Virus record (IMG/VR): IMGVR_UViG_3300042562_001598
Location: 215,149-279,148 of that record
Reading direction: 5' to 3' (one strand)
DNA: 64,000 bases
From: a virus
Position 1 is the stretch's first letter. Every line of letters starts with the position of its first letter. Below are positions 1 through 64,000 of this stretch, one piece after another. Made by a program: the position numbers and the translations under genes. The notes below the pieces were generated by a model, which saw only the letters and a list, made by a program, of their open reading frames with translations, did not search any database and had not been told where the DNA came from.

Positions 1-30
1 ACTAATAAATAAATAAATAAATAAATAAAA
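1..30. repeat. AAAT tandem repeat leader
   Basis: About six units of a 4-bp TAAA repeat directly precede the first start codon. The tract is A-rich and could act as a Bacteroidota-style ribosome binding region. It is also a possible slippage tract. The upstream gene is outside the window. Confidence 0.5.
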
Positions 31-366
31 ATGAAAAAAGTAGTTAAATTAACTGAAAGAGAATTAAATAATCTTATTAGGAGAATGATTAACGAAGATA
101 TGGAATCTTCTTTAGAATCAAAAGGTGGTAAATGGTTAAGTGTTAAAAACAAAATACCCGCAAACCCACCTAAAATGTCTCTTGGTGCTTTAAAAGAAAG
201 ATTGGGTAATGACGGATATTCTAATGATAATAGTGATGAACCTTTAGCAAACATTCAAGTTTTTGTTCATGGAGCAAAAAACCCTGGTGAGAACATTCCG
301 ATGAGATTATTATTCCGTAACCCAACAGACCCAACAGACAGAAAATGGTATGAACTAGTTGCTTAA
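31..366 (+). CDS. Small hypothetical protein with capsid-targeting-like N-terminus
   Basis: Unrecognised 111-residue protein. Its N-terminus (KLTERELNNLIRRMINE, residues 6-22) is a short amphipathic helix ending in Ile-Asn-Glu. This matches the L/I-x-E rule of T4-type prohead proteases and the same tripeptide at the maturation site of this phage's capsid protein. The body (residues 60-108) is polar, with no known motif. The ATG follows an AAAT-repeat leader. An internal head protein is inferred, not shown. Confidence 0.6.
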   Translation: MKKVVKLTERELNNLIRRMINEDMESSLESKGGKWLSVKNKIPANPPKMSLGALKERLGNDGYSNDNSDEPLANIQVFVHGAKNPGENIPMRLLFRNPTDPTDRKWYELVA

Positions 367-415
367 TAAAAAAAAAATAAATTAAAATTAGTTGTTAAGT
401 ATTGATATTTTTTTA

Positions 416-423
416 TATTTTTG
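416..423 (+). promoter_or_regulatory. Host-like promoter for the L,D-transpeptidase gene
   Basis: TATTTTTG fits the Bacteroidota -7 element TAnnTTTG. TTG at 392-394 lies 21 nt upstream, where the -33 element is expected. The start codon is at 436, so the leader would be very short. This differs from the TATTTAT dyads near the virion genes and suggests transcription by the unmodified host polymerase. Confidence 0.45.
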
Positions 424-435
424 TAAAAAAAAGAT

Positions 436-942
436 ATGAAACTAATAACATTATTACTCGTAATTACAACATCACTTTATGGTCAGTCAAAAATAGAGAT
501 TGCTAAAGAATTACAAAAACAATATAACCCCCCTAATAAGAATTATGTTGTTTTTATTGATTACTCAAAACCAATTTCAGAAAAAAGATTATACGTGATT
601 GATATGAAAACATCAGAAACAATTTTAACCACTAAAGTTGCTCACGGAATAAATAGTGGTAAAGAATACGCTACTGAATTTAGTAACACTGATAAAAGTT
701 TAAAAAGTAGTTTAGGTGTTTATGTTACTCAAGAAACATATTATGGTTACTTTGGTTACTCTTTAAGAATTAATGGTTTAGATAAAACCAATTCTAATGC
801 GAGACAAAGAAATATTATATTTCATTCTAACACAAAAATGAGTAAAAAATGGTCTTGGGGTTGTTTCTCAACAGATGAAAAAACTAACAAAAAACTAATT
901 AATATAATAAAAAATGGGTGTTTAGTTTATGTTTATAAATAA
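436..942 (+). CDS. Secreted L,D-transpeptidase-like (YkuD_2 type) protein
   Basis: Likely exported peptidoglycan-modifying enzyme of the murein L,D-transpeptidase catalytic family common in Bacteroidota. A signal peptide (residues 1-17, hydrophobic LITLLLVITT, ending YGQS) precedes the domain. Family signatures in order are AHGINSGKEYATEFSN (69-84), KSSLGVY (90-96), GLDKTNSNARQRNIIFH (114-130) and WSWGCF (139-144). His130 and Cys143 are the expected catalytic pair. The length of 168 residues fits a single-domain enzyme. It has its own host-like promoter and shares a bidirectional terminator with the convergent clp-type gene. It might cross-link or trim host peptidoglycan during infection; this role is inferred. 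The family call is firm. Confidence 0.83.
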   Translation: MKLITLLLVITTSLYGQSKIEIAKELQKQYNPPNKNYVVFIDYSKPISEKRLYVIDMKTSETILTTKVAHGINSGKEYATEFSNTDKSLKSSLGVYVTQETYYGYFGYSLRINGLDKTNSNARQRNIIFHSNTKMSKKWSWGCFSTDEKTNKKLINIIKNGCLVYVYK

Positions 943-972
943 AAAAAAGGGGATTATTCGTCCCCTTTTTTC
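943..972. terminator. Bidirectional hairpin terminator
   Basis: An AAAAGGGGA / TCCCCTTTT stem with a 7-nt loop is flanked by A and T runs. It lies between the convergent L,D-transpeptidase and ClpC-like genes and overlaps the last codons of the latter. Confidence 0.8.
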
Positions 973-3005
973 TTTCTACCTCTTTTCAAAGGTTCTTTAT
1001 TTTTAGTTATAATAACTTCTTTATCTACAACATCAACCACACTTGAGTCCCCCTCGTTAATTTCACCTTTCAAAATCTCTTCAGAGATGAAGTCTTCAAT
1101 TTTATCTTGAATAGCTCTTTTAATAGGTCTTGCTCCATAGTTTTCATCATAACCAACATCAGATATCAATTCAGTTACTTTATCGGTATAACTAAAGTTA
1201 TATTTGATTTTAGCAAGACGACCCATTAGTTTATCTAATTCTAAAGTAACAATCTTTTTAACATTCTCTTTATCTAAAGATTTAAACATAATAACATCAT
1301 CAATTCTGTTTAAGAATTCAGGCGCGAAGAATTTTTTAAGTTCAGCTTTAAGGATATCGTTTTTAAGTTCTTGTTCAATATATTCGTTACCACCATTTTT
1401 AAATCCAACACCAGTTCCGAAGTCTTGTAATTTTTTAACACCTAAATTAGATGTCATAATGATAAGACAGTTTTTAAAGTTAATTTTTTTACCTAAAGAG
1501 TCAGTTAAGTGACCTTCATCTAACATTTGTAAAAGTGTTGAGAAGATATTTTTATCCGCTTTTTCAATCTCATCAAATAAGATAACAGAGTAAGGTTTAT
1601 TTTTAACTTCATTAGTTAAGAATCCACCTTCTTCGTGGGCAACATAACCTGGAGGAGAACCTATAAGTCTTGAGATTGTATGTTTTTCTTGATATTCTGA
1701 CATATCAATTCTAATCATATTTTCTTCACTACCAAAAATTTCTTTTGCTAATTGTTTTGCTAAATAAGTTTTTCCTACTCCGGTAGAACCTAAAAAGATG
1801 AATGAACCAATTGGACGATTTGGGTCTTTAATACCTAATCTATTTCTTCTGATAGCTTTTGCGATTTTAACCACGGCTTCAGGTTGACCAACAACTTTAT
1901 CAGCTAAAGCTTGTTCTAAATTAACTAATGCTTTAGTATCGTCAATTGATAATTTTGATACAGGTATTTTAGTCATATTAGATACAACTTCATATACTAG
2001 TTCTTCAGGAATTTCTCTTTTATGAGCTTGTAATTCCGCTTCAAATTTTATTTTTTCATCCTCTAATTTTGATAGAATTCGTTTTTCTTTATCTCTAAGA
2101 TTAGCCGCTTCTTCATAGTTTTGTTTTTTAACTACCTCAATTTTTTCCAATTTAATATCTGACGCTTGTTGTTTTAATTTTTCAATTATTTCAGGCATCT
2201 TAATATCAACTTGACTTCTCGCACCAACTTCGTCTAAAATATCAAAAGCTTTATCCGGGAATTCTCTGTCGGTAATGTATCTATCCGCTAAATCAACACA
2301 AATTTCTAAAATAGAATCAGTGTAATTTACTTTATGATATGATTCATATTTTTCTTTAGCGTTTTTCAAGATGATTAATGTTTCTTCTTTTGTTGCAGAA
2401 TCAACAATAACCTTTTGAAATCTTCTTTCTAATGCTCCGTCTTTTTCAAAGTTTTTTCTATATTCATCTAAAGTTGTTGCTCCAACACATTGGATTTCAC
2501 CTCTTGCTAAAGCTGGCTTAAAGATGTTTGACGCATCCATTGACCCGGATGAATTTCCCGCACCAACAATGGTGTGAATCTCATCAATGAATACAATTAT
2601 GTTTGGAGAGTTTTGTAACTCCTCAATAATAACTTTCATTCTTTCTTCAAATTGTCCACGGTATTTTGTTCCTGCAACAATGGATGTCATATCTAAAGAT
2701 ACGATTCTTTTATCCATTAAGTTTCTTGGACAATCCCCATTATATATTTTAATTGCAAGACCTTCAACGATTGCAGTTTTACCACAACCAGGTTCACCTA
2801 ATATAATAGGATTATTTTTCTTTCTACGAGAAAGAATTTGAGCAATCCTAGTGATTTCTCTTTCACGACCAACTACAGGGTCTAATTTACCTTCTTCAGC
2901 TAACTTTATTAAGTCTCTACTAAAGTTATCTAATACAGGTGTTGTTGATTCTGAGATGGAATTTGATTTTTTTCCTTTTTCGTCATTATCTGAAAATTCT
3001 ATCAT
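954..3005 (-). CDS. ClpC-like double-AAA+ protein unfoldase
   Basis: Hsp100 unfoldase with two ATPase modules. With the ATG at 3005 (a TTG lies 36 nt upstream), Walker A1 GEPGCGKT is near residues 70-77, Walker B1 IIVFIDEIH near 136-144, Walker A2 GSTGVGKT near 406-413 and Walker B2 VILFDEIE near 474-481. The middle region carries a UVR motif (KKQNYEEAANLRDKEK, about 293-308) as in ClpC. The N-terminal Clp-N repeat domain is missing, leaving about 25 polar residues. After module 2 the loop FGTGVGF keeps a VGF tripeptide at the position where ClpC docks ClpP, so it may feed the host ClpP. No clpP gene is in the window. It is divergent from a UVR-motif gene that may encode its adaptor. Confidence 0.9.
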   Translation of the reverse strand: MIEFSDNDEKGKKSNSISESTTPVLDNFSRDLIKLAEEGKLDPVVGREREITRIAQILSRRKKNNPIILGEPGCGKTAIVEGLAIKIYNGDCPRNLMDKRIVSLDMTSIVAGTKYRGQFEERMKVIIEELQNSPNIIVFIDEIHTIVGAGNSSGSMDASNIFKPALARGEIQCVGATTLDEYRKNFEKDGALERRFQKVIVDSATKEETLIILKNAKEKYESYHKVNYTDSILEICVDLADRYITDREFPDKAFDILDEVGARSQVDIKMPEIIEKLKQQASDIKLEKIEVVKKQNYEEAANLRDKEKRILSKLEDEKIKFEAELQAHKREIPEELVYEVVSNMTKIPVSKLSIDDTKALVNLEQALADKVVGQPEAVVKIAKAIRRNRLGIKDPNRPIGSFIFLGSTGVGKTYLAKQLAKEIFGSEENMIRIDMSEYQEKHTISRLIGSPPGYVAHEEGGFLTNEVKNKPYSVILFDEIEKADKNIFSTLLQMLDEGHLTDSLGKKINFKNCLIIMTSNLGVKKLQDFGTGVGFKNGGNEYIEQELKNDILKAELKKFFAPEFLNRIDDVIMFKSLDKENVKKIVTLELDKLMGRLAKIKYNFSYTDKVTELISDVGYDENYGARPIKRAIQDKIEDFISEEILKGEINEGDSSVVDVVDKEVIITKNKEPLKRGRKKKGDE

Positions 3006-3075
3006 ATTATTATTATTATTTTGTTTTGTTAATGATATCAATAATTATAACAAAAATTATTCTATGAATCAATAT

Positions 3076-3119
3076 TGACAATTTGTCAGTATATTTTTTT
3101 ATAAAATGTCAAATTGTCA
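3076..3119. promoter_or_regulatory. Inverted repeat between the divergent clpC-like and UVR genes
   Basis: TGACAATTTG (3076-3085) is matched by its exact reverse complement CAAATTGTCA (3110-3119) around a T-rich spacer. The left arm is itself a 13-bp near-palindrome. TATAAATA at 3120-3127 and TAAATTTG at 3141-3148 lie beside it. It could be an operator or divergent promoter; which factor would bind is unknown. Confidence 0.4.
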
Positions 3120-3205
3120 TATAAATAAGTCATTTTACTATAAATTTGACTTTGGTATAAAATTAGTTATAATTATTTCAAATAAAAAATTAAAACAAAA
3201 AAATT

Positions 3206-3673
3206 ATGTTTAGAAACACAAAAAACCCGTTCGTATTATTAAATGATTTTACTACACCTTTTGGTTCTTTTGACCCATTCACGGTATTACTAGGAGATGT
3301 TAAGACTGAAAAAGGTCAAGACGAGAATGGTCAATGGACTTCTCAGACTTACACATCTGAAAATGGTGTTGTTACAGTAAAAAACTTCACTAGAACTTCT
3401 AAAAGTCCTAAAAGTAAAACAACTACTAATACAACAACAACTAACACAACAACTAACACTACTGAGTTAACAACTTTACAAAATGAGTTAACAACAGCTA
3501 TTGAGACTCAAAACTTTGAACGTGCAGTTGAATTAAGAGACCAAATTAAAAAATTGGAATCTAATCAAGAAAAAATTGAAACTCTAACTTTAGAATTAGA
3601 AACTTCAATTAAAGAACAAAACTTTGAGAAATCAATTAAGTTGAGAGACCAAATTAATAAGTTGACTAAGTAA
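3206..3673 (+). CDS. Protein with two UVR motifs, possible Clp adaptor
   Basis: 155 residues. The N-terminal 60 residues are aromatic-rich and unrecognised, followed by a Thr/Asn linker (residues 68-86). Two UVR (UvrB/UvrC-type) helical hairpins follow: LQNELTTAIETQNFERAVEL (91-110, continuing RDQIKKL) and a second at 127-155 containing SIKEQNFEKSIKLRDQINKL. Known UVR proteins include McsA, the activator of ClpC, and ClpC carries the motif itself. The head-to-head position with a ClpC-like gene suggests a partner or adaptor; this is inference. There is no nuclease or zinc-finger motif, so a UvrB/C repair role is unlikely. Confidence 0.65.
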   Translation: MFRNTKNPFVLLNDFTTPFGSFDPFTVLLGDVKTEKGQDENGQWTSQTYTSENGVVTVKNFTRTSKSPKSKTTTNTTTTNTTTNTTELTTLQNELTTAIETQNFERAVELRDQIKKLESNQEKIETLTLELETSIKEQNFEKSIKLRDQINKLTK

Positions 3674-3680
3674 TTTACTA

Positions 3681-3707
3681 AACCCCACCTTTGAGTGGGG
3701 TTTTTTA
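3681..3707 (+). terminator. Rho-independent terminator after the UVR gene
   Basis: AACCCCAC / GTGGGGTT stem with a 6-nt loop followed by a T-run. Confidence 0.85.
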
Positions 3708-3753
3708 TTTATTAAAATTACTGAATAGTTATTATTATAAAAAAAATTATATT

Positions 3754-3996
3754 ATGGGAATTAAAAAAGAAATTATTGAAGGTACTAAAATTATTAATGA
3801 AATTGAATCAAGTAATTTAGTTAAAACTATCTATGATGTTGAGAGTCAAAAATTAATAGCGGAATTCAAAAATGGGTTTAAATATGAGTATGATGAAGTG
3901 CCTCACAAAACATATACTCAATTTAGGATGTCAGAATCTCAAGGAAAATTCTTCAACACTAACATCTCAAAGACTTTTAAGTATAAAAAATTATAA
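3754..3996 (+). CDS. KTSC-domain protein
   Basis: An 80-residue protein that is almost entirely a KTSC domain: SSNLVKTIYDVESQKLIAEF, then FKYEYDEVPHKTYTQF, then SESQGKFFNTNISKTFKY at the end. The family is widespread in phages and bacteria and is also found fused to lysyl-tRNA synthetases; its function is not settled. The ATG at 3754 was chosen because the longer reading frame starts inside the preceding terminator. Confidence 0.75.
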   Translation: MGIKKEIIEGTKIINEIESSNLVKTIYDVESQKLIAEFKNGFKYEYDEVPHKTYTQFRMSESQGKFFNTNISKTFKYKKL

Positions 3997-4027
3997 ATTT
4001 TTCTAAAAAATTGGATATTTATCTTTA

Positions 4028-4798
4028 ATGGATAATAATATTAAAAATATTTTACAAAGTTTTCACTTACAAGACACCTTAAACCCTAAAATATGGGTTA
4101 TGTCTGAAGATGATGAAATTGGTAATATGAATCCTAAAGTTAGGACTCGTTTACTTGACATTGCCTACGACTTTATTGATTTCTTAGGTGTGGATGTTAT
4201 TGTGTCGGATGTTGTTATGACAGGTTCATTATCAAATTATAATTGGTCAAAATACTCTGATGTTGATTTACACATCATTGCTGATTTTAATCAATTCAAG
4301 GAATCTGAATTACCTTTATATAAAGACTTATTTATATTAAAAAAAACAATATATAATGATAACCATGATATTACTATTTATGGTTATGATGTTGAACTAT
4401 ATGTTCAAGATGAAAATGAAGCTCACTTTAGTAGTGGTGAATACTCTATTCTATTTGATGAATGGAAATCAAAACCTAAAAAAGAGAATGTTGATATTGA
4501 CACCGAATTAATTAAAACAAAAGCTAAAAAATGGATGGATTCTATTGATGCTATAATAGAACAATCAAAAGATGAATCTTTAGAAGAGTCTAAATTATTA
4601 ATAGGTAAGTATAAGGATAAGTTAAAGAAATATAGAACAAGTGGGTTAGAAAAAGACGGAGAATATTCTAATGAAAATTTAGTATTTAAGGTTTTAAGGA
4701 GAAATGGGTATGTTCAAAAGTTATTTGATTTCTTAAATAAAAACACAGATAAAATCCTCTCGCTTGACGAAAAAATAAAAAATACATCAGAAAAGTAA
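4028..4798 (+). CDS. Nucleotidyltransferase-fold (pol beta superfamily) protein
   Basis: 256 residues. MTGSLSNYNWSKYSDVDLHI (about residues 64-83) matches the pol-beta helix-turn motif GS-x(n)-DxD, and YDVELYV (about 123-129) offers a third acidic position. The C-terminal half is helical and Lys/Glu-rich. Family members transfer nucleotides to small molecules, RNA or proteins; the substrate cannot be read here. It lies between the KTSC gene and the head module. Confidence 0.65.
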   Translation: MDNNIKNILQSFHLQDTLNPKIWVMSEDDEIGNMNPKVRTRLLDIAYDFIDFLGVDVIVSDVVMTGSLSNYNWSKYSDVDLHIIADFNQFKESELPLYKDLFILKKTIYNDNHDITIYGYDVELYVQDENEAHFSSGEYSILFDEWKSKPKKENVDIDTELIKTKAKKWMDSIDAIIEQSKDESLEESKLLIGKYKDKLKKYRTSGLEKDGEYSNENLVFKVLRRNGYVQKLFDFLNKNTDKILSLDEKIKNTSEK

Positions 4799-4816
4799 TA
4801 TTTTTAATTCTGACTA

Positions 4817-4824
4817 TATTTATA
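4817..4824 (+). promoter_or_regulatory. AT dyad (late-promoter candidate) for the 4856 gene
   Basis: TATTTATATATAAAA contains the palindrome TTTATATATAAA. It lies 31 nt before the start codon and is one of 13 matching sites. Confidence 0.5.
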
Positions 4825-4855
4825 TATAAAATTAATTCAAAACAAAAATAAAAAA

Positions 4856-6226
4856 ATGGGAAATAATTTAAGACCAATTGGTAGTGAAAAATTGCAAGGT
4901 ATGGAGAAAATCAACCGTATGCTTGAAATTGCTAGATATAAAGAATCAACACCTAATCCTATCAATGAGGATAAGTCAGTAGAATACACTAAAACTTTAT
5001 CTGATGGTAACAATTACCAAATCATTAAAGAAAAAAGTGGTTATGTTCTAAAAAGAACATTATTGGAATCAGATGGTAATTCTGATTATTTAGAACCAAT
5101 GAGAAATAGAAAATATTACCCATCATATTCTCAAGCATTAAAAAGATTAAATCTTATTGCTAAAGAAGTTAATGTTAATGAAGGTGTTGAAAGTAATACA
5201 TCTTTATTTAATGAAAGTCAATCTGACGCTACAAAATATATTTTGAAAATGTCAGCTAACGAACAAGCCCCTGTTGCGGGACAAGTACCTGCTCCAGCAC
5301 CAGCCCCCGCGGCTGCACCGGCTCCTGCCCCAGTTGCTGCACCAGCACCAGCTCCGGAAGAAGAATTAGATTTAGATTTTGATATGGAGGATACTGAAGG
5401 TGAAGAGGATGATAATGAACCAGTATCAATAAAAGTTATTCAGAAATTAACTGGAAAATTAGCTCAAAAATTAAGAGCTTTTGACGAGGCTAATGAAGAA
5501 GAACCAATGTCATCTAAAGATATTAAGTATGTTGTTAATTCTATTTTATCAGCAATTGATGTTGAAGCGTTAGATGAGGAAGATAAAGACGATATCTTAA
5601 GTAAATTAGAAGGTATTGAGGACGAATCTGAATTTGGTGGTGAAGAAGATTTTGATGGACTATCTGACGAAGATGGTTTAGAAGATGAAGAATTAGAAAC
5701 TGAATTACCTGAAGGTGAAATGGGAGAAGCTTTTGATAGCGAAGAAATGACAATGTTTGATGATTTTAGTGAAGATGATTATGAAGAAATTTCTGACCTT
5801 AAAAGTCATATGTCTGGAAACAGAATGAACCCAAGAGCTGACAGAGAGTATCTTGATTTAAGTGATAACGATGAAGATTCTGATAGAACTAAAAAACATT
5901 TTGGTCTTGAACCTCGTCACAGAAAAAATATGGGAGATATGTTTGAAGGTATTTTTTCTGAATCTAAAGTTGATAAAATATTAGAAAGATATTTTGAGAC
6001 TGAAAAAACTGAAAATACTAAAAAAACTCCTATCACTGAAAATAGAAAAGTTATTGTTAACAGAATTAAAAATTTATCTGAAAGTATTTCACAAGAAGTA
6101 GCTTCAACTAAGTTTACGAGAAATAACCCAACCGCTAAATTAATTGGTAAAACAACTAAAAACTTTTTAGTATTTGAAAATAATAATACAAAAGTAAGAA
6201 TCTCTACTAAAGGTGAAATTCTATGA
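4856..6226 (+). CDS. Acidic structural or core-associated protein with Pro/Ala linker
   Basis: Unrecognised 456-residue protein at the head of the capsid operon. Residues 1-40 form a helix with IGSEKLQGMEKINRMLEIAR. A low-complexity Pro/Ala linker covers about residues 135-168. A long Asp/Glu-rich segment (about 168-300) resembles scaffold or core proteins. The C-terminus (about 375-456) is basic and more ordered. It overlaps the next gene by ATGA, so the two are probably translationally coupled. A prohead-associated role is inferred from composition and position only. Confidence 0.55.
   Translation: MGNNLRPIGSEKLQGMEKINRMLEIARYKESTPNPINEDKSVEYTKTLSDGNNYQIIKEKSGYVLKRTLLESDGNSDYLEPMRNRKYYPSYSQALKRLNLIAKEVNVNEGVESNTSLFNESQSDATKYILKMSANEQAPVAGQVPAPAPAPAAAPAPAPVAAPAPAPEEELDLDFDMEDTEGEEDDNEPVSIKVIQKLTGKLAQKLRAFDEANEEEPMSSKDIKYVVNSILSAIDVEALDEEDKDDILSKLEGIEDESEFGGEEDFDGLSDEDGLEDEELETELPEGEMGEAFDSEEMTMFDDFSEDDYEEISDLKSHMSGNRMNPRADREYLDLSDNDEDSDRTKKHFGLEPRHRKNMGDMFEGIFSESKVDKILERYFETEKTENTKKTPITENRKVIVNRIKNLSESISQEVASTKFTRNNPTAKLIGKTTKNFLVFENNNTKVRISTKGEIL
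5263..5360 (+). repeat. Pro/Ala-rich coding repeat
   Basis: A run of PA dipeptides encoded by unusually GC-rich codons inside an otherwise AT-rich gene. It probably makes a flexible linker. Confidence 0.8.
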
Positions 6227-6633
6227 ATCATTTAATTTACGTAAATGAATTAGGACCAAATTATAAAGGCGATAACATTTACGAATTTATTTTTTCGGAT
6301 ACTATAGATAATATCTGGGGCGAAAATTGGGAATCAAAACCATCTAATGGTTACCCTTTACCCCCAGATTTAGAATTTGTTAAAAAAGTGGGTGTATTGA
6401 AAAATGACCTAATAACAATGTCAGTAATTCAGAATTCTGATTATTTCTCAATGATGGATTGTCTTGATGGTGTTGTAGCTTTAGCTTGGGAAAACGAATC
6501 GGATTATGTTGATTTTAGTCATAAAAAAAGATTAGTGTTCTTATTCGGTGATACTGAAGAATCTGTTAAAGATAAACTATACGAACGAGATATCGTTTTA
6601 GAAATTGAAAAAAAAACAATATATGAAAATTAA
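6223..6633 (+). CDS. Conserved-looking hypothetical protein
   Basis: 136 residues, no known motif. It starts inside the stop codon of the preceding gene (ATGA) and ends 11 nt inside the next one, so it belongs to the head operon. The sequence is acidic and well ordered, with alternating hydrophobic and polar stretches such as DGVVALAWENESDYVDF. Confidence 0.7.
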   Translation: MNHLIYVNELGPNYKGDNIYEFIFSDTIDNIWGENWESKPSNGYPLPPDLEFVKKVGVLKNDLITMSVIQNSDYFSMMDCLDGVVALAWENESDYVDFSHKKRLVFLFGDTEESVKDKLYERDIVLEIEKKTIYEN

Positions 6634-7588
6634 TCACAAATTATTAAAATTGGTTGAGTATGGTATGAAAACTACCACTCTAACTTCCTTGACTGAATCT
6701 CAAGTGAATAATCTATATAATAGATTAGTAGAAGGTAAAAAAGAAACTAAAGAAGCTACAACAACTAATCTTAACGCTAAAGAAACAACTTATAGTTCTG
6801 GTGAAGTTGGAGCTATGAAAACCAAAGGACTTGGTGTTAATGTTAAAAATGGTGAAGTTAGACCAACTGGTGACGGAGGTCTTAAAGTTATCACTAAAGA
6901 AGGTGAAATGACTGAAAAAGCCGAATCTAAACAACAACAAAAATTTATGGGTTTAGCTTTGTCAGTTAAACGAGGTGACACGCCTAAAGGTGAAGTGTCT
7001 AAAAAAGTTAAAGAGACAGCTAAAAAAATGTCTGAAAAAGATTTAGAAGATTTTGCATCTACAGAACATAAAGGTTTACCTAAAAAAGTTAAAAAAGAAG
7101 AAACTAAAGAAAGTTTTGGATTTGGTGATTATGGTAAAAAATTAGCATCTGCTGCTGCTGGTGCAACTAAAAAGAATTTAGGTCAAATAAGTCCTAGTGT
7201 ATCTATTGGTGAATCTAAAGAAGCTATTATAGAAAGAAAAATTATTCAATTGGTTGAGAAACACCTTACACCAAAAATGACTAAACAAGACTTCTTAAAT
7301 TTAGTTAAAGAACAAGGAACTAAAGAAGCCCCTGTTAAGACTCCTGTTAAGACACCAACAAAACCAAAAAAAGATAATCCTTATCAACCAAAACATAAAC
7401 CAGCTCCTAAAGCTGAAGTTAAAGAACAAGGAACTAAAGAAGCTCCGGTGAAAACTCCGGTAAAAACTCCTACAAGACCAAAACCGTTTAATCCTTATCA
7501 GCCAAAGCATAAACCAGCTCCTAAAGCTGAAAATAAAGATTTACCTGAATGGTTATCTTTCACATCATTAGGTCTTAAATTAAAATAA
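6623..7588 (+). CDS. DUF3008-like head-operon protein with internal 38-residue duplication
   Basis: 321 residues. A DUF3008-like segment (about residues 97-150) has QQKFMGLALSVKRGD and DFASTEHKGLPKKV. The N-terminus carries L/I-x-E sites (LTE at 23-25, LVE at 35-37 before Gly). Near the C-terminus a Lys/Pro-rich unit containing APVKTPVKTPT and NPYQPKHKPAPKAE occurs twice. Starts at 6623 (ATG, chosen) or 6665 (ATG) are possible; a TTG at 6605 is less likely. The basic charge could suit a DNA-associated internal head protein; this is inference. Confidence 0.6.
   Translation: MKINHKLLKLVEYGMKTTTLTSLTESQVNNLYNRLVEGKKETKEATTTNLNAKETTYSSGEVGAMKTKGLGVNVKNGEVRPTGDGGLKVITKEGEMTEKAESKQQQKFMGLALSVKRGDTPKGEVSKKVKETAKKMSEKDLEDFASTEHKGLPKKVKKEETKESFGFGDYGKKLASAAAGATKKNLGQISPSVSIGESKEAIIERKIIQLVEKHLTPKMTKQDFLNLVKEQGTKEAPVKTPVKTPTKPKKDNPYQPKHKPAPKAEVKEQGTKEAPVKTPVKTPTRPKPFNPYQPKHKPAPKAENKDLPEWLSFTSLGLKLK
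7304..7531 (+). repeat. In-frame tandem duplication, 2 x 114 bp
   Basis: 7304-7417 and 7418-7531 encode nearly the same 38 residues. DNA differences are mostly synonymous, so the duplication is not recent. Confidence 0.9.
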
Positions 7589-7593
7589 TAGTT

Positions 7594-8931
7594 ATGAGTT
7601 TAAATTCTAAAATAGAACAAATATTAAAAGCGAAAACTAAACTTGAAACTAAATTAATTCAAGAAGGTTTAACTAAAAAAGAACATAGTGTTTTGAATGA
7701 AATCAATTCTACTATGAAAGAACAGATAGATTACGAAGGTCCTGAAAGAATGGAACCGGGTATTGAGAGAAAGATTACATCAAAAGAAACTCCTTTTGCT
7801 GGACATCCTGCAATTCCTGAAGGTGACAAAGATTTTATTGAAACTATTTCATCTAAAAGATTTAAGGATTCTGTAGCTAAAGTTAGAAGATTTTTAGGTG
7901 ACACAACACCTATCCAAGGTCGTAATCCAATGATGGGTTTAATGTCTATGGTTATGAGAGGCTTACAACAGACTATGTCTATAGAGTCTCAAAACAAGGA
8001 AACTCTTGAGAATTTGGCGGTTGAGTTAGTTAAAAAAGAATTAGGAATACCTGAAGGTTCATTACAATTTGACGCCCAATTAGTTCATAGACCTATGGGT
8101 GCCGCTGAAGGTATGAGAGGTGAAGCTGAAGAACCTAGTGAAGAAGAAGTTAAAGACGCTTTTGCTAAAGCTGAAGAACACCAAGAAGAATTGGCGGATT
8201 TCGCGGATGAATTTGAGAAATTTAATTTAGAAAAAGCTAAAAGAAGACTTATCAACTCATTAATACAAGGTGCTGCTTTTAAAGGTGGTCATATGTATGT
8301 TTTACTTAATGATGAGTTAAATGCAATTAACCCTAACTTAATGAATTTATATGGTGTTAATCAATCATTGATGGAACACTTATATTGGTTATACCCAGAT
8401 ATGGAACAAATGGCAGGTTCTGGTGGTGGTCAAATGGGACAATCAGAAGTTGATAATGAAACAGACCCACCTACAGTTGTTGCTCGCGCCGCTACTTTCC
8501 CTTTATTGGTTCACGAATTAGTTAAAGGTGTTTATGAAGTATTTGGAACTCACGGATTACCGGATGACCCAAGACAAGCTGAAATGGTTATGGGTGCTGA
8601 AGATACTTTACCCGCAGAAATTTGGGATTCTAGATTAGGTCCTATATTTTGGGAAAAATTTACAGATGCTTACCCTGACAAATTATTTGATGAGGATAAA
8701 AAACATTTACAACATTATCTTTTTGTTAGGTTCTCAAGATTAGATGCTGCGGAATTTATGAAAATTGCAAAATTAATCTTAAAAGGTGACCCACAAGGAA
8801 GTAAATTTATTGATAGAATGGTTAATGAAATCATTGAGGATTTGAAAAAACAAGAATACGAAGATAAGGATAATGATGATTACGATGATGATGATTTGAA
8901 TGATATTGATTTGTCAGCACTTGGTTTTTAA
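7594..8931 (+). CDS. Hypothetical structural protein upstream of terminase
   Basis: 445 residues, unrecognised. It is mostly helical, with a conserved-looking centre (KAKRRLINSLIQGAAFKGG, about residues 213-231) and an Asp-rich tail (about 427-440). It lies 17 nt before the terminase large subunit, where T4 has its small terminase and neck genes, but no small-terminase motif is visible. A virion or head-completion role is inferred from position. Confidence 0.6.
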   Translation: MSLNSKIEQILKAKTKLETKLIQEGLTKKEHSVLNEINSTMKEQIDYEGPERMEPGIERKITSKETPFAGHPAIPEGDKDFIETISSKRFKDSVAKVRRFLGDTTPIQGRNPMMGLMSMVMRGLQQTMSIESQNKETLENLAVELVKKELGIPEGSLQFDAQLVHRPMGAAEGMRGEAEEPSEEEVKDAFAKAEEHQEELADFADEFEKFNLEKAKRRLINSLIQGAAFKGGHMYVLLNDELNAINPNLMNLYGVNQSLMEHLYWLYPDMEQMAGSGGGQMGQSEVDNETDPPTVVARAATFPLLVHELVKGVYEVFGTHGLPDDPRQAEMVMGAEDTLPAEIWDSRLGPIFWEKFTDAYPDKLFDEDKKHLQHYLFVRFSRLDAAEFMKIAKLILKGDPQGSKFIDRMVNEIIEDLKKQEYEDKDNDDYDDDDLNDIDLSALGF

Positions 8932-8948
8932 AAAATTAAATTAACATT

Positions 8949-10721
8949 ATGGCAAACCTAACAAAAGAACAAGTATTAATTGAATATGTAAGATGTCATA
9001 AAGATATTGAATACGCGTTAAGAACTTATTTACAGACATACGATAATACAGTATCAAAATATGTTCCTTTAGAATTATACCCTGACCAATTATCATTACT
9101 TAATGATTATGAGGATTATAATGAAAATATTGCATTGAAATACAGACAAGCGGGGGTATCAACAGTTACCGCCGCTTGGGCTTCAATGAAACTATCCTTC
9201 GCAAAAAAAACAAAACCTGAAAAAGTACTTATTATTGCCAATAAATTAGATACATCTTTAGAGATGGCTAATAAAATTAGAGCGTTTGTAGCTCAATGGC
9301 CTAGTTGGGTTGGTATTGACTTTTCAGTAGAAAAAAATTCACAAAAACATTACAAATTAAATAATGGTAGTGAGGTTAAAGCTGTAGCGACATCCAAGGA
9401 TGCACTGCGTGGTTTTACCCCCACTATACTTGTATTTGATGAGGCTGCGTTTATTGACGCTGATAGTGATTTCTGGGCTGCGTGTATGGCATCCCTTTCC
9501 ACTGGGGGTAAAGTAATAGTTGTTTCAACTCCCAATGGATTTGACCCTATTTATTACGAAATATACGACCAAGCCTTACGAGGAATGAATGACTTTAAGA
9601 TATCAGAGATGTTTTGGTATCGTGACCCTCGTTATACTAAAGATTTATATTTGGTTAAAACACATGATACCATTCATTATCTTTTAAATAAAGAGGATTA
9701 CAATAAAAATGAACTTATTAGTTGGGCTCATATCCCAGCGGACCAAAGGGATTATGTGGAATTAAAATCAATGATGGATAATGGTTATAAACCATGTTCA
9801 AGTTGGTTTGAGAGTATGGTTAAGAAATTAAAATATGATAAGAGAAAAGTATCACAAGAGTTAGAATGTAACTTTTTAGGTTCTGGTGATAATGTATTTG
9901 ATTCTAATTTAATGCAGAACATTCACGAGAATATGATTACTGAACCTAGTAATAAAATGATGGCTAACGCATTATGGTTATGGAAAGAACCGGTGATAGG
10001 TCATAAATACATTATGGGTGTGGATGTCAGTCGTGGAGATAGTGAGGATTTTAGTTCTTTTCAGATAATTGATTTTGATGAAAGAGAACAAGTTGCTGAA
10101 TATGTTGGGAAAGTTCCCCCCGATGTTATGGCGGAGATTGCATATAAGTGGGCTAATATGTATTCAGCTTATGTGGTTATAGATATTACTGGGGGTATGG
10201 GGGTTTCAACTGCGAGAAAGATGCAGGAGATGGGTTATAAGGATTTATATATTGATGGTGTTGACACCACTAATAAATGGGCTTACAATCCTAAATCGGC
10301 AGAAAAAATACCTGGAATAAATTTTAACAATAAAAGGGTTCAAATTATTGCGTCATACGAAGAAGTATTGCGTCATAAGTTCAGAATATATAGTTCAAGA
10401 CTATACAATGAAATGAATTCCTTTATATATATTAATGGTCGTCCTGACCACCAAAGAGGTCACCATGACGATTTAATTATGTCAATTGCGATGGCAACTT
10501 ATGTTGCTGAATCATCATTTAGTAATTTAACTAAAGTTACTGAACATACAAAAGCGATGATTGATTCATGGTCTGTAAATAATAATACTGACATAAATAA
10601 ATCTTTAGAGTTTAACCCTGTAATACCAAATTATACAGATAGACAAGGTCAATTTAATGGTGGTAATATAGCTAAAGAAGACTATAACAAATACGGGTGG
10701 TTATTTGGAGGTATGAGATAA
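8949..10721 (+). CDS. Terminase large subunit (gp17-like)
   Basis: DNA-packaging motor with an N-terminal ATPase and a C-terminal RNase H-fold nuclease, acting at the portal of the prohead. Walker A-like RQAGVST at residues 66-72, Walker B LVFDEA at 161-166 and coupling motif STPNG at 193-197 are clear. Nuclease acids are Asp359 (GVDVSRG), Asp412 (IDITGG) and Asp507/508 (GHHDDLI). At 590 residues it is close to T4 gp17. The portal gene follows after 63 nt. The identification is secure. Confidence 0.96.
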   Translation: MANLTKEQVLIEYVRCHKDIEYALRTYLQTYDNTVSKYVPLELYPDQLSLLNDYEDYNENIALKYRQAGVSTVTAAWASMKLSFAKKTKPEKVLIIANKLDTSLEMANKIRAFVAQWPSWVGIDFSVEKNSQKHYKLNNGSEVKAVATSKDALRGFTPTILVFDEAAFIDADSDFWAACMASLSTGGKVIVVSTPNGFDPIYYEIYDQALRGMNDFKISEMFWYRDPRYTKDLYLVKTHDTIHYLLNKEDYNKNELISWAHIPADQRDYVELKSMMDNGYKPCSSWFESMVKKLKYDKRKVSQELECNFLGSGDNVFDSNLMQNIHENMITEPSNKMMANALWLWKEPVIGHKYIMGVDVSRGDSEDFSSFQIIDFDEREQVAEYVGKVPPDVMAEIAYKWANMYSAYVVIDITGGMGVSTARKMQEMGYKDLYIDGVDTTNKWAYNPKSAEKIPGINFNNKRVQIIASYEEVLRHKFRIYSSRLYNEMNSFIYINGRPDHQRGHHDDLIMSIAMATYVAESSFSNLTKVTEHTKAMIDSWSVNNNTDINKSLEFNPVIPNYTDRQGQFNGGNIAKEDYNKYGWLFGGMR

Positions 10722-10748
10722 AAATATTTCTCAATTACCATATAGGAC

Positions 10749-10756
10749 TATTTATA
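10749..10756 (+). promoter_or_regulatory. AT dyad (late-promoter candidate) for the portal gene
   Basis: GGACTATTTATA lies 28 nt before the portal ATG. The flank GGAC matches the site at 47673-47680 on the other strand. Confidence 0.5.
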
Positions 10757-10784
10757 TGGGAAGAAAATAAGTTATATTAAGAAT

Positions 10785-12650
10785 ATGGAAAATAATCAAA
10801 ACAATCAAAATAATTTAACTGTTTGGCAAAGATTATCAAAAGCGTTTGGTCCTAATTCATTATTGAATCAAGACTATCCGACTTATAAAGTTGATAAAAA
10901 AGAGTTGTTAAAAACAACTTCTAAAGCTGAATACGAAAAAGAAAAGTTACAGGCTCAACAAACTTATTACTTAGGTAATCAGTGGACTAAAATTGAAAGT
11001 AACTTATATACTCAAGCGGTTTATTATGAACCAACTCGTTTAGCATCATTTTATGATTATGAAAGTATGGAGTACACACCTGAAATTTCTGCAGCATTAG
11101 ACATTTATGGTGAGGAATCAACAACGGTTGACCAAAATGGTCATATGTTACAAGTATTTTCTGAATCAAAACGAATCAAATCAATCTTAACGGATTTATT
11201 CAACAACGCTTTAGATATTAATACAAATTTACCTATGTGGACAAGAAATACTTGTAAATATGGGGATAATTTCGTTTACCTAAAATTAGATGGTGAAAAA
11301 GGTATTGTTGGTGCTATGCAACTTCCTAATATTGAAATAGAACGATTAGAGAGAGGTATGGCAGCTAAATCCGCTAATGTTGAGGAATTACCTGAAAATA
11401 GAGGGTTAAGGTTCAAGTGGAAATCTAAAGATATGGAATTTAACACTTGGGAGATTGCTCACTTTAGATTATTAGGTGATGATAGAAAATTACCTTATGG
11501 TACTTCTATGTTGGAGAAAGCGAGAAGAATTTGGAAACAATTATTACTATCTGAAGACGCGATGTTAATTTATAGAACATCAAGAGCACCTGAGAGAAGA
11601 GTATTTAAAGTTTTCGTTGGTAATATGGATGATAAAGATGTTGAACCATATGTACAACGTGTTGCGAATAAATTCAAAAGAAGTCAGGTTGTTGATTCAA
11701 GTTCAGGAAATGTTGATATGAGATTTAATCAAATGGCTGTTGACCAAGATTATTTCATCCCTGTTCGTGACCAAGCGGCTGCTTCACCTATTGAGACTTT
11801 ACCCGGTGCTCAAAACTTAGCTGAAATCGCGGATATTGAGTATATTCAAAAGAAATTATTAACGGCTCTTAGAGTCCCTAAAGCCTTTTTAGGGTTTGAA
11901 GAACCTGTTGGTGGTGGTAAAGATTTATCGTTAATGGATATTCGTTTCGCAAGAACAATTAATAGAATACAAAATTGTATGATTGCCGAATTAAATAAAA
12001 TTGCAATTATTCATTTATTTTTATTAGGTTTTGAAGATGAGTTATCTAATTTTACATTAGGTTTAACTAACCCATCAAGTCAAGCGGATTTATTAAAAAT
12101 TGACATATTCAAAGAAAAATTGTTGGCTTATAAAGATGCTGTAGCACCTATTGAGGGTATTGCTCCGGTTTCTGTATCTTGGGCTAAAAAACATATCCTA
12201 GGATTTTCTGATGAAGAAATTAAACTTGATTTACAACAACAACGTATTGAGAAAGCGGCCGGTGCTGAATTAACTAATACCGCAACAGTTATTACTCATA
12301 CAGGTATCTTTGATAATATTGATAAGTTATATGGTAATAAACCTGGAGCTCCACAAGCTGCCGGTGCAACACCACCAGCAGAACCTGGAAGTGAAGGTGG
12401 CGGAGAAGATTTTGGTGCGTTAGGCGGAGCCCCTGAGATGGGTGGTGAAGAATTAGGTGGAACTCCACCTCCAGGACCTGAAGCAGGTGGTGAAGCTGGG
12501 GTAACACCAGAATCATTTAAGAAAACCAACCATAACATTTTATTAGAAAATGAAGGGCTATTTAATGACGATTCTTACATCAATTTATCTAAAGGTGAAA
12601 ATTATTTAGGAGAAATTGAAGACCAATTGGATAAACTTCTGAATGGTTAG
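10785..12650 (+). CDS. Portal protein (gp20-like)
   Basis: Dodecameric head vertex through which DNA passes. The call rests on length (621 residues), position directly after the terminase and before the protease and capsid genes, and segments such as YTPEISAALDIYGEESTTVD, NTCKYGDNFVYLKLDGE and ALRVPKAFLGFEE that are typical of myovirus portals. The C-terminal tail (about 510-580) is Gly/Pro/Glu-rich and probably disordered. Confidence 0.9.
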   Translation: MENNQNNQNNLTVWQRLSKAFGPNSLLNQDYPTYKVDKKELLKTTSKAEYEKEKLQAQQTYYLGNQWTKIESNLYTQAVYYEPTRLASFYDYESMEYTPEISAALDIYGEESTTVDQNGHMLQVFSESKRIKSILTDLFNNALDINTNLPMWTRNTCKYGDNFVYLKLDGEKGIVGAMQLPNIEIERLERGMAAKSANVEELPENRGLRFKWKSKDMEFNTWEIAHFRLLGDDRKLPYGTSMLEKARRIWKQLLLSEDAMLIYRTSRAPERRVFKVFVGNMDDKDVEPYVQRVANKFKRSQVVDSSSGNVDMRFNQMAVDQDYFIPVRDQAAASPIETLPGAQNLAEIADIEYIQKKLLTALRVPKAFLGFEEPVGGGKDLSLMDIRFARTINRIQNCMIAELNKIAIIHLFLLGFEDELSNFTLGLTNPSSQADLLKIDIFKEKLLAYKDAVAPIEGIAPVSVSWAKKHILGFSDEEIKLDLQQQRIEKAAGAELTNTATVITHTGIFDNIDKLYGNKPGAPQAAGATPPAEPGSEGGGEDFGALGGAPEMGGEELGGTPPPGPEAGGEAGVTPESFKKTNHNILLENEGLFNDDSYINLSKGENYLGEIEDQLDKLLNG

Positions 12651-12651
12651 A

Positions 12652-12659
12652 TATTTATA
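12652..12659 (+). promoter_or_regulatory. AT dyad (late-promoter candidate) for the 12674 gene
   Basis: TATTTATATATAAAAAAG lies 14 nt before the start codon and overlaps the end of the portal operon. Confidence 0.5.
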
Positions 12660-12673
12660 TATAAAAAAGTAAA

Positions 12674-13393
12674 ATGATAAAGTTCGGTATATTAAAATCA
12701 CAGGTTGAGAATGTATTATTAGAATCATATAAAAATGATACATTTAAAAAAGAAGTACAAAATTTTAAGAAACTTGTATTAGAAAATAAAAATATTAATA
12801 AAATATTTTATCTATATGATGATTTAACCTCTAACAAGGGGTTAAATGAATCTATAGTTAATGAATACATCACTGAATGTATTTCAATTTATGAAAATAC
12901 AATTAATAAAATTACACCATCCGATATTGATAAATTAAAGAAATGGGTTGGTAATAATAAAACAGAAAATATATATGAATCTGTTGACAATTTATTTTCA
13001 AAAGATGTTCTTATGATTGAGTCAAGAATTCAATCTAAAAAAGTTATTTCAGAAACTTTAAAAGTATCCCCTAAACAAATTCAGGAAAATGTTAACATAC
13101 CTTTAGGTTCAATGGTTAATATTGCAAATAAAACTATTAACACATTTATTGAAAATTTAGAGGAGTCAGATAAAAAAGAATTAAAAACTTTATTATCAAC
13201 AGATGATGAAGAATTAAAATTAAAGTATGATTCAATTAAAGAAACTATCATCACAAAATTAACTAAAATGAAAGGCGATGAACTAGATGTTTCAACTAAC
13301 AATACAATCAACGAAACAATTGATAGAGTTGTTTCAGAAAAATATGATAAATTAAATTATGTTAAACTTAAAACTTTAAACGAAAATTTATAA
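12674..13393 (+). CDS. Helical protein between portal and protease, possible core protein
   Basis: 239 residues, highly helical and Lys/Glu/Asn-rich, no known motif. T4 places the small prohead core genes 67 and 68 in this slot. An L-x-E site followed by Ser (LLE, residues 15-17) is near the N-terminus, and other candidate sites lie downstream. A core or scaffold role is inferred from position. It ends in a strong terminator. Confidence 0.55.
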   Translation: MIKFGILKSQVENVLLESYKNDTFKKEVQNFKKLVLENKNINKIFYLYDDLTSNKGLNESIVNEYITECISIYENTINKITPSDIDKLKKWVGNNKTENIYESVDNLFSKDVLMIESRIQSKKVISETLKVSPKQIQENVNIPLGSMVNIANKTINTFIENLEESDKKELKTLLSTDDEELKLKYDSIKETIITKLTKMKGDELDVSTNNTINETIDRVVSEKYDKLNYVKLKTLNENL

Positions 13394-13415
13394 ATCAATC
13401 TATAAGTTTAAAATC

Positions 13416-13443
13416 AACCCCTCCGATAACGAGGGGTTTTTTA
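13416..13443 (+). terminator. Rho-independent terminator
   Basis: AACCCCTC / GAGGGGTT stem with a 7-nt loop and a T-run. Confidence 0.85.
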
Positions 13444-13519
13444 TTACCTATATATTTTTTTGACAATAAGGTATTATTTACTTACTTTTTTAAAAAATAA
13501 ACTAAAAATATGTACATTA

Positions 13520-13990
13520 ATGAAAAAAGGAAAAACATCACAGATTGATGGATTTGATAATGCAAAAATAACTTACGGAACAGTAGATTCTGTAAATCTA
13601 AAATCAATTTATCTTAACATACAAACTTGGGTTGAACCAATAACCGAAGTTGAAGATTGGAATAGAATAGTTTTAAACTTAAGTAGAAACATTAAACACT
13701 CCATTTACGAGGTTATGAATGAAGATGTATTCACAAAAACTTTTATAGTTGATTTAGATTTGAGGTCAAGTGGATTATCAATATTAAAGAAATCATTTAT
13801 GAATTTAGAAATTAATTTTTATCTTAACGATAGTGAAATTGATTTTAAAGATGAAAAAATAAGAAAAACATTGTCAAAAATAACATACGAAATATTCAAA
13901 GAGAATTTTAAAGATAATAAATATTTTAATTTTTATTTAACTAAAACATCTAAATTATGTGATAATATGTTAGAAATAGAAAATTCTTAA
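13520..13990 (+). CDS. Hypothetical head-region protein
   Basis: 157 residues with no recognised family; an ordered alpha/beta composition (for example KTFIVDLDLRSSGLS). The ATG at 13520 was chosen. The longer frame starts at TTG 13460 in the terminator region and adds hydrophobic residues unlike the rest. It sits between the core-like gene and the prohead protease. Confidence 0.6.
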   Translation: MKKGKTSQIDGFDNAKITYGTVDSVNLKSIYLNIQTWVEPITEVEDWNRIVLNLSRNIKHSIYEVMNEDVFTKTFIVDLDLRSSGLSILKKSFMNLEINFYLNDSEIDFKDEKIRKTLSKITYEIFKENFKDNKYFNFYLTKTSKLCDNMLEIENS

Positions 13991-13998
13991 TATTTATT
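13991..13998 (+). promoter_or_regulatory. AT dyad (late-promoter candidate) for the protease gene
   Basis: TATTTATTAATAAAAAC contains the palindrome TTTATTAATAAA. It is identical to the site at 20127 except for the last base and lies 16 nt before the start codon. Confidence 0.55.
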
Positions 13999-14014
13999 AA
14001 TAAAAACATTTATT

Positions 14015-14749
14015 ATGAGTAATATAGAAATTAATAAAACTAATGTCCTTAATAAAAAATTAATTCTAATTGAATACGATGCGGGTTATATTTCACCAAA
14101 AGATGAGTATAATTCTAAAATAATTAAAGAGTCTGATGGTATGTTAGACCATTCAAAACCTTTTGAATTTTACGCTGTATTACAAAAATACGATACCCCT
14201 AATAGAAATGGTAGAGTATACCCTAAAAGACTATTAGAAAGAGAAGCTCAGAATTATAGAAAAATGATTGAGAAAGGAACTGCGTTATCAGAATTAAACC
14301 ATCCTGAATCATCATTAATTGACTTAGATAGAGTATCACATTTAATTACTGATGTATGGTGGGAAGGACCTGCGTTAATCGGTAAAATAAAACTATTAAC
14401 AACACCAGGTTACCACGAAAGAGGTATTGTATCATCTAAAGGTGATTTGGCTGCCAATTATTTAAGACAAGGGGTTACTTTAGGTATCTCATCAAGAGGT
14501 GTAGGTTCGCTTAAAAAAGTGGGTGAACAAAATGAAGTTCAAGACGACTTTGAACTAATTTGTTTTGACTTAGTTTCATCACCATCAACACCGGGGGCGT
14601 ATCTATACCATAACGAAGGTGATAGACAGAAATATGATGAAAACCTTGACGAAGAAAAAAAGACAACTATAGAGCGACAAGTCGGAAGTAATGGTAATAA
14701 ATCACTTGACTTAATGAAAAAATTAAACGATTATTTAGGAAACAAATAA
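14015..14749 (+). CDS. Prohead core protease (gp21-like)
   Basis: Serine protease of the T4 gp21 / herpesvirus assemblin-like group. It matures the capsid protein and core proteins inside the prohead. Key segments are TPNRNGRVYP (61-70), SELNHPESS (92-100, His96 candidate catalytic) and GVTLGISSRGVG (153-164, Ser159 or Ser160 candidate nucleophile), then FDLVSSPSTPGA. Length (244) and position before the capsid gene fit. The capsid protein's Ile-Asn-Glu/Ala site gives its likely specificity. Confidence 0.92.
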   Translation: MSNIEINKTNVLNKKLILIEYDAGYISPKDEYNSKIIKESDGMLDHSKPFEFYAVLQKYDTPNRNGRVYPKRLLEREAQNYRKMIEKGTALSELNHPESSLIDLDRVSHLITDVWWEGPALIGKIKLLTTPGYHERGIVSSKGDLAANYLRQGVTLGISSRGVGSLKKVGEQNEVQDDFELICFDLVSSPSTPGAYLYHNEGDRQKYDENLDEEKKTTIERQVGSNGNKSLDLMKKLNDYLGNK

Positions 14750-14761
14750 ATAAAATATAAT

Positions 14762-14971
14762 ATGGACGAAAAGTACTTTGTTGCAAAAATCGCAATTGAT
14801 TCAATTGATAATGAATCAGGTAAATTAAAAAAACTTAGAGAAGAAAAATTAGTTAGGGGTTATAATCCAACTGATGTTGAATCTAAAGTAACCAAAATCT
14901 ATGAAAACTATAACCTTGCTTGGAGAATTACAGGAATTGTTGAAAGTAAAATTGACGAGGTAATAGAATAA
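14762..14971 (+). CDS. Small hypothetical protein in the head operon
   Basis: 69 residues, unrecognised, charged and ordered (YNLAWRITGIVESKIDEVIE at the C-terminus). It follows the protease gene by 12 nt and is closed by a terminator, so it is co-transcribed with the protease. Confidence 0.65.
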   Translation: MDEKYFVAKIAIDSIDNESGKLKKLREEKLVRGYNPTDVESKVTKIYENYNLAWRITGIVESKIDEVIE

Positions 14972-14991
14972 TTATCAATTAAAATTAAATT

Positions 14992-15021
14992 AAAAGAGGA
15001 CTTATTAAGTCCTCTTTTTTT
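14992..15021 (+). terminator. Rho-independent terminator
   Basis: AAAAGAGGACTTA / AAGTCCTCTTTT stem with a T-run. Confidence 0.85.
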
Positions 15022-15091
15022 GTTTATATAAAAAAATATTCATTTTTAATACAAAAAAAGTGATTTTTTTTAACTTTTTCTTTTTTCTCAA

Positions 15092-15099
15092 TATTTATA
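15092..15099 (+). promoter_or_regulatory. AT dyad (late-promoter candidate) for the core protein gene
   Basis: TATTTATAATAAATAAAAAC lies 16 nt before the ATG at 15116. Confidence 0.5.
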
Positions 15100-15115
15100 A
15101 TAAATAAAAACAATA

Positions 15116-16483
15116 ATGGCAAAAGAAAAATCTTTAGTTGAGGACGCAATCATCCAAATGAGAAATTTGGAAGAAGCTGTTGCGGAAAATGCAAAAGGAA
15201 TACTTGCTTCTACAATGAAGGAAGAAATCAAAGAACTAGTAAAAGAATCTCTGACCGAACAAGAAGACGAGATTGACACAGATGTTGAAATGGATTTACC
15301 TACGGATGACGAAGGTGATGAAATGGATATTGATAATATTGACGATATGGAAGACGAAGAAGACTTTGATGAGTTTGGTGATGACGAAGACGTTATTGAC
15401 CTAACTGATATTGAAGACGATTCTGAAATCTTACGTGTATTTAGTTTATTAGGACCTGAAGATAATGTTATAGTTAAGAAAGACGAGACTGGTAACATTA
15501 GCTTAAAAGATGGTGATAAAGAATACATGATTGTTGGTGAAAACGAAGACGAAGATGCTGACATGGAAATGTTTGAAGGTTTCGGAGAATTTGAAGACGA
15601 CGAAGAACAAGAAGAAGACGAACTTTACGAAGAAGATGAATTTTCAAATGAAGATGAATCTATTGACGATATCGTTTCTAAAGTATTTGGAGAAGGTCAA
15701 GACTTTGAGGATAATGAACTTGAAGAAAATGATGAAGAAGTTGTTTACGAAATTGAAATGGACGACGAAGATTTAATGGATGAAGAAGATGAATATCTTG
15801 AGGAATCTAAATCAACAATTAAACCTAAAGGTGTTGGTATGGGTAAACCAAAATTCTCTTATAATTCTAAACCAAATCAAGGAAAAGGTTTCAACACTAA
15901 AATGAAAGAAGCCCCTAAATCTGTTGGAACTGGAAAAGCGAAATTTGAATTTAAAGAAGACGAAGATTTTGAAAAAATAGAAACTAAAGAAGCTGCTCGC
16001 ACTATCGGAAATGGTTCTAAATCAGGTCGTGGTCTTAGAAAAGGTATTACTCCTAATAGAAACTTGGAATTCCCTATTAAAGAAAATACTGACGCTAAAG
16101 AACTACAAATCCTTAGAGAAAAAAACGAAGAGTATAGAAAAGCTTTAAATATTTTCAGAAATAAATTAAATGAGGTTGCTGTTTTTAACTCAAACTTAGC
16201 TTACGCTACTCGTTTATTTACTGAATGTACTACTTCAAAACAAGAAAAAATAAACATATTGAAAAGATTTGATGGTGTTGAAACGATTAAAGAATCTAAA
16301 AACTTATATCAAAGTCTTAAAAATGAATTGTCAGTTAAATCTGGTAAACCAATCAATGAATCTATTGAGTCTAAATTAGACAAAACACATTCAACTGGTT
16401 CTGCCGTTAATTTAATTGAATCAAAAACTTACGAAAATCCACAATTCCTTAGAATGAAAGATTTGATGAGTAAATTAAAATAA
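15116..16483 (+). CDS. Acidic prohead core / scaffold-like protein (gp22 position)
   Basis: 455 residues directly upstream of the capsid gene, where T4 has the main core protein gp22. The N-terminus is helical with L-x-E sites (for example KELVKESLTE). Residues about 50-240 are almost continuous Asp/Glu. The middle (about 245-325) is basic and Gly-rich. The C-terminal third is a helical domain with VAVFNSNLAYATRLFTE. Charge pattern and position fit an assembly core degraded or trimmed by the protease; there is no direct sequence match to gp22. Confidence 0.7.
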   Translation: MAKEKSLVEDAIIQMRNLEEAVAENAKGILASTMKEEIKELVKESLTEQEDEIDTDVEMDLPTDDEGDEMDIDNIDDMEDEEDFDEFGDDEDVIDLTDIEDDSEILRVFSLLGPEDNVIVKKDETGNISLKDGDKEYMIVGENEDEDADMEMFEGFGEFEDDEEQEEDELYEEDEFSNEDESIDDIVSKVFGEGQDFEDNELEENDEEVVYEIEMDDEDLMDEEDEYLEESKSTIKPKGVGMGKPKFSYNSKPNQGKGFNTKMKEAPKSVGTGKAKFEFKEDEDFEKIETKEAARTIGNGSKSGRGLRKGITPNRNLEFPIKENTDAKELQILREKNEEYRKALNIFRNKLNEVAVFNSNLAYATRLFTECTTSKQEKINILKRFDGVETIKESKNLYQSLKNELSVKSGKPINESIESKLDKTHSTGSAVNLIESKTYENPQFLRMKDLMSKLK

Positions 16484-16514
16484 AAAATAAACATAAAATT
16501 AAACAAAAACAAAA

Positions 16515-18359
16515 ATGGGAGCATTATTAGAATCAGGTCTTGTTGGTAACATCGGACTAAAACACCTTAAAGTTATCAAAGAAGATACTATTAACAAATG
16601 GGATAAATTAGGATTCCTAGAAGGTCTTAAAGGACACTTAAGAGAAAACGTAGCTCAATTATATGAGAACCAAGCGTCTTTCTTGATTAACGAAGCTACT
16701 TCAGAAGGTTCATCAGGTTCATTTGAAACTGTTGTATTCCCTATCGTAAGAAGAGTTTTCTCAAAATTATTGGCGAATGAAATCGTATCTGTACAAGCAA
16801 TGAACTTACCAATTGGTAAATTGTTCTTCTTCGTACCTAAAATTCAAGGTTACAATGGTGGTGTTGAAGGTCAACAATCAGGTGACCACTACGCACCAAT
16901 AGGTTCTCCAGGAAACTACTCAGGTAGTACAGAAGCTGGATATACAGGTGCTGGAGCTTACGCTAAAAATCTTTATGATTTGTTTTATGAAGGTACTGAA
17001 CCAGGATTGAACCCAGGTGGTTTATTTGATTACTCTAAAGGTAGATGGTCAGCTATTACTTCTACAGTAGCTATTCAACAATGGTCTAATGGTAATTTAG
17101 TTGACGCTGTAATTTCTGGTACTTCAACAAGTGCTGGTGTTATTGCTGGAGGTAATACAAGAAAAGTAATTGTAAAACTTTGTGGTTTCCAAGATACTGG
17201 AGCTGGTAAATTAATTGGACCTGATGGAAATGAAATGGACACAGAAACTTTCTTGTCTGATTTAATTATCTACACTGGTTCTGGTTTAACAGTTGCCGCT
17301 GGTAGTCCATGTACAGTTTCAACAGGAGCTTTATTGTATAGAGTTGTTACTCAACAATATGGTCAAGGTATCGTAAATGGTGCTTCAGGAACTAGAACTC
17401 AAACTTCTTGGCCAACAAACAACGGTGGTTCATTCCAAAGTCCATGTAACGCTAACGGATGTATCTTCTTAGAAGTTGATTTGTCTTGTCCAGCTTGTGC
17501 TGATTGTGGTTCTGATTCATTAGATGGATACACTGGAACAACTATTTCTACAGGTTTAACTTCATCATCTTTCAACGCTGCTTGGAGACGTTACGAAGAA
17601 TTAGAATTTGAAGATAAAATCGGTGAGGTTTCATTTGATTTAGAGTCTGTTACTGTATCTGTTACAGAAAGAAAATTAAGAGCACAATGGTCTCCTGAGT
17701 TAGCTCAAGACGTTGCAGCTTTCCATAACATTGATGCTGAAGCAGAATTAACTGCTTTGTTATCTGAACAAGTTGCGGCAGAGATTGACCGTGAAATCTT
17801 AAGAGATTTACGTAAAGGTGCTGCTTGGACTTTGAGATGGGATTACAATGGATGGAGAAGAGTAGGAGCTACAACTTCTTATACACAAAAAGACTGGAAC
17901 CAAACTTTGATTACAGCTATTAACCAATTGTCAGCACAAATTCACAAATCTACTTTAAGAGGTGGTGCTAACTGGATTGTAGTTTCTTCTGAGGTTTCTG
18001 CTATCTTTGATGACTTAGAGTACTTCCACGTATCTAACGCTTCAGCTGAACAAGACCAATATAACATGGGTATTGAAAGAGTTGGAACATTAGCTGGTCG
18101 TTACCAAGTTTACCGTGACCCTTACTTCCCAGCTAACCAAGTGTTAATTGGACATAAAGGTACTTCATTGTTAGACACAGGTTATATCTACGCACCATAC
18201 GTGCCGTTGCAATTAACTCCAACAATGTATAACCCTTTTAACTTTACTCCAATAAAAGGAATAATGACAAGGTATGCTAAAAAAATGGTAAACAACCGCT
18301 TTTACGCCCGAATTACTGTTGATGGTGTTAGAACATTTGATATTAAAGAATTAAGATAA
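16515..18359 (+). CDS. Major capsid protein (gp23-like)
   Basis: HK97-fold capsid subunit of a T4-like phage. The N-terminal propeptide ends in SFLINE (residues 55-60) followed by Ala61, which aligns with the T4 gp23 maturation site; the mature protein would begin at Ala61. The next part, VFPIVRRVFSKLLANEIVSV then QAMNLPIGKLFFFVP, is the typical start of the mature protein. The C-terminal part (YHVSN-type EYFHVSNASAEQDQY, VYRDPYFP, LIGHKG) is also typical. At 614 residues it is about 90 longer than T4 gp23. The excess is in the middle and includes a Cys-rich stretch (SCPACADCG, about residues 324-332). A terminator follows. Confidence 0.95.
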   Translation: MGALLESGLVGNIGLKHLKVIKEDTINKWDKLGFLEGLKGHLRENVAQLYENQASFLINEATSEGSSGSFETVVFPIVRRVFSKLLANEIVSVQAMNLPIGKLFFFVPKIQGYNGGVEGQQSGDHYAPIGSPGNYSGSTEAGYTGAGAYAKNLYDLFYEGTEPGLNPGGLFDYSKGRWSAITSTVAIQQWSNGNLVDAVISGTSTSAGVIAGGNTRKVIVKLCGFQDTGAGKLIGPDGNEMDTETFLSDLIIYTGSGLTVAAGSPCTVSTGALLYRVVTQQYGQGIVNGASGTRTQTSWPTNNGGSFQSPCNANGCIFLEVDLSCPACADCGSDSLDGYTGTTISTGLTSSSFNAAWRRYEELEFEDKIGEVSFDLESVTVSVTERKLRAQWSPELAQDVAAFHNIDAEAELTALLSEQVAAEIDREILRDLRKGAAWTLRWDYNGWRRVGATTSYTQKDWNQTLITAINQLSAQIHKSTLRGGANWIVVSSEVSAIFDDLEYFHVSNASAEQDQYNMGIERVGTLAGRYQVYRDPYFPANQVLIGHKGTSLLDTGYIYAPYVPLQLTPTMYNPFNFTPIKGIMTRYAKKMVNNRFYARITVDGVRTFDIKELR

Positions 18360-18381
18360 TCAAATATACTTAATTAAAACT

Positions 18382-18412
18382 AAAGGGACAAGAAATTGTC
18401 CCTTTTTTTTTT
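18382..18412 (+). terminator. Terminator after the capsid gene
   Basis: AAAGGGACA / TGTCCCTTT stem followed by a long T-run. Its tail touches the stop codon of the opposing homing endonuclease gene. Confidence 0.85.
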
Positions 18413-20030
18413 ATAATAAAATTTCATATTTTAAATTACCGGTATCCCATATTTTATCGTAACCTAATTCAGACATTATTTGAGATTCTGTTTTATTTTT
18501 ATCATAACCTAACTTAACTAATCTATCTTTTCTATAGTTAAACCTATGTTCTCTAACATCATATTTTTTAGTATAACTATAATTAGGTTTTGTTTCCCCA
18601 ATATAATTAAACCCTGTTTTAGAATAAAAACAAAATTCATCTGAAGGTGACCAATTTCTGTTAGAATATGTTATAATTTTTTTAGGTGAATATTCCTTTA
18701 TAAAATGTTTTAATAATTTTGTAAATCCACCAACTACATTTACGGAACAATAACGATATAATTCATATTCATCTATAGTTTTATTTTTATTACCTAAAAT
18801 TTTTCTTAATGAACCAAATGACATAACGGCAACAATAATATCATTATGTTTTAGACCAAAGTATATTGTTGATTTATCATTACCTTGTAAATGGTTAGTC
18901 TTAAGAAAATTACTTTTTTCATCACTACTTATAGTTGTTATTTCACAATTTCTCGCATAAATTTTAGTATTATTTTTCTTCAATAAATTAGTAATTCTAT
19001 TTTTTACTATATTTTTCTTTGTTAACCATTCGTCAGAAAAAATATGAATTAATTGAATGTTTTTTTCAAGACATTTTAATGTTTTATCTATATGATAATT
19101 TTTATGTTTCCCCCTATTTTCTGAGTGCCAATATAATCCATTATATTCTATAGCTATATTATAATCAGGAAAATACAAATCTAATTCAACACCATTTAAT
19201 TGTTTCTTATCACAAACTTTAACATCAACACCTAATGATTTAACATATTCCTCAATTTCTTTTTCAGATTTACTTCTGTAGTAAAAATTAGTTTCACATT
19301 TTAATAAATTAGATACAAATGTGTCTTTTGTTTTTTTAGAAATTAAAGAGTTTTCGCCAAATTTATTTTTATATTCCTCGGTTGTTATATTATGTGATGA
19401 CAAATGAGTGTTAGATAACATTTTAAATTGTTCGTCACATAATTCACAAGTGACATAATTATCTGTTTCATTAAATAACACATCTCTGTCAATAGAATTT
19501 GATAACGTTGTGAATAGTTTAAGTTCTGAAGGGAATTTTAACACATAATCACTAATTGAGTTGTGTGCGTTTTCAATATGTTTAGATAACGCCCCGGATT
19601 TATTAACAATATCTTTGGTGACCCATCCACATTCTAAACATTTTATTGTTGTTGATTCCGGTTTAGTGATTAAATTAAAGTAAGTAAAATGCCAATAATT
19701 CCCAGTATCCGTTAAATACATTCTTCTTTTGAATGAAGATGGGATAACTTCATTAGGGTAACATTTTTTAATATGATTAGTTACTCCACCACTTTTATTT
19801 TCAATGTCATCATATTCTTTACCACAACACTTACAAGATAGTATAATATTTTTATTATCTAACTCAATCTTTTTGACCTGTTTATGTTTGATTTGACCAC
19901 CTTTAGTTTTTAATGGTATGTTATTACTTAATAAAATTTTTTTAATTTTAAGTTTACCAACCTTAAATTCTTTAGCCAAGGTCTCAATAGAGACATTATC
20001 TTTATACTTTTCAATTATTATATCTTCCAT
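18411..20030 (-). CDS. EDxHD-type homing endonuclease
   Basis: Free-standing homing endonuclease, 539 residues. An N-terminal helix-turn-helix-like segment (1-40) is followed by three Cys/His zinc-finger-like units (CKCCG...H...C, CLECG...H...H, CELCD...H...H). The nuclease core has ELDLYFPDYNIAIEYNGLYW followed by HSE, matching the very-short-patch-repair-like EDxHD fold. The C-terminal part (FGLKHNDIIVAVMSFGS, YSNRNWSPSDEF) is the acetyltransferase-like extension often seen with such enzymes. It lies antisense directly behind the capsid terminator, a usual site for gene-drive elements next to essential genes. Its likely target is in the neighbouring head region. Confidence 0.85.
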   Translation of the reverse strand: MEDIIIEKYKDNVSIETLAKEFKVGKLKIKKILLSNNIPLKTKGGQIKHKQVKKIELDNKNIILSCKCCGKEYDDIENKSGGVTNHIKKCYPNEVIPSSFKRRMYLTDTGNYWHFTYFNLITKPESTTIKCLECGWVTKDIVNKSGALSKHIENAHNSISDYVLKFPSELKLFTTLSNSIDRDVLFNETDNYVTCELCDEQFKMLSNTHLSSHNITTEEYKNKFGENSLISKKTKDTFVSNLLKCETNFYYRSKSEKEIEEYVKSLGVDVKVCDKKQLNGVELDLYFPDYNIAIEYNGLYWHSENRGKHKNYHIDKTLKCLEKNIQLIHIFSDEWLTKKNIVKNRITNLLKKNNTKIYARNCEITTISSDEKSNFLKTNHLQGNDKSTIYFGLKHNDIIVAVMSFGSLRKILGNKNKTIDEYELYRYCSVNVVGGFTKLLKHFIKEYSPKKIITYSNRNWSPSDEFCFYSKTGFNYIGETKPNYSYTKKYDVREHRFNYRKDRLVKLGYDKNKTESQIMSELGYDKIWDTGNLKYEILL

Positions 20031-20126
20031 AAATATAATTATACCTAAAAAAGGAATGGAGTCAATTTTTTTAACAAAAATATATTTTTTTATTATTTGT
20101 ATAATAAATTATTATAAACTTTGTGA

Positions 20127-20134
20127 TATTTATT
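20127..20134 (+). promoter_or_regulatory. AT dyad (late-promoter candidate) for the 20149 gene
   Basis: TATTTATTAATAAAAAG lies 14 nt before the start codon. It nearly duplicates the protease-gene site at 13991. Confidence 0.55.
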
Positions 20135-20148
20135 AATAAAAAGATTAT

Positions 20149-20742
20149 ATGAAAAATTTATATTCCTTAAATGATGAGGAAAAACAGAGAATATTAAATC
20201 TTCACGAGAATGCAACAAAACGTCAATATTTGGGAGAACAATTAACTGATGAAACTGGTAAATATACTCCAGTATATAAACCTGAAGTTGGTCCTGATAC
20301 TCAAGTAGATGCTAGTAAGAAATTTACCCCAGCGGCAATGGCTTGTATTAAACAATTTGGTGAATATAAACCGGCTAAAACACCTGGTTTTGTTCAGGTT
20401 GAAACAGATAAAGCCACTGTATTCTTTAGTAAAGATTATGAAGTTAGATATCGACCAACCGGTGGTGAAATTATAAAGGGTCAATGGTCTTGTATGAGTA
20501 ATGTTTTTAATATTAATCTAAACGATGATTCAACTTGGTCAAGGGCTCAAGGTGGTTGGAAGAATCCGACAATTAATACTAAACCTCAAGTTAAAATAAA
20601 TCCGGTTTTACAACAAACAATGACGATTAATAAACAAATTCAACAAAAACTTGGATTAAAACAAACAGGTAAATTAACTCATAATGAATTGGAAGTTCTA
20701 ATTAAAACATTAACACCTAACGCTACACCAACTCAACAATAA
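20149..20742 (+). CDS. Small virion-associated candidate with capsid-targeting-like N-terminus
   Basis: 197 residues. The N-terminus YSLNDEEKQRILNLHENATK then RQYLGEQ carries two L-x-E sites (LHE 18-20, LGE 28-30). The centre (60-130) is an ordered beta-rich segment with two Cys. The C-terminus (INKQIQQKLGLKQTGKLT then HNELEVLIKTL) resembles a peptidoglycan-binding_1 helical repeat. It follows the capsid gene and its endonuclease intruder. An internal or injected head protein is proposed by inference. Confidence 0.55.
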   Translation: MKNLYSLNDEEKQRILNLHENATKRQYLGEQLTDETGKYTPVYKPEVGPDTQVDASKKFTPAAMACIKQFGEYKPAKTPGFVQVETDKATVFFSKDYEVRYRPTGGEIIKGQWSCMSNVFNINLNDDSTWSRAQGGWKNPTINTKPQVKINPVLQQTMTINKQIQQKLGLKQTGKLTHNELEVLIKTLTPNATPTQQ

Positions 20743-20756
20743 AAATAAGAAACAAA

Positions 20757-21125
20757 ATGAACAGAAGTTATAGTAAAATTAGACATATTCAAGAAATAAA
20801 TGTGTTACTTGAAAAAAAATTATTATCTGAACAAACAGGAATTGGATATGGTAATGAACCAGCGCCAATTGCTGGTGTTACAGACACAGCAACAACACCT
20901 GCTGTGACAACAACACCTACTGCAACAACACCTGCCACCACAACAACACAATCTACTGAAACACAAACTAAAGAGGTTCAAGGAAAAGAAAAAACGGCAG
21001 AATTAGTTGGTACTTTACAAGAATTATTAAAAAACACATATAAACAAAATATTGTGGCGGATAAAAAATACGGGTCAAAAACAGCTCAAGCTATTCTTAA
21101 CACTTTAAAGACATTAAAAAAATAA
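20757..21125 (+). CDS. Small virion-associated candidate, Thr/Pro linker plus PG-binding-like tail
   Basis: 122 residues. The helical N-terminus ends in LLEKKLLSEQTG with L-x-E sites at 17-19 and 23-25. A Thr/Ala/Pro linker (about 38-75) and a C-terminal DKKYGSKTAQAILNTLK, like a peptidoglycan-binding_1 repeat, follow. The architecture parallels the preceding gene, 14 nt upstream, suggesting related roles. It ends in a terminator. Confidence 0.55.
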   Translation: MNRSYSKIRHIQEINVLLEKKLLSEQTGIGYGNEPAPIAGVTDTATTPAVTTTPTATTPATTTTQSTETQTKEVQGKEKTAELVGTLQELLKNTYKQNIVADKKYGSKTAQAILNTLKTLKK

Positions 21126-21149
21126 AGAGACTATTCGGTCTCTTTTTTT
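21124..21149 (+). terminator. Terminator after the 20757 gene
   Basis: AAAGAGAC / GTCTCTTT stem with a 6-nt loop and a T-run. It overlaps the end of the convergent gene. Confidence 0.8.
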
Positions 21150-21352
21150 GTTATAGTTCTAATTGCTCTAGATATTACCTCACATTCCCCCAATGAATAC
21201 ATCCCACTACTATATCCGTATTTAACGGCTTGAATTAGGAAGTAGGTTGCGTTATCTTTATCCATTGTGTTTAGAATGGTATCTAAATGTTCTTCATTAT
21301 ACAGAGGTATAGTTTCAAATAATTTACCAAAAAGTTCTTGTTCTTGTTCCAT
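21131..21352 (-). CDS. Small acidic hypothetical protein
   Basis: 73 residues from the ATG at 21352; the longer frame only adds a hydrophobic leader read from the intergenic region. It is helical, with EHLDTILNTMDKDNATYFLI and YGYSSGMYSLGECEVISRAI. No family recognised. It is divergent from the 21386 gene. Confidence 0.6.
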   Translation of the reverse strand: MEQEQELFGKLFETIPLYNEEHLDTILNTMDKDNATYFLIQAVKYGYSSGMYSLGECEVISRAIRTITKKETE

Positions 21353-21369
21353 AATATAATTTAATAGTA

Positions 21370-21377
21370 TATTTATA
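21370..21377 (+). promoter_or_regulatory. AT dyad (late-promoter candidate) for the 21386 gene
   Basis: TATTTATAATTATAC lies only 8 nt before the start codon. Confidence 0.4.
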
Positions 21378-21385
21378 ATTATACT

Positions 21386-21802
21386 ATGAAAAATAATAAA
21401 ATACATATTTCAGAAGCGACAAGTACTTCATCTGGAAGTAGGGGTTCTTATAACGCTCCATTATCAATTGGTATTAGATTGTTTAATAAACAGGCTATGC
21501 AACCATATTATGTACCAACATCAGAGTATGATGACGCTATGTTGACATATGATAGTTATGATGGTGAGATGAGTACACCGAAGAAGGTTATTAATAAAAT
21601 TGAGAAATTGGCTCGTAAGATTGCGAAGAAGGTTAAAGATAATCCGGTATTAAATGATGATGATGGTGATATTTTAAATAATAAACTTGGTAAAGTTAAT
21701 GAGTGGATTGAAATAAGAAGTTTTAACGAAGGAAAACACGAAACCCGTAATCTACAACAAATAATAAAAGATACTCTATTACAAGAAAGAAAAAACCCCT
21801 AA
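21386..21802 (+). CDS. Small protein with an N-terminal I-S-E/A site
   Basis: 138 residues. MKNNKIHISEATS presents Ile8-Ser9-Glu10 before Ala11, a close match to a T4-type prohead protease site and to short T4 capsid-targeting leaders. The middle (60-100) is basic and helical (KLARKIAKKVKDNP). Internal head protein inferred. It ends in a terminator shared with the opposing gene. Confidence 0.6.
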   Translation: MKNNKIHISEATSTSSGSRGSYNAPLSIGIRLFNKQAMQPYYVPTSEYDDAMLTYDSYDGEMSTPKKVINKIEKLARKIAKKVKDNPVLNDDDGDILNNKLGKVNEWIEIRSFNEGKHETRNLQQIIKDTLLQERKNP

Positions 21803-21824
21803 TCTTCAACGACAGGGGTTTTTT
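21791..21824. terminator. Bidirectional terminator between convergent genes
   Basis: AAAAACCCCT / AGGGGTTTTTT stem with a 13-nt loop. It separates the rightward head module from the leftward tail module. Confidence 0.8.
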
Positions 21825-22251
21825 GTTTTGGTTTCGGATTCATCTTACTTAAAATGTTATCTAAAGAATGTTTTATTTGAGATTTCATTTGGTTTTTTAG
21901 TTCTTGTCTGAGACTTTCAGTTTTGTTATCATACATAGTTGTCATTTTTCTCCAATCTCTATCGGTTAATAAAATGTTACTATAATAAAAAACATGATTG
22001 ATAACACTAATTTTTTTATTATCAAGAATTACGAATATTCCTAGTTTACTATTTTTAATATATCTTTCTTCCGATAATGGAGCGATAAAGAACTCAGACT
22101 TTGGATGTTTGATTGCGTTACGACAAATAGCAACACAGGTTTTAGTGTCCGCTAAAATACCTGGGTCAACAACATCATACATATGTTTTAACTTTAATAG
22201 TCTTTTTTTAACTATATCTCGTTTGATTAATTTTTTAATATATTGTATCAT
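21799..22251 (-). CDS. Hypothetical protein
   Basis: 150 residues, basic, unrecognised. The ordered part is residues 25-95 (FFIAPLSEERYIKNSKLGIF, INHVFYYSN) and the tail is helical. The start is preceded by an unusually GC-rich stretch (CCCCACCCGCC) rather than an A-run, the only such leader in the window. Confidence 0.65.
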   Translation of the reverse strand: MIQYIKKLIKRDIVKKRLLKLKHMYDVVDPGILADTKTCVAICRNAIKHPKSEFFIAPLSEERYIKNSKLGIFVILDNKKISVINHVFYYSNILLTDRDWRKMTTMYDNKTESLRQELKNQMKSQIKHSLDNILSKMNPKPKQKTPVVED

Positions 22252-22298
22252 GGCGGGTGGGGTTTAATTACCATACAAAGATAGAGAATATAACCCAT

Positions 22299-22322
22299 AA
22301 AAAAAAGGGAAATTATCCCTTT
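22299..22322 (-). terminator. Terminator after the 22351 gene
   Basis: On the minus strand an AAGGGATAATTTCCCTT hairpin is followed by a T-run. Confidence 0.75.
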
Positions 22323-22350
22323 CTTCTATATTGTAATAAAATAATTTTAA

Positions 22351-22515
22351 TTAAGAATTTAATCCATTTCCACCAATAGTAACCGCATTCATTTGAACAA
22401 CAGTTCCCCCAGTTGTGTTAGAGTATCCCGGATGTGGTGGTACGATAATTTGTAAATTCTTATCACAGTCTATTTGACATATAACTGTTTCTGTGTTTGC
22501 ACTAATTTCACCCAT
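22351..22515 (-). CDS. Short 54-residue hypothetical protein
   Basis: Starts MGEISANTETVICQIDC and ends TVVQMNAVTIGGNGLNS. The centre has DCDKNLQIIVPPHPGYS. It has its own AT dyad 12 nt upstream and its own terminator, so it is a real single-gene unit despite its size. The Gly/Thr-rich composition suggests a small virion protein; function unknown. Confidence 0.65.
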   Translation of the reverse strand: MGEISANTETVICQIDCDKNLQIIVPPHPGYSNTTGGTVVQMNAVTIGGNGLNS

Positions 22516-22527
22516 TTTGTTTTTATT

Positions 22528-22535
22528 TATAAATA
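22528..22535 (-). promoter_or_regulatory. AT dyad (late-promoter candidate) for the 22351 gene
   Basis: On the minus strand TATTTATAAATAAAAAC lies 12 nt before the ATG. It contains an exact T4-late-type TATAAATA on the sense strand. Confidence 0.55.
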
Positions 22536-22536
22536 T

Positions 22537-24012
22537 TTAGTAATCTGAATTTTTGATGTTTACAATCTGAAATTTAATCTGTCTTTTGTATGTGTTAATT
22601 TCACCACTACTTTCAACTTTGATATCCACATAATATTCATTAGGTATTTTATCTCTAGTATCAAATATAAAATTATATTCATCAGCGGTACGGTTTAGTT
22701 TTGTCCAATCTTGAACCTGAACTTCAACTTGACCTTCTCTAACATATACTCTATAATATGCACGGATATTTGGTAATAATTTTTGAGTGGTATAAGCTTG
22801 TTTAATAACAACCCCCACTTTTCTAACATCCGTATTATAAATTTTTTCATCTTGTTTAATACCATAAAAATCAAATCCATATAATTTTGGGTCAACAGAT
22901 GATGTACCAATTTGGATTGAATGTTTTAGTGGGTATATTGTAAAGTTATTTATCACATTAGGTAATGAAAACCCATTTAAAGTTAATCCAGACCAAATGT
23001 CTGAAAAAGTACAAGGAGTTTTATAACCAATAAGTGGTGGTATGGTGATTTCATACACACCTTTTGTTCTTCGGCAAGAAGTTAAACCGGTTAAACCAGG
23101 TATTAAAGTTCCGCTAGAATCTGATATGCTAACAGTCGGGTTAGTATCCAAATTAATAGGATTCCCATTATCGTATAGGTATAAATATAGTTTATTTATT
23201 TTACCTAATGTAAATGAATTTCTATCATCCTCAATTAGGTCATTGTAATTAGTTTCTAAAAATGGTTCGTAAAAAGTTTGAGTATGTCTAGTAAAAAACT
23301 GAACTTCATAATTTTCCGTTAAACCTGTTAAATTTTCAACTTGTGGTTTAAATGCGATACCCCATCCTGAAATATTAGGTAAAGTTCCATTTAACACATT
23401 ATTAATTTCTTGGGTCATATCAAAACTAATGTTTTCATTACCAAACTCAAAATGTTGTGTACCAACAATTGTTAAACCCGAATAAGGAACCACCCCAATA
23501 TTTTTATTATTATAAATCCCGGGTGTAGTCCAAGAGTTTATTGTTGTTGTTGCGGACCAATTTGAAGGTCTTGTTGAATAATTTTTATCAATAGTTATTT
23601 CGTATTTTAAATCCGCGTAATCATAACCAACACCTTCATCCCACAATTGGGGGGTTGTAACAACATTATTTATATAAGGAATTCTAAATAATATTAAATC
23701 AAATGATGTTGCTCTCATTCGTTGTTGAGAAGTGGTTGTGTTTAAACTTTCAATATCAAATGTTGAGGTATTAAACATTCTCAAGGTATGTTTTATATTG
23801 TTAGTACATCCCGTGGTTATTGTTCCATCTGAAATTTTTTGTTTTAATAAATCTAAATCTAAATTAAAAATAAAGCGACTATACCCATTTGGATATTGGG
23901 TTGTCGCTGTTGAACCATAAAATAATTCTGTAACCGGATTTCTCCCTGTATTACATAAACTATTTGATATAAGAGTATTGTTCCTATTAAAGTATGAATT
24001 GTTAATTGACAT
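22537..24012 (-). CDS. Large beta-rich virion protein, unrecognised
   Basis: 491 residues, rich in Thr, Asn, Ser and aromatic residues, with few charges. It looks like a tail, baseplate or fibre-connector structural protein. The middle has immunoglobulin-like segments (NPTVSISDSSGTLIPGLTGL, residues about 285-304) and the C-terminus another (YYVDIKVESSGEINTYK). It is next to the gp5-like hub gene. Function inferred from composition and position. Confidence 0.65.
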   Translation of the reverse strand: MSINNSYFNRNNTLISNSLCNTGRNPVTELFYGSTATTQYPNGYSRFIFNLDLDLLKQKISDGTITTGCTNNIKHTLRMFNTSTFDIESLNTTTSQQRMRATSFDLILFRIPYINNVVTTPQLWDEGVGYDYADLKYEITIDKNYSTRPSNWSATTTINSWTTPGIYNNKNIGVVPYSGLTIVGTQHFEFGNENISFDMTQEINNVLNGTLPNISGWGIAFKPQVENLTGLTENYEVQFFTRHTQTFYEPFLETNYNDLIEDDRNSFTLGKINKLYLYLYDNGNPINLDTNPTVSISDSSGTLIPGLTGLTSCRRTKGVYEITIPPLIGYKTPCTFSDIWSGLTLNGFSLPNVINNFTIYPLKHSIQIGTSSVDPKLYGFDFYGIKQDEKIYNTDVRKVGVVIKQAYTTQKLLPNIRAYYRVYVREGQVEVQVQDWTKLNRTADEYNFIFDTRDKIPNEYYVDIKVESSGEINTYKRQIKFQIVNIKNSDY

Positions 24013-24035
24013 AAATATCTTTTAACAATAAATAG

Positions 24036-25586
24036 TTAGTTTATACGAATATTGTTATTTAATATTGAATTTTCCGCGTTAGCTAATATTTGTTGTATTT
24101 CAGCACTTGTTTGACCATTACCTGAAGCTACAGGAACTGGTGGCATTGTCGCTATAGGATGGACATGACCAGTTACAAACGAAAACATTTTTCTAAGTAA
24201 TTTCATTAATTCATCACCTCTAACCGTTGGATAGGTTTTATTATAAACACTATTCTCATCTCCAATAAATTTATCTTGGGGAATACCATACAAAGTATTG
24301 TTAATATCTATAGGACCTTTTGGACCAGTAGAATCATGTGAAAATAGATAAATTTTTTGGCCACCTAAAACACTATATGTTATATCTTCATCTATAAATT
24401 CTGATGGTATTACAGTGTCGGTTTTTAATTCTGATTGAGACCCTATTACAGGTTTTGAATTTTTATTTTCCCAAACTAAAAAAAAACCGGAATTTTTATC
24501 CGCTTGAGATAATTTTATTTTTTCAATAAATCCACTAAAATTACTAGACTCATTGATATCATAATTAGAGTTTTGAAAATTAACGCCTTTTTCATAAGTT
24601 AATTTTGATGGTGTGACAATAAAAGGAAATACATCTTTTGTGTAATTATTAGCGTTATTAAATGTAAAACCGGTTATATCCATAAACCCATTAAAAACAC
24701 CAGATGTAAATTTATTAACTAAAGATACTACATCATCAAAGGAATAACCATTAAATTTAAGTTCCTCTAAAGGACCTGTGTAATCACTACCAAAATCTAA
24801 TTTAGTTATAGTGTCTGCGTTAAAATTACTAGTGTTAACTCTTTCACTTGGAATAACATTATAAAGCCCCACAGAACCATTAAACATCTGTTGAGTGTTT
24901 TCTAAATTATCAATATTCCAAATAACAATTTTCTTAACCACTTTAACTACCTCAACTAAATAGTTTTGACTTTCAGAAGATTGGTTAATTTTTTGTTGTG
25001 TGTAATTTGTTAATTGTAAAAAAGACCTTTTATTATTCCCAATAGGGAATTCATCTTTGTTTAATGTTTTTGTTTTACCAGCTCTAATTAAAACTTCATT
25101 ATTTTTGACAATAACATCAGCAGTTCCTCTACCCAATAATGAATTATCTCCAGGTTCTGGAAAAACACCATAACTAGAAATATTTCTATATTGACCAAAT
25201 TTGTCCTTAAGAGACATACCTTGTTTAATTCTATCCCCAGACGCTAAAAATTTCTTAGCACCTTGATAATATTCAAAAGGTGTTGTCATAGGTGATGAAA
25301 ATGGTCCTTGGATATAAAATTGACTACCGAATGGGAAATCTTTATTCTGATATATTATATGAACATATTCATCTTTTAATGGGGTTTGATTAATATAAAA
25401 AGGTAATAATGGTAAAAACACTAAAGGGTCTCTAGATGTCCAAGAATCAATATCTTCATTCCAATTAGGGACGGACGCTAAAATATCCTTATAATTTTTA
25501 GTTTCAGGTATAACTCTCAAACGACCCAACATCATTGGGTCTTGATTATCAATAACATGTCCAGGAAAAATTATTTGATTATCCAT
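24036..25586 (-). CDS. Baseplate hub/spike protein with gp5-like OB fold
   Basis: 516 residues. The N-terminus ([20 protein letters not shown], about 5-24) matches the OB-fold start of T4 gp5 / VgrG spike proteins. No lysozyme domain is seen, so this is not a full gp5. The middle is unrecognised, and the C-terminus ([20 protein letters not shown], about 456-475) is a motif common at the end of such baseplate proteins. It overlaps the next upstream gene by 8 nt. Confidence 0.7.
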
Positions 25587-25797
25587 TTTGTTTCGTTCTA
25601 TTTTCGTATTCTTTTAAAATTAAATTATAAGTTATTTCTAACTTATCTAAATGATGCGTTAAATTAACTAAACTATCTTTAGTTAATTTAAAGTCCTGTT
25701 GAATAAAGTCCATTACAAAAATTAAATCTTTATTAGATGAAGATTTATAGTCTTTAATAATATTAATAACTTTTTCAGTTTGTTCTTGTTTTACCAT
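25579..25797 (-). CDS. Small helical tail-operon protein
   Basis: 72 residues, predicted all-helical and amphipathic ([20 protein letters not shown]). No family recognised. It is between two baseplate genes and overlaps the downstream start by 8 nt, consistent with coupled translation. Confidence 0.65.
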
Positions 25798-25799
25798 AA

Positions 25800-27692
25800 T
25801 TATAATTTTTTACCGTAAGCACTTGTAGGCATAGTTCCCGCTGGTGTCACAGATAATACACCTAAAGCTATTTGTACTTTTCCATTTTCGGCTTCTTCTT
25901 TAGCCATTGCTTTCATTTGAGCGAATTTACTCAATACGTCCAAATTAGGACTACCATCAGGCATTGAACCTGTGGGTACTCCCATTTTTTGTAATTCCTC
26001 TATCGTTCCCATAAAAGCTCTTGATTCAGAATAACCATCAAGTAACTGTGTTGCGAATAATAAAGGTAACGGTATGTCAAAACCGGGGGTTGTTAATAAA
26101 TTTAACAGACCTAATAATTCATCAATTACACTTTTACATTTTCGCCAATCACTAATGAACTTTGCAACAAGAAGTAATAACGATATTAACTTTAATATTA
26201 TTATTAATCGTTTGTCCATTTTTTCTCTAATAATATCAGTAATAATTACTTGTAATAATCTTTGAATATCTTTTTTTATTAGATTAAATAATTCCTCAAC
26301 AAATAAAGCTCCAATTTTGGATATTAAGTTTATTGCAAATTTTTTAAACTGTTTAATAAATTCAACAAATGAATTTATGATATCAGAAATATTTTGACCT
26401 AAAGCTTTTAACATTGTAAAAATAGGTAAAAGTATTTTTGGTGATAATAAAGCGGATATTAAACCTTGAGCAATTAATTTAACAAAATTTAAATCTACAG
26501 CGGCTTGAGCATTAATTGTAAGACCCCATTCTGGGTTATTAGCTAAAACATTAGTTAAATTATCCGCGGCGTCAACAAAATCTTCGTCTTTAACGAATTT
26601 TAAATTACTTAATTCACTTAAGATTGTATCATAATCAACAGGGACTTTAATGTCATCACAACCCTCAAATTCAATAACACCATTTTTAATATTTGTTACT
26701 CTTTGGTCTATTTTTCTTAAATCAACATCCGTAAATTCAAAAAAAGATTCATCAATACCATCAAGTTCAGCTAATTTAGCAATACCACTTACATCAATTT
26801 CATTTCTCCCGTCAAAACAAAGTCCTAAAATTCTTTGAATTAAAATATCTAATTTTGTTTGATTTTCAACATCTCCAAATCCAGCACTCGCTTTCATAGA
26901 AACAGCTCCAGACAACGCTTCCATAATATTAGTCATAATATTATTAGCGTCAACAACTTTAATAGTTTTGTAATAGTCAGACATAAATTGACCAACTTTA
27001 TTAACACCATTAACCCTATTAACTAAATCAACTTTATACCAAGGTCCTGTTTCACCAGCAGGAGTAGTTTCAACATATTGGATGTTAAATAAATCCTGTC
27101 CTGATAAACCTTTATAGTTTTTACCAGTATAATCAACATTATAAGGTTGACCAGATTGTATTCTTTGATATAACTCCCTGTTCATTGCGAAAGGGTATGT
27201 TTGTACATTTATCTGATTTTTTTCATATAAAACATCTCCAGGACTTTCAGTCGGTTTTTTTTTAAGAAGATTTCCTAAATCAATAGAACTTACTTTAATA
27301 TAGTGTGTTCCTCCAGCGTATAATTGTTGTTGGTCACAACCAACAGCGTTTAACGATTCTTTTATTACAATACTAGATATTTTAGGTTCAATATTTTGTA
27401 GTGCTTTAATTAATAGTCTTTTAACATATTTTGTGGTATTACTACCCTGACTAGAACTAGCTTGATTAATATCTAAAAGTTTTTCAAATTGGGTTTTAAT
27501 TCCTTTTTGATAACTTTTAGTTTTATCTTTAATTTTATTTAATTGGTCAGTAACTTCTTTTTTATTTTTTTCAATAGAATCACCAATACCTTTTTTAGTG
27601 TCACTATATTGAGACTTTAACTCACCATAAGCTTTACTCGCTTCAATTTTACTTTGAGCTTTATTAAAGTCGTAGTTTATATCAAATCCCAT
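25800..27692 (-). CDS. Large tail/baseplate protein with hydrophobic C-terminal region
   Basis: 630 residues, unrecognised. The N-terminus is coiled-coil-like (KIKDKTKSYQKGIKTQFEKL). The centre is an ordered domain with Cys and acidic residues. About residues 400-545 contain repeated hydrophobic helices (LIAQGLISALLSPKILLPIF, LIIILKLISLLLLVAKFI) resembling membrane segments. Such a protein in a baseplate operon could be a hub or tail-tube-associated protein that enters the host membrane during injection. This is inference. Confidence 0.6.
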   Translation of the reverse strand: MGFDINYDFNKAQSKIEASKAYGELKSQYSDTKKGIGDSIEKNKKEVTDQLNKIKDKTKSYQKGIKTQFEKLLDINQASSSQGSNTTKYVKRLLIKALQNIEPKISSIVIKESLNAVGCDQQQLYAGGTHYIKVSSIDLGNLLKKKPTESPGDVLYEKNQINVQTYPFAMNRELYQRIQSGQPYNVDYTGKNYKGLSGQDLFNIQYVETTPAGETGPWYKVDLVNRVNGVNKVGQFMSDYYKTIKVVDANNIMTNIMEALSGAVSMKASAGFGDVENQTKLDILIQRILGLCFDGRNEIDVSGIAKLAELDGIDESFFEFTDVDLRKIDQRVTNIKNGVIEFEGCDDIKVPVDYDTILSELSNLKFVKDEDFVDAADNLTNVLANNPEWGLTINAQAAVDLNFVKLIAQGLISALLSPKILLPIFTMLKALGQNISDIINSFVEFIKQFKKFAINLISKIGALFVEELFNLIKKDIQRLLQVIITDIIREKMDKRLIIILKLISLLLLVAKFISDWRKCKSVIDELLGLLNLLTTPGFDIPLPLLFATQLLDGYSESRAFMGTIEELQKMGVPTGSMPDGSPNLDVLSKFAQMKAMAKEEAENGKVQIALGVLSVTPAGTMPTSAYGKKL

Positions 27693-27695
27693 ATA

Positions 27696-28073
27696 TTATT
27701 GTTTTTTAATTTTATATATGTCATCAGAATTTGAAACATCCTTATCTATTAAATTTTTAAGAGTTTCGTCATCAACACCCAAATCCAAGATAGAAAAACT
27801 TTCTTGATTATTATTAGATTTTTCCCACATACTAGACTGTAGTTTAGATAATGTTAATTTTTTTTCAACACAATCATTGATGATTTTTTGTTGTTTCTCA
27901 ATGACAGGACCAATAAGAGTCATATCTTCAGGGTCCTTCATCATTGTCAACATTTTATTTTGAATTCTAATCGCGGTATTTCTTTGTTCAACAAGTTCAT
28001 TGTAAATCTCTTGCATAAGAGATAACATAGAATCTTTAGTTAAATTAATTTCTTTTTTTTTCGGTCTTCCCAT
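27696..28073 (-). CDS. Small hypothetical tail-operon protein
   Basis: 125 residues, helical. It begins MGRPKKKEINLTKDS (an AT-hook-like GRPKK) and has a long helix over residues 20-85. No family assigned. It lies 3 nt upstream of the large baseplate gene. Confidence 0.6.
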   Translation of the reverse strand: MGRPKKKEINLTKDSMLSLMQEIYNELVEQRNTAIRIQNKMLTMMKDPEDMTLIGPVIEKQQKIINDCVEKKLTLSKLQSSMWEKSNNNQESFSILDLGVDDETLKNLIDKDVSNSDDIYKIKKQ

Positions 28074-28128
28074 AATATATAATTACTTACTACTTAATTT
28101 ATTTTTTAATAATTAAAATTAATTCGTT

Positions 28129-28878
28129 TTATTTAACCATATTTTGAATTAAATCATAATACATATATTTGTATCGTTTCATCGAACCTCTTACCTCTTT
28201 GGTTGTTAAATTTGTCATTTCTCTTAATGACAATAAAATAATATTTTTATTAAATTTATTATTATCATTACCAATAAATATTTGTTCATAGTTACCAAAA
28301 ATATCATATAAAGCTTGACCTAACTTAACTTCATTTTCTGTTAAGTTATTGTTTTTAAGTGTTGTATCTAACTCTAATAAGAATTTTGCAATAACATTTC
28401 CGGAATCTAAAGAATCGTTCTCAATACTATATGAAAACATTTCATCATTTTCTATACTTGATGAAATGTCCTCATAAGAAATTTTTCTATTAGTCTCCTT
28501 TTGGTCTTTAATAATTTGTCCCATTAAGTAATTCTTACAAATGGTTCCAAAATAAGAATACGCCTTTTTTTCCTTGTCCGGTTTAAACTTATCTATTTTA
28601 GTCATTAAAAACGAGTGAGTATCTACATGAATATCATTGAAATCCATATCTTTTCTGTATAATTTGTATCGTCTAATAATTGACGATATCATCTTATCTA
28701 AAGGTTTTTTTAAAAAATCGTTATAAATTTTATTTTTTTCTTCATATGTTTTAGCATTTAGAAAATCTATAACTGCCAACTCTTCCCTAATATCAAAATA
28801 GTTAGTTTGAGTTGGCTTTCTACCTTTCTTTTTTAACTCAACAATTGTTATACCTGTCAAATTAATTTCAAGATTCAT
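28129..28878 (-). CDS. Late-transcription sigma factor (gp55-like)
   Basis: 249 residues. KMISSIIRRYKLYRKDMDFN through YSYFGTICKNYLMGQIIKDQ (about residues 57-126) looks like sigma-70 region 2, the part that binds core polymerase and the -10 element. T4 gp55 is a similarly small sigma that reads TATAAATA late promoters. The C-terminal helices (EMTNLTTKEVRGSMKRYKYM) would fit a second DNA-contacting or clamp-binding part. The recurring AT dyads at the head and tail genes are the likely targets. Confidence 0.72.
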   Translation of the reverse strand: MNLEINLTGITIVELKKKGRKPTQTNYFDIREELAVIDFLNAKTYEEKNKIYNDFLKKPLDKMISSIIRRYKLYRKDMDFNDIHVDTHSFLMTKIDKFKPDKEKKAYSYFGTICKNYLMGQIIKDQKETNRKISYEDISSSIENDEMFSYSIENDSLDSGNVIAKFLLELDTTLKNNNLTENEVKLGQALYDIFGNYEQIFIGNDNNKFNKNIILLSLREMTNLTTKEVRGSMKRYKYMYYDLIQNMVK

Positions 28879-29690
28879 TAAACTTCTTGTGGTTCGTAAC
28901 TTAACGACCTGTCATTTGTGAAGAAGTATTCTTTTTTGGCTGAATCAATCCAAAATTTAACTTCGTCATTGGTTAATGTGGTTTCACCATTTTTATAATT
29001 CCAAAAAATAGAACCTTGTCTTAAATTAACATGCTTGTATCCAATTCTTGGGATAGACATAATCTTAACAGCATTATGTGTTAATCTCAATAAAAATTCA
29101 TATCCAAAAGTTAATTTAAAAGATGATTTTAATTTTCCAAATTCAAGGAAAGTTTCTTTCTTAATTACCATTCCAGATGTTTGGAAATTTTGATAATCGT
29201 GTAAAGTTTCATTAGTTAAAATACCCATTTCAGATGTAAAGTTAGCTGCGAATGTTGCTTCATTTGTAAATCCAGCAAAAACACCTTTCTCGTCCGTATC
29301 AATTACAACTGGTAAAAATACAGATACTTCAGGGTAAGCTTCGGAATATTTAACAACATTTTTAACCCAAATATTTGAATATTCATCATCAAATTCAAAC
29401 AATGTAACCCATTTAGAGGTTGCTAAACTAACTCCGTGGTTAATTTGGTCAGCATAATTAGGTTCATTAGTCCATTCATGTTTAACAACATTTAAATCAC
29501 CAAAATTAAAATTATTAAGGTAATCGACTAAATAAGTTTCATTAGTATGAACAATAACAAGTTCGTTTATCGCAACTTTTTGAGTTTTTAATGACTCAAT
29601 ACATTTTTCAAAGTAATCTACAAATCCAATAGTTTTACCTGATTTTATTGGTAATATAACCGAAATACTAAAAGTGTTTTTATTTTCCAT
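28878..29690 (-). CDS. Glycosyltransferase family 2
   Basis: GT-A sugar transferase. SVILPIKSGKTIGFVDYFEK opens the fold, VTLFEFDDEYS (about residues 97-107) holds the metal-binding acids, and a typical C-terminal half follows. The ATG at 29690 is used; a TTG 12 nt upstream overlaps the preceding stop. It starts the sugar island at its downstream end and shares the TAA/TG junction with the next gene. Confidence 0.8.
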   Translation of the reverse strand: MENKNTFSISVILPIKSGKTIGFVDYFEKCIESLKTQKVAINELVIVHTNETYLVDYLNNFNFGDLNVVKHEWTNEPNYADQINHGVSLATSKWVTLFEFDDEYSNIWVKNVVKYSEAYPEVSVFLPVVIDTDEKGVFAGFTNEATFAANFTSEMGILTNETLHDYQNFQTSGMVIKKETFLEFGKLKSSFKLTFGYEFLLRLTHNAVKIMSIPRIGYKHVNLRQGSIFWNYKNGETTLTNDEVKFWIDSAKKEYFFTNDRSLSYEPQEV

Positions 29691-29691
29691 A

Positions 29692-30753
29692 TTATTCTTC
29701 AATTGTGTTTAGTTTAGGTAATTGTTCTTCAAATGAGTTTAATCTTGTTGAAATATAACCCTCAAATAAAGTAACCACTTGTTTATTAAAATTTTCAGTT
29801 GTTGGTAAATTCTCAACAGTTTTTAACATTTCAGTTTCCAACTCTTCATTTACATTATCTTCTAACCAATTTTGTAAAAAGTCAGCAATATAATCAACCA
29901 TTTGATTTTTATTATTAATCCAAACTCCGTTAGTTTCTGTCATCCATTCCGGTACTAAATTAGGTGCTAAACCTAAAACAGGAACATTTGATTTCATTGA
30001 TTCTAATGGGTAAGTACCATAACCACTTGTTTCATCAATCCATACAGATAAGAAACATTCGTTAAGAGCTCCAGCAAATTCTTTTTCAGATAAACCTCTC
30101 ATATCTCTAAAAGTTATCCATCTATATTGTGGAAATTTAATATAAAAAGCTTTAATTACATTAATAGAATCTCTTTGTTCTCTTGAATGAATAGCAATCA
30201 TTGGTTTTGCAGGTAGAGTATGTGGTTTGAAACTGTCAGAAATAACAGGTTCTAAAATATCAAAAGAAACATTTCTCATAACATTCTCAATAAATTCTTT
30301 TTGTTTTGCGGATGTTGTAATACATTTAAAGAAACCTAATTGAGACCATGTTTGTCCTGGTTGTAATGTTTCTAAAATATGGTCGTAAGCTTGACATAAT
30401 ACAATTTTACCACAAGGTAATTTTGAAATTTGTTCCATTATAAAACCATAAAGTTCAGGTAAAACAATAAAATCTTCCGGAGAAACTTCCAAGTTTTGTC
30501 CTTCAATTGCTGTATGAGGTAGTTCCATATACTCAGTTCCTAACCATTCACCAACACCTACATAATCCGGTTTTTCGTGCAACATAATAGGGTTGTAACC
30601 ATTATTTTTTAACGCCATAGCTAATTTGTAGATATAGGTTAAAGACGCTTTTGCGTTTCCTTTAGTGTCTTGAACTAGAAGATAAATCCTTGATTTCTTA
30701 TTCTTCATGTTTTCAATTGACAATTCTAATTTTGAAATTTGTTCTTGTGTCAT
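29692..30753 (-). CDS. Glycosyltransferase, GT4-like
   Basis: 353 residues. The N-terminal Rossmann-type half has SRIYLLVQDTKGNAKASLTY. The C-terminal half has LSVWIDETSGYGTYPLESM, the acidic plus Gly region where GT-B enzymes bind the nucleotide sugar, and then NVPVLGLAPNLVPEWM. Donor and acceptor are unknown. It forms a pair with the adjoining GT2. Confidence 0.75.
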   Translation of the reverse strand: MTQEQISKLELSIENMKNKKSRIYLLVQDTKGNAKASLTYIYKLAMALKNNGYNPIMLHEKPDYVGVGEWLGTEYMELPHTAIEGQNLEVSPEDFIVLPELYGFIMEQISKLPCGKIVLCQAYDHILETLQPGQTWSQLGFFKCITTSAKQKEFIENVMRNVSFDILEPVISDSFKPHTLPAKPMIAIHSREQRDSINVIKAFYIKFPQYRWITFRDMRGLSEKEFAGALNECFLSVWIDETSGYGTYPLESMKSNVPVLGLAPNLVPEWMTETNGVWINNKNQMVDYIADFLQNWLEDNVNEELETEMLKTVENLPTTENFNKQVVTLFEGYISTRLNSFEEQLPKLNTIEE

Positions 30754-30759
30754 TTTTAG

Positions 30760-31032
30760 TTAATATTTATTTATTAATTTTTTATTTAATAGTGTGTTAA
30801 ACGCTAACTTGAAGGGAATAGATAATTCATTACTTTTAACACCTAAATTTTCGTCAATCTCATCACTTTCAGTCATGATTACCTCTAACATTAATTTTAC
30901 CGTTTCATATTTGATAATACTAATATGATTAACATCCGTATCTCCAGTAAATTTTACGTCTTGTTTAACCTGTAAATATTCATCAACTTTATCTAAATCA
31001 ATAAAATAATGTTCGTTTAAAATTTTTAACAT
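30760..31032 (-). CDS. Small hypothetical protein
   Basis: 90 residues, acidic and helical, unrecognised. It overlaps the upstream HAD-like gene by 7 nt and the next gene follows 7 nt on. Confidence 0.6.
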   Translation of the reverse strand: MLKILNEHYFIDLDKVDEYLQVKQDVKFTGDTDVNHISIIKYETVKLMLEVIMTESDEIDENLGVKSNELSIPFKLAFNTLLNKKLINKY

Positions 31033-31628
31033 TTTGTTATTTCTTTAATTTTTTCACTCAATTCAATTATTGAAGTTATTGTATGAGTGGAGTTTATTTC
31101 CTTATTATATTCTGTCTCAAATTTTATGACTTTTTTATTTTCAGGATATTCTAATAATAAGTCAGGATTTGATGTAAGTAAAACATCAATTTCATCCCAC
31201 ATAGAATTAATTGTTAAATTACTGTAAAATTTTACTTTTTCTAATTGACACCCAAATTTAGATAAGAAAAACAACGATGCAGGTTTAGATTTTCCTATCT
31301 CATCCGAAACAACACAAAAGTCGTGTTCGTCTCTTAATTGGACATAAATATCATTTAAGGTGTTAAATGTTGCGTATTCTGTTGATTGTGAATGGCCAAA
31401 TATTTCCATAGGGAATTCTTCATATAAGAATGAATATAACTCATCATCATCAACAAAAGTAAAATGATTTTGTAAATTTAACGAATTCACTGGGGTTGTT
31501 ATTTCATACTTAAAAGTGTCTGAATCTTCAAGGCCTTCAGTCTTATCAATCATAAATTTTTGATAAGTTTGCTCAATCTTATCTAAAGTATTTCGTAATA
31601 CTCCATTAATTTCAATACCTATTCTCAT
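31026..31628 (-). CDS. Degenerate HAD-like protein
   Basis: 200 residues. MRIGIEINGVLRNTLDKI sits where a HAD phosphatase would have DxDGVL, but both catalytic Asp are replaced (Glu-Ile-Asn). FCVVSDEIGKSKPASLFFLS resembles motif II/III, and DEIDVLLTSNPDLL resembles motif IV. It is probably catalytically dead or binds a ligand or protein. Confidence 0.5.
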   Translation of the reverse strand: MRIGIEINGVLRNTLDKIEQTYQKFMIDKTEGLEDSDTFKYEITTPVNSLNLQNHFTFVDDDELYSFLYEEFPMEIFGHSQSTEYATFNTLNDIYVQLRDEHDFCVVSDEIGKSKPASLFFLSKFGCQLEKVKFYSNLTINSMWDEIDVLLTSNPDLLLEYPENKKVIKFETEYNKEINSTHTITSIIELSEKIKEITKC

Positions 31629-31707
31629 TGTTAATTTTTTATATTTAATGAATAAATGAATAGTTTTTTTAATAAAATTTTCAGATATTAATGTTAATAT
31701 AATAAAA

Positions 31708-31739
31708 AAACCCCATAAATCAAGTAGCTATGGGGTTTT
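31708..31739 (-). terminator. Terminator after phoH
   Basis: An AAACCCCATA / TATGGGGTTT stem is followed on the minus strand by a T-run. Confidence 0.85.
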
Positions 31740-31755
31740 AAATAATAAAAATATT

Positions 31756-32496
31756 TTATTGTTCTTCGTATTTTGTTAATATTTTACTGATTAATGGGTT
31801 TCTAACGATATCTTTTTTATCTTTGAACTCAAAAACTGCGATTGAATCGTTATCTCTAAATTTATCAATTGCGTCCCATAAACCACTTTGTTTTTTATCT
31901 CTATACTTATCGGATTGTTCAATATCTCCGGAGATAAAAAATTTACTATTGTAACCAATTCTAGTTAATAATAATTTCATTTGACTTGGTGACGCATTTT
32001 GACCTTCTTCAAATAATAGTATTGAATTATCAATATTCATTCCTCTCATAAATGCTAAAGCAAAAACTTCAATAACTTCAATCTCTTTAAGTTTTTCTCT
32101 ATTTTCCTTTCCAATGATTTTATTTAATAAATAATATGATGGGAAAATATAAGGGTCCAATTTTTCTTCAACATTACCAGGAAGACTTCCTAATTTTTCT
32201 TCTGCTTCTACAGCTGGTCTAACAATGATAATTTTTTCATAAGGACTCGTTGGGTCGGCAATCAAATCAACGGCTGCCTTCATAGTTATATAACTTTTTC
32301 CAACACCGGCTGGACCTGAACATATTGTTATTTCATTCTCTATTAATGTTTCATAATATCGTTTTTGATTTTCAGTTAAAAACTTGTCTTTAGTTCTTCG
32401 TTTTATTATTTGAGCAATCAATTCTTTTTTGTTAACAATTTTTTTAGGTTCATCATTTGATGGTCCTTGTTGAGTCGGCTTTTTAGCTCTTGTCAT
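31756..32496 (-). CDS. phoH: PhoH-like ATPase
   Basis: Single-domain P-loop NTPase of the PhoH family, common in marine and T4-like phages; its role is debated (RNA metabolism or phosphate starvation). Walker A GPAGVGKS is at residues 61-68. The Walker B-type motif reads ILLFEEGQNASPSQMKLLL instead of the usual DEAQN. The ATG at 32496 was chosen because the longer start at 32523 lies inside the preceding gene. Confidence 0.88.
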   Translation of the reverse strand: MTRAKKPTQQGPSNDEPKKIVNKKELIAQIIKRRTKDKFLTENQKRYYETLIENEITICSGPAGVGKSYITMKAAVDLIADPTSPYEKIIIVRPAVEAEEKLGSLPGNVEEKLDPYIFPSYYLLNKIIGKENREKLKEIEVIEVFALAFMRGMNIDNSILLFEEGQNASPSQMKLLLTRIGYNSKFFISGDIEQSDKYRDKKQSGLWDAIDKFRDNDSIAVFEFKDKKDIVRNPLISKILTKYEEQ

Positions 32497-32506
32497 AATT
32501 TTTAGT

Positions 32507-33493
32507 TTAAGTTTTATAAACATTCAACCAATACTCTACCATTTCATCTAACATACTCTCAAAAGTATAATCGTGAGACCATCCGGTCGTATTGATTAAT
32601 TTGGTTGAATCGCCTTTAAGATTATGAAGTTCTTCAGGTCTTAAAAACTTTTCATCTTGTTTAACATAAATAGTCCAATCTAAATTTAATTTATTAAAAA
32701 CATACTCACATAAATCTTTTACTGAATGAGAAATACCTGTTGAACATACATAATCGTCAGGTTTATCCAATTGTAGAATTTCCCACATCGCTTTAACATA
32801 GTCCTTCGCATGACCCCAATCTCTGGTTGCATCTAAATTACCTAATTTTAATTCATTAGATAATCCGAGTTTAATTTTTACCGCTTCCTTACATACTTTA
32901 TTTGTAACAAAATTCGTACCTCTTCTTGGTGATTCGTGATTAAATAATATCCCGTTTGAGATAAACATTCCGTAGGAATTTCTATAGTTTCTACAAATGT
33001 TATAACTAAAAACCTTTGCACAACCATAAGGCGATACTGGATTAAGGGGTGTTGTTTCTCTTTGGAAACCGTCAGAATCTATTGAATTACCGAACATCTC
33101 TGAAGATGAGGCTTGGTATATCTTCGTATTTGGTTTAATTAATTTAACGGCTTCTAATATATTTAGGGTTCCAATTCCTGTGACATTAGCGGTATATAAT
33201 GGCTGGTCAAATGAAATTCTAACATGTGATTGAGCAGCTAGATTATATATTTCATCGGGTTGTGATTCTTGTATTACACGTATTAATGATGCTAAATCTG
33301 TTAAATCAGCATAGTGTAACTTAAGTTTATCATAAACATTATTTAATCTTGAAGTCTGATTTTCAGAAACAGAATTTCGTTTTAATGTTCCGTGAACTTC
33401 ATATCCTTTCTCAAGTAATAATTCAGATAGGTAGGACCCATCTTGACCATTAATCCCAAATATTAGGGCGATTTTATTTTCGTATATTTTCAT
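32507..33493 (-). CDS. gmd: GDP-mannose 4,6-dehydratase
   Basis: First step of GDP-L-fucose (or GDP-rhamnose-type) synthesis from GDP-mannose. The Rossmann motif GINGQDGSYL (residues 13-22), the YNLAAQSHV loop, the SSSEMFG segment and the catalytic YxxxK in SPYGCAKV are all present. Length 328 is normal. The next gene, overlapping by 20 nt, is the fucose synthase, so the two steps are co-expressed. Confidence 0.94.
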   Translation of the reverse strand: MKIYENKIALIFGINGQDGSYLSELLLEKGYEVHGTLKRNSVSENQTSRLNNVYDKLKLHYADLTDLASLIRVIQESQPDEIYNLAAQSHVRISFDQPLYTANVTGIGTLNILEAVKLIKPNTKIYQASSSEMFGNSIDSDGFQRETTPLNPVSPYGCAKVFSYNICRNYRNSYGMFISNGILFNHESPRRGTNFVTNKVCKEAVKIKLGLSNELKLGNLDATRDWGHAKDYVKAMWEILQLDKPDDYVCSTGISHSVKDLCEYVFNKLNLDWTIYVKQDEKFLRPEELHNLKGDSTKLINTTGWSHDYTFESMLDEMVEYWLNVYKT

Positions 33494-34376
33494 AATTTTG
33501 ATTAAACCAATTAATTGTTTCTTTTACCCCTTCTTCTATTGGTGTGAATTTGAAATCCGGTAAATAAGATTTTAATTTACTATTATCTGAAGGTTTTCTA
33601 AATTGACCATCAGGTTTTGTATCATCAAAAATAACTTTACCCTTAAAATTAAATTCTTTTACCAATAAATCAACTAAATTAATAATACTTATTTCTTGAG
33701 AAGGACTAAAGATTATTGGTTCAGATTCATTATAATTTTCTACAGCCCATTCCGATAAACGAGCAACATCTTTAGAAAAAATAAACTCCCTTAACGGTTT
33801 TCCTGAACCCCAAACTGTAAAATCTGAATTATTTTTTTTAGCTAAATATATTTTATGGATTAACATCGGTATAACGTGACCATGTTCTAATGAAAAGTTA
33901 TCATTAGGGCCATAAATATTAGTAGGTATAACAGAAGTATAGTTAAGACCATATTGTTCTCTATATGCTCTTATTTGAACGTCAGCCATTCTTTTAGCAT
34001 AAGCATAAGGGTAATTAGAAAAGTGTGGTTCACCTAAATGAATTTTATCTTCAGTTAATGGATAACTAACATTATCAGGGAATACGCATGTAGATAAAAA
34101 ACAAACCAAATTTTTAACATTTGATTTTCTTGCCGATTCAATAACATTAGTGTTAATCATTATGTTATCGTAAAAATATTCACCTTTATAATTCATATTA
34201 CCACCAACACCACCAACTTTACCAGCACAATGAATAACATGTGTAGGTTTTTCCGTGTTGAACATTCCAAGAGTATCGGAGGGGTTTATTAGATTAATTT
34301 CACGACCGATTTTAATATCTGATATTATTGATGACCCAACTAACCCATTTGAACCTGTAACCAAAAGTTTTTTCAT
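33474..34376 (-). CDS. fcl: GDP-L-fucose synthase
   Basis: Epimerase/reductase that turns the Gmd product into GDP-L-fucose. VTGSNGLVGSS (6-16) is the NADP motif, VIHCAGKVGG and YPYAYAKRMADVQ (YxxxK) form the active site, and NIYGPNDNF is typical. Length 300 fits the family. Its overlap with gmd supports a working pathway; GDP-fucose would feed the neighbouring glycosyltransferases. Confidence 0.92.
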   Translation of the reverse strand: MKKLLVTGSNGLVGSSIISDIKIGREINLINPSDTLGMFNTEKPTHVIHCAGKVGGVGGNMNYKGEYFYDNIMINTNVIESARKSNVKNLVCFLSTCVFPDNVSYPLTEDKIHLGEPHFSNYPYAYAKRMADVQIRAYREQYGLNYTSVIPTNIYGPNDNFSLEHGHVIPMLIHKIYLAKKNNSDFTVWGSGKPLREFIFSKDVARLSEWAVENYNESEPIIFSPSQEISIINLVDLLVKEFNFKGKVIFDDTKPDGQFRKPSDNSKLKSYLPDFKFTPIEEGVKETINWFNQNYENIRK

Positions 34377-34382
34377 ATTATT

Positions 34383-35147
34383 TTATTTATAAATTTCATA
34401 AAATTTATTAACAGAATTCAGAACATTTTCACATTTAATAACTTCATAAGTTATTATTTTACCATATTTTAATTTTTTAATATGGTTAGAAAAGTTAATA
34501 TGAAAATTAAAATTTTTAATTATTTCTAATTTATTTTCCGATATATGAATATGGTTAATGTATGTATAATATTTTTCAAAATCAATTATTGGGTCAGAAT
34601 TCTCTAAAATAATATTATGAGTATCAATCATAGTTTTTATATTATTTAGTTTATTTTTAGTAATAAACTCAACAATTTCAGATACTGTGAAAAAATAGTC
34701 TCCACCATATATTTTTGAATTAGGTTCTATTGAGATTTGTATCCCAGTTCCTTCCAAAATAAGGTCTAATTCTTTAAAAACTTTAGTTAAATGTTCTTCC
34801 CATCCTTCATATTTTTTTCTAAGTCCAGGTGACCCAAAAACTAAAATTTTTGAGGATAATAGTTTAGAAATTTCAATTAATCTTTTAAAGTGATTAATAA
34901 AAATGTCATCATCTTTAATACCATCACATTTAACACCATAGAATAATGATTGTAATGATTCTAATCTAATATCTTTAGAATTTAATATTTTTTTATACTC
35001 AATGATTTTATTATCCGATAAGTTTTCCCAAGAAGCTAGTTTTGTTAATACACCTTCAATATTAAAAATACCTATTTTTTTTATTTCATCAAATATTATT
35101 TCAGACTCTTCATTATCCCACGCAAAATTACTTAATGATAAGTTCAT
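34383..35147 (-). CDS. Sugar phosphate isomerase/epimerase-like TIM barrel
   Basis: 254 residues resembling the AP-endonuclease-2 / xylose isomerase-like barrel. ISIEPNSKIYGGDYFFTV (about 137-154), TMIDTHNI (about 172-179), HIHISE (about 198-203) and the late YEVIKCE carry the metal-binding Glu, Asp and His pattern. The substrate is probably a sugar. It overlaps the upstream SDR gene by 20 nt, suggesting successive steps. Confidence 0.68.
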   Translation of the reverse strand: MNLSLSNFAWDNEESEIIFDEIKKIGIFNIEGVLTKLASWENLSDNKIIEYKKILNSKDIRLESLQSLFYGVKCDGIKDDDIFINHFKRLIEISKLLSSKILVFGSPGLRKKYEGWEEHLTKVFKELDLILEGTGIQISIEPNSKIYGGDYFFTVSEIVEFITKNKLNNIKTMIDTHNIILENSDPIIDFEKYYTYINHIHISENKLEIIKNFNFHINFSNHIKKLKYGKIITYEVIKCENVLNSVNKFYEIYK

Positions 35148-35895
35148 TTATTAATTCTTTAATTTCTGTTAATATATCTTCTTTCGTGTAAGAATAATCA
35201 TTTTTTGAGAATTTTGTAGTATAATCATAGACGATTTTATTTTCTAAAAAACTAACTTTATCTATTAAAGATGGGAACAATTTTATTATTTCTGAAGAAT
35301 CTATAGGTTCTGGAAATAAATTAAAAATTATATCATTAGGATATAATTTTGAATATTCTACAATATCATTAGATAATTTATTTAAGTTATACCACTGATA
35401 TGAAGAATTAGAATTTATTGATTCAACATTATTACCATTAATCAAATCAAATAATATGTTTTTTTTTATTTTTTTATTAAAAAGAGCTGGTAAACGAAAA
35501 ATTTTTAAATCATCAGTTTTTATAAATTCCTTAATTAATACCTCAAACAGATATCTATTATTACCATAACTTAAATCTCGTATTATAGGTGTTATATTCT
35601 CATTTGATTTTAATTGAGTATTACTATACACATCAATAGTTGAGATTAGTATTACTTTAGAAAATTTCTTATCTTTAATTAAATTAATAATGTTTAACAT
35701 ATTCTCAAAATCACCAGTTGGGTTTTTATTAACTAACCATTTAGTCGCTGGTAAACAAGTTAAGTACAATTCTGAACCATCTTCCACAATTTTTGGAAAA
35801 TCAATTATATTAGAGCTATTAAAAGTTAAGTCAAAATTAATTGTTTCACATAAAGTTGAACCAACTAAACCGGTATTACCTATTATTATTTTCAT
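35128..35895 (-). CDS. Short-chain NAD-dependent sugar epimerase/dehydratase-like protein
   Basis: 255 residues. IIIGNTGLVGSTL is a Rossmann motif, ISTIDVYSN is the usual strand-5 serine/threonine segment, and SYGNNRYLFE occupies the YxxxK position with Arg instead of Lys. The changed catalytic Lys suggests altered or weak chemistry. It sits between the FAD oxidoreductase and the TIM-barrel genes, as a probable sugar-modifying trio. Confidence 0.7.
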   Translation of the reverse strand: MKIIIGNTGLVGSTLCETINFDLTFNSSNIIDFPKIVEDGSELYLTCLPATKWLVNKNPTGDFENMLNIINLIKDKKFSKVILISTIDVYSNTQLKSNENITPIIRDLSYGNNRYLFEVLIKEFIKTDDLKIFRLPALFNKKIKKNILFDLINGNNVESINSNSSYQWYNLNKLSNDIVEYSKLYPNDIIFNLFPEPIDSSEIIKLFPSLIDKVSFLENKIVYDYTTKFSKNDYSYTKEDILTEIKELINELIIK

Positions 35896-35899
35896 TAAA

Positions 35900-36886
35900 T
35901 TAAAATTGTATTTTTTGTTTTATATAATCCTCAATCAAATAAACACCCTGTATTTTACCCGTAAAACAATTAATTAAATTATTGTTTTCAATAATAATAG
36001 GTGACCTATCATCAGATAGGTTATCAATTTTTGATTTTGTAGATAAAAAATATGATTTAAATCTAAAATCATTTGTAAAATTATTATAATATTTCGTAAT
36101 TCTACTTTCAATTAAAGCTTGTTTTTTCTCAACAATAGTATTGTCAAAATTTTTAATAAAAGTATTTAATTTTTTAACTGAATTAAATTTTTTTATAGGT
36201 GTGAATTCAACATCGGTAACGGTATAATCGTTATTTTCGTAAGGGTAAATTGAGAATAATTTACCATCAACTAAAGTTAACGCATCAAAATCAGTTAACT
36301 TTATTTTTTCGTAAATCAATGTTAAGGTTAATTCATAAAATGAATTATATTCATCATTATATTTTATATGGTTATTAGTACAATTTATTACTAAATCATA
36401 TTCCTTTTGGAGTTTTTTAATTTTATTTTTATTTATATTTTCATTAATTAATAAATGACGTAATTCTTTATTAAAGAATAAATTAGCTTTTTTAAAGTCA
36501 ATAAATCTTTCTTTAGTGTTAACACAACCTTCAATTTTATTTAAACCTATGTTAATATTTTCAATTTCATATTTATTAAAAATCTCCAAGAATGTTCCGT
36601 AATCAATTATTGACTCATTAGTCGGGACACAATATAAATTTTTTATCAGTTCTTTAGTTAGAAATGAATAATCATCCATAAATCTATTAAAAGTTGTTAG
36701 ACATAAATTTCTAGTTTTTAAATTTCTTGAGTAATGAAATCCAAGATGTAACCTGTTTTGATTGTTATATGATGTTTCTGTAAATAATTCAACATTTTTA
36801 TCGTATATAGTAATATTATGAGAATCTTTTAATTTATGAGCTAAATGACACCCAACCCAACCACCACCAATTATTGCAATATTCAT
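35900..36886 (-). CDS. FAD-dependent oxidoreductase
   Basis: 328 residues. MNIAIIGGGWVGCHLAHKL is a GxGxxG dinucleotide-binding start, and LVINCTNN fits the second FAD contact of the DAO family. The C-terminal INCFTGKIQGVYLIEDYI is the usual last FAD-contacting helix. Oxidation of a sugar or amino-sugar intermediate is inferred from its neighbours. Confidence 0.72.
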   Translation of the reverse strand: MNIAIIGGGWVGCHLAHKLKDSHNITIYDKNVELFTETSYNNQNRLHLGFHYSRNLKTRNLCLTTFNRFMDDYSFLTKELIKNLYCVPTNESIIDYGTFLEIFNKYEIENINIGLNKIEGCVNTKERFIDFKKANLFFNKELRHLLINENINKNKIKKLQKEYDLVINCTNNHIKYNDEYNSFYELTLTLIYEKIKLTDFDALTLVDGKLFSIYPYENNDYTVTDVEFTPIKKFNSVKKLNTFIKNFDNTIVEKKQALIESRITKYYNNFTNDFRFKSYFLSTKSKIDNLSDDRSPIIIENNNLINCFTGKIQGVYLIEDYIKQKIQF

Positions 36887-36891
36887 AGTTG

Positions 36892-37602
36892 TCAGTATTT
36901 AATTGTTTTATAATTATCCATATTTATGGGTGTATGATTTCTAAAATGATAAATTCTAAATAGACTATCGTCAATAGTAACTTCATTACCATAATTAATT
37001 TGTTGATATTCAATATGTGATATTTTAAATTCAGTTGAAATGTTACCATCATTTCTCATAAAATGATGTGCGTCAACACAACTAATAAAATTTTTAGGTT
37101 TAATCATTGACTTACCTCTATATCTGTATTCAGAATTATATCTCTGTTCATCAGTCCAAATAAGATTTGATTGACCCAAAATTAATTTAGATTCATCAAA
37201 TCCACCCTTAAAATCCCAAGAATTAATATATAAACATTCGCTATTTAGTAATTCTAAAAATGTTTTAAACTCAATATCTTTTTGAGGAAAAATAAATTCG
37301 TCAACCTCAATAAAACAAATCCAATCTAATTCAGAATAATTTTTTAAAGTGAAATCATACATTTTATGACTACGTTTAATCCATGAATTAACTATGTGAC
37401 TCGGTGCAACTTCTGAAGTTAAATAAATATCAATATCAATATTTGGAATATTGGATAATATTAAGTGTGAATCGTCTGTACAATCATCTAAAAAAATGAT
37501 AAATTTATTAACCCCTAAATTATTATGGTATGTAATCCATTCAACTAATCTACTACCTTGATTTTTACTCATTGTAGCTAAACCTATATTCATATTATTC
37601 AT
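36892..37602 (-). CDS. GT92/GT2-like glycosyltransferase
   Basis: 236 residues. SKNQGSRLVEWITYHNNLGV then FIIFLDDCTDDS opens the fold and FIEVDEFIFP contains the DxD-like acids. Another ATG 9 nt inside is possible. The 37602 start overlaps the upstream stop by 8 nt. Confidence 0.75.
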   Translation of the reverse strand: MNNMNIGLATMSKNQGSRLVEWITYHNNLGVNKFIIFLDDCTDDSHLILSNIPNIDIDIYLTSEVAPSHIVNSWIKRSHKMYDFTLKNYSELDWICFIEVDEFIFPQKDIEFKTFLELLNSECLYINSWDFKGGFDESKLILGQSNLIWTDEQRYNSEYRYRGKSMIKPKNFISCVDAHHFMRNDGNISTEFKISHIEYQQINYGNEVTIDDSLFRIYHFRNHTPINMDNYKTIKY

Positions 37603-38284
37603 CCGTTAAATATTTATATACTAAATTAGAATAAACAACATCAAAATCATTTGTTCTAACTTTAATTCTTATATGCGTATTATTACGTATATCTTCTTTA
37701 GTAAAAAAAAAGTTTTCAGTTACAATATCAAATCTATTAATACCACCGTAATTAGGTTTAATTCCATTTAATTTATTTAACACAAATCCAATAAAAATAT
37801 CATCCGTCCAAGTTTCATTTAAGAGATTTTTATTATCTAAAATTAAATTGACTGATTTTGTATTTAATAAAATTCCAGCACCAGAACAAAAATAATAATC
37901 TTTATAATGACCCACTAAACCATCGTAAACATATTCTCTATCTTTTGATATTTCTTCACAATACTCATAAAATTTATCAAAATTCATAATAGTTGACAGA
38001 TTAGTTTTGAATACTAAATCAAAATTATTTTGAGTAAAATATTCAAGTCCTGCAATAACTTTTAATAATAAAGCATACCAATAATCCTCAACACACTTAG
38101 TAATTAAATTATTACCTTGGATTTGATAATTTTCGGATATTTCATTATCTGAATATAGAAATTTAAACTCAATATTTAACTTAGAAGTATCAATATTTGA
38201 GATTTGGTTATCCCAAATTCTTTTAAAGTTAGTAAAACTTTCATCTTTGGTTTTATGAGACATTATTAAAATTAATATTTTCAT
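37595..38284 (-). CDS. Glycosyltransferase-like protein (GT-A fold, fringe-type)
   Basis: 229 residues. MKILILIMSHKTKDESF opens the fold, NFDLVFKTNLSTIMNF is in the DxD region (with changed acids), and ETWTDDIFIGFVLNKLNGI resembles the late acidic motif of galactosyltransferase-type enzymes. Acceptor unknown. Confidence 0.62.
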   Translation of the reverse strand: MKILILIMSHKTKDESFTNFKRIWDNQISNIDTSKLNIEFKFLYSDNEISENYQIQGNNLITKCVEDYWYALLLKVIAGLEYFTQNNFDLVFKTNLSTIMNFDKFYEYCEEISKDREYVYDGLVGHYKDYYFCSGAGILLNTKSVNLILDNKNLLNETWTDDIFIGFVLNKLNGIKPNYGGINRFDIVTENFFFTKEDIRNNTHIRIKVRTNDFDVVYSNLVYKYLTDE

Positions 38285-38287
38285 ATT

Positions 38288-38923
38288 TTAATTCAAATAA
38301 TCATTTAAAACCCATATACTGTCAGATTGTAAAGTTCCTCCTGAACAATATTCAAAATATATTTGAGAATAATTATGTTCAATTAAAAATTTTGCAACAT
38401 CATCATAAAGTTTTTGACCTTTCCAAACTTCCCGATGTTCACACTCTAAATGGAATGATTTAATTTTATTTAACTCATTTCCAAAACTACTTAAAACTTC
38501 AATTGTTAAACCTTCAACATCTACTTTACAGATATCAATATCTTTATTTATTTTATTTAATAATTGTTTACCTGTTATAGTTTTTACTTTAATTATATTT
38601 GTTTTTGATTCATACCATTCATCATTACGATTAATTAATGAACTAGTTCCAACGTCATTAGGGTCTGAACTAATTACTTGGTAAAAATCATGTTCAGTTT
38701 CCTCGTTAAAAATAGCATTTTGAATAATATTAAAATTAGGGTAAGAATTTTCAATAACCTTAATTTGATTTGGATTTGGTTCAACCACCCAAACATTTTC
38801 ATTATTAAGTTGGAAATACCCCATCAATTCATTAGCGTCATTACCATCTCTAGACCCTATCTCTAAAATTATTTTTGGAGATATTTTAGTTTTTTCAACA
38901 ATATTATTGTAATAATTTTTCAT
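38288..38923 (-). CDS. FkbM-family methyltransferase
   Basis: SAM-dependent methyltransferase, 211 residues. ILEIGSRDGNDANELM (motif I), VWVVEPNP (acidic strand-2 end) and ICKVDVEGLTIEVLSSF (FkbM signature) are clear. In a glycan island it would O-methylate a sugar. Confidence 0.87.
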   Translation of the reverse strand: MKNYYNNIVEKTKISPKIILEIGSRDGNDANELMGYFQLNNENVWVVEPNPNQIKVIENSYPNFNIIQNAIFNEETEHDFYQVISSDPNDVGTSSLINRNDEWYESKTNIIKVKTITGKQLLNKINKDIDICKVDVEGLTIEVLSSFGNELNKIKSFHLECEHREVWKGQKLYDDVAKFLIEHNYSQIYFEYCSGGTLQSDSIWVLNDYLN

Positions 38924-39649
38924 TTAATTTAGACAATTTATTAATTTATTTATTTCTTCAGAATATTGAGTATAAGGTCTTAAAGAATGTGAATCTATAT
39001 AATACCCTTCAGAGACTTTAATTGGGTCATAATTCCAAAATCCTCTATCAATACGTTTACATAATATTTCGGACCACCCTCTTTTTAGTAAAATTACGTT
39101 ATTAGTACGTAAATTAAATTCATTCACTTTTTCATATAAATATTTTTGGTCGGTAGACCAACCTTGATTTCTATTTTTCATTAAAAGTACAAAAGACTCC
39201 CAATCTAAATCCAAATTTAAAATATTTCTAAATGATTCACTATGTGATGAAACATAACACATAGGGTATTCATGTTTAGCCAAACATTCTGGATGGTCAG
39301 AAGAGTATACAACAATATTATTTTCTGTTAAATAACTTGCACAATCCTCAAAATATTTAGTAGAAAGTGGAATTATATCAATATCACTAATCAAACAGTA
39401 ACCTTTTAACATTTTTGGTAAAAATAACCTCACTATTTGGGATTGGAGTCCTGTATCAATACCATTAACCGATTTAAATTTTTTAACTATACCATATTCA
39501 GATTCTTGAAAATCTGAATCTTCATCACTAATTAAACCTAAAACGGGAGTTATATTAAATTTTTCTTTCCAAACTTTTGATATTATTGGCCAAAAATCTA
39601 AATAATATGGGTTTTCATTTGAAGCTACTATTACATAATCAATTTTCAT
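38924..39649 (-). CDS. Nucleotide-sugar transferase-like protein
   Basis: 241 residues. YCLISDIDIIPLSTKYF carries a DxD-type motif, and NRNQGWSTDQKYLYEKV fits the GT8-like acceptor side. Donor unknown. Confidence 0.7.
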   Translation of the reverse strand: MKIDYVIVASNENPYYLDFWPIISKVWKEKFNITPVLGLISDEDSDFQESEYGIVKKFKSVNGIDTGLQSQIVRLFLPKMLKGYCLISDIDIIPLSTKYFEDCASYLTENNIVVYSSDHPECLAKHEYPMCYVSSHSESFRNILNLDLDWESFVLLMKNRNQGWSTDQKYLYEKVNEFNLRTNNVILLKRGWSEILCKRIDRGFWNYDPIKVSEGYYIDSHSLRPYTQYSEEINKLINCLN

Positions 39650-39670
39650 AGTTTTTTAAATATTTTATGT

Positions 39671-40330
39671 TTAGTATTGAGTGATATAATCATCTTTATA
39701 AGATTTATAACTATTTAATTCATAATCAAGTAATGGTTCATCAATAAAATAACAAACATAACCCAATTTTGTAATTTTTAACCATGTATCATAATCTTCA
39801 ATACCTCTTAAATGGTTTGATTCTGATATAAGATTTACGTCATTTAATAAATCTTTATACACCAACACTGATGAATTAATTATTAAATTATGTTTTAGTA
39901 GTAAATCATAATTAAATTCATATATATTTTCAGGATTTTTTTGATTCCAAATGTTAAGGTATTTACCTTTAGCGTATAATTGATTTTCATAATACGACTC
40001 AGTACATATAAATTTATATTTATCTGTTAAAGACATTTGTTTTTCTAATTTTTCAGATTTCCAAGTATCATCATCATCTAAAAAAGCTATCCAATCACCA
40101 AGAGATTGTCTTATTCCAAAATTTCTAACAATAGCTGGTAAACCACTACGTTTAGTTAATTTAAAATATCTAATATCATTTCTTTTTTCTAATTCATCAT
40201 ATCTAATGTCGTCTGAACAATCATTAATAACTATTATTTCAAAATCAGTATAAGTTTGGTTCAGAACTGAATTTATAGCTCTTTGAACTAGTTCAAATCT
40301 ATTATATGTTGGTATTATAACACTTACCAT
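39671..40330 (-). CDS. Glycosyltransferase family 2
   Basis: 219 residues. SVIIPTYNRFELVQRAINSV is the canonical GT2 start, and WIAFLDDDDTWKSEKL carries the metal-binding DxD. RGIEDYDTWLKI is the expected ED motif. Complete and typical. Confidence 0.9.
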   Translation of the reverse strand: MVSVIIPTYNRFELVQRAINSVLNQTYTDFEIIVINDCSDDIRYDELEKRNDIRYFKLTKRSGLPAIVRNFGIRQSLGDWIAFLDDDDTWKSEKLEKQMSLTDKYKFICTESYYENQLYAKGKYLNIWNQKNPENIYEFNYDLLLKHNLIINSSVLVYKDLLNDVNLISESNHLRGIEDYDTWLKITKLGYVCYFIDEPLLDYELNSYKSYKDDYITQY

Positions 40331-40343
40331 ATTCTTTATTTTT

Positions 40344-40778
40344 TTACATTACCATTTTATAATCATTACCGACTGGATTGTTATTTTCGTCAATTCTATC
40401 GCCAATAAATCTATTTATTTCCCTTTTCACCGGAAAAGCTTCATTATTTTGAATATAATCAACTTGTTGTTCAAGCTTGGTTGGTAAATATAAATCATCC
40501 GCATCTAAAAATCCAACCCATTCAGTATTAACATATTGTAAACCAAAATTTTTAGCATAAGATAATCCTTCTTTTTTATCCTTTATTAATACCGTTAAAT
40601 CTAAATCATAGTTTAAAGAATTAATCATTTCTTTAGTTTTACCCCAACATTGGTCTAAAACAATAATTGTTTTAAATTTTTTATAAGTTTGATTTACTAA
40701 CGAAAGTATTGATTTATTCAATAACATATCGTGAAATTCGTTTGTGCTATGAACACAAATTAAAATTGTTAATGTCAT
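40344..40778 (-). CDS. Truncated GT2 with a foreign-looking tail
   Basis: 144 residues, much shorter than a working GT2. The N-terminal half is canonical (LTILICVHSTNEFHDML, WVGFLDADDLYLPTKL). After residue 115 it switches to FPVKREINRFIGDRIDEN, which aligns with FPSERINKEFIGDVFDEN at the end of the next upstream gene. The ED motif of GT2 is missing. It may be a recombinant remnant or a donor-binding half only. Confidence 0.65.
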   Translation of the reverse strand: MTLTILICVHSTNEFHDMLLNKSILSLVNQTYKKFKTIIVLDQCWGKTKEMINSLNYDLDLTVLIKDKKEGLSYAKNFGLQYVNTEWVGFLDADDLYLPTKLEQQVDYIQNNEAFPVKREINRFIGDRIDENNNPVGNDYKMVM

Positions 40779-40785
40779 ATTATTT

Positions 40786-41439
40786 TTAATAAATTTTTAA
40801 ATAATACTCCGGATGTCTCTTTTCATTTTCATCAAAAACATCCCCAATAAATTCTTTATTTATTCTTTCAGATGGAAATTTTTTAGAATTACTATTATAA
40901 TTTAAGTATGAGTCGTGTACAAAACTATGATTAACAACTAAAGGATATATTTTTTCTCTTAAAAAATTTTGGTCTACTTGCCAAAAATTACCCTTAACAT
41001 AATCATCAATAATGGTTTTAATATTATTTATTAAACCATTTCTAACACCCCACATACCACCTAAAATTTCTGTGGTGTGATATGGATGGTCTCTCATTAT
41101 GTGAAAATCTTTATCTGATTTTAACCATTCATCCACCGCTAATTTTTCTCTATTTGATAAACGACTATCAGTATCACGAGATAACATAACATCTGAATCA
41201 TCACAAGCGTAAAACCTCCAAAACATACCTGACCAATCACCATCAACATCCATTATAATAATTTCAGTGTGAGGTAACGATTTTAATGTTTCTATAATAC
41301 TAGTTGGAACTGAAAGACCACAATAAAATCTTGACACCCACCCCGGAAAAATTATAGGGGTTAATTCGGCATTTCTGATTGCACCTATAGTATACTTGGA
41401 ATTGTCACCCCAAAGTGAAAAACTTATTATTTTTTTCAT
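40786..41439 (-). CDS. Glycosyltransferase-like protein
   Basis: 217 residues. Segments include IISFSLWGDNSKYTIGAI, DVMLSRDTDSRLSNRE (DxD) and FHIMRDHPYHTTEILGGMWG, a set found together in phage and bacterial glycan clusters. The C-terminal tail FIGDVFDENEKRHPEYY is shared with the next gene. Confidence 0.7.
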   Translation of the reverse strand: MKKIISFSLWGDNSKYTIGAIRNAELTPIIFPGWVSRFYCGLSVPTSIIETLKSLPHTEIIIMDVDGDWSGMFWRFYACDDSDVMLSRDTDSRLSNREKLAVDEWLKSDKDFHIMRDHPYHTTEILGGMWGVRNGLINNIKTIIDDYVKGNFWQVDQNFLREKIYPLVVNHSFVHDSYLNYNSNSKKFPSERINKEFIGDVFDENEKRHPEYYLKIY

Positions 41440-42101
41440 AGTTCAAAATTTACTAATTTTCGGTTTAGATACAAATTTCTATCAACATCATTATTTTTTG
41501 AATTGTTTAAATGAATATCATCTCTATCGCCAATCCCAATATCTGGATGTTCGTGTTTGATTATAACTTCAGAAAAATAAGTTTGTTTTTCTAATAAATT
41601 GGCAACATCGGTAAATTCGTTATCAGCCCACAATGATTTATATTCAGGTTGGTAAATGTAATTAAATCTTTTATAATATTTTTTACCTAAAATACACAAA
41701 GTATTTAATTTGTTTCCTTGATGACCATCATTAAACCAAAGAACTCCATCTGTGTCAGGATAATTTTCTTTCATATTATTTCTAATTATTGTGTCGTAGC
41801 CTTTAACTTTAGGTATCATATCGTCAGAGGCTAATAAAACAATATCCCAATTTTTAAAAAAATTAAGGTCTCTGTTAACAGCATCAATTTTAGATTTACT
41901 TTTACCATAAATAACATCTGTATTTTTATAACTTTTTAACGAGTTAATAATTTCTAAATTGTTCATATCCTCATCATCAACATCTAAAGTTATTAAAAAT
42001 TTTGTGTTTTCAATGTCATCACATAAATCAATATATTGATTAAAGACTTCTAAAAATTTTGTTCGTCTACCTCTCGTTGGGAATTTAATTAATAATTTCA
42101 T
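41436..42101 (-). CDS. GT-A type glycosyltransferase-like protein
   Basis: 221 residues. KFPTRGRRTKFLEVFNQYID opens the fold, FLITLDVDDEDM and IVLLASDDMIPKVKGYD hold the acids. The C-terminus has VIIKHEHPDIG. It overlaps the next gene by ATGA. Confidence 0.68.
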   Translation of the reverse strand: MKLLIKFPTRGRRTKFLEVFNQYIDLCDDIENTKFLITLDVDDEDMNNLEIINSLKSYKNTDVIYGKSKSKIDAVNRDLNFFKNWDIVLLASDDMIPKVKGYDTIIRNNMKENYPDTDGVLWFNDGHQGNKLNTLCILGKKYYKRFNYIYQPEYKSLWADNEFTDVANLLEKQTYFSEVIIKHEHPDIGIGDRDDIHLNNSKNNDVDRNLYLNRKLVNFEL

Positions 42102-42104
42102 ATC

Positions 42105-42668
42105 TTAAAAATTAACATTATAATAAACTTCAGGTGTTGTTATGAAGTTATTAGTTAATGATTTTAATTTAATTAAAAAATCAAAATCCTCACCATCTCT
42201 ATTAGTATTAAATAATAAATCGTTAAATTTATTTTTATAACAGAATGAAATTCCAACATCACCAAAAATAATATTATTATTATTATGTCCTGGTATTACT
42301 CTACCATCATTTAATATCATTCTCCAAATTACAAAATCATAGTTTGAGTAATTTTCATATAGAGTATTCACATAATCAGGATGTAAAGTATCATCATCAT
42401 CCAAAAATCCAATCCATTCAGTATTAACCTTTTTAATACCTTCATTTCTAACTAAACCCGATTGACCATGAACAGGACCTATAGTTCCAGTTTTTTTAAT
42501 CTTAATTGTTTTTATCCTATCATCATCAAAAGTAATTCCATCAACACCATCATAAATAATTATACACTCCCAATTAGGATTTGTTTGGTCAATTAGTGAC
42601 TGAATTGATTTTGTTAGAGAATTCCTATTTAATGACGGAATTATAAAAGTTATTTTATTTTTACTCAT
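42105..42668 (-). CDS. Glycosyltransferase family 2 (short)
   Basis: 187 residues. ITFIIPSLNRNSLTKSIQSL and EWIGFLDDDDTLHPDYV are canonical; RDGEDFDFLIKL is the ED motif. Compact but complete. Confidence 0.87.
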   Translation of the reverse strand: MSKNKITFIIPSLNRNSLTKSIQSLIDQTNPNWECIIIYDGVDGITFDDDRIKTIKIKKTGTIGPVHGQSGLVRNEGIKKVNTEWIGFLDDDDTLHPDYVNTLYENYSNYDFVIWRMILNDGRVIPGHNNNNIIFGDVGISFCYKNKFNDLLFNTNRDGEDFDFLIKLKSLTNNFITTPEVYYNVNF

Positions 42669-42669
42669 T

Positions 42670-44178
42670 TTACTGAACTATTATTTTTGATTTTAATTTT
42701 GATAAATTTTCATTCATAAATGGTATTAATGTGTTTAAGTAATCAGAAGTTTCGTTCTTTTGATTAATTTCTGTTTTACCTCTTGTTTGACTTTCTAAAT
42801 GATATGCAACCAAGTTACTATCAATAATATTATCATAACTTAATATAACACATTTTAGATTTAATTCAACATCTTCAAAACAAGTTGTATAATTTTCGTT
42901 AAAATATCCACATTGTTCAAACATATGTTTTTTAATCATTAATAATGCCGCTGTTGAACCGATAACTGATTTCTGACCTATTGAGTGGTTAAAATAATTT
43001 CCCAACCCTATATGACCTAATAATAATTGAGTCTGTTTATTTACCATAGCGAAAACCCCATCGTGTTGTATCGTGTTATCCTCAAAATGTAATCTACAAC
43101 CAACGGTTCCCACTTTAGGTGTTGTTTTGAATACTTTCAACATTCCGTAAACAACATTATTTAATAATTTAATATCGTTATTACAGAACAGTAAAAATTC
43201 ATAGTCATTGGTAATATGATTTTTAACAACGTCATTATTAATTTTCGCAAAATTATAATAATCGTATTCAATTAGTTTAATGTTATTTCTTGAGGAAATA
43301 TGATTTTTTATTTGAGTTTTTTCTTCTTCTGAAGAACCGGTATCAGCAATAAAAATATCAAATAAATTAGGATTACAATGTTCGTAAAATGAATCAAGAC
43401 AAGGTAATAATAATTCTAAATTTCCTTTTGTAGGTATTATAACAGCAACTTTACCAATATTTTTAATTGGTTTTTCTTTTATTTCTGGAATGTAAATTTT
43501 TTCAGGTTTTAATTCTAACGGTAATTTATCACCATATTTTTCTAAAAATTTATCTTTACTCTCCCAAAACTCTTGATTTGGTTGACCAACAGATTGATGA
43601 GTTATTTCAAATGATGACGTAACCCCAATTTTAACACCGTCCAAATAATTTGGGATACAGAATAAATGGTCGTAAAAGTGAAATTTTCCTATTGTTTCGT
43701 CAAAGGTATGTTTTATTTTTGTTTTATCAAATGCGATGAATAAACCATCAATAGTAACCACAGGAACTAAAAAAGGTAATTTAGGTGAATAAGTACTCAA
43801 CCATTTTTTTTGACCATCAGGATGGTGATAAACTTGACCAACCATTGTTTGACCCATTCGTTCCCAATAAACACCAGATTTAGGATAATAACAAGACCCG
43901 GCCTTACCTATGATGGCAAAGTCGGGATTGTTAGTAAAATCGTTTAATAATTTCTTACCCCAATCTTTTTCTAACTTAATATCATGATGACAACATACGA
44001 CAATATCGTATGTTGCTTCAGAGATACCTTTATTATAAATTTCGGCTAAAGTATATTGATTATGATTAACATATTCTAATATTTGAACATCTTTAACACC
44101 TACTGTTTGTAACAAATGTTGTTTAAATTTGTTACAATAATCCTCATCTTTATGAGTTGAATATACTATTGTTATCAT
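42670..44178 (-). CDS. Two-part GT2-family glycosyltransferase
   Basis: 502 residues. Residues 1-235 form a first GT-A-like domain (MITIVYSTHKDEDYCNKF, YDIVVCCHHDIKLEKDW). Residues 245-502 form a second, canonical GT2 (KVAVIIPTKGNLELLLPCLD, EFLLFCNNDIKLL, NENYTTCFEDVELNLKC). Tandem domains can add two sugars or different linkages. It overlaps the dUTPase gene by 4 nt. Confidence 0.85.
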   Translation of the reverse strand: MITIVYSTHKDEDYCNKFKQHLLQTVGVKDVQILEYVNHNQYTLAEIYNKGISEATYDIVVCCHHDIKLEKDWGKKLLNDFTNNPDFAIIGKAGSCYYPKSGVYWERMGQTMVGQVYHHPDGQKKWLSTYSPKLPFLVPVVTIDGLFIAFDKTKIKHTFDETIGKFHFYDHLFCIPNYLDGVKIGVTSSFEITHQSVGQPNQEFWESKDKFLEKYGDKLPLELKPEKIYIPEIKEKPIKNIGKVAVIIPTKGNLELLLPCLDSFYEHCNPNLFDIFIADTGSSEEEKTQIKNHISSRNNIKLIEYDYYNFAKINNDVVKNHITNDYEFLLFCNNDIKLLNNVVYGMLKVFKTTPKVGTVGCRLHFEDNTIQHDGVFAMVNKQTQLLLGHIGLGNYFNHSIGQKSVIGSTAALLMIKKHMFEQCGYFNENYTTCFEDVELNLKCVILSYDNIIDSNLVAYHLESQTRGKTEINQKNETSDYLNTLIPFMNENLSKLKSKIIVQ

Positions 44179-44771
44179 ATACCTGTTGAACCAAATCCAT
44201 TAGAATTACGGTCTTTATCTTTTATTGATTTAACTTCATTTAGATTAACCCATTCACCATTTGCCACCGGACAATAAACACCTTGAGCGACTTTCATTCC
44301 TTTAGTGATTGTAAATTCGTGAGGGTTAGTGTTGAATATAATTGCTTTCACTTCTCCTGTGTATCCACAATCTACAGTTCCTGGAGAATTTAACACCATT
44401 AACCCTTGATTGATTGCTAATCCACTTTTTGTTCTAACTTGAATTTCATGACCCGTTTCAATATCAAATGATAATCCTGTTGGAACTAATGCTCTTCCAA
44501 ATGCGGGAATTACAATTTCATCAACTGAATGTAAATCAAAACCTGAATCTGTTGGATAATTATAAAATGGTGTTACAGCATCAGGATGTAATTTTTTATA
44601 AGGTAATGATAATTGAGGTTTATGATTAATTAAATCACGCTCCATTTCTTTAATATCAATACCAAATTCATTTTTTATATCATCATAATTAATTCCTTCA
44701 AAATCTTGATTTAACATATTTTGCAATTCTGCAGCTCTATCTTTCAACAAATTTAAACTTTCTTGTTCCAT
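44175..44771 (-). CDS. dut: dUTPase
   Basis: Trimeric dUTP pyrophosphatase that lowers dUTP during phage DNA synthesis. All five motifs are visible: DSGFDLHS, RTKSGLA, GTVDCGYTGEV, VAQGVYCP and NGFGSTG. A helical N-terminal extension of about 55 residues is not part of the catalytic fold. It starts on the last base of the exonuclease gene. Confidence 0.94.
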   Translation of the reverse strand: MEQESLNLLKDRAAELQNMLNQDFEGINYDDIKNEFGIDIKEMERDLINHKPQLSLPYKKLHPDAVTPFYNYPTDSGFDLHSVDEIVIPAFGRALVPTGLSFDIETGHEIQVRTKSGLAINQGLMVLNSPGTVDCGYTGEVKAIIFNTNPHEFTITKGMKVAQGVYCPVANGEWVNLNEVKSIKDKDRNSNGFGSTGI

Positions 44772-45481
44772 TACTTAAGTTCTTTTAATTTTTTTATTAC
44801 ATCAATTAATACTAATACATCACGTTCACAGTAAGCTGAAATTTCAGGTAACATATTTTGATTCCAATAGCTATCGTGAACTTTATCACCTGTTACCTCA
44901 CCCTCTTTTGGAGAAGGAACTTCTAAACTATTACACATTAAATCTAACGACCCAATAGCGGTGTATGCCCCATATTGCCAAACATCTTTAGTATCAATTG
45001 CTTTTACTTCCCACGGTTTTGTATCATAAGAAGGTAAAAGGGTTGGTGGTAACAACCCATTAATAATCATTCGTTTTGCCATCATTGGGATATCAAAATT
45101 TTTAAGATTATGACCACATAAATGAAAGTCCAACCTACCACACTTATTAAGTAATGATTGACAATCTAACAAAACTTGTTTTTCATCATCACCTGAATAT
45201 GTTGTTTTTTTAATAGAACCATCATCCATAACAAATGCGGCACTAATACAAACAATTTTGGCGAATTCCGGAACTAACGCTGTTCTTTTTGCAAATACTT
45301 GATTTTTTTGGTCTATTTCAATTTTTCCATCTTCAGGAAAACGCTTTAAGAACCAATCGTAGTATTTGTCAAATTGATGGGCTAACGATGGTCTTTTCTC
45401 AAGACAGGTATCATAATCTTTCTCAATTCCGACAGTTTCAATATCAAGGAACAAAATTTTTGTGATAGGTATTCTTATCAT
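44771..45481 (-). CDS. Predicted 3'-5' exonuclease (PolB-exonuclease-like, RNase H fold)
   Basis: 236 residues. ILFLDIETVG is motif ExoI (Asp, Glu), GHNLKNFDIPMMAKR is ExoII, and YCERDVLVLIDVI is ExoIII. This is the stand-alone DnaQ-like family related to the PolB proofreading domain. It is coupled to dUTPase, so a DNA-metabolism role is likely. Confidence 0.85.
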   Translation of the reverse strand: MIRIPITKILFLDIETVGIEKDYDTCLEKRPSLAHQFDKYYDWFLKRFPEDGKIEIDQKNQVFAKRTALVPEFAKIVCISAAFVMDDGSIKKTTYSGDDEKQVLLDCQSLLNKCGRLDFHLCGHNLKNFDIPMMAKRMIINGLLPPTLLPSYDTKPWEVKAIDTKDVWQYGAYTAIGSLDLMCNSLEVPSPKEGEVTGDKVHDSYWNQNMLPEISAYCERDVLVLIDVIKKLKELK

Positions 45482-45501
45482 TTTTTTATTTTTTTTTTTA
45501 A

Positions 45502-46769
45502 TTAAACACTAAACACTTTTTCTACAACATGATTGTAAAAGTCTTTTCTGGCTTCAGTTACTTTTGTTAAGTCATAACGGTCTTTTACAGTTTCGTATAA
45601 TCTTTCACCCATATCGGTAATCAATCCAGGGTTTTCAACTAATTTTTTTATACTTTTTGACCAATCGCTATGGTTTCTTGTTTCCGGAACTAAGATAGCA
45701 TTTCCATCTGTAAAATTACCATTAGTTAAACAATGTTTCAAATCAATTGTGTAAGGACCGATTTCAGAAGCGATTAACGCTTTTTTGTAGAAGCCAGCTT
45801 CAATAACTTTCAATTGAGATTTCATTCTGTTAAAGATATGGTTTTTAATCGGTGCCAAAGATATGTCAAATTTTGAATAATTCATAGCATAACTTGTAAC
45901 TGGTTTTGTCCATACTCTTGAATAAGGTAATGTTTCATCAGTAACATAATTTGTGTCCTTAAAATTCAATAAGTGTTTCTTGTAATCGTCACCAACAATT
46001 TTATAATTATTTGTGAATAATTCCTCATATCTTGCCCACACCGTTTCGTGAGGTAAAATATCTCTTCTTTTTTCTTCACGAGTTTCAGGATTAATTTCCG
46101 TTACAGTTCCTCTTGTATCAAAACCACAAAGAACATATTGGATTTTATCGTTAATCTGTGAATTTTTGTTGACAAATCCTTCCAACAACATCAAATCGTG
46201 TAAGTGAGAACTTCCACCTAACCAACCAACTCTGATTCTATCAGATGGTAAAGTTTTTTCCTTGAACTGTGGTTCATTTGGGTTAATAGCATTTGGAAAT
46301 ACAATTACATTTTTATTAACCTTACGGATTTCATCAGCAAAAATTTCAGTAGTTGTTGTAACATAACTTGCTTCTCTCAAGTTAGCAACAATCTTTTCGT
46401 GGATTTTATGTTGAACAATAATTGAGTGAATTGGGTGTTCCTTAGTTGGTAACCAATAATCGTCAATATCAAATATAACCACAATACCCATTGATTTTAA
46501 TTGTCTAATCAATAAAGGTGTTGTTTCGTAAGTATTACCGATATTTCTATGAACATGGACGATTTGGTATTTTGACCAATAAGACATATCATTTATTCTC
46601 GGTTCATAGTCAATATCCACATGGAAGTCATCTGGATACATATTTTGTAACATTGTGTGAGGGTCAATAGAGCGAAATTTACCTAACCTACCCCTGAGCG
46701 GTCAGACGCGAGTACTAAAACTCTTATCTTTTCACGACCATTCAGGGGCTGAATTGTTGTTTGTTGCAT
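45502..46769 (-). CDS. GT-B glycosyltransferase, frame-broken near the N-terminus
   Basis: Reading from the ATG at 46769 gives MQQTTIQPLNGREKIRVLVL then ASDRSGVG, followed at once by TAG (46685-46683). Five bases on, the frame continues as GKFRSIDPHT into a 383-codon open frame whose first ATG is at 46653. Joined, this is a normal GT-B start (beta strand plus Gly-rich loop). The break is a tandem duplication of TAGGT (plus strand 46681-46690). The rest is intact (VVIFDIDDYW, IRVGWLGGSSHLHD, NRMKSQLKVIEAGFYKKALI). It is a fresh mutation, an assembly error or a bypass; see findings. Initiation at 46653 would lose the first strand of the fold. Confidence 0.75.
46681..46690 (-). repeat. 5-bp tandem duplication breaking the glycosyltransferase frame
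   Basis: ACCTAACCTA on the plus strand reads TAGGTTAGGT in gene sense. Removal of one copy restores an uninterrupted frame. A GGT codon lies on each side of the stop. Confidence 0.9.
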
Positions 46770-47655
46770 ACTTGTTTATTATTAGTATTAGTTTATCATT
46801 ATTAGACTTGAGTTCATTCTCCCAAATCACTTCTAAATTATAACCATAACTTTTGACTAAATCAAGTTTTTTTTTATCATAGTCCCACAACTCCCAAGCA
46901 TATTTATTTTTTTTAGCATTAAAATAATCTTTTGAATATTTGATTGGATTACAATGCCAATAATCTCCAAAGTATTCAATTATCAAATTGAGTGAAGGTA
47001 TATAGATATCACATATTTTACTATCAACTCTATAGGATTGTATTGCCTCTACCCCCATTTCAGTTAGTAATTCTATTATTTCTTTTTCTTTTTTTGAGGT
47101 TATACCCGAATTTAATTTTCCTTTTCTTTGATTTTGTTTCATAAGTTCAGACATTGTATCTCTATCCCAGATATTATTATCCCAATTAGACCTAGCAATA
47201 CCCCTACTCATTTGTCGGTATTTTTCTTGTTTCATGTGATTATCGTAACCAGTGTATTTATTAGTTCTACTCTCCGATATTTGTTTAATAGTACTTTCTT
47301 TATGTTTTTTACCGTAAAATGGGTTGTTCTCACCTAAATTACATTTACCCATACACTTTTTACAATTACTATTGTCTCGTAATTTATTAAAGTGATTTCT
47401 ACACGCAATAGTACTTTGTTTAGAATAAGTCTTAATTTCTTCCTTACACATTGGACATAATCTTGCAACATAAAAATTTTCCCCCTCTTTTACAATATCT
47501 AAAGATTTACATCTATCTCGTTGTCTCACTAAATTGTGTTTATGCAAAATAGCTAAAATAGTATGTTTTGGGACACCCGTCATTTTAGATATTATAATAC
47601 TTCCATTTCCCTTTTTATATTCAGATATGATTTTTTCTTCAATTTCTATATTCAT
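46732..47655 (-). CDS. EDxHD/VSR-like homing endonuclease with NUMOD3-like motif
   Basis: 307 residues. A helix-turn-helix-like N-terminus is followed by Cys-pair segments (CPMCKEE, CKKCMGKC), a NUMOD3-like NPFYGKKHKESTIKQISES, and a nuclease core KICDIYIPSLNLIIEYFGDY followed by WHCNP. The core matches that of the endonuclease behind the capsid gene. The last 12 codons are read over the start of the downstream glycosyltransferase in another frame (38-nt overlap). It has its own AT dyad. Its natural target is probably the intron-less glycosyltransferase start. Confidence 0.82.
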   Translation of the reverse strand: MNIEIEEKIISEYKKGNGSIIISKMTGVPKHTILAILHKHNLVRQRDRCKSLDIVKEGENFYVARLCPMCKEEIKTYSKQSTIACRNHFNKLRDNSNCKKCMGKCNLGENNPFYGKKHKESTIKQISESRTNKYTGYDNHMKQEKYRQMSRGIARSNWDNNIWDRDTMSELMKQNQRKGKLNSGITSKKEKEIIELLTEMGVEAIQSYRVDSKICDIYIPSLNLIIEYFGDYWHCNPIKYSKDYFNAKKNKYAWELWDYDKKKLDLVKSYGYNLEVIWENELKSNNDKLILIINKYATNNNSAPEWS

Positions 47656-47672
47656 AATATATGTTGTTTTAT

Positions 47673-47680
47673 TATAAATA
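47673..47680 (-). promoter_or_regulatory. AT dyad (late-promoter candidate) for the second homing endonuclease
   Basis: On the minus strand GGACTATTTATAATAAAAC lies 17 nt before the ATG at 47655. Confidence 0.5.
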
Positions 47681-47710
47681 GTCCGGTTCTATCAAAAGGA
47701 ACAATATTAT

Positions 47711-47749
47711 AAAATAAAAAACCCAACCTTAATTAAAAGATTGGGTTCT
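47711..47749 (-). terminator. Terminator after the 47768 gene
   Basis: An AACCCAA / TTGGGTT stem with a 14-nt loop is followed on the minus strand by a T-run. Confidence 0.75.
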
Positions 47750-47767
47750 TAAAAATAAAAAATATGT

Positions 47768-48373
47768 TTAAGCTATTTTTTTAATTTTTGTTACTTTCCC
47801 CTCAAAGATATGTTTTCCTACTTTGAAAGAAAAAACCTCATTTGATTTAGTTGTTGATTCGGTTAATAGACCATTTTCTGCTAAAACTTCCTCAATTGTT
47901 TCTCTAATCATTTTTTTCAACTCATTAGTAGATGGTGCTGAAGTTACTTGTTCTTGAACAGGTCTCTTAGTCGTTGTTGGAGTTATTTGGTCACCATTTG
48001 CGTTAACATTCATTAACCTAGCAGCTTTCTCAATTACATCATTTGATAATGTTGTTCCGCCACCCATACTTGTTGGTTGAGCTATAGGGTGTTCAATCAT
48101 TAATTGTTTAATAGCGTCAGGTAATTTAGATGACATAACTCTATCTCTAGTTAATGGTTGTTGTGTTGTTGGTGGAGTATATGTTGACGGAGCAACATTC
48201 TCCATTAAATCTTGTGGTAAGTTATAGGTTGCTGGAGGAGCATCATAAGTTGCTACATTAATACTTTCATTAATATTAGGGTTAGTAATACCATTTCTAC
48301 CCATAGTATTATGTTTATCCATAATTTGTTTGGATACCATTAATTTTTTGATTAAATCGTCTTCACTATTCAT
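47768..48373 (-). CDS. Hypothetical protein with L/I-x-E-rich C-terminus
   Basis: 201 residues, low-complexity Pro/Thr/Asn middle, unrecognised. The C-terminus has a helix (LKKMIRETIEEVLAENGLLT then ES) with several L/I-x-E sites, then a small ordered FSFKVGKHIFEGKVTKIKK. Similar helix-plus-site patterns occur in other small proteins here. Confidence 0.6.
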   Translation of the reverse strand: MNSEDDLIKKLMVSKQIMDKHNTMGRNGITNPNINESINVATYDAPPATYNLPQDLMENVAPSTYTPPTTQQPLTRDRVMSSKLPDAIKQLMIEHPIAQPTSMGGGTTLSNDVIEKAARLMNVNANGDQITPTTTKRPVQEQVTSAPSTNELKKMIRETIEEVLAENGLLTESTTKSNEVFSFKVGKHIFEGKVTKIKKIA

Positions 48374-48378
48374 TTTTA

Positions 48379-48759
48379 TTAAAATTTTGCGTTTATTATA
48401 ACTCTTGACATACTTTTATCTCCGTTTGGATTGTATAGAGGTCTTGGAGTATCAAAGTTTTCACCTGTTGGGTTGAACGATAATATTTTATCCACTCTAA
48501 AGATTCTCCATCCCGGTAAGGGTTGTTCTCCTTTATAACTAGTGTGTGAAGCACCTTCATCATCCCAAGCTCTAAGAACGGGATTTCCGGCTTTACTATA
48601 ACCAAAACATACGGGTTCTATATTACGAAGACCCTTACCTCCCGGTTCATCACCAGCATAATATATAACAACCTTGTCTTTTTGTTTGATAGCTTTAACG
48701 ACGGAGTCAATAGAAGCTATTTCAACAATAAGTGATTTAAAAGTGTTGTAAAGTTTCAT
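48379..48759 (-). CDS. Single WYL-like domain protein
   Basis: 126 residues. VVIYYAGDEPGGKGLRNIEP then CFGYSKAGNPVLRAWDDEGA then GWRIFRVDKILSF follows the WYL pattern (I-x-Y, R-x-I-x-P, long central strand, W-R-x-F-x-x-x-x-I). WYL domains usually bind nucleic acid or nucleotides in bacterial regulators. The leader MKLYNTFKSLIVEIAS has I-V-E at 11-13. No DNA-binding domain is attached. Confidence 0.65.
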   Translation of the reverse strand: MKLYNTFKSLIVEIASIDSVVKAIKQKDKVVIYYAGDEPGGKGLRNIEPVCFGYSKAGNPVLRAWDDEGASHTSYKGEQPLPGWRIFRVDKILSFNPTGENFDTPRPLYNPNGDKSMSRVIINAKF

Positions 48760-48772
48760 TTATAATAACTTA

Positions 48773-49066
48773 TTAAGCTGTTGGTTTAGTGTAAGGATTA
48801 GTATTTTTATATTCGTTAATAACTATTCCCGCTTTTCTTTCAATGATATCTTGTACAGCTCCGGCTGCTTGGTTATTTGTATCTAAAAATCCACCTGTTC
48901 CTTTACCTTGAGCATCACCATCACCTAAGGCGTCAGGATTAACCGCTGAATATTGGTTAGTAGTTTTATAATCGTTTTTAATGATAAGTTTTTTTCTTTC
49001 AGTCTCAGCAATTGAGGATAAGTCATTTTTTGGTTGTTCAAAGTCTATTGGTTCGTTAACTGGCAT
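48773..49066 (-). CDS. Small hypothetical virion-type protein
   Basis: 97 residues, Gly/Asn/Asp-rich in the middle (GDGDAQGKGTGGFLDTNNQA), unrecognised. The recurring YKTTNQY and YKNTNPY at the two ends are similar. Position among small structural genes suggests a virion role. Confidence 0.55.
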   Translation of the reverse strand: MPVNEPIDFEQPKNDLSSIAETERKKLIIKNDYKTTNQYSAVNPDALGDGDAQGKGTGGFLDTNNQAAGAVQDIIERKAGIVINEYKNTNPYTKPTA

Positions 49067-49068
49067 AA

Positions 49069-49539
49069 TTAAATAATTTTTTTAATCAAATCGTTTATTC
49101 TTTTCAGATTTTCATTTATTGCGGAATCTATTTCATTAACCGCGGAGTTATGGCTTTTGCTTGGCCTATTTAAATTTTCAATATTATCTTTTTGATGGGT
49201 ATCATTATATTGATTAGGTAATACCACAGATTTAATTTCTTTTCCTAAATCAATATCATTTCTTTTTGTTTCTAAAGTATTGTTAACCCAATTTTTCACA
49301 TATTCACCCCCATTTAAAATAAAGGTAAGGTCATTATTGGTTCCGTTGAAACTATCAAACCAATTTTTCATTCGTTTTAATTGTTGGTATGATACTTCTT
49401 TTGTATTTCTTAATTCTATATTTCTTTTGTAACCTTCAGTTGTTTTGTCGGCATTTTTTGCAACCTCAAAACATTTTTCTAAATAATTTAATACTTCTTG
49501 AGGTATTACAAAAGTTTTTCCATATAAATCACTATTCAT
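49069..49539 (-). CDS. Hypothetical protein
   Basis: 156 residues, unrecognised, helical. QQLKRMKNWFDSFNGTNNDL then TFILNGGEYVKNWVNNTLE is the ordered core. It overlaps the upstream gene by 8 nt. Confidence 0.6.
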   Translation of the reverse strand: MNSDLYGKTFVIPQEVLNYLEKCFEVAKNADKTTEGYKRNIELRNTKEVSYQQLKRMKNWFDSFNGTNNDLTFILNGGEYVKNWVNNTLETKRNDIDLGKEIKSVVLPNQYNDTHQKDNIENLNRPSKSHNSAVNEIDSAINENLKRINDLIKKII

Positions 49540-50374
49540 TTGATTTCAGGGTTTTAATTAATTGATTAACACTAATACCTTCTTTATCTGCTAATTTTTT
49601 AATAACTTGTAAATTTTTCATTAAAATTTTACTAACACTATTTTCTTTTGAAACAACATCTGATGTATCTTTAGATTTTTTGGTTACGATATCCTCAACC
49701 ATTTTCTTCATCATACTTTTTTGTTGTTCTTCAAGACTATCTTTTTCGGATAATCTTTGTTTTACGAAAGCACCTGGTTTTTTAGATTTGTCTAATTTTT
49801 CGGTTTTACCCATTTCATTAGCTCTTCCTTCAGGGTCTTCAACACCCATTTTTTCTAAAGTTTCAACGGTATCTTCATAATCCATATCTTTTGTTTCTTC
49901 ATAACCGAAGGCTTCAGAATAATCAACTTCAGACACAATATTTATTTTACCATTAACACTTTCTCCCCAATATACGCGATATCCTCTTGTAACAGGGTCG
50001 TTTGAAACTCTTGACATAGGAACAGTCTGGTCCATAGTTTTTTTAGGGTGAAGTTTACTGTTTAAAATTGGAATGTTAGACCCCAACATAGAACCGTCAC
50101 TATCCACTAATTCATCTAATTCACCATCACCGTTAATTTTATCAAAATGGTTTTTTAATTTAGCTTTTGTAATTTTCTTTTTTGATTTTAGGATATTTTC
50201 AATACTATTTTTAACTTTTTTTGTATCTTTTTTATCAAAATCAATCTTATCGTCATTTTTCCTTGATTCGGTTAAAGTTTCCGCAACTGAATAGTATAAC
50301 GATATTTTACTCTTACTTTCTTTTAAGAAAAAGTAAAGATTGTTACTAAAATATTCTGTATTAAATTCAATCAT
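49532..50374 (-). CDS. Hypothetical protein with processed-looking N-terminus
   Basis: 280 residues, unrecognised. The N-terminus MIEFNTEYFSNNLYFFLKES has L-K-E at 17-19 and L-T-E at 34-36. The middle has RGYRVYWGESVNGKINIVSE. The ATG at 50374 is used because the AT dyad at 50390-50397 lies upstream of it; the longer frame would start inside that site. Confidence 0.6.
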   Translation of the reverse strand: MIEFNTEYFSNNLYFFLKESKSKISLYYSVAETLTESRKNDDKIDFDKKDTKKVKNSIENILKSKKKITKAKLKNHFDKINGDGELDELVDSDGSMLGSNIPILNSKLHPKKTMDQTVPMSRVSNDPVTRGYRVYWGESVNGKINIVSEVDYSEAFGYEETKDMDYEDTVETLEKMGVEDPEGRANEMGKTEKLDKSKKPGAFVKQRLSEKDSLEEQQKSMMKKMVEDIVTKKSKDTSDVVSKENSVSKILMKNLQVIKKLADKEGISVNQLIKTLKSNE

Positions 50375-50389
50375 AATATCTTTTTTATA

Positions 50390-50397
50390 TATAAATA
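50390..50397 (-). promoter_or_regulatory. AT dyad (late-promoter candidate), leftward
   Basis: On the minus strand CCGACTATTTATATATAAAA lies 15 nt before the ATG at 50374 and contains the palindrome TTTATATATAAA. Confidence 0.55.
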
Positions 50398-50409
50398 GTC
50401 GGTTCAATA

Positions 50410-50417
50410 TATTTATT
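50410..50417 (+). promoter_or_regulatory. AT dyad (late-promoter candidate), rightward
   Basis: TATTTATTATTAAAAAG lies 12 nt before the GTG at 50430 and supports that start. With the opposite site 20 bp away it forms a divergent pair. Confidence 0.5.
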
Positions 50418-50429
50418 ATTAAAAAGATT

Positions 50430-52433
50430 GTGAATCAAAATATAAATCAATATAATAGTCAGAATTGGGGATTGAAATTTAGTTTGGATTATCCCGATAT
50501 GTCTTTGGTTTCTGACGAAAGAAACTATAATGAAGAAGTTGTTTTTTCACCTTATTTAATTGCCCAAACTTACGGTAATAGATTGCCGGTATATTTTGAT
50601 ATTAATAATATACTATCAGTTCAGAATCAAGTATTAAACTACAAACAATATAACAATAACAATATTTTTGTTTCTTTGAACTATTACAATCCGAATAATC
50701 TTGATTTAACTTGTTTCACCGCACAAACATCTTGTGATATTGGATTAACAGGAATAGATAACGGATTGGTTAGTGGTATGACGGGTCAGTCAATCACATT
50801 TACAAATGGTTTATTAAATAATTTACAGAAATTTGATAGATTATCTTTTGATAGACGATTAAAATTATTTCAAGTAACAGGACATACAAGTTCTAATGTT
50901 CGTTTTTCAGGGTTTAATAAAACGATATTATATGAAGTGGTTAGTAAAACTGGAACAACAGGTTCTTACCACGAATTATATGGTGGGTTTTATCAAGGGT
51001 TTTATGAATTATTTGGTTATGATTATGAAATTTTCCCTGAACGAATGAATAAAGGTTGGTCGGTTGAGATGTTATTGAAACCAAGATTAACTAACGAATA
51101 TTTTCCAACATCTGCTGAAACAACATTAAATGTTATATACCCCCAAAATAAGAACACCTTTTTCTATTTTGGAACAAGAGCTGAGAATAAGTTCTATCAT
51201 CACGCTGACGGGTCACCATCAGGTATTACAGGTTATACGAGAGTTACATCCGGATTAACGGGATTGGAGACTTGTGCTTGTTGTAATACTGGTGTTACCG
51301 ATAGTAGATGTCTTTTTGTTTATCCCCCAACATCACAAGATAATATTTACGATTACCATAAAAACTATGGTTGTTGTTCATGTGGTTCAACAATAATTAC
51401 GGGAAGTTCTTGTAATTGTTCTTGTCAGAGTCCTGATTATGGAACTTGTGGGTGGGAGTGTAAGTGGCATGGATGTGAATCCTCAATACAATCAACTTGT
51501 GAGACCGACCCATTATTTGACTCAATGTCAAATGCGTTATCTTTTAGATTATCGGGTGACCCTAAAAATCCGGCGATATGTGTTAAGATATTAACATTTA
51601 CTGGGGGATGTCAGACAACAGGGTTTTGTTCCTCAACGGGTATTACCTATACAACGGGTTATACAATAACTGAATATGTTACACCGACCATTTACCCTTA
51701 TTGTGAGGTAAAAAACCCTTCGTATTTGAACGAAGAACATTGGTTTCAAGTCAATGTAACCTGGGAGAGATATGATTACATACAGGACGCGTTATTGGGT
51801 TCTGAAGGTGGATTATGTGATATTACCACAACACCACATTTGGAATCTTTGGTAAATAATACCGTTGCGTTAATAACAACACCATATACCACTGAAGGGA
51901 ATGAAAGTGCTGCTAAAAAAGTAACATTAGTTAATTTAAACGAACAATGGTTATTAGAAAAAAAATATAGAAAAGGTAGATTAAAAATTTATGTAAACGG
52001 TAGGTTAATTCACACCGTTAATGATGTTGAGGAAATTATACCAAGAGCATTAAACACCGATAAGGAAAAACAAGTGGGTGTTCCATTTAACATCTCTTGG
52101 GGTGGAGGAACTCAAGGATTGAGAGAAAATTTAACCTTTTCATCAACAACCGGAACAACTTATATTCAAGACCCGGAATGTTTACCAAATAACGACTTGT
52201 CGGGGACAACATTAAGTGGAATATCAACCAATATTTTATTGGAACAAAATTTCGGTGGAACTTTTGAGGGGGGAATATCCCAATTCAGAATGTATGTAAC
52301 ACCATTATCGGCACCTGAAGTAAAACATAATTTTGACTTATTGAAGGATAACTTTTCAATGTTTAATCCAAATTGTCCTGATTGTGATACAACATTTTGT
52401 AAGGTGAATGACTTTGGTTATACCATTAATTAA
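50430..52433 (+). CDS. Large Cys-rich surface/adhesin-type protein with lectin-like domain
   Basis: About 667 residues from a GTG start (MNQNINQYNSQNWGLKFSLD). The longer frame reads through the divergent promoters and begins with junk-like hydrophobics. Segments KGWSVEMLLKPRL and RKGRLKIYVNGRLIHTVNDV resemble a laminin-G/concanavalin-like lectin fold, with a late FGGTFEGGISQFRMYVTPLS. A stretch near residues 280-355 has 14 Cys (NYGCCSCGSTIITGSSCNCS and neighbours), unusual for a phage. It starts the fibre block. A receptor-binding role is inferred. Confidence 0.65.
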   Translation: MNQNINQYNSQNWGLKFSLDYPDMSLVSDERNYNEEVVFSPYLIAQTYGNRLPVYFDINNILSVQNQVLNYKQYNNNNIFVSLNYYNPNNLDLTCFTAQTSCDIGLTGIDNGLVSGMTGQSITFTNGLLNNLQKFDRLSFDRRLKLFQVTGHTSSNVRFSGFNKTILYEVVSKTGTTGSYHELYGGFYQGFYELFGYDYEIFPERMNKGWSVEMLLKPRLTNEYFPTSAETTLNVIYPQNKNTFFYFGTRAENKFYHHADGSPSGITGYTRVTSGLTGLETCACCNTGVTDSRCLFVYPPTSQDNIYDYHKNYGCCSCGSTIITGSSCNCSCQSPDYGTCGWECKWHGCESSIQSTCETDPLFDSMSNALSFRLSGDPKNPAICVKILTFTGGCQTTGFCSSTGITYTTGYTITEYVTPTIYPYCEVKNPSYLNEEHWFQVNVTWERYDYIQDALLGSEGGLCDITTTPHLESLVNNTVALITTPYTTEGNESAAKKVTLVNLNEQWLLEKKYRKGRLKIYVNGRLIHTVNDVEEIIPRALNTDKEKQVGVPFNISWGGGTQGLRENLTFSSTTGTTYIQDPECLPNNDLSGTTLSGISTNILLEQNFGGTFEGGISQFRMYVTPLSAPEVKHNFDLLKDNFSMFNPNCPDCDTTFCKVNDFGYTIN

Positions 52434-52444
52434 AAAAATAAAAT

Positions 52445-53275
52445 ATGTCAACAATAACAATTCAGAGTATAAATTATAGTGGTGAGGTTGCGAATATATT
52501 ATTCAAACCTGAAAATGTTAATGTGGTTGTTAATTTAGGTAATCAAGTATTACCTTATGTTTTTAACCCATCAGGGTTAACACCACCATATGATGTTTAT
52601 GGTACTTACACAATATTGGTATTAGATTCGGATTGTCCGAACATATTAAATGTTCCAGCACCAAGTCCTACACCTACACCAACCCCAACACCTACTCCTA
52701 CACCTACACCGGTGTTGAAGGCATACTTGTTTATTGAACCAGTTAGTGGTGCAACAAATATTGGTCAATGGATGTTTAACTCCGGAAGTAATTTCTATGG
52801 TTTTACAAATAATAGTCAACCAACACAAAATCAAACTAATTTTAATGTTGATATGAACAAATATGTTGACTTTAGTGGTTGGACTAGTGGATTATTCCCA
52901 ACAATTATTCAACAAACAGTTCCACAAACAAGTGGAGGGGTTGATTCCTACAATAATCCTATCGTTGCTTATAACTTCCTAACAACTCAAATACCTCAAA
53001 ATTATGTGGGTGGTCAAGGTTGGTACACATGGATTATCCCAACATCACTTACAAATAATCAAAGACAAACGGCTATTGACTTGAACATTAATAATGTTCC
53101 TAATTTATTTACTGTAGTTGGAACTGAAGGGGTAATAAATAATTATACCTTCACCTATTCAGGAACGACAATTCCTGCGACAACTTATAAAGTATACACC
53201 ACATATCCAAATATTATATTCAAGATTTCCGATAGTAACAATATTTATATGAAAGGAAATACAATAGCACCATAA
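52445..53275 (+). CDS. Fibre-block protein with Thr-Pro repeat linker
   Basis: 276 residues. The N-terminal domain (about 70 residues) is followed by a TPTPTPTP-type linker (about 72-90). The beta-rich C-terminal part has WTSGLFPTIIQQTVPQTSGG and YNFLTTQIPQNYVGGQGWYT. Unrecognised. The linker suggests a flexible extended virion protein. Confidence 0.6.
   Translation: MSTITIQSINYSGEVANILFKPENVNVVVNLGNQVLPYVFNPSGLTPPYDVYGTYTILVLDSDCPNILNVPAPSPTPTPTPTPTPTPTPVLKAYLFIEPVSGATNIGQWMFNSGSNFYGFTNNSQPTQNQTNFNVDMNKYVDFSGWTSGLFPTIIQQTVPQTSGGVDSYNNPIVAYNFLTTQIPQNYVGGQGWYTWIIPTSLTNNQRQTAIDLNINNVPNLFTVVGTEGVINNYTFTYSGTTIPATTYKVYTTYPNIIFKISDSNNIYMKGNTIAP
52651..52712 (+). repeat. Thr-Pro dipeptide coding repeat
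   Basis: Near-perfect ACACCT/ACCCCA tandem hexamers encode about nine Thr-Pro units. Confidence 0.85.
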
Positions 53276-53277
53276 TT

Positions 53278-55170
53278 ATGAGTAATTTATTAAACAAAAT
53301 ACCGGTTTCACCATTAACGGTTTTAGGTAATCCGTCAGTTCCAAATAACGCAATTTTTGGGACTAATTTTAGTGTATTATCTACCGGTGGTTATATGGAG
53401 GTCTATAGTATTAACGATTTAGACTTTATAATCCCTTCAGGTTCAACAGGTTTAATTGAATATTCCGCAAATACAATTCCAATTCAGTTTAATAAGGGGA
53501 CGGGGTCACCGTTTTCATATGATGTTATAACACTAAATTCTGATAATATTTCTTCAGGTAGAAGAAAGATTGGGATGTTGGTTTATGTTATTGAAGAAAA
53601 ACAAGTTTATCAATATAGAATTGATAATTATGATACTCTATGGAACGCAGCAACAGGTGCTACAGGACCTGGAGGTCCAACAGTTGTTGTATCAAACTTT
53701 GGAACAACCATTAAAAATAATACAACTGCTGGTCAGAATTTTATTGATGCTTGGTTGAATTCAGGTGTTGACGGGATTGATATTAATCCTAGATGGATTA
53801 AGTATTACGGGACAAATTTAGCGGTTACAGGTGGAACTTATAACCCAAGTATTAATACTTTAACATTAACTAACATAACCGGAGGAACTATTCCAATCAC
53901 AGGTTTTAGTGATGCAACAATTTCAGCTTTTACATATAACAATAATAATACCTTAACAATAACCGATACATCAGGAGGAACATTTAATGCGACAATTGAT
54001 GTTATGAGTGGTTTAACCGTTAATGGTATAATATCGGCAACTACAATAAATGGAACTAATTTATATGTTACTGGTGGAACTCAATCTTTATTTTCAGGAA
54101 ATAGTTCATCTGAATTAGTTAAAATCATTCAAGCTGGTTCAGGTGACGCTTTTGTTGTTCAAGACCAAGCTAATGGTGACGCTTCACATTTTGTTATTAA
54201 TGCAAGTGGTAATACAGCAATAGGTTTAACACAACCATTGGGTAATGATAAATTAACTGTATCTGGTAATACTAGTATTTATGGTACTTTATATGCAACA
54301 ACATATCAAAATTTACCAGTATCGGTTGTTAATACGAGTTCATTATTTTCAACAGGATTAAGTAATACAGGTCTTAATGCCTCAGGTGTTACTTATAGTA
54401 TATTTTTGGGTGTGAATGCTGGTAATGGTGCAACAAATGCTTATAATTCAACTTTTTTAAATGAAAATGCTGGTAGAAGTGCAACAAACGCTTATCATTC
54501 TAATTTTATTGGTCAACAAGCTGGTTATCAAGCAACAAATGCTAATTTATCAAACTTTTTAGGTTTAAATGCTGGTCAAGGTGCTACTAACGCTCAATTA
54601 TCTAATTTTTTAGGTAATGAAGCTGGTTATAACGCTACAAGTGCGTCATTTTCTAATTTATTTGGTTATCAAGTTGGTAAATCTTTTTTAGGTAATAATA
54701 TTGGGACTAATAATATTATTATTGGTAAAAACATATCATTACCTAATGCGACAACTAACGCAATTAATATTGGCGGTGTATTATTCGGAATTAACACTTA
54801 TTCTAATTCATCAGGTAATCCATTCACTGGAGCATCATCAACGGGTAGAATAGGTATTAATGTTGTTACACCAACTGAAACGTTACATGTATCAGGTAAT
54901 ACATTGATAAATGGTCAATTAACCGCTAATACTGTAAATGCGACAACTTCAATATTACCGACACAAGATATTACTGTTAATATTGGAACTCCAACAAATA
55001 GATTTAGAGAAGTTAATACATATAGTGGAACTACAACAATTTGGAGTGCAACAACAATAATTTATTCACCTACTTTAGATTTAGGTTTAGATAGTTTAGG
55101 AAATAGTAGAATACTAACAGCAAATTCATCAATATTAAATAATGATGTATTATTAGGAGGAAGTTATTAA
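53278..55170 (+). CDS. Tail fibre with 17-residue NFxGxxAG repeats
   Basis: 630 residues. The early part has TGATGPGGPT (collagen-like). The centre is Thr/Gly/Asn-rich beta. About residues 370-465 hold six 17-residue units (for example SNFLGLNAGQGATNAQL). A typical late segment GRIGINVVTPTETLHVSGNT is followed by a helix-poor tail ending GGSY. The next fibre also ends GGSY. This is a trimeric fibre or its shaft by composition. Confidence 0.78.
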   Translation: MSNLLNKIPVSPLTVLGNPSVPNNAIFGTNFSVLSTGGYMEVYSINDLDFIIPSGSTGLIEYSANTIPIQFNKGTGSPFSYDVITLNSDNISSGRRKIGMLVYVIEEKQVYQYRIDNYDTLWNAATGATGPGGPTVVVSNFGTTIKNNTTAGQNFIDAWLNSGVDGIDINPRWIKYYGTNLAVTGGTYNPSINTLTLTNITGGTIPITGFSDATISAFTYNNNNTLTITDTSGGTFNATIDVMSGLTVNGIISATTINGTNLYVTGGTQSLFSGNSSSELVKIIQAGSGDAFVVQDQANGDASHFVINASGNTAIGLTQPLGNDKLTVSGNTSIYGTLYATTYQNLPVSVVNTSSLFSTGLSNTGLNASGVTYSIFLGVNAGNGATNAYNSTFLNENAGRSATNAYHSNFIGQQAGYQATNANLSNFLGLNAGQGATNAQLSNFLGNEAGYNATSASFSNLFGYQVGKSFLGNNIGTNNIIIGKNISLPNATTNAINIGGVLFGINTYSNSSGNPFTGASSTGRIGINVVTPTETLHVSGNTLINGQLTANTVNATTSILPTQDITVNIGTPTNRFREVNTYSGTTTIWSATTIIYSPTLDLGLDSLGNSRILTANSSILNNDVLLGGSY

Positions 55171-55212
55171 TAAAAATTAATATAAAAAAAGAAATTAAAT
55201 AATATATTAATT

Positions 55213-55352
55213 ATTATTAGTTATATATAATATATAGGAATTTATAAAATAAAAGTAAATAATAAAATGCAAATTTAATATTAATATAATAATATATATT
55301 ATTAGTTATATATAATATATAGAAATTTATAAAAAAAAGTAAATAGTAAAAA
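55213..55352 (+). repeat. Duplicated 55-bp AT-rich intergenic element
   Basis: A unit beginning ATTATTAGTTATATATAATA (55213-55267) recurs 85 bp on (55298-55352) with few changes and contains the palindrome TTATATATAA. It fills most of a 210-bp gap, the largest in this part, before the next fibre gene. No ORF or hairpin terminator is apparent; a doubled promoter or operator is possible. Confidence 0.7.
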
Positions 55353-55380
55353 ATAAAAATATATTAAATAAATAAAAATT

Positions 55381-56976
55381 ATGGCGATTAGAAATACTCA
55401 ATTGGTAATTAAAAATAGTAATGTACCAAGTAAACCTTTTAGTGGTAGTACATTTCTTCAAGGTGAGGCATTTGTTAATACCGCGGATGGTATTTTAATG
55501 TTCTCCGGTAATACTCAATCAACAAGTGAATGGACTCCTGCTGGAACTGGTGGTAATGGTAATTTCTTTGAAGTAGGTTCTAATCTTTATGATTTAAGAC
55601 TTAGAAATAGATTAACAAAATATGAAGGTATTTCAGGTTCAGGATTAATAGGTAAATTTTTATCAGGAACAACAAATGGTTTTGTTTTAGCGGATATTTC
55701 AAATATTATTGGTGTTGATACCTATGTGACCGGATTTACATATCAAGATAATGTTTTTACAATCAAACAAAATGTAGGTCAACCAAATTTAACAGCAACT
55801 ATAAATTCTGTAACTGGTTTAACAGTTAATGGGACTTTATCTGCAACAACTGCAAATTTAGGAACTATTAATGTTAATAATTTAACAATTACAGGAACTG
55901 CAACTTATAACAAAACTGCAACAGGTTCAACTGAATTAGTTAATTACGGAACATTAACAGCATTTACTCAAACAAATGATGTATATGTAACAGGTAATAC
56001 ATTAACTGCCGCTAATAATGATACTAACACACAATCAGCAGTATTAGATTACCATGGCACTCCGATAGGTGGTCCTTATGCTATTACAACTCAAAATACT
56101 TTTACAACAGGTGGAACATATTCTAATTCAACTAAATTAGTTACATTTAAACGAAATGATGGTTTAACAGGATATACAGTTGATTTAAGTAATCTTGACA
56201 CTAATGATACTTATGTAACTGGTGGTACTATAACTACAGCTCCTTCTAACACTAATATTAGTGGTGTTACAACTCTTTCTTATAGTGATAATTCTTTTCC
56301 TAACACATACACTTTACCTTTTACAGATGTATTCACAACCGGATTTACTTATAATTCAACAAACAATACATTCACTCTTAAAGATAATAGTGGAAATACA
56401 TTTAACCAAGCGATTAATACTGTTTCAGGTTTAACATTCTCTAACTTAACAGCCGGTAGAGTTGTTTATGTTGGTTCAGGTGGTTTATTAACTGATGAAG
56501 CTGGATTTACATATGATGCCGGAACAAATACATTTTCAGTTCCTTCTGATGGAACGGTTAATGTTGGAACAGGTGGATTAAATGTTGGTGGTGATGCGGT
56601 TATCCAAGGTTCTTTAACTGTTTTCGGACCTTCAGTTTCAGCATTTACTTCTAACTTATATGTTGAAGACCCTAATATCACATTAAACTACAACCCAACA
56701 GGTAACACTACTGTAACTTCAGTAGGTGCTGGATGGACAATTCAAGATGGTTCAGGTATTGCTAACACGGCAACAACATTAAACATTGGGGTTTCTTACC
56801 TAAACGCTAACTTATCTCCAAATACTGAATATACTGCAGCAACAGGTAATCTAAATAGAAATTTCTATTCTCCAATTGGTGATATTATCATCAGAAATAC
56901 GAATGGTGATTCAAGTGCACCGAATGGTGTGAGGGTATTGGCTTCTGGGGATATTTTGAACGGAGGTTCTTATTAG
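55381..56976 (+). CDS. Tail fibre with baseplate-anchor-like N-terminus
   Basis: 531 residues. The N-terminus (TQLVIKNSNVPSKPFSGSTF, GEAFVNTADGILMFSG) matches that of the next fibre gene and looks like the anchor domain. The shaft is Thr/Gly/Asn repeats (VTGLTVNGTLSATTANLG). The end (VRVLASGDILNGGSY) resembles the preceding fibre. A terminator follows. Two fibres with one anchor suggest alternative or mixed receptor-binding sets. Confidence 0.78.
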   Translation: MAIRNTQLVIKNSNVPSKPFSGSTFLQGEAFVNTADGILMFSGNTQSTSEWTPAGTGGNGNFFEVGSNLYDLRLRNRLTKYEGISGSGLIGKFLSGTTNGFVLADISNIIGVDTYVTGFTYQDNVFTIKQNVGQPNLTATINSVTGLTVNGTLSATTANLGTINVNNLTITGTATYNKTATGSTELVNYGTLTAFTQTNDVYVTGNTLTAANNDTNTQSAVLDYHGTPIGGPYAITTQNTFTTGGTYSNSTKLVTFKRNDGLTGYTVDLSNLDTNDTYVTGGTITTAPSNTNISGVTTLSYSDNSFPNTYTLPFTDVFTTGFTYNSTNNTFTLKDNSGNTFNQAINTVSGLTFSNLTAGRVVYVGSGGLLTDEAGFTYDAGTNTFSVPSDGTVNVGTGGLNVGGDAVIQGSLTVFGPSVSAFTSNLYVEDPNITLNYNPTGNTTVTSVGAGWTIQDGSGIANTATTLNIGVSYLNANLSPNTEYTAATGNLNRNFYSPIGDIIIRNTNGDSSAPNGVRVLASGDILNGGSY

Positions 56977-57000
56977 CGTAATTTTAACAATTAACATTAT

Positions 57001-57033
57001 AAATGGAGTGGTTTTACTACTCCATTTTTTTTT
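57001..57033 (+). terminator. Terminator after the 55381 fibre
   Basis: AAATGGAGT / ACTCCATTT stem with a 9-nt loop and a long T-run. Confidence 0.85.
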
Positions 57034-57064
57034 ATATAAAAAATAACATTAATAAAATAACCTA

Positions 57065-57072
57065 TATTTATA
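57065..57072 (+). promoter_or_regulatory. AT dyad (late-promoter candidate) for the 57117 fibre
   Basis: TATTTATAATTAAGGG lies 44 nt before the ATG, further than at most other sites. Confidence 0.4.
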
Positions 57073-57116
57073 ATTAAGGGTTTTATAATCCACATAAAAA
57101 AACATAAGTCATAAAT

Positions 57117-60017
57117 ATGGCAAATAGAGACACTAGATTTTTAATAAAAAGGTCTAATGTTCCTGGTAAAATACCAACAAATGGTGATTTGTTGTTAGGT
57201 GAACTCGGTCTAAACACCGCAGACGCAATTTTATATACTTCAGGAACGACCGCAAATACAATACTACCTATTGGGTGGGATAGAGTAGCACGAACAGGTG
57301 ATACAATGACAGGTGGTTTATTCACACCATTTCTATCCGCAACTACAGTATCCGCAACAACTTATTATAACTTACCAGCAACACCTTTTACGGGAGGAAC
57401 GGTAAGTGGAGCAACCAATTTTACAAATGGTTTAACTGCGAATACTTTTAGTGCGACAAGTATAAATAAAGTTGATTATATTGTATTCAACACTGGAACT
57501 ACAAGTGCTTCCACAGTAGCTGGTACTGTTTATTTTGACAATACTGAACATGCTTTATCATATAATACTTCAATAAATCAAGGTGTTACCGTTAATTTAG
57601 GTCAACAAAATTATTTAAGAGTATTCAATAATACGGGTATTGATATTCCTAGAGGTAAAGCATTAGAAAACTTAACAGCTTATAGTGGGGTACCATCTGT
57701 AACTTTAGCAGTTAATAACCATACAGGTTTTAATATTATTGGGGTTTCAGCTGAAATTATACCTAATAATTCTGAAGGTATTGCTATCACAAATGGTATT
57801 TTAAGTAATATAGAATTAACTGGTATGACAATTGGGTCATTAGTTTACGCTTCTGATACTGTACCAGGTAATTTAGATAGTTTAAGTAAATATTTAAACT
57901 TTCCACTTACCGCTAGAACAAATACTATTGGTTATGTTATTCAAACAGGAGTTACAACAGGTAAATTATATGTTAATATTCAGAATGAAAATTCTGCTTT
58001 ATCTTTAACTGATTTAGAACGAAATGTATTGGAAGGAAATACAATTTCAACGGGGACTTTTGAATATACTGGAATGACAACGGCATCAACAACAACTTTT
58101 AATGTTGCACCATTACAAGGTTGGATAGTTAAAAATACATACACATATGCTTTAAGTCCAGATGTTCTAGGTATTAATTATACTGGTGGTACAAACATTT
58201 CAGTTACTAATATTGCTTCAGCGGATTCAACATATATTTTAATCACTAGTGCTTTAACAGTTACACAACAAGTAACATTTCCAACGCCACAAGAAAGAAG
58301 AGAAAATATATTTTTGGGTAAAGTTAATCACCCAAATAGAACGAGTATATTAAACATAAATAATACAGTTGATTACGATGTATCACCAATGTCATCTTTG
58401 CGTGATTTATGGTCACCTATAAGATTGATAAATCAAGGTATTATACCTTCACCAAATGGTGCTAATTTAAGTTTTAATACTTCAGCTGGTATTCTTTGGG
58501 GTAATGGTATTAATTGGCATAATAACCAATTAAGTCCTAATAATGTTAATATTGCTGCAAAAGTACCAGCGTCATTTTTTTATAGAACTCAAACTGGTGG
58601 TACTAGTGGTTCGGTTACAGTTATTGACCCTAGAAAATATGATATTGGTGGTGTAATAACTACTATTACACCAGCTGGTAGTAATGATGCGACTAATCAA
58701 AGAATTTATATGTACCCTACTGGGGTTATTAATGTTTTGTATGGTCAAACTAGGTATGCCACATTAGCTGAAGCTATCGCTAATATACAATCTGAAACAT
58801 TTATACCTTACCCTAACGTAGAGTCTACTGGTATACTTATTGGTGTTCTTTCTGTTAGAAATGATATTGTTGCTGATGGTGAACCTTTAACCAACACTGA
58901 TTATGCTAAATTTACACTAGTTTCTAAATTTGGTGAAAGTTTTGGTGGAACTGGTGGTTTATCAACAACAACACTTCAACAAGCGTATGATAACTCAACA
59001 AACCCAGAAATTGTTATAAACTCTACATTGGGTGCATTATCTGTTAAGAATGGTACAGGAAATGCTGATAATGTTACAAGTTTATTTGAGGGTCAAACCG
59101 CAACAAATGGTATTACTTCTATTATAAGAGCTGACGGTTATATTTCAGGAACTACTTTACATACTAGTGGATTTACGGCTAATTCAACAGGGATATCGGC
59201 AAGTACAGCATCTGCAACAACAATATTTACAAGTGGTTTTACAGCCAATACTACAGGTTTATCTGCAACAACAGTATCCGCTACAACATATTATAATTTA
59301 CCTTTAGATATTCGTGTAACAGGTGGAACATATAGTAGTGGGATAGCAACATTTACGAACAATACCGGTGGGACATTCACAGTAACGGGGTTCACTACTA
59401 CTGGATTAACTACTACTGGTGTAAATGTTGGTGGTGGTGTTGGTATTTATTCTGGTTTTTCAGGAACAAGTTTGGTTTTTAAAACTTTGACATCTACAGC
59501 AACAACTATTAATATTATTAATAATAGTGATAGTGTTAACTTAGAAACTAATGCTGGTGTTGCAGTTGTACCAATCGCAACTTCTAATGTTTCAATTGGA
59601 ACTGGGTCTAATGATTATTATTTAAATTTTAAAGTTCCATATAATTTAATAGTTAAAAGTGTTACGTTTAGTGTATCCATTGCTGGTTCTGATAATGTTA
59701 GATTTGGTATTTATAGAGGTCAAGATTTAACTGCTATTTTGGTTGGTCAAAGTGCCGCAAGTGGTGTTTCAACAATCAATACTTTTAATATAACGGCTGA
59801 ATCTGGACAAAATTTAAGTTTTAATGCTGGTGAATGGATGGTTATTGGTGTGGCAGTTGCCGGGACAACAACTAACTTATATGGTTCCGATTGTCCTGCT
59901 AATAACGCTATAGCTTGGACAAATACAACTGATAGTGGTGGTGGATTCCCTGTTAATCCTAGAAGTAAAGCTGGTACTAGAACTAGTTTTCCATCTGTTG
60001 AAATAAACGTTGTTTAA
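57117..60017 (+). CDS. Long tail fibre
   Basis: 966 residues. The anchor-like N-terminus (TRFLIKRSNVPGKIPTNGDL, GELGLNTADAILYTSG) is homologous to the preceding fibre. Thr/Ser/Ala beta-repeats (LSATTVSATTYYNLP occurs twice, near residues 74 and 718) flank a central domain (residues about 180-620) with IPRGKALENLTAYSGVPSV. The C-terminal 150 residues look like a globular tip (SVTFSVSIAGSDNVRFGIYR). It is a probable receptor-binding fibre. Confidence 0.8.
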   Translation: MANRDTRFLIKRSNVPGKIPTNGDLLLGELGLNTADAILYTSGTTANTILPIGWDRVARTGDTMTGGLFTPFLSATTVSATTYYNLPATPFTGGTVSGATNFTNGLTANTFSATSINKVDYIVFNTGTTSASTVAGTVYFDNTEHALSYNTSINQGVTVNLGQQNYLRVFNNTGIDIPRGKALENLTAYSGVPSVTLAVNNHTGFNIIGVSAEIIPNNSEGIAITNGILSNIELTGMTIGSLVYASDTVPGNLDSLSKYLNFPLTARTNTIGYVIQTGVTTGKLYVNIQNENSALSLTDLERNVLEGNTISTGTFEYTGMTTASTTTFNVAPLQGWIVKNTYTYALSPDVLGINYTGGTNISVTNIASADSTYILITSALTVTQQVTFPTPQERRENIFLGKVNHPNRTSILNINNTVDYDVSPMSSLRDLWSPIRLINQGIIPSPNGANLSFNTSAGILWGNGINWHNNQLSPNNVNIAAKVPASFFYRTQTGGTSGSVTVIDPRKYDIGGVITTITPAGSNDATNQRIYMYPTGVINVLYGQTRYATLAEAIANIQSETFIPYPNVESTGILIGVLSVRNDIVADGEPLTNTDYAKFTLVSKFGESFGGTGGLSTTTLQQAYDNSTNPEIVINSTLGALSVKNGTGNADNVTSLFEGQTATNGITSIIRADGYISGTTLHTSGFTANSTGISASTASATTIFTSGFTANTTGLSATTVSATTYYNLPLDIRVTGGTYSSGIATFTNNTGGTFTVTGFTTTGLTTTGVNVGGGVGIYSGFSGTSLVFKTLTSTATTINIINNSDSVNLETNAGVAVVPIATSNVSIGTGSNDYYLNFKVPYNLIVKSVTFSVSIAGSDNVRFGIYRGQDLTAILVGQSAASGVSTINTFNITAESGQNLSFNAGEWMVIGVAVAGTTTNLYGSDCPANNAIAWTNTTDSGGGFPVNPRSKAGTRTSFPSVEINVV

Positions 60018-60028
60018 TAAAAATTAAA

Positions 60029-60577
60029 ATGGATAATATAAAAATAGAATTTATTGGTAGTGGTTTAAAAACAACTATTGGTGAACTGACTGAAATTAAT
60101 AAAAATTATATTTTATCACATCAATTAGAATGTAACAGAACTATACCTATAATTAATATTAATTCTCAATTGTCTTATACAGATTGGAAAGATTTTAATA
60201 CAATTGGTGATTATTATGGTTTTGTTTATGGTGGTAATAATTTAATTAATATTAGTATAAATAATCAATTAGTAGAAAATAATATTATTGAAATAAGGGA
60301 ATATCCTATTTTCAATAATAATAAAAATTATTTGATGAGTATTGAACATCTACATGGGGATATATTTTCAACCTATGAATTTAGTATTGATGGTTTTGAC
60401 ATCAATAAATTAAAAATAAAATTAATGGACTTAAACTGTTTATTATGGGGTGAATTAATAATAGGTGTAGAATATGATGGTAATAATATAAACTTAAATA
60501 AAGGTATAACAAATGTTTATGCTTTTGAACATTTAGTTTTTGATAATGATATGATAGTACCTATATTCAAATATTAA
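60029..60577 (+). CDS. Hypothetical protein, possible fibre chaperone or tip
   Basis: 182 residues, Asn/Ile-rich, ordered, no family recognised. It follows the long fibre by 11 nt and precedes the giant fibre, the usual place for an assembly chaperone or adhesin; inferred from position only. Confidence 0.6.
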   Translation: MDNIKIEFIGSGLKTTIGELTEINKNYILSHQLECNRTIPIININSQLSYTDWKDFNTIGDYYGFVYGGNNLINISINNQLVENNIIEIREYPIFNNNKNYLMSIEHLHGDIFSTYEFSIDGFDINKLKIKLMDLNCLLWGELIIGVEYDGNNINLNKGITNVYAFEHLVFDNDMIVPIFKY

Positions 60578-60605
60578 TCTTCATTATAAATTATAAATTT
60601 CACAC

Positions 60606-60613
60606 TATTTATT
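60606..60613 (+). promoter_or_regulatory. AT dyad (late-promoter candidate) for the giant fibre
   Basis: ACACTATTTATTGTTAATC lies 21 nt before the ATG at 60635. Confidence 0.4.
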
Positions 60614-60634
60614 GTTAATCAAACTTAAAGAAAA

Positions 60635-63600
60635 ATGAGATTAACGGATAGAGTATTAGCAACGGGAATTACGTCAACAGATTTATTACATATAGTCATT
60701 ACTGGTGACACAACACAAAGCCCGGAAGGGTCTTCATATAAGGCGTCCATAGGTCAAATACAAACGTTTTTTGGTCAACAACTAATTATAACCGGAACGG
60801 GGATTACATCTTCTATAAGACGAGATTCAGGTAACTCCGCTTCCGGCAATTTTTCTTCCTCAATTCCTGGGTCAGGAAATACATCTTCAGGTCATTTATC
60901 TTATTCTGAAGGTGAAAATACATTATCAAGTGGTAGAACCTCACATTCCGAAGGTGGAAATACTATTGCCGGTGGTGATTATTCACATGTTGAAGGTTTT
61001 AATAGTGAAGCTTATGGTAATTATGCTCACGCTGAAGGATTTAATACTTTAGCTAGTGGTTTTGGTTCTCATGCCGAAGGTGGTGACACAATAGCTTCAG
61101 GTAATGGTTCTCACGCTGAAGGTAAAAACACTCAAGCAATTGGTACTTATTCACATGTTGAAGGTTCTTACAATATTGCTAGTGGTATATCGTCACACTC
61201 CGAAGGGTATTATACCCAATCCAATGGAGAAAATTCACATTCGGAAGGTACTTTTTCAATTGCTACAGGTGATAATTCTCACGCGGAAGGTAATCTAACT
61301 AATTCTGTTGGTGAAAACTCACATGCTGAGGGTAGTGAAACAATAGCTAGTGGTATATCATCACATGCCGAAGGATATTTAACTCAAGCTATTGGTGATT
61401 ATTCTCATTCGGGTGGTCATAATACAATCGCTTCAGGAGAAACTTCATTTATTCATTCTAAAGATTCCACAGTTTATAGTGATTACTCAAGTATTTTGGG
61501 TGGTTCAGGTAATACAATTACTGGTTTAACTGTTTCTAGTGGGTCAAGTAATAACACTGCGATTATTGGTGGTAATAACAACTTAATTAGTAATCAGACG
61601 ATTGATTTAGGGTATGCTAATGGTATTGGTGACTCTGTAAATAGTACAATAATTGGTGGTCAATATAATAGTATATATGGTCATAAAAACTCATCAATCA
61701 TTGGGGGTTCTGGTAATACAATTCACTTTGATTTCCCTATAGTTTATAATGATTCTGAAATAATTGCAGGTTCTATAGATTCGTTAATTACCGCAACCAC
61801 TATTAGTAGTATTATATCATCTTCAGGTTCAACATTATTTGCAACTAATCAAACATCAATATTAGGGGGTAAGAACAATTTTGCGGTATTTTACGATAAT
61901 AGTTTAATACTTGGTGGTGAAGACAATACTATTGGTGTATTAGGTAACCCTACAGGTCCTGGATTAAACACCGTTATTGTTGGTGGTAAAAATCATAAAA
62001 CTACAGTTGGATTAGTTCAATCAGTTATATTAGGTGGTGAAAACATAACGGCAACAACAGACAATACTGTATATACACCATATCTAAATATTCAATCAGC
62101 AACAACAGATAATAATGTTACTAATGTTCTTGTTAGAGATACTGATGGTTCTGTTAAACTAAAAACAGTAAGTTCTTTTAGTGGAACATCATTATATTGG
62201 TATGCTGAAAATTCTACACCACCAACAACAGCACCTTTGGCTAGTGGTACTGGTTCTATTGCTTTGGGTAATGGAGCTGAAGCTTTGGGTGGTGATATGT
62301 TTGTTTATGGAACTAATGCTGGCAGTGGAACGACTGGTGCTGATTTTTCTAATTTTATTGGTGCTCAAGCAGGTATTGCTGCAACAAATAGTACAGGTTC
62401 AAATTTTATAGGTCCTGGTGCTGGTCAAAGTGCTACAAACTCAAATGATTCTAACTTTATAGGTAATGGTGCTGGTTTAAATGCTACAGACGCCAGTCTT
62501 TCAAATTTTATCGGAGGTAACGCTGGTTCCAGTACGGTATATTCATATTATTCAAACTTTATTGGGTTTAACGCTGGCCAAGCAGCAATAAATAGTAATA
62601 ATTCTAACTTTATTGGTGAAAACGCTGGTAATAACGCAATAAATGCTAATGACGCAACTTTTATTGGTAGTCGTGCTGGTGAAAATACAACTAATGTTTC
62701 TAATTCAACCCTTATTGGTGAATACGCTGGTTCTGGGGCAACAGGTGTAACTGATTCAAATTTCATAGGTAATGGAGCTGGTCAGGGTGCGAAAAATCTT
62801 ATTTATTCTAATTTTGAGGGTTATCAATCAGGTTTTGAGGCTAGTGGGTCTAGTTACTCTAATTTTTCAGGATTTTATGCGGGGTATAAATCAAACACTT
62901 CAACATATTCAAATTTAATTGGGCATAGACCTGGTTATGAATCTGTTGGTATTATTAATTCTAATTTAATAGGTGTTGATGCTGGTTATCAATCAACGGG
63001 TCTTGTAAATGTTAATTTAATTGGTAGATATGCGGGTAGACAAGCGTCAACAATAAGTTTATCTAATTTTATAGGATATTTTGCGGGATATTTATCTTCA
63101 GGTAATACTGTTGCAAACTTTATAGGTCAAAACGCGGGTTATTTGTCAAGTAGTTCTTCTTATACTAATATTTTTGGTTACGAGGCTGGTAGTACATCTA
63201 CAGGTAATACATACTCTAATTTTATAGGTAGAGGTGCTGGTATGAGTGCAACAACATCTTATAATAGTAACTTTATTGGTTTATACGCTGGTAGAAGTGC
63301 AAATAGTTCTTATTATTCTAATTTTATTGGAAATAATGCGGGTTATGAATCAATTAATAATACTTATGGTAACTTTATCGGATTAAGTGCTGGTTATCAA
63401 TCAACTGGTAATACTTATGGTAATTTTATTGGAAATCAAGCTGGTTATCAGTCAACAGGTAATACTTATGGTAATTTTATTGGTACAAACGCTGGTAGAG
63501 GTGCTAGTAATTCATTAAATTCAAACTTTATTGGTAGCTCCGCTGGATTAGAGACCATTAGTAATTATTCTAACTTTATTGGTGCTGAAGCTGGTTATCA

Positions 63601-64000
63601 ATCAATAACAACAGGTAATGCGTATATTAACTTTATTGGTACTCGTACTGGTTATCAATCAACTGGTAGTACTGTATCAAATTTTATAGGTTATCAAGCA
63701 GGTTATCAAAGTAGTGATAGTATACATTCTAATTATTTAGGTTCTAATGCTGGTTATCAAAGTAGTGGTAATACATATGTTAATAGTATAGGGATTAATG
63801 CTGGTTATCTATCTTCAGGAACAACTAGTTCAAATTTTATGGGTACTAGTGCTGGTAGAGAGTCTAGTTCTGATTACTCTAACTTTTTAGGTTATCAAAC
63901 AGGTTATGGTACAATAGGTTCTAATTATTCTAATTTTATCGGATATAATGCGGGGAATAGTGCGTCTACTTCCACCAATTCAAATTTTATTGGTTATTCT
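60635..64000 (+). CDS. Giant fibre with YadA-head-like and NFIG repeats (partial)
   Basis: Open from the ATG at 60635 to the window end (1,122 codons, no stop). The short N-terminus (MRLTDRVLATGITSTDLLHI) is followed by about 12-14 units of 14 residues (SHAEGGDTIASGNG type), the motif of YadA/trimeric-adhesin heads. Then come IIGG-N units (for example IIGGNNNLI, ILGGEDNTI), and a short linker with SLYWYAENSTPP-like sequence. About 32 units of 17 residues (SNFIGAQAGIAATNSTG type) then run to the end. These are left-handed beta-roll/helix repeats expected to form a trimeric spike. The host-facing tip lies outside the window. Confidence 0.85.
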   Translation, partial: MRLTDRVLATGITSTDLLHIVITGDTTQSPEGSSYKASIGQIQTFFGQQLIITGTGITSSIRRDSGNSASGNFSSSIPGSGNTSSGHLSYSEGENTLSSGRTSHSEGGNTIAGGDYSHVEGFNSEAYGNYAHAEGFNTLASGFGSHAEGGDTIASGNGSHAEGKNTQAIGTYSHVEGSYNIASGISSHSEGYYTQSNGENSHSEGTFSIATGDNSHAEGNLTNSVGENSHAEGSETIASGISSHAEGYLTQAIGDYSHSGGHNTIASGETSFIHSKDSTVYSDYSSILGGSGNTITGLTVSSGSSNNTAIIGGNNNLISNQTIDLGYANGIGDSVNSTIIGGQYNSIYGHKNSSIIGGSGNTIHFDFPIVYNDSEIIAGSIDSLITATTISSIISSSGSTLFATNQTSILGGKNNFAVFYDNSLILGGEDNTIGVLGNPTGPGLNTVIVGGKNHKTTVGLVQSVILGGENITATTDNTVYTPYLNIQSATTDNNVTNVLVRDTDGSVKLKTVSSFSGTSLYWYAENSTPPTTAPLASGTGSIALGNGAEALGGDMFVYGTNAGSGTTGADFSNFIGAQAGIAATNSTGSNFIGPGAGQSATNSNDSNFIGNGAGLNATDASLSNFIGGNAGSSTVYSYYSNFIGFNAGQAAINSNNSNFIGENAGNNAINANDATFIGSRAGENTTNVSNSTLIGEYAGSGATGVTDSNFIGNGAGQGAKNLIYSNFEGYQSGFEASGSSYSNFSGFYAGYKSNTSTYSNLIGHRPGYESVGIINSNLIGVDAGYQSTGLVNVNLIGRYAGRQASTISLSNFIGYFAGYLSSGNTVANFIGQNAGYLSSSSSYTNIFGYEAGSTSTGNTYSNFIGRGAGMSATTSYNSNFIGLYAGRSANSSYYSNFIGNNAGYESINNTYGNFIGLSAGYQSTGNTYGNFIGNQAGYQSTGNTYGNFIGTNAGRGASNSLNSNFIGSSAGLETISNYSNFIGAEAGYQSITTGNAYINFIGTRTGYQSTGSTVSNFIGYQAGYQSSDSIHSNYLGSNAGYQSSGNTYVNSIGINAGYLSSGTTSSNFMGTSAGRESSSDYSNFLGYQTGYGTIGSNYSNFIGYNAGNSASTSTNSNFIGYS
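60889..61446 (+). repeat. 14-residue SHAEG repeats (42-bp period)
   Basis: Consecutive units SHSEGGNTIAGGDY, SHVEGFNSEAYGNY, AHAEGFNTLASGFG and so on. Diverged at DNA level, so stabilised by selection rather than recent. Confidence 0.9.
62345..64000 (+). repeat. 17-residue NFIG repeats (51-bp period), about 32 copies
   Basis: Consensus S-N-F-I-G-x-x-A-G-x-x-A/S-T-x-x-x-x. The same unit occurs about six times in the 53278 fibre. Near-identical copies at 63365-63490 (GNFIGLSAGYQSTGNTY type) suggest local recent expansion. Confidence 0.9.

Follow-up and report, generated by a model that had tools for sequence, protein, structure and literature searches.

The window analysed here, a 64,000-nucleotide stretch that lies in a virus record of 282,192 bp, contains a glycosyltransferase gene that appears to be broken close to its start, and the question is whether this break is a lesion or is crossed in translation. 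On the minus strand, the gene reads from the ATG at 46769 through 28 codons (ending in SGVG) to a TAG at 46685-46683; the letters of the junction are GTA GGT TA GGT AAA TTT, with TAGGT in tandem. The first-pass annotation gave these coordinates and this description correctly, including the matched GGT codons and the resumption of the frame as GKFRSIDPHT, and it correctly placed a homing endonuclease gene over the start (the ORF 47655-46732 covers the ATG at 46769). It proposed a bypass similar to that of T4 gene 60, with a -1 shift as another option, and held a fresh lesion or an assembly error to be equally possible. The features of the locus are the following.

46732..47655, minus strand: putative homing endonuclease ORF, 307 aa, with a NUMOD3 motif and matches to PHROG HNH/homing endonuclease families
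46683..46769, minus strand: ORF1, 28 codons MQQTTIQPLNGREKIRVLVLASDRSGVG and the TAG stop (26-29 codons across all 36 interrupted loci)
46686..46761, minus strand: conserved 76-nt stem-loop element that ends at the take-off codon (model R1)
46736..46751, minus strand: 5' arm of the stem, CAGCCCCTGAATGGTC, within the final codons of the endonuclease
46689..46703, minus strand: 3' arm of the stem, GACCGCTCAGGGGTA, which codes for DRSGV
46686..46688, minus strand: putative take-off codon GGT (Gly)
46683..46685, minus strand: TAG stop, predicted to be in the A site at take-off; its TA (46685-46684) is the 2-nt gap
46681..46683, minus strand: putative landing codon GGT (Gly)
45502..46683, minus strand: ORF2 (GKFRSIDPHT...), with the rest of the glycosyltransferase in a frame that stays open up to the stop, with purifying selection among relatives and a GT-B fold predicted for an uninterrupted relative

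The best explanation of this arrangement, to which we assign a probability of roughly 0.85 on the strength of the sequence comparisons described below, appears to be a programmed translational bypass (a short 'stop-hop') that is carried by a mobile endonuclease cassette. When only the downstream part of the gene was used as the query, a protein search retrieved 80 relatives, most with an unbroken GVGKFRS and several with a stop, a short gap and GKFRS. Relatives of the endonuclease and further scans enlarged the set to 36 distinct interrupted loci in phage contigs (the window included) and 85 uninterrupted ones; two of the scans used patterns containing the stop, so that the proportions of interrupted and uninterrupted genes in this set are biased. 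Searches blind to the junction were the first to retrieve sixteen of the interrupted loci (L019, L024, L026, L031, L052, L061, L063, L067, L073, L087, L089, L090, L091, L093, L095 and L296). The interrupted loci come from more than 30 metagenomes, the 35 loci other than the window representing 34 metagenome number series as judged by contig names. Cultured phages yielded only distant glycosyltransferases (less than 60% identity) and partial, distant relatives of the endonuclease, and none of the seven distant relatives found in bacterial genomes and MAGs has such a break. The matches L222, L229, L230 and L231 and those from a variable-gap scan were due to chance, known loci excepted, and the search pattern TGACCGNNNNGGGNGTNGGTTRR was of no use, its register being off by one base. 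The same putative hop is present in a distant glycosyltransferase gene with 43% identity to that of the window (L114:2862-5271, minus strand; open frame to 777 codons), so that the element also occurs outside the close relatives.

The break is located at the same site in all 36 interrupted loci, a recurrence well above what chance would give, after a GVG (or GVS) motif, and in 35 of these, a stop directly follows the take-off codon (TGA in 17, TAA in 16 and TAG in 2). The gaps are 3 nt long in 24 loci, 8 nt in 5, 2 nt in 3, 9 nt in 2, and 10 and 41 nt in one locus each, so that landing would occur in all three frames; the gaps of 3, 9 and 10 nt are beyond the reach of a -1 shift. The duplication of TAGGT noted in the first-pass annotation is true of the window, but elsewhere the gap varies in both length and sequence, and nothing in it is conserved apart from the stop. 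Phase variation at a tandem repeat was considered and rejected as the other gaps are not TAGGT-like tandem copies, save for the same TA gap in L187. Comparison of L195 with the uninterrupted L301 reveals six inserted nucleotides at the junction, with dissimilar DNA upstream.

The take-off codon is GGT or GGC in 35 loci; the exception is L095, where the motif is GVS and AGC is present on both sides of a 2-nt gap. The first two bases of the take-off and landing codons are the same in all 36 loci and the whole codon in 14; GGY is matched with GGY, or AGC with AGC, in 30, and the six exceptions combine a GGY take-off with a GGA landing (five of the 24 loci in the 3-nt class, and L296), which is imperfect for one tRNA. 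At landing, GGY outnumbers GGR 29:6, compared with 41:40 for the same codon in uninterrupted genes (p=0.002), an excess that is expected if the take-off tRNA must re-pair. The only locus with a codon other than a stop (GCT) directly after the apparent take-off is L019, where positions 1309-1352 read GGT GCT TAA and the 41-nt gap contains a G+C-rich hairpin ending in AAAAGGT; this could mean a long hop like that of T4 or the decay of this copy. A gap hairpin of the A-site stem-loop type is found only there, the gaps of 2-10 nt in the other 35 loci being too short for one. No KKYK was detected among the last 20 residues ahead of take-off in any of the loci, nor in the listed ORF1 peptides, and folding of the 70 nt that follow the landing codon is not stronger than in the uninterrupted genes (p=0.12).

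The interrupted loci further share a long stem-loop directly 5' of the take-off codon, which is missing from the first-pass annotation. The folding energy of the 76 nt up to the take-off codon ranges from -22.8 to -35.4 kcal/mol in all 36 interrupted loci versus -3.4 to -18.2 kcal/mol in the 85 uninterrupted genes, none of which contains the stem-loop. Synonymous recoding (60 per locus, 36 loci) never reached the stability of the real sequences, and thus, the stem is not explained by the encoded peptide. In a model-fitted alignment of 35 sequences, which favours structure by construction, two-sided changes are present in 10 pairs and 42 cells, versus 12.8 cells after shuffling, and 83% of the cells are paired versus 30-50% when slid; the plain ungapped alignment A2 agrees in direction. 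One stem pair is found as AU, UA, CG, GC, UG and GU and is not broken in any sequence, and the last paired base falls 1-4 nt short of the end of that codon at which take-off would occur. RNAalifold reported no structure for the raw alignment A1 because shifted rows misalign. Scanning with model R1 gave one strong forward-strand match per record in 33 records and no convincing second match that would indicate elements in other genes; the only matchless record is the short L019 contig. A protein-bound DNA palindrome is disfavoured by the G-U pairs and by the greater stability of the mRNA strand in 29 of the 36 loci, so that RNA is the favoured form.

The product of the interrupted gene, as judged by modelling, is a GT-B glycosyltransferase: the predicted structure of an uninterrupted relative (mean pLDDT 82.8) adopts the GT-B fold and matches solved glycosyltransferases. 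The junction falls between the strand 5-10 and the helix 16-32 of this model, so that the first GT-B strand would come from ORF1. The downstream frames are open and under purifying selection, with dN/dS values in close pairs of 0.044 (L067/L073), 0.062 (L052/L061) and 0.076 (L124/L191), the last in a pair in which no endonuclease was detected. No second copy of the glycosyltransferase gene was found in the record of the window or in 22 related records.

A mechanism can be tentatively outlined from these features. The ribosome would translate the 28 codons until GGT occupies the P site and a stop codon the A site. The long stem-loop, unwound by the passing ribosome, would then re-fold at the mRNA exit side and pull the mRNA, a motor role that is suggested by analogy with T4 gene 60. 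The peptidyl-tRNA-Gly, presumably the tRNA involved, would quit the first Gly codon, slide across the gap (2 nt in the window) and re-pair with the second one, and translation would restart at AAA, to yield a seamless ...SGVGKFRS... protein. At the DNA level, the region of the GVGKFRS codons in uninterrupted glycosyltransferase genes is probably where the neighbouring endonuclease cuts. The stop and gap inserted in its own copy would protect that copy, and through the hop the invaded gene would stay functional.

Several other explanations account for parts of the data. Readthrough of the stop by a near-cognate or suppressor tRNA, with a merely stimulatory stem, would suffice for 26 of the 36 loci, those with 3-nt gaps and the two with 9-nt gaps, which are readable in frame. 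However, the gaps of 2, 8, 10 and 41 nt shift the frame, yet come with the same stem and with conserved protein on both sides, and the 85 uninterrupted homologues all pass from GVG to KFRS without additional residues; readthrough is quite unlikely, though within the 3-nt class the case against it consists only of these homologues and of the analogy with the members that change frame. An altered genetic code was rejected, as TAA, TAG and TGA all serve to end long ORFs in the window and all three are also found at the hop sites. Removal of the gap at the RNA level, by splicing or editing, or at the DNA level would give a seamless protein whatever the gap length, and the repeated GG(N) could mark the ends, but such removal has no need of the conserved stop and nothing else in the gap is conserved; furthermore, we know of no phage system that removes 5-12 nt, which makes this a very unlikely solution.

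A split gene, in which ORF2 is translated by re-initiation and the pieces assemble, or ORF1 is just a leader, gains some plausibility from an ATG 10 codons into ORF2 in the window (the start, at 46653, of a 383-codon ORF) and in 14 or so relatives, and from a strong stem close to the stop that could aid coupling. Nevertheless, no ATG, GTG or TTG follows the landing codon for 165 codons in L026 and 213 codons in L052, several other loci lack an ATG for nearly 200 codons or more, and GKFRSxDPH is conserved ahead of any start. With the first strand of the fold encoded by ORF1 in addition, re-initiation is highly improbable. As for a dead or decaying gene or an assembly error, that is, a fresh 5-bp duplication with no rescue, the tandem TAGGT of the window is in its favour, and a single record could not exclude it. 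For the family as a whole, this reading is refuted by the recurrence of the break in 36 loci from many metagenomes, with varied gaps and all three stops, by the downstream dN/dS of 0.04-0.08, by the compensatory evolution of the stem and by the lack of a second gene copy; what the first-pass annotation had considered an even choice is now barely credible, whereas its comparison with T4 gene 60 is strongly supported by the 35 relatives with the same break. Because readthrough, frameshifting and re-initiation each cover a part of the set and sliding between matched codons covers all of it, bypassing is the preferred explanation, and it is on this ground that we infer the hop itself.

The upstream ORF, by its sequence, is a homing endonuclease of the NUMOD3/HNH type, without a PDB relative detectable by sequence. 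The first-pass annotation had suggested comparing relatives with and without this gene, and the comparison fits a bypass linked to it: an endonuclease ORF lies directly upstream in 25 of the 36 interrupted loci (L067 being counted on a 70-aa ORF only) versus 7 of the 85 uninterrupted ones (p=2e-11). In the window, the 5' arm of the stem lies within the last codons of the endonuclease, which also overlap the glycosyltransferase start, so that nuclease and putative hop are physically joined. Four interrupted loci retain only a short C-terminal remnant of the endonuclease (L019, L061, L215 and L218), and no recognisable endonuclease was found in seven (L124, with 673 nt available upstream, L133, L174, L187, L191, L195 and L296); thus, the hop seemingly outlives the nuclease. 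A TTGACTT...TATAAT-like stretch (about 46870-46830 in the window) is kept in the remnants of L061, L215 and L218 and in the upstream DNA of L296, as if a promoter inside the 3' end of the endonuclease gene were being retained.

Interrupted genes are scattered over the glycosyltransferase tree, which implies 25 changes, at least 19 of them forced by well-supported branches. Furthermore, the identity between L133 and L191 is 97-100% as far as the stop and 70-90% past it, which puts the right-hand end of the transferred segment at the gap. As far as can be judged from such comparisons, the hop is spreading horizontally, independent of the host gene. Seven uninterrupted genes have an upstream endonuclease and no hop element (full-length in L023, L065, L069, L255 and L276; remnants in L051 and L259), which indicates that the hop is not obligatory for the residence of the endonuclease; in two of these, the motif is GVS (L065) or GCG (L023), perhaps another route of escape from cleavage. 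Distant relatives of the endonuclease (L096-L107; 26-44% identity) are accompanied by neither a glycosyltransferase match nor an R1 element.

The closest known counterpart is T4 gene 60, with which these loci share matched Gly take-off and landing codons and a stop directly after take-off (PMC3014915, PMC5009743, PMC11194080), a 5' stem-loop behind the ribosome, whose re-folding in T4 is thought to pull the mRNA and start the sliding (PMC5009743, PMC11194080), and the existence of relatives that lack both the insert and the endonuclease. The adjacent homing endonuclease gene is a further likeness to the gene 60/mobA pair, one of gene arrangement. In contrast, gene 60 encodes a topoisomerase, unrelated to the glycosyltransferase, its gap is 50 nt rather than 2-10 nt (once 41), its take-off codon is GGA rather than GGY, and the gap hairpin (L019 excepted), the KKYK peptide and a fold after landing are not found in the present loci, which comprise dozens of variants against the one of gene 60. 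Synthetic 'stop-hops' and +5 and +6 hops were described by Weiss et al. in 1987, as far as that work is summarised in PMC5009743; on that description, the 2-nt gap of the window corresponds to a +5 hop and the commonest class, with matched codons around the stop, to a +6 hop, the difference being that those constructs were artificial whereas the hop proposed here is natural and conserved, with a covarying upstream stem. The byp elements of Magnusiomyces capitatus mitochondria (81 sites in 12 genes, described as independent of mRNA context; PMC5009743) are likewise numerous short inserts skipped in translation, with landing codons that are not always a perfect match, but they are mitochondrial and occupy many genes, whereas here a single site in one gene family comes with a strong RNA context.

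Altogether, it is quite likely that these loci represent a natural family of mobile short-range stop-hops in environmental phages, in which a 5' stem-loop, with neither a gap hairpin nor a KKYK-type peptide, moves the ribosome by 5 to 13 nt (once 44) into any frame, and in which the hop module persists after the loss of the endonuclease by which it was spread. To our knowledge, efficient natural bypassing in bacteria and phages so far rests essentially on T4 gene 60. According to a 2016 review, shorter counterparts with matched codons have long been presumed, and a natural in-frame stop hop was not known (PMC5009743). Within the open-licence literature searched, this would be the first family of short ribosome hops known from nature, spread apparently by a homing endonuclease gene. 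Its dozens of natural variants, with their different gap lengths, stop codons, stem sequences and degrees of codon match, provide the comparative set that is needed to define the minimal requirements for a ribosome to depart from a reading frame and re-enter it, and to ask whether the re-folding of the stem is the motor. The family further suggests that pairing an endonuclease with a bypass is a strategy that recurs, and that annotations may list such genes as broken.
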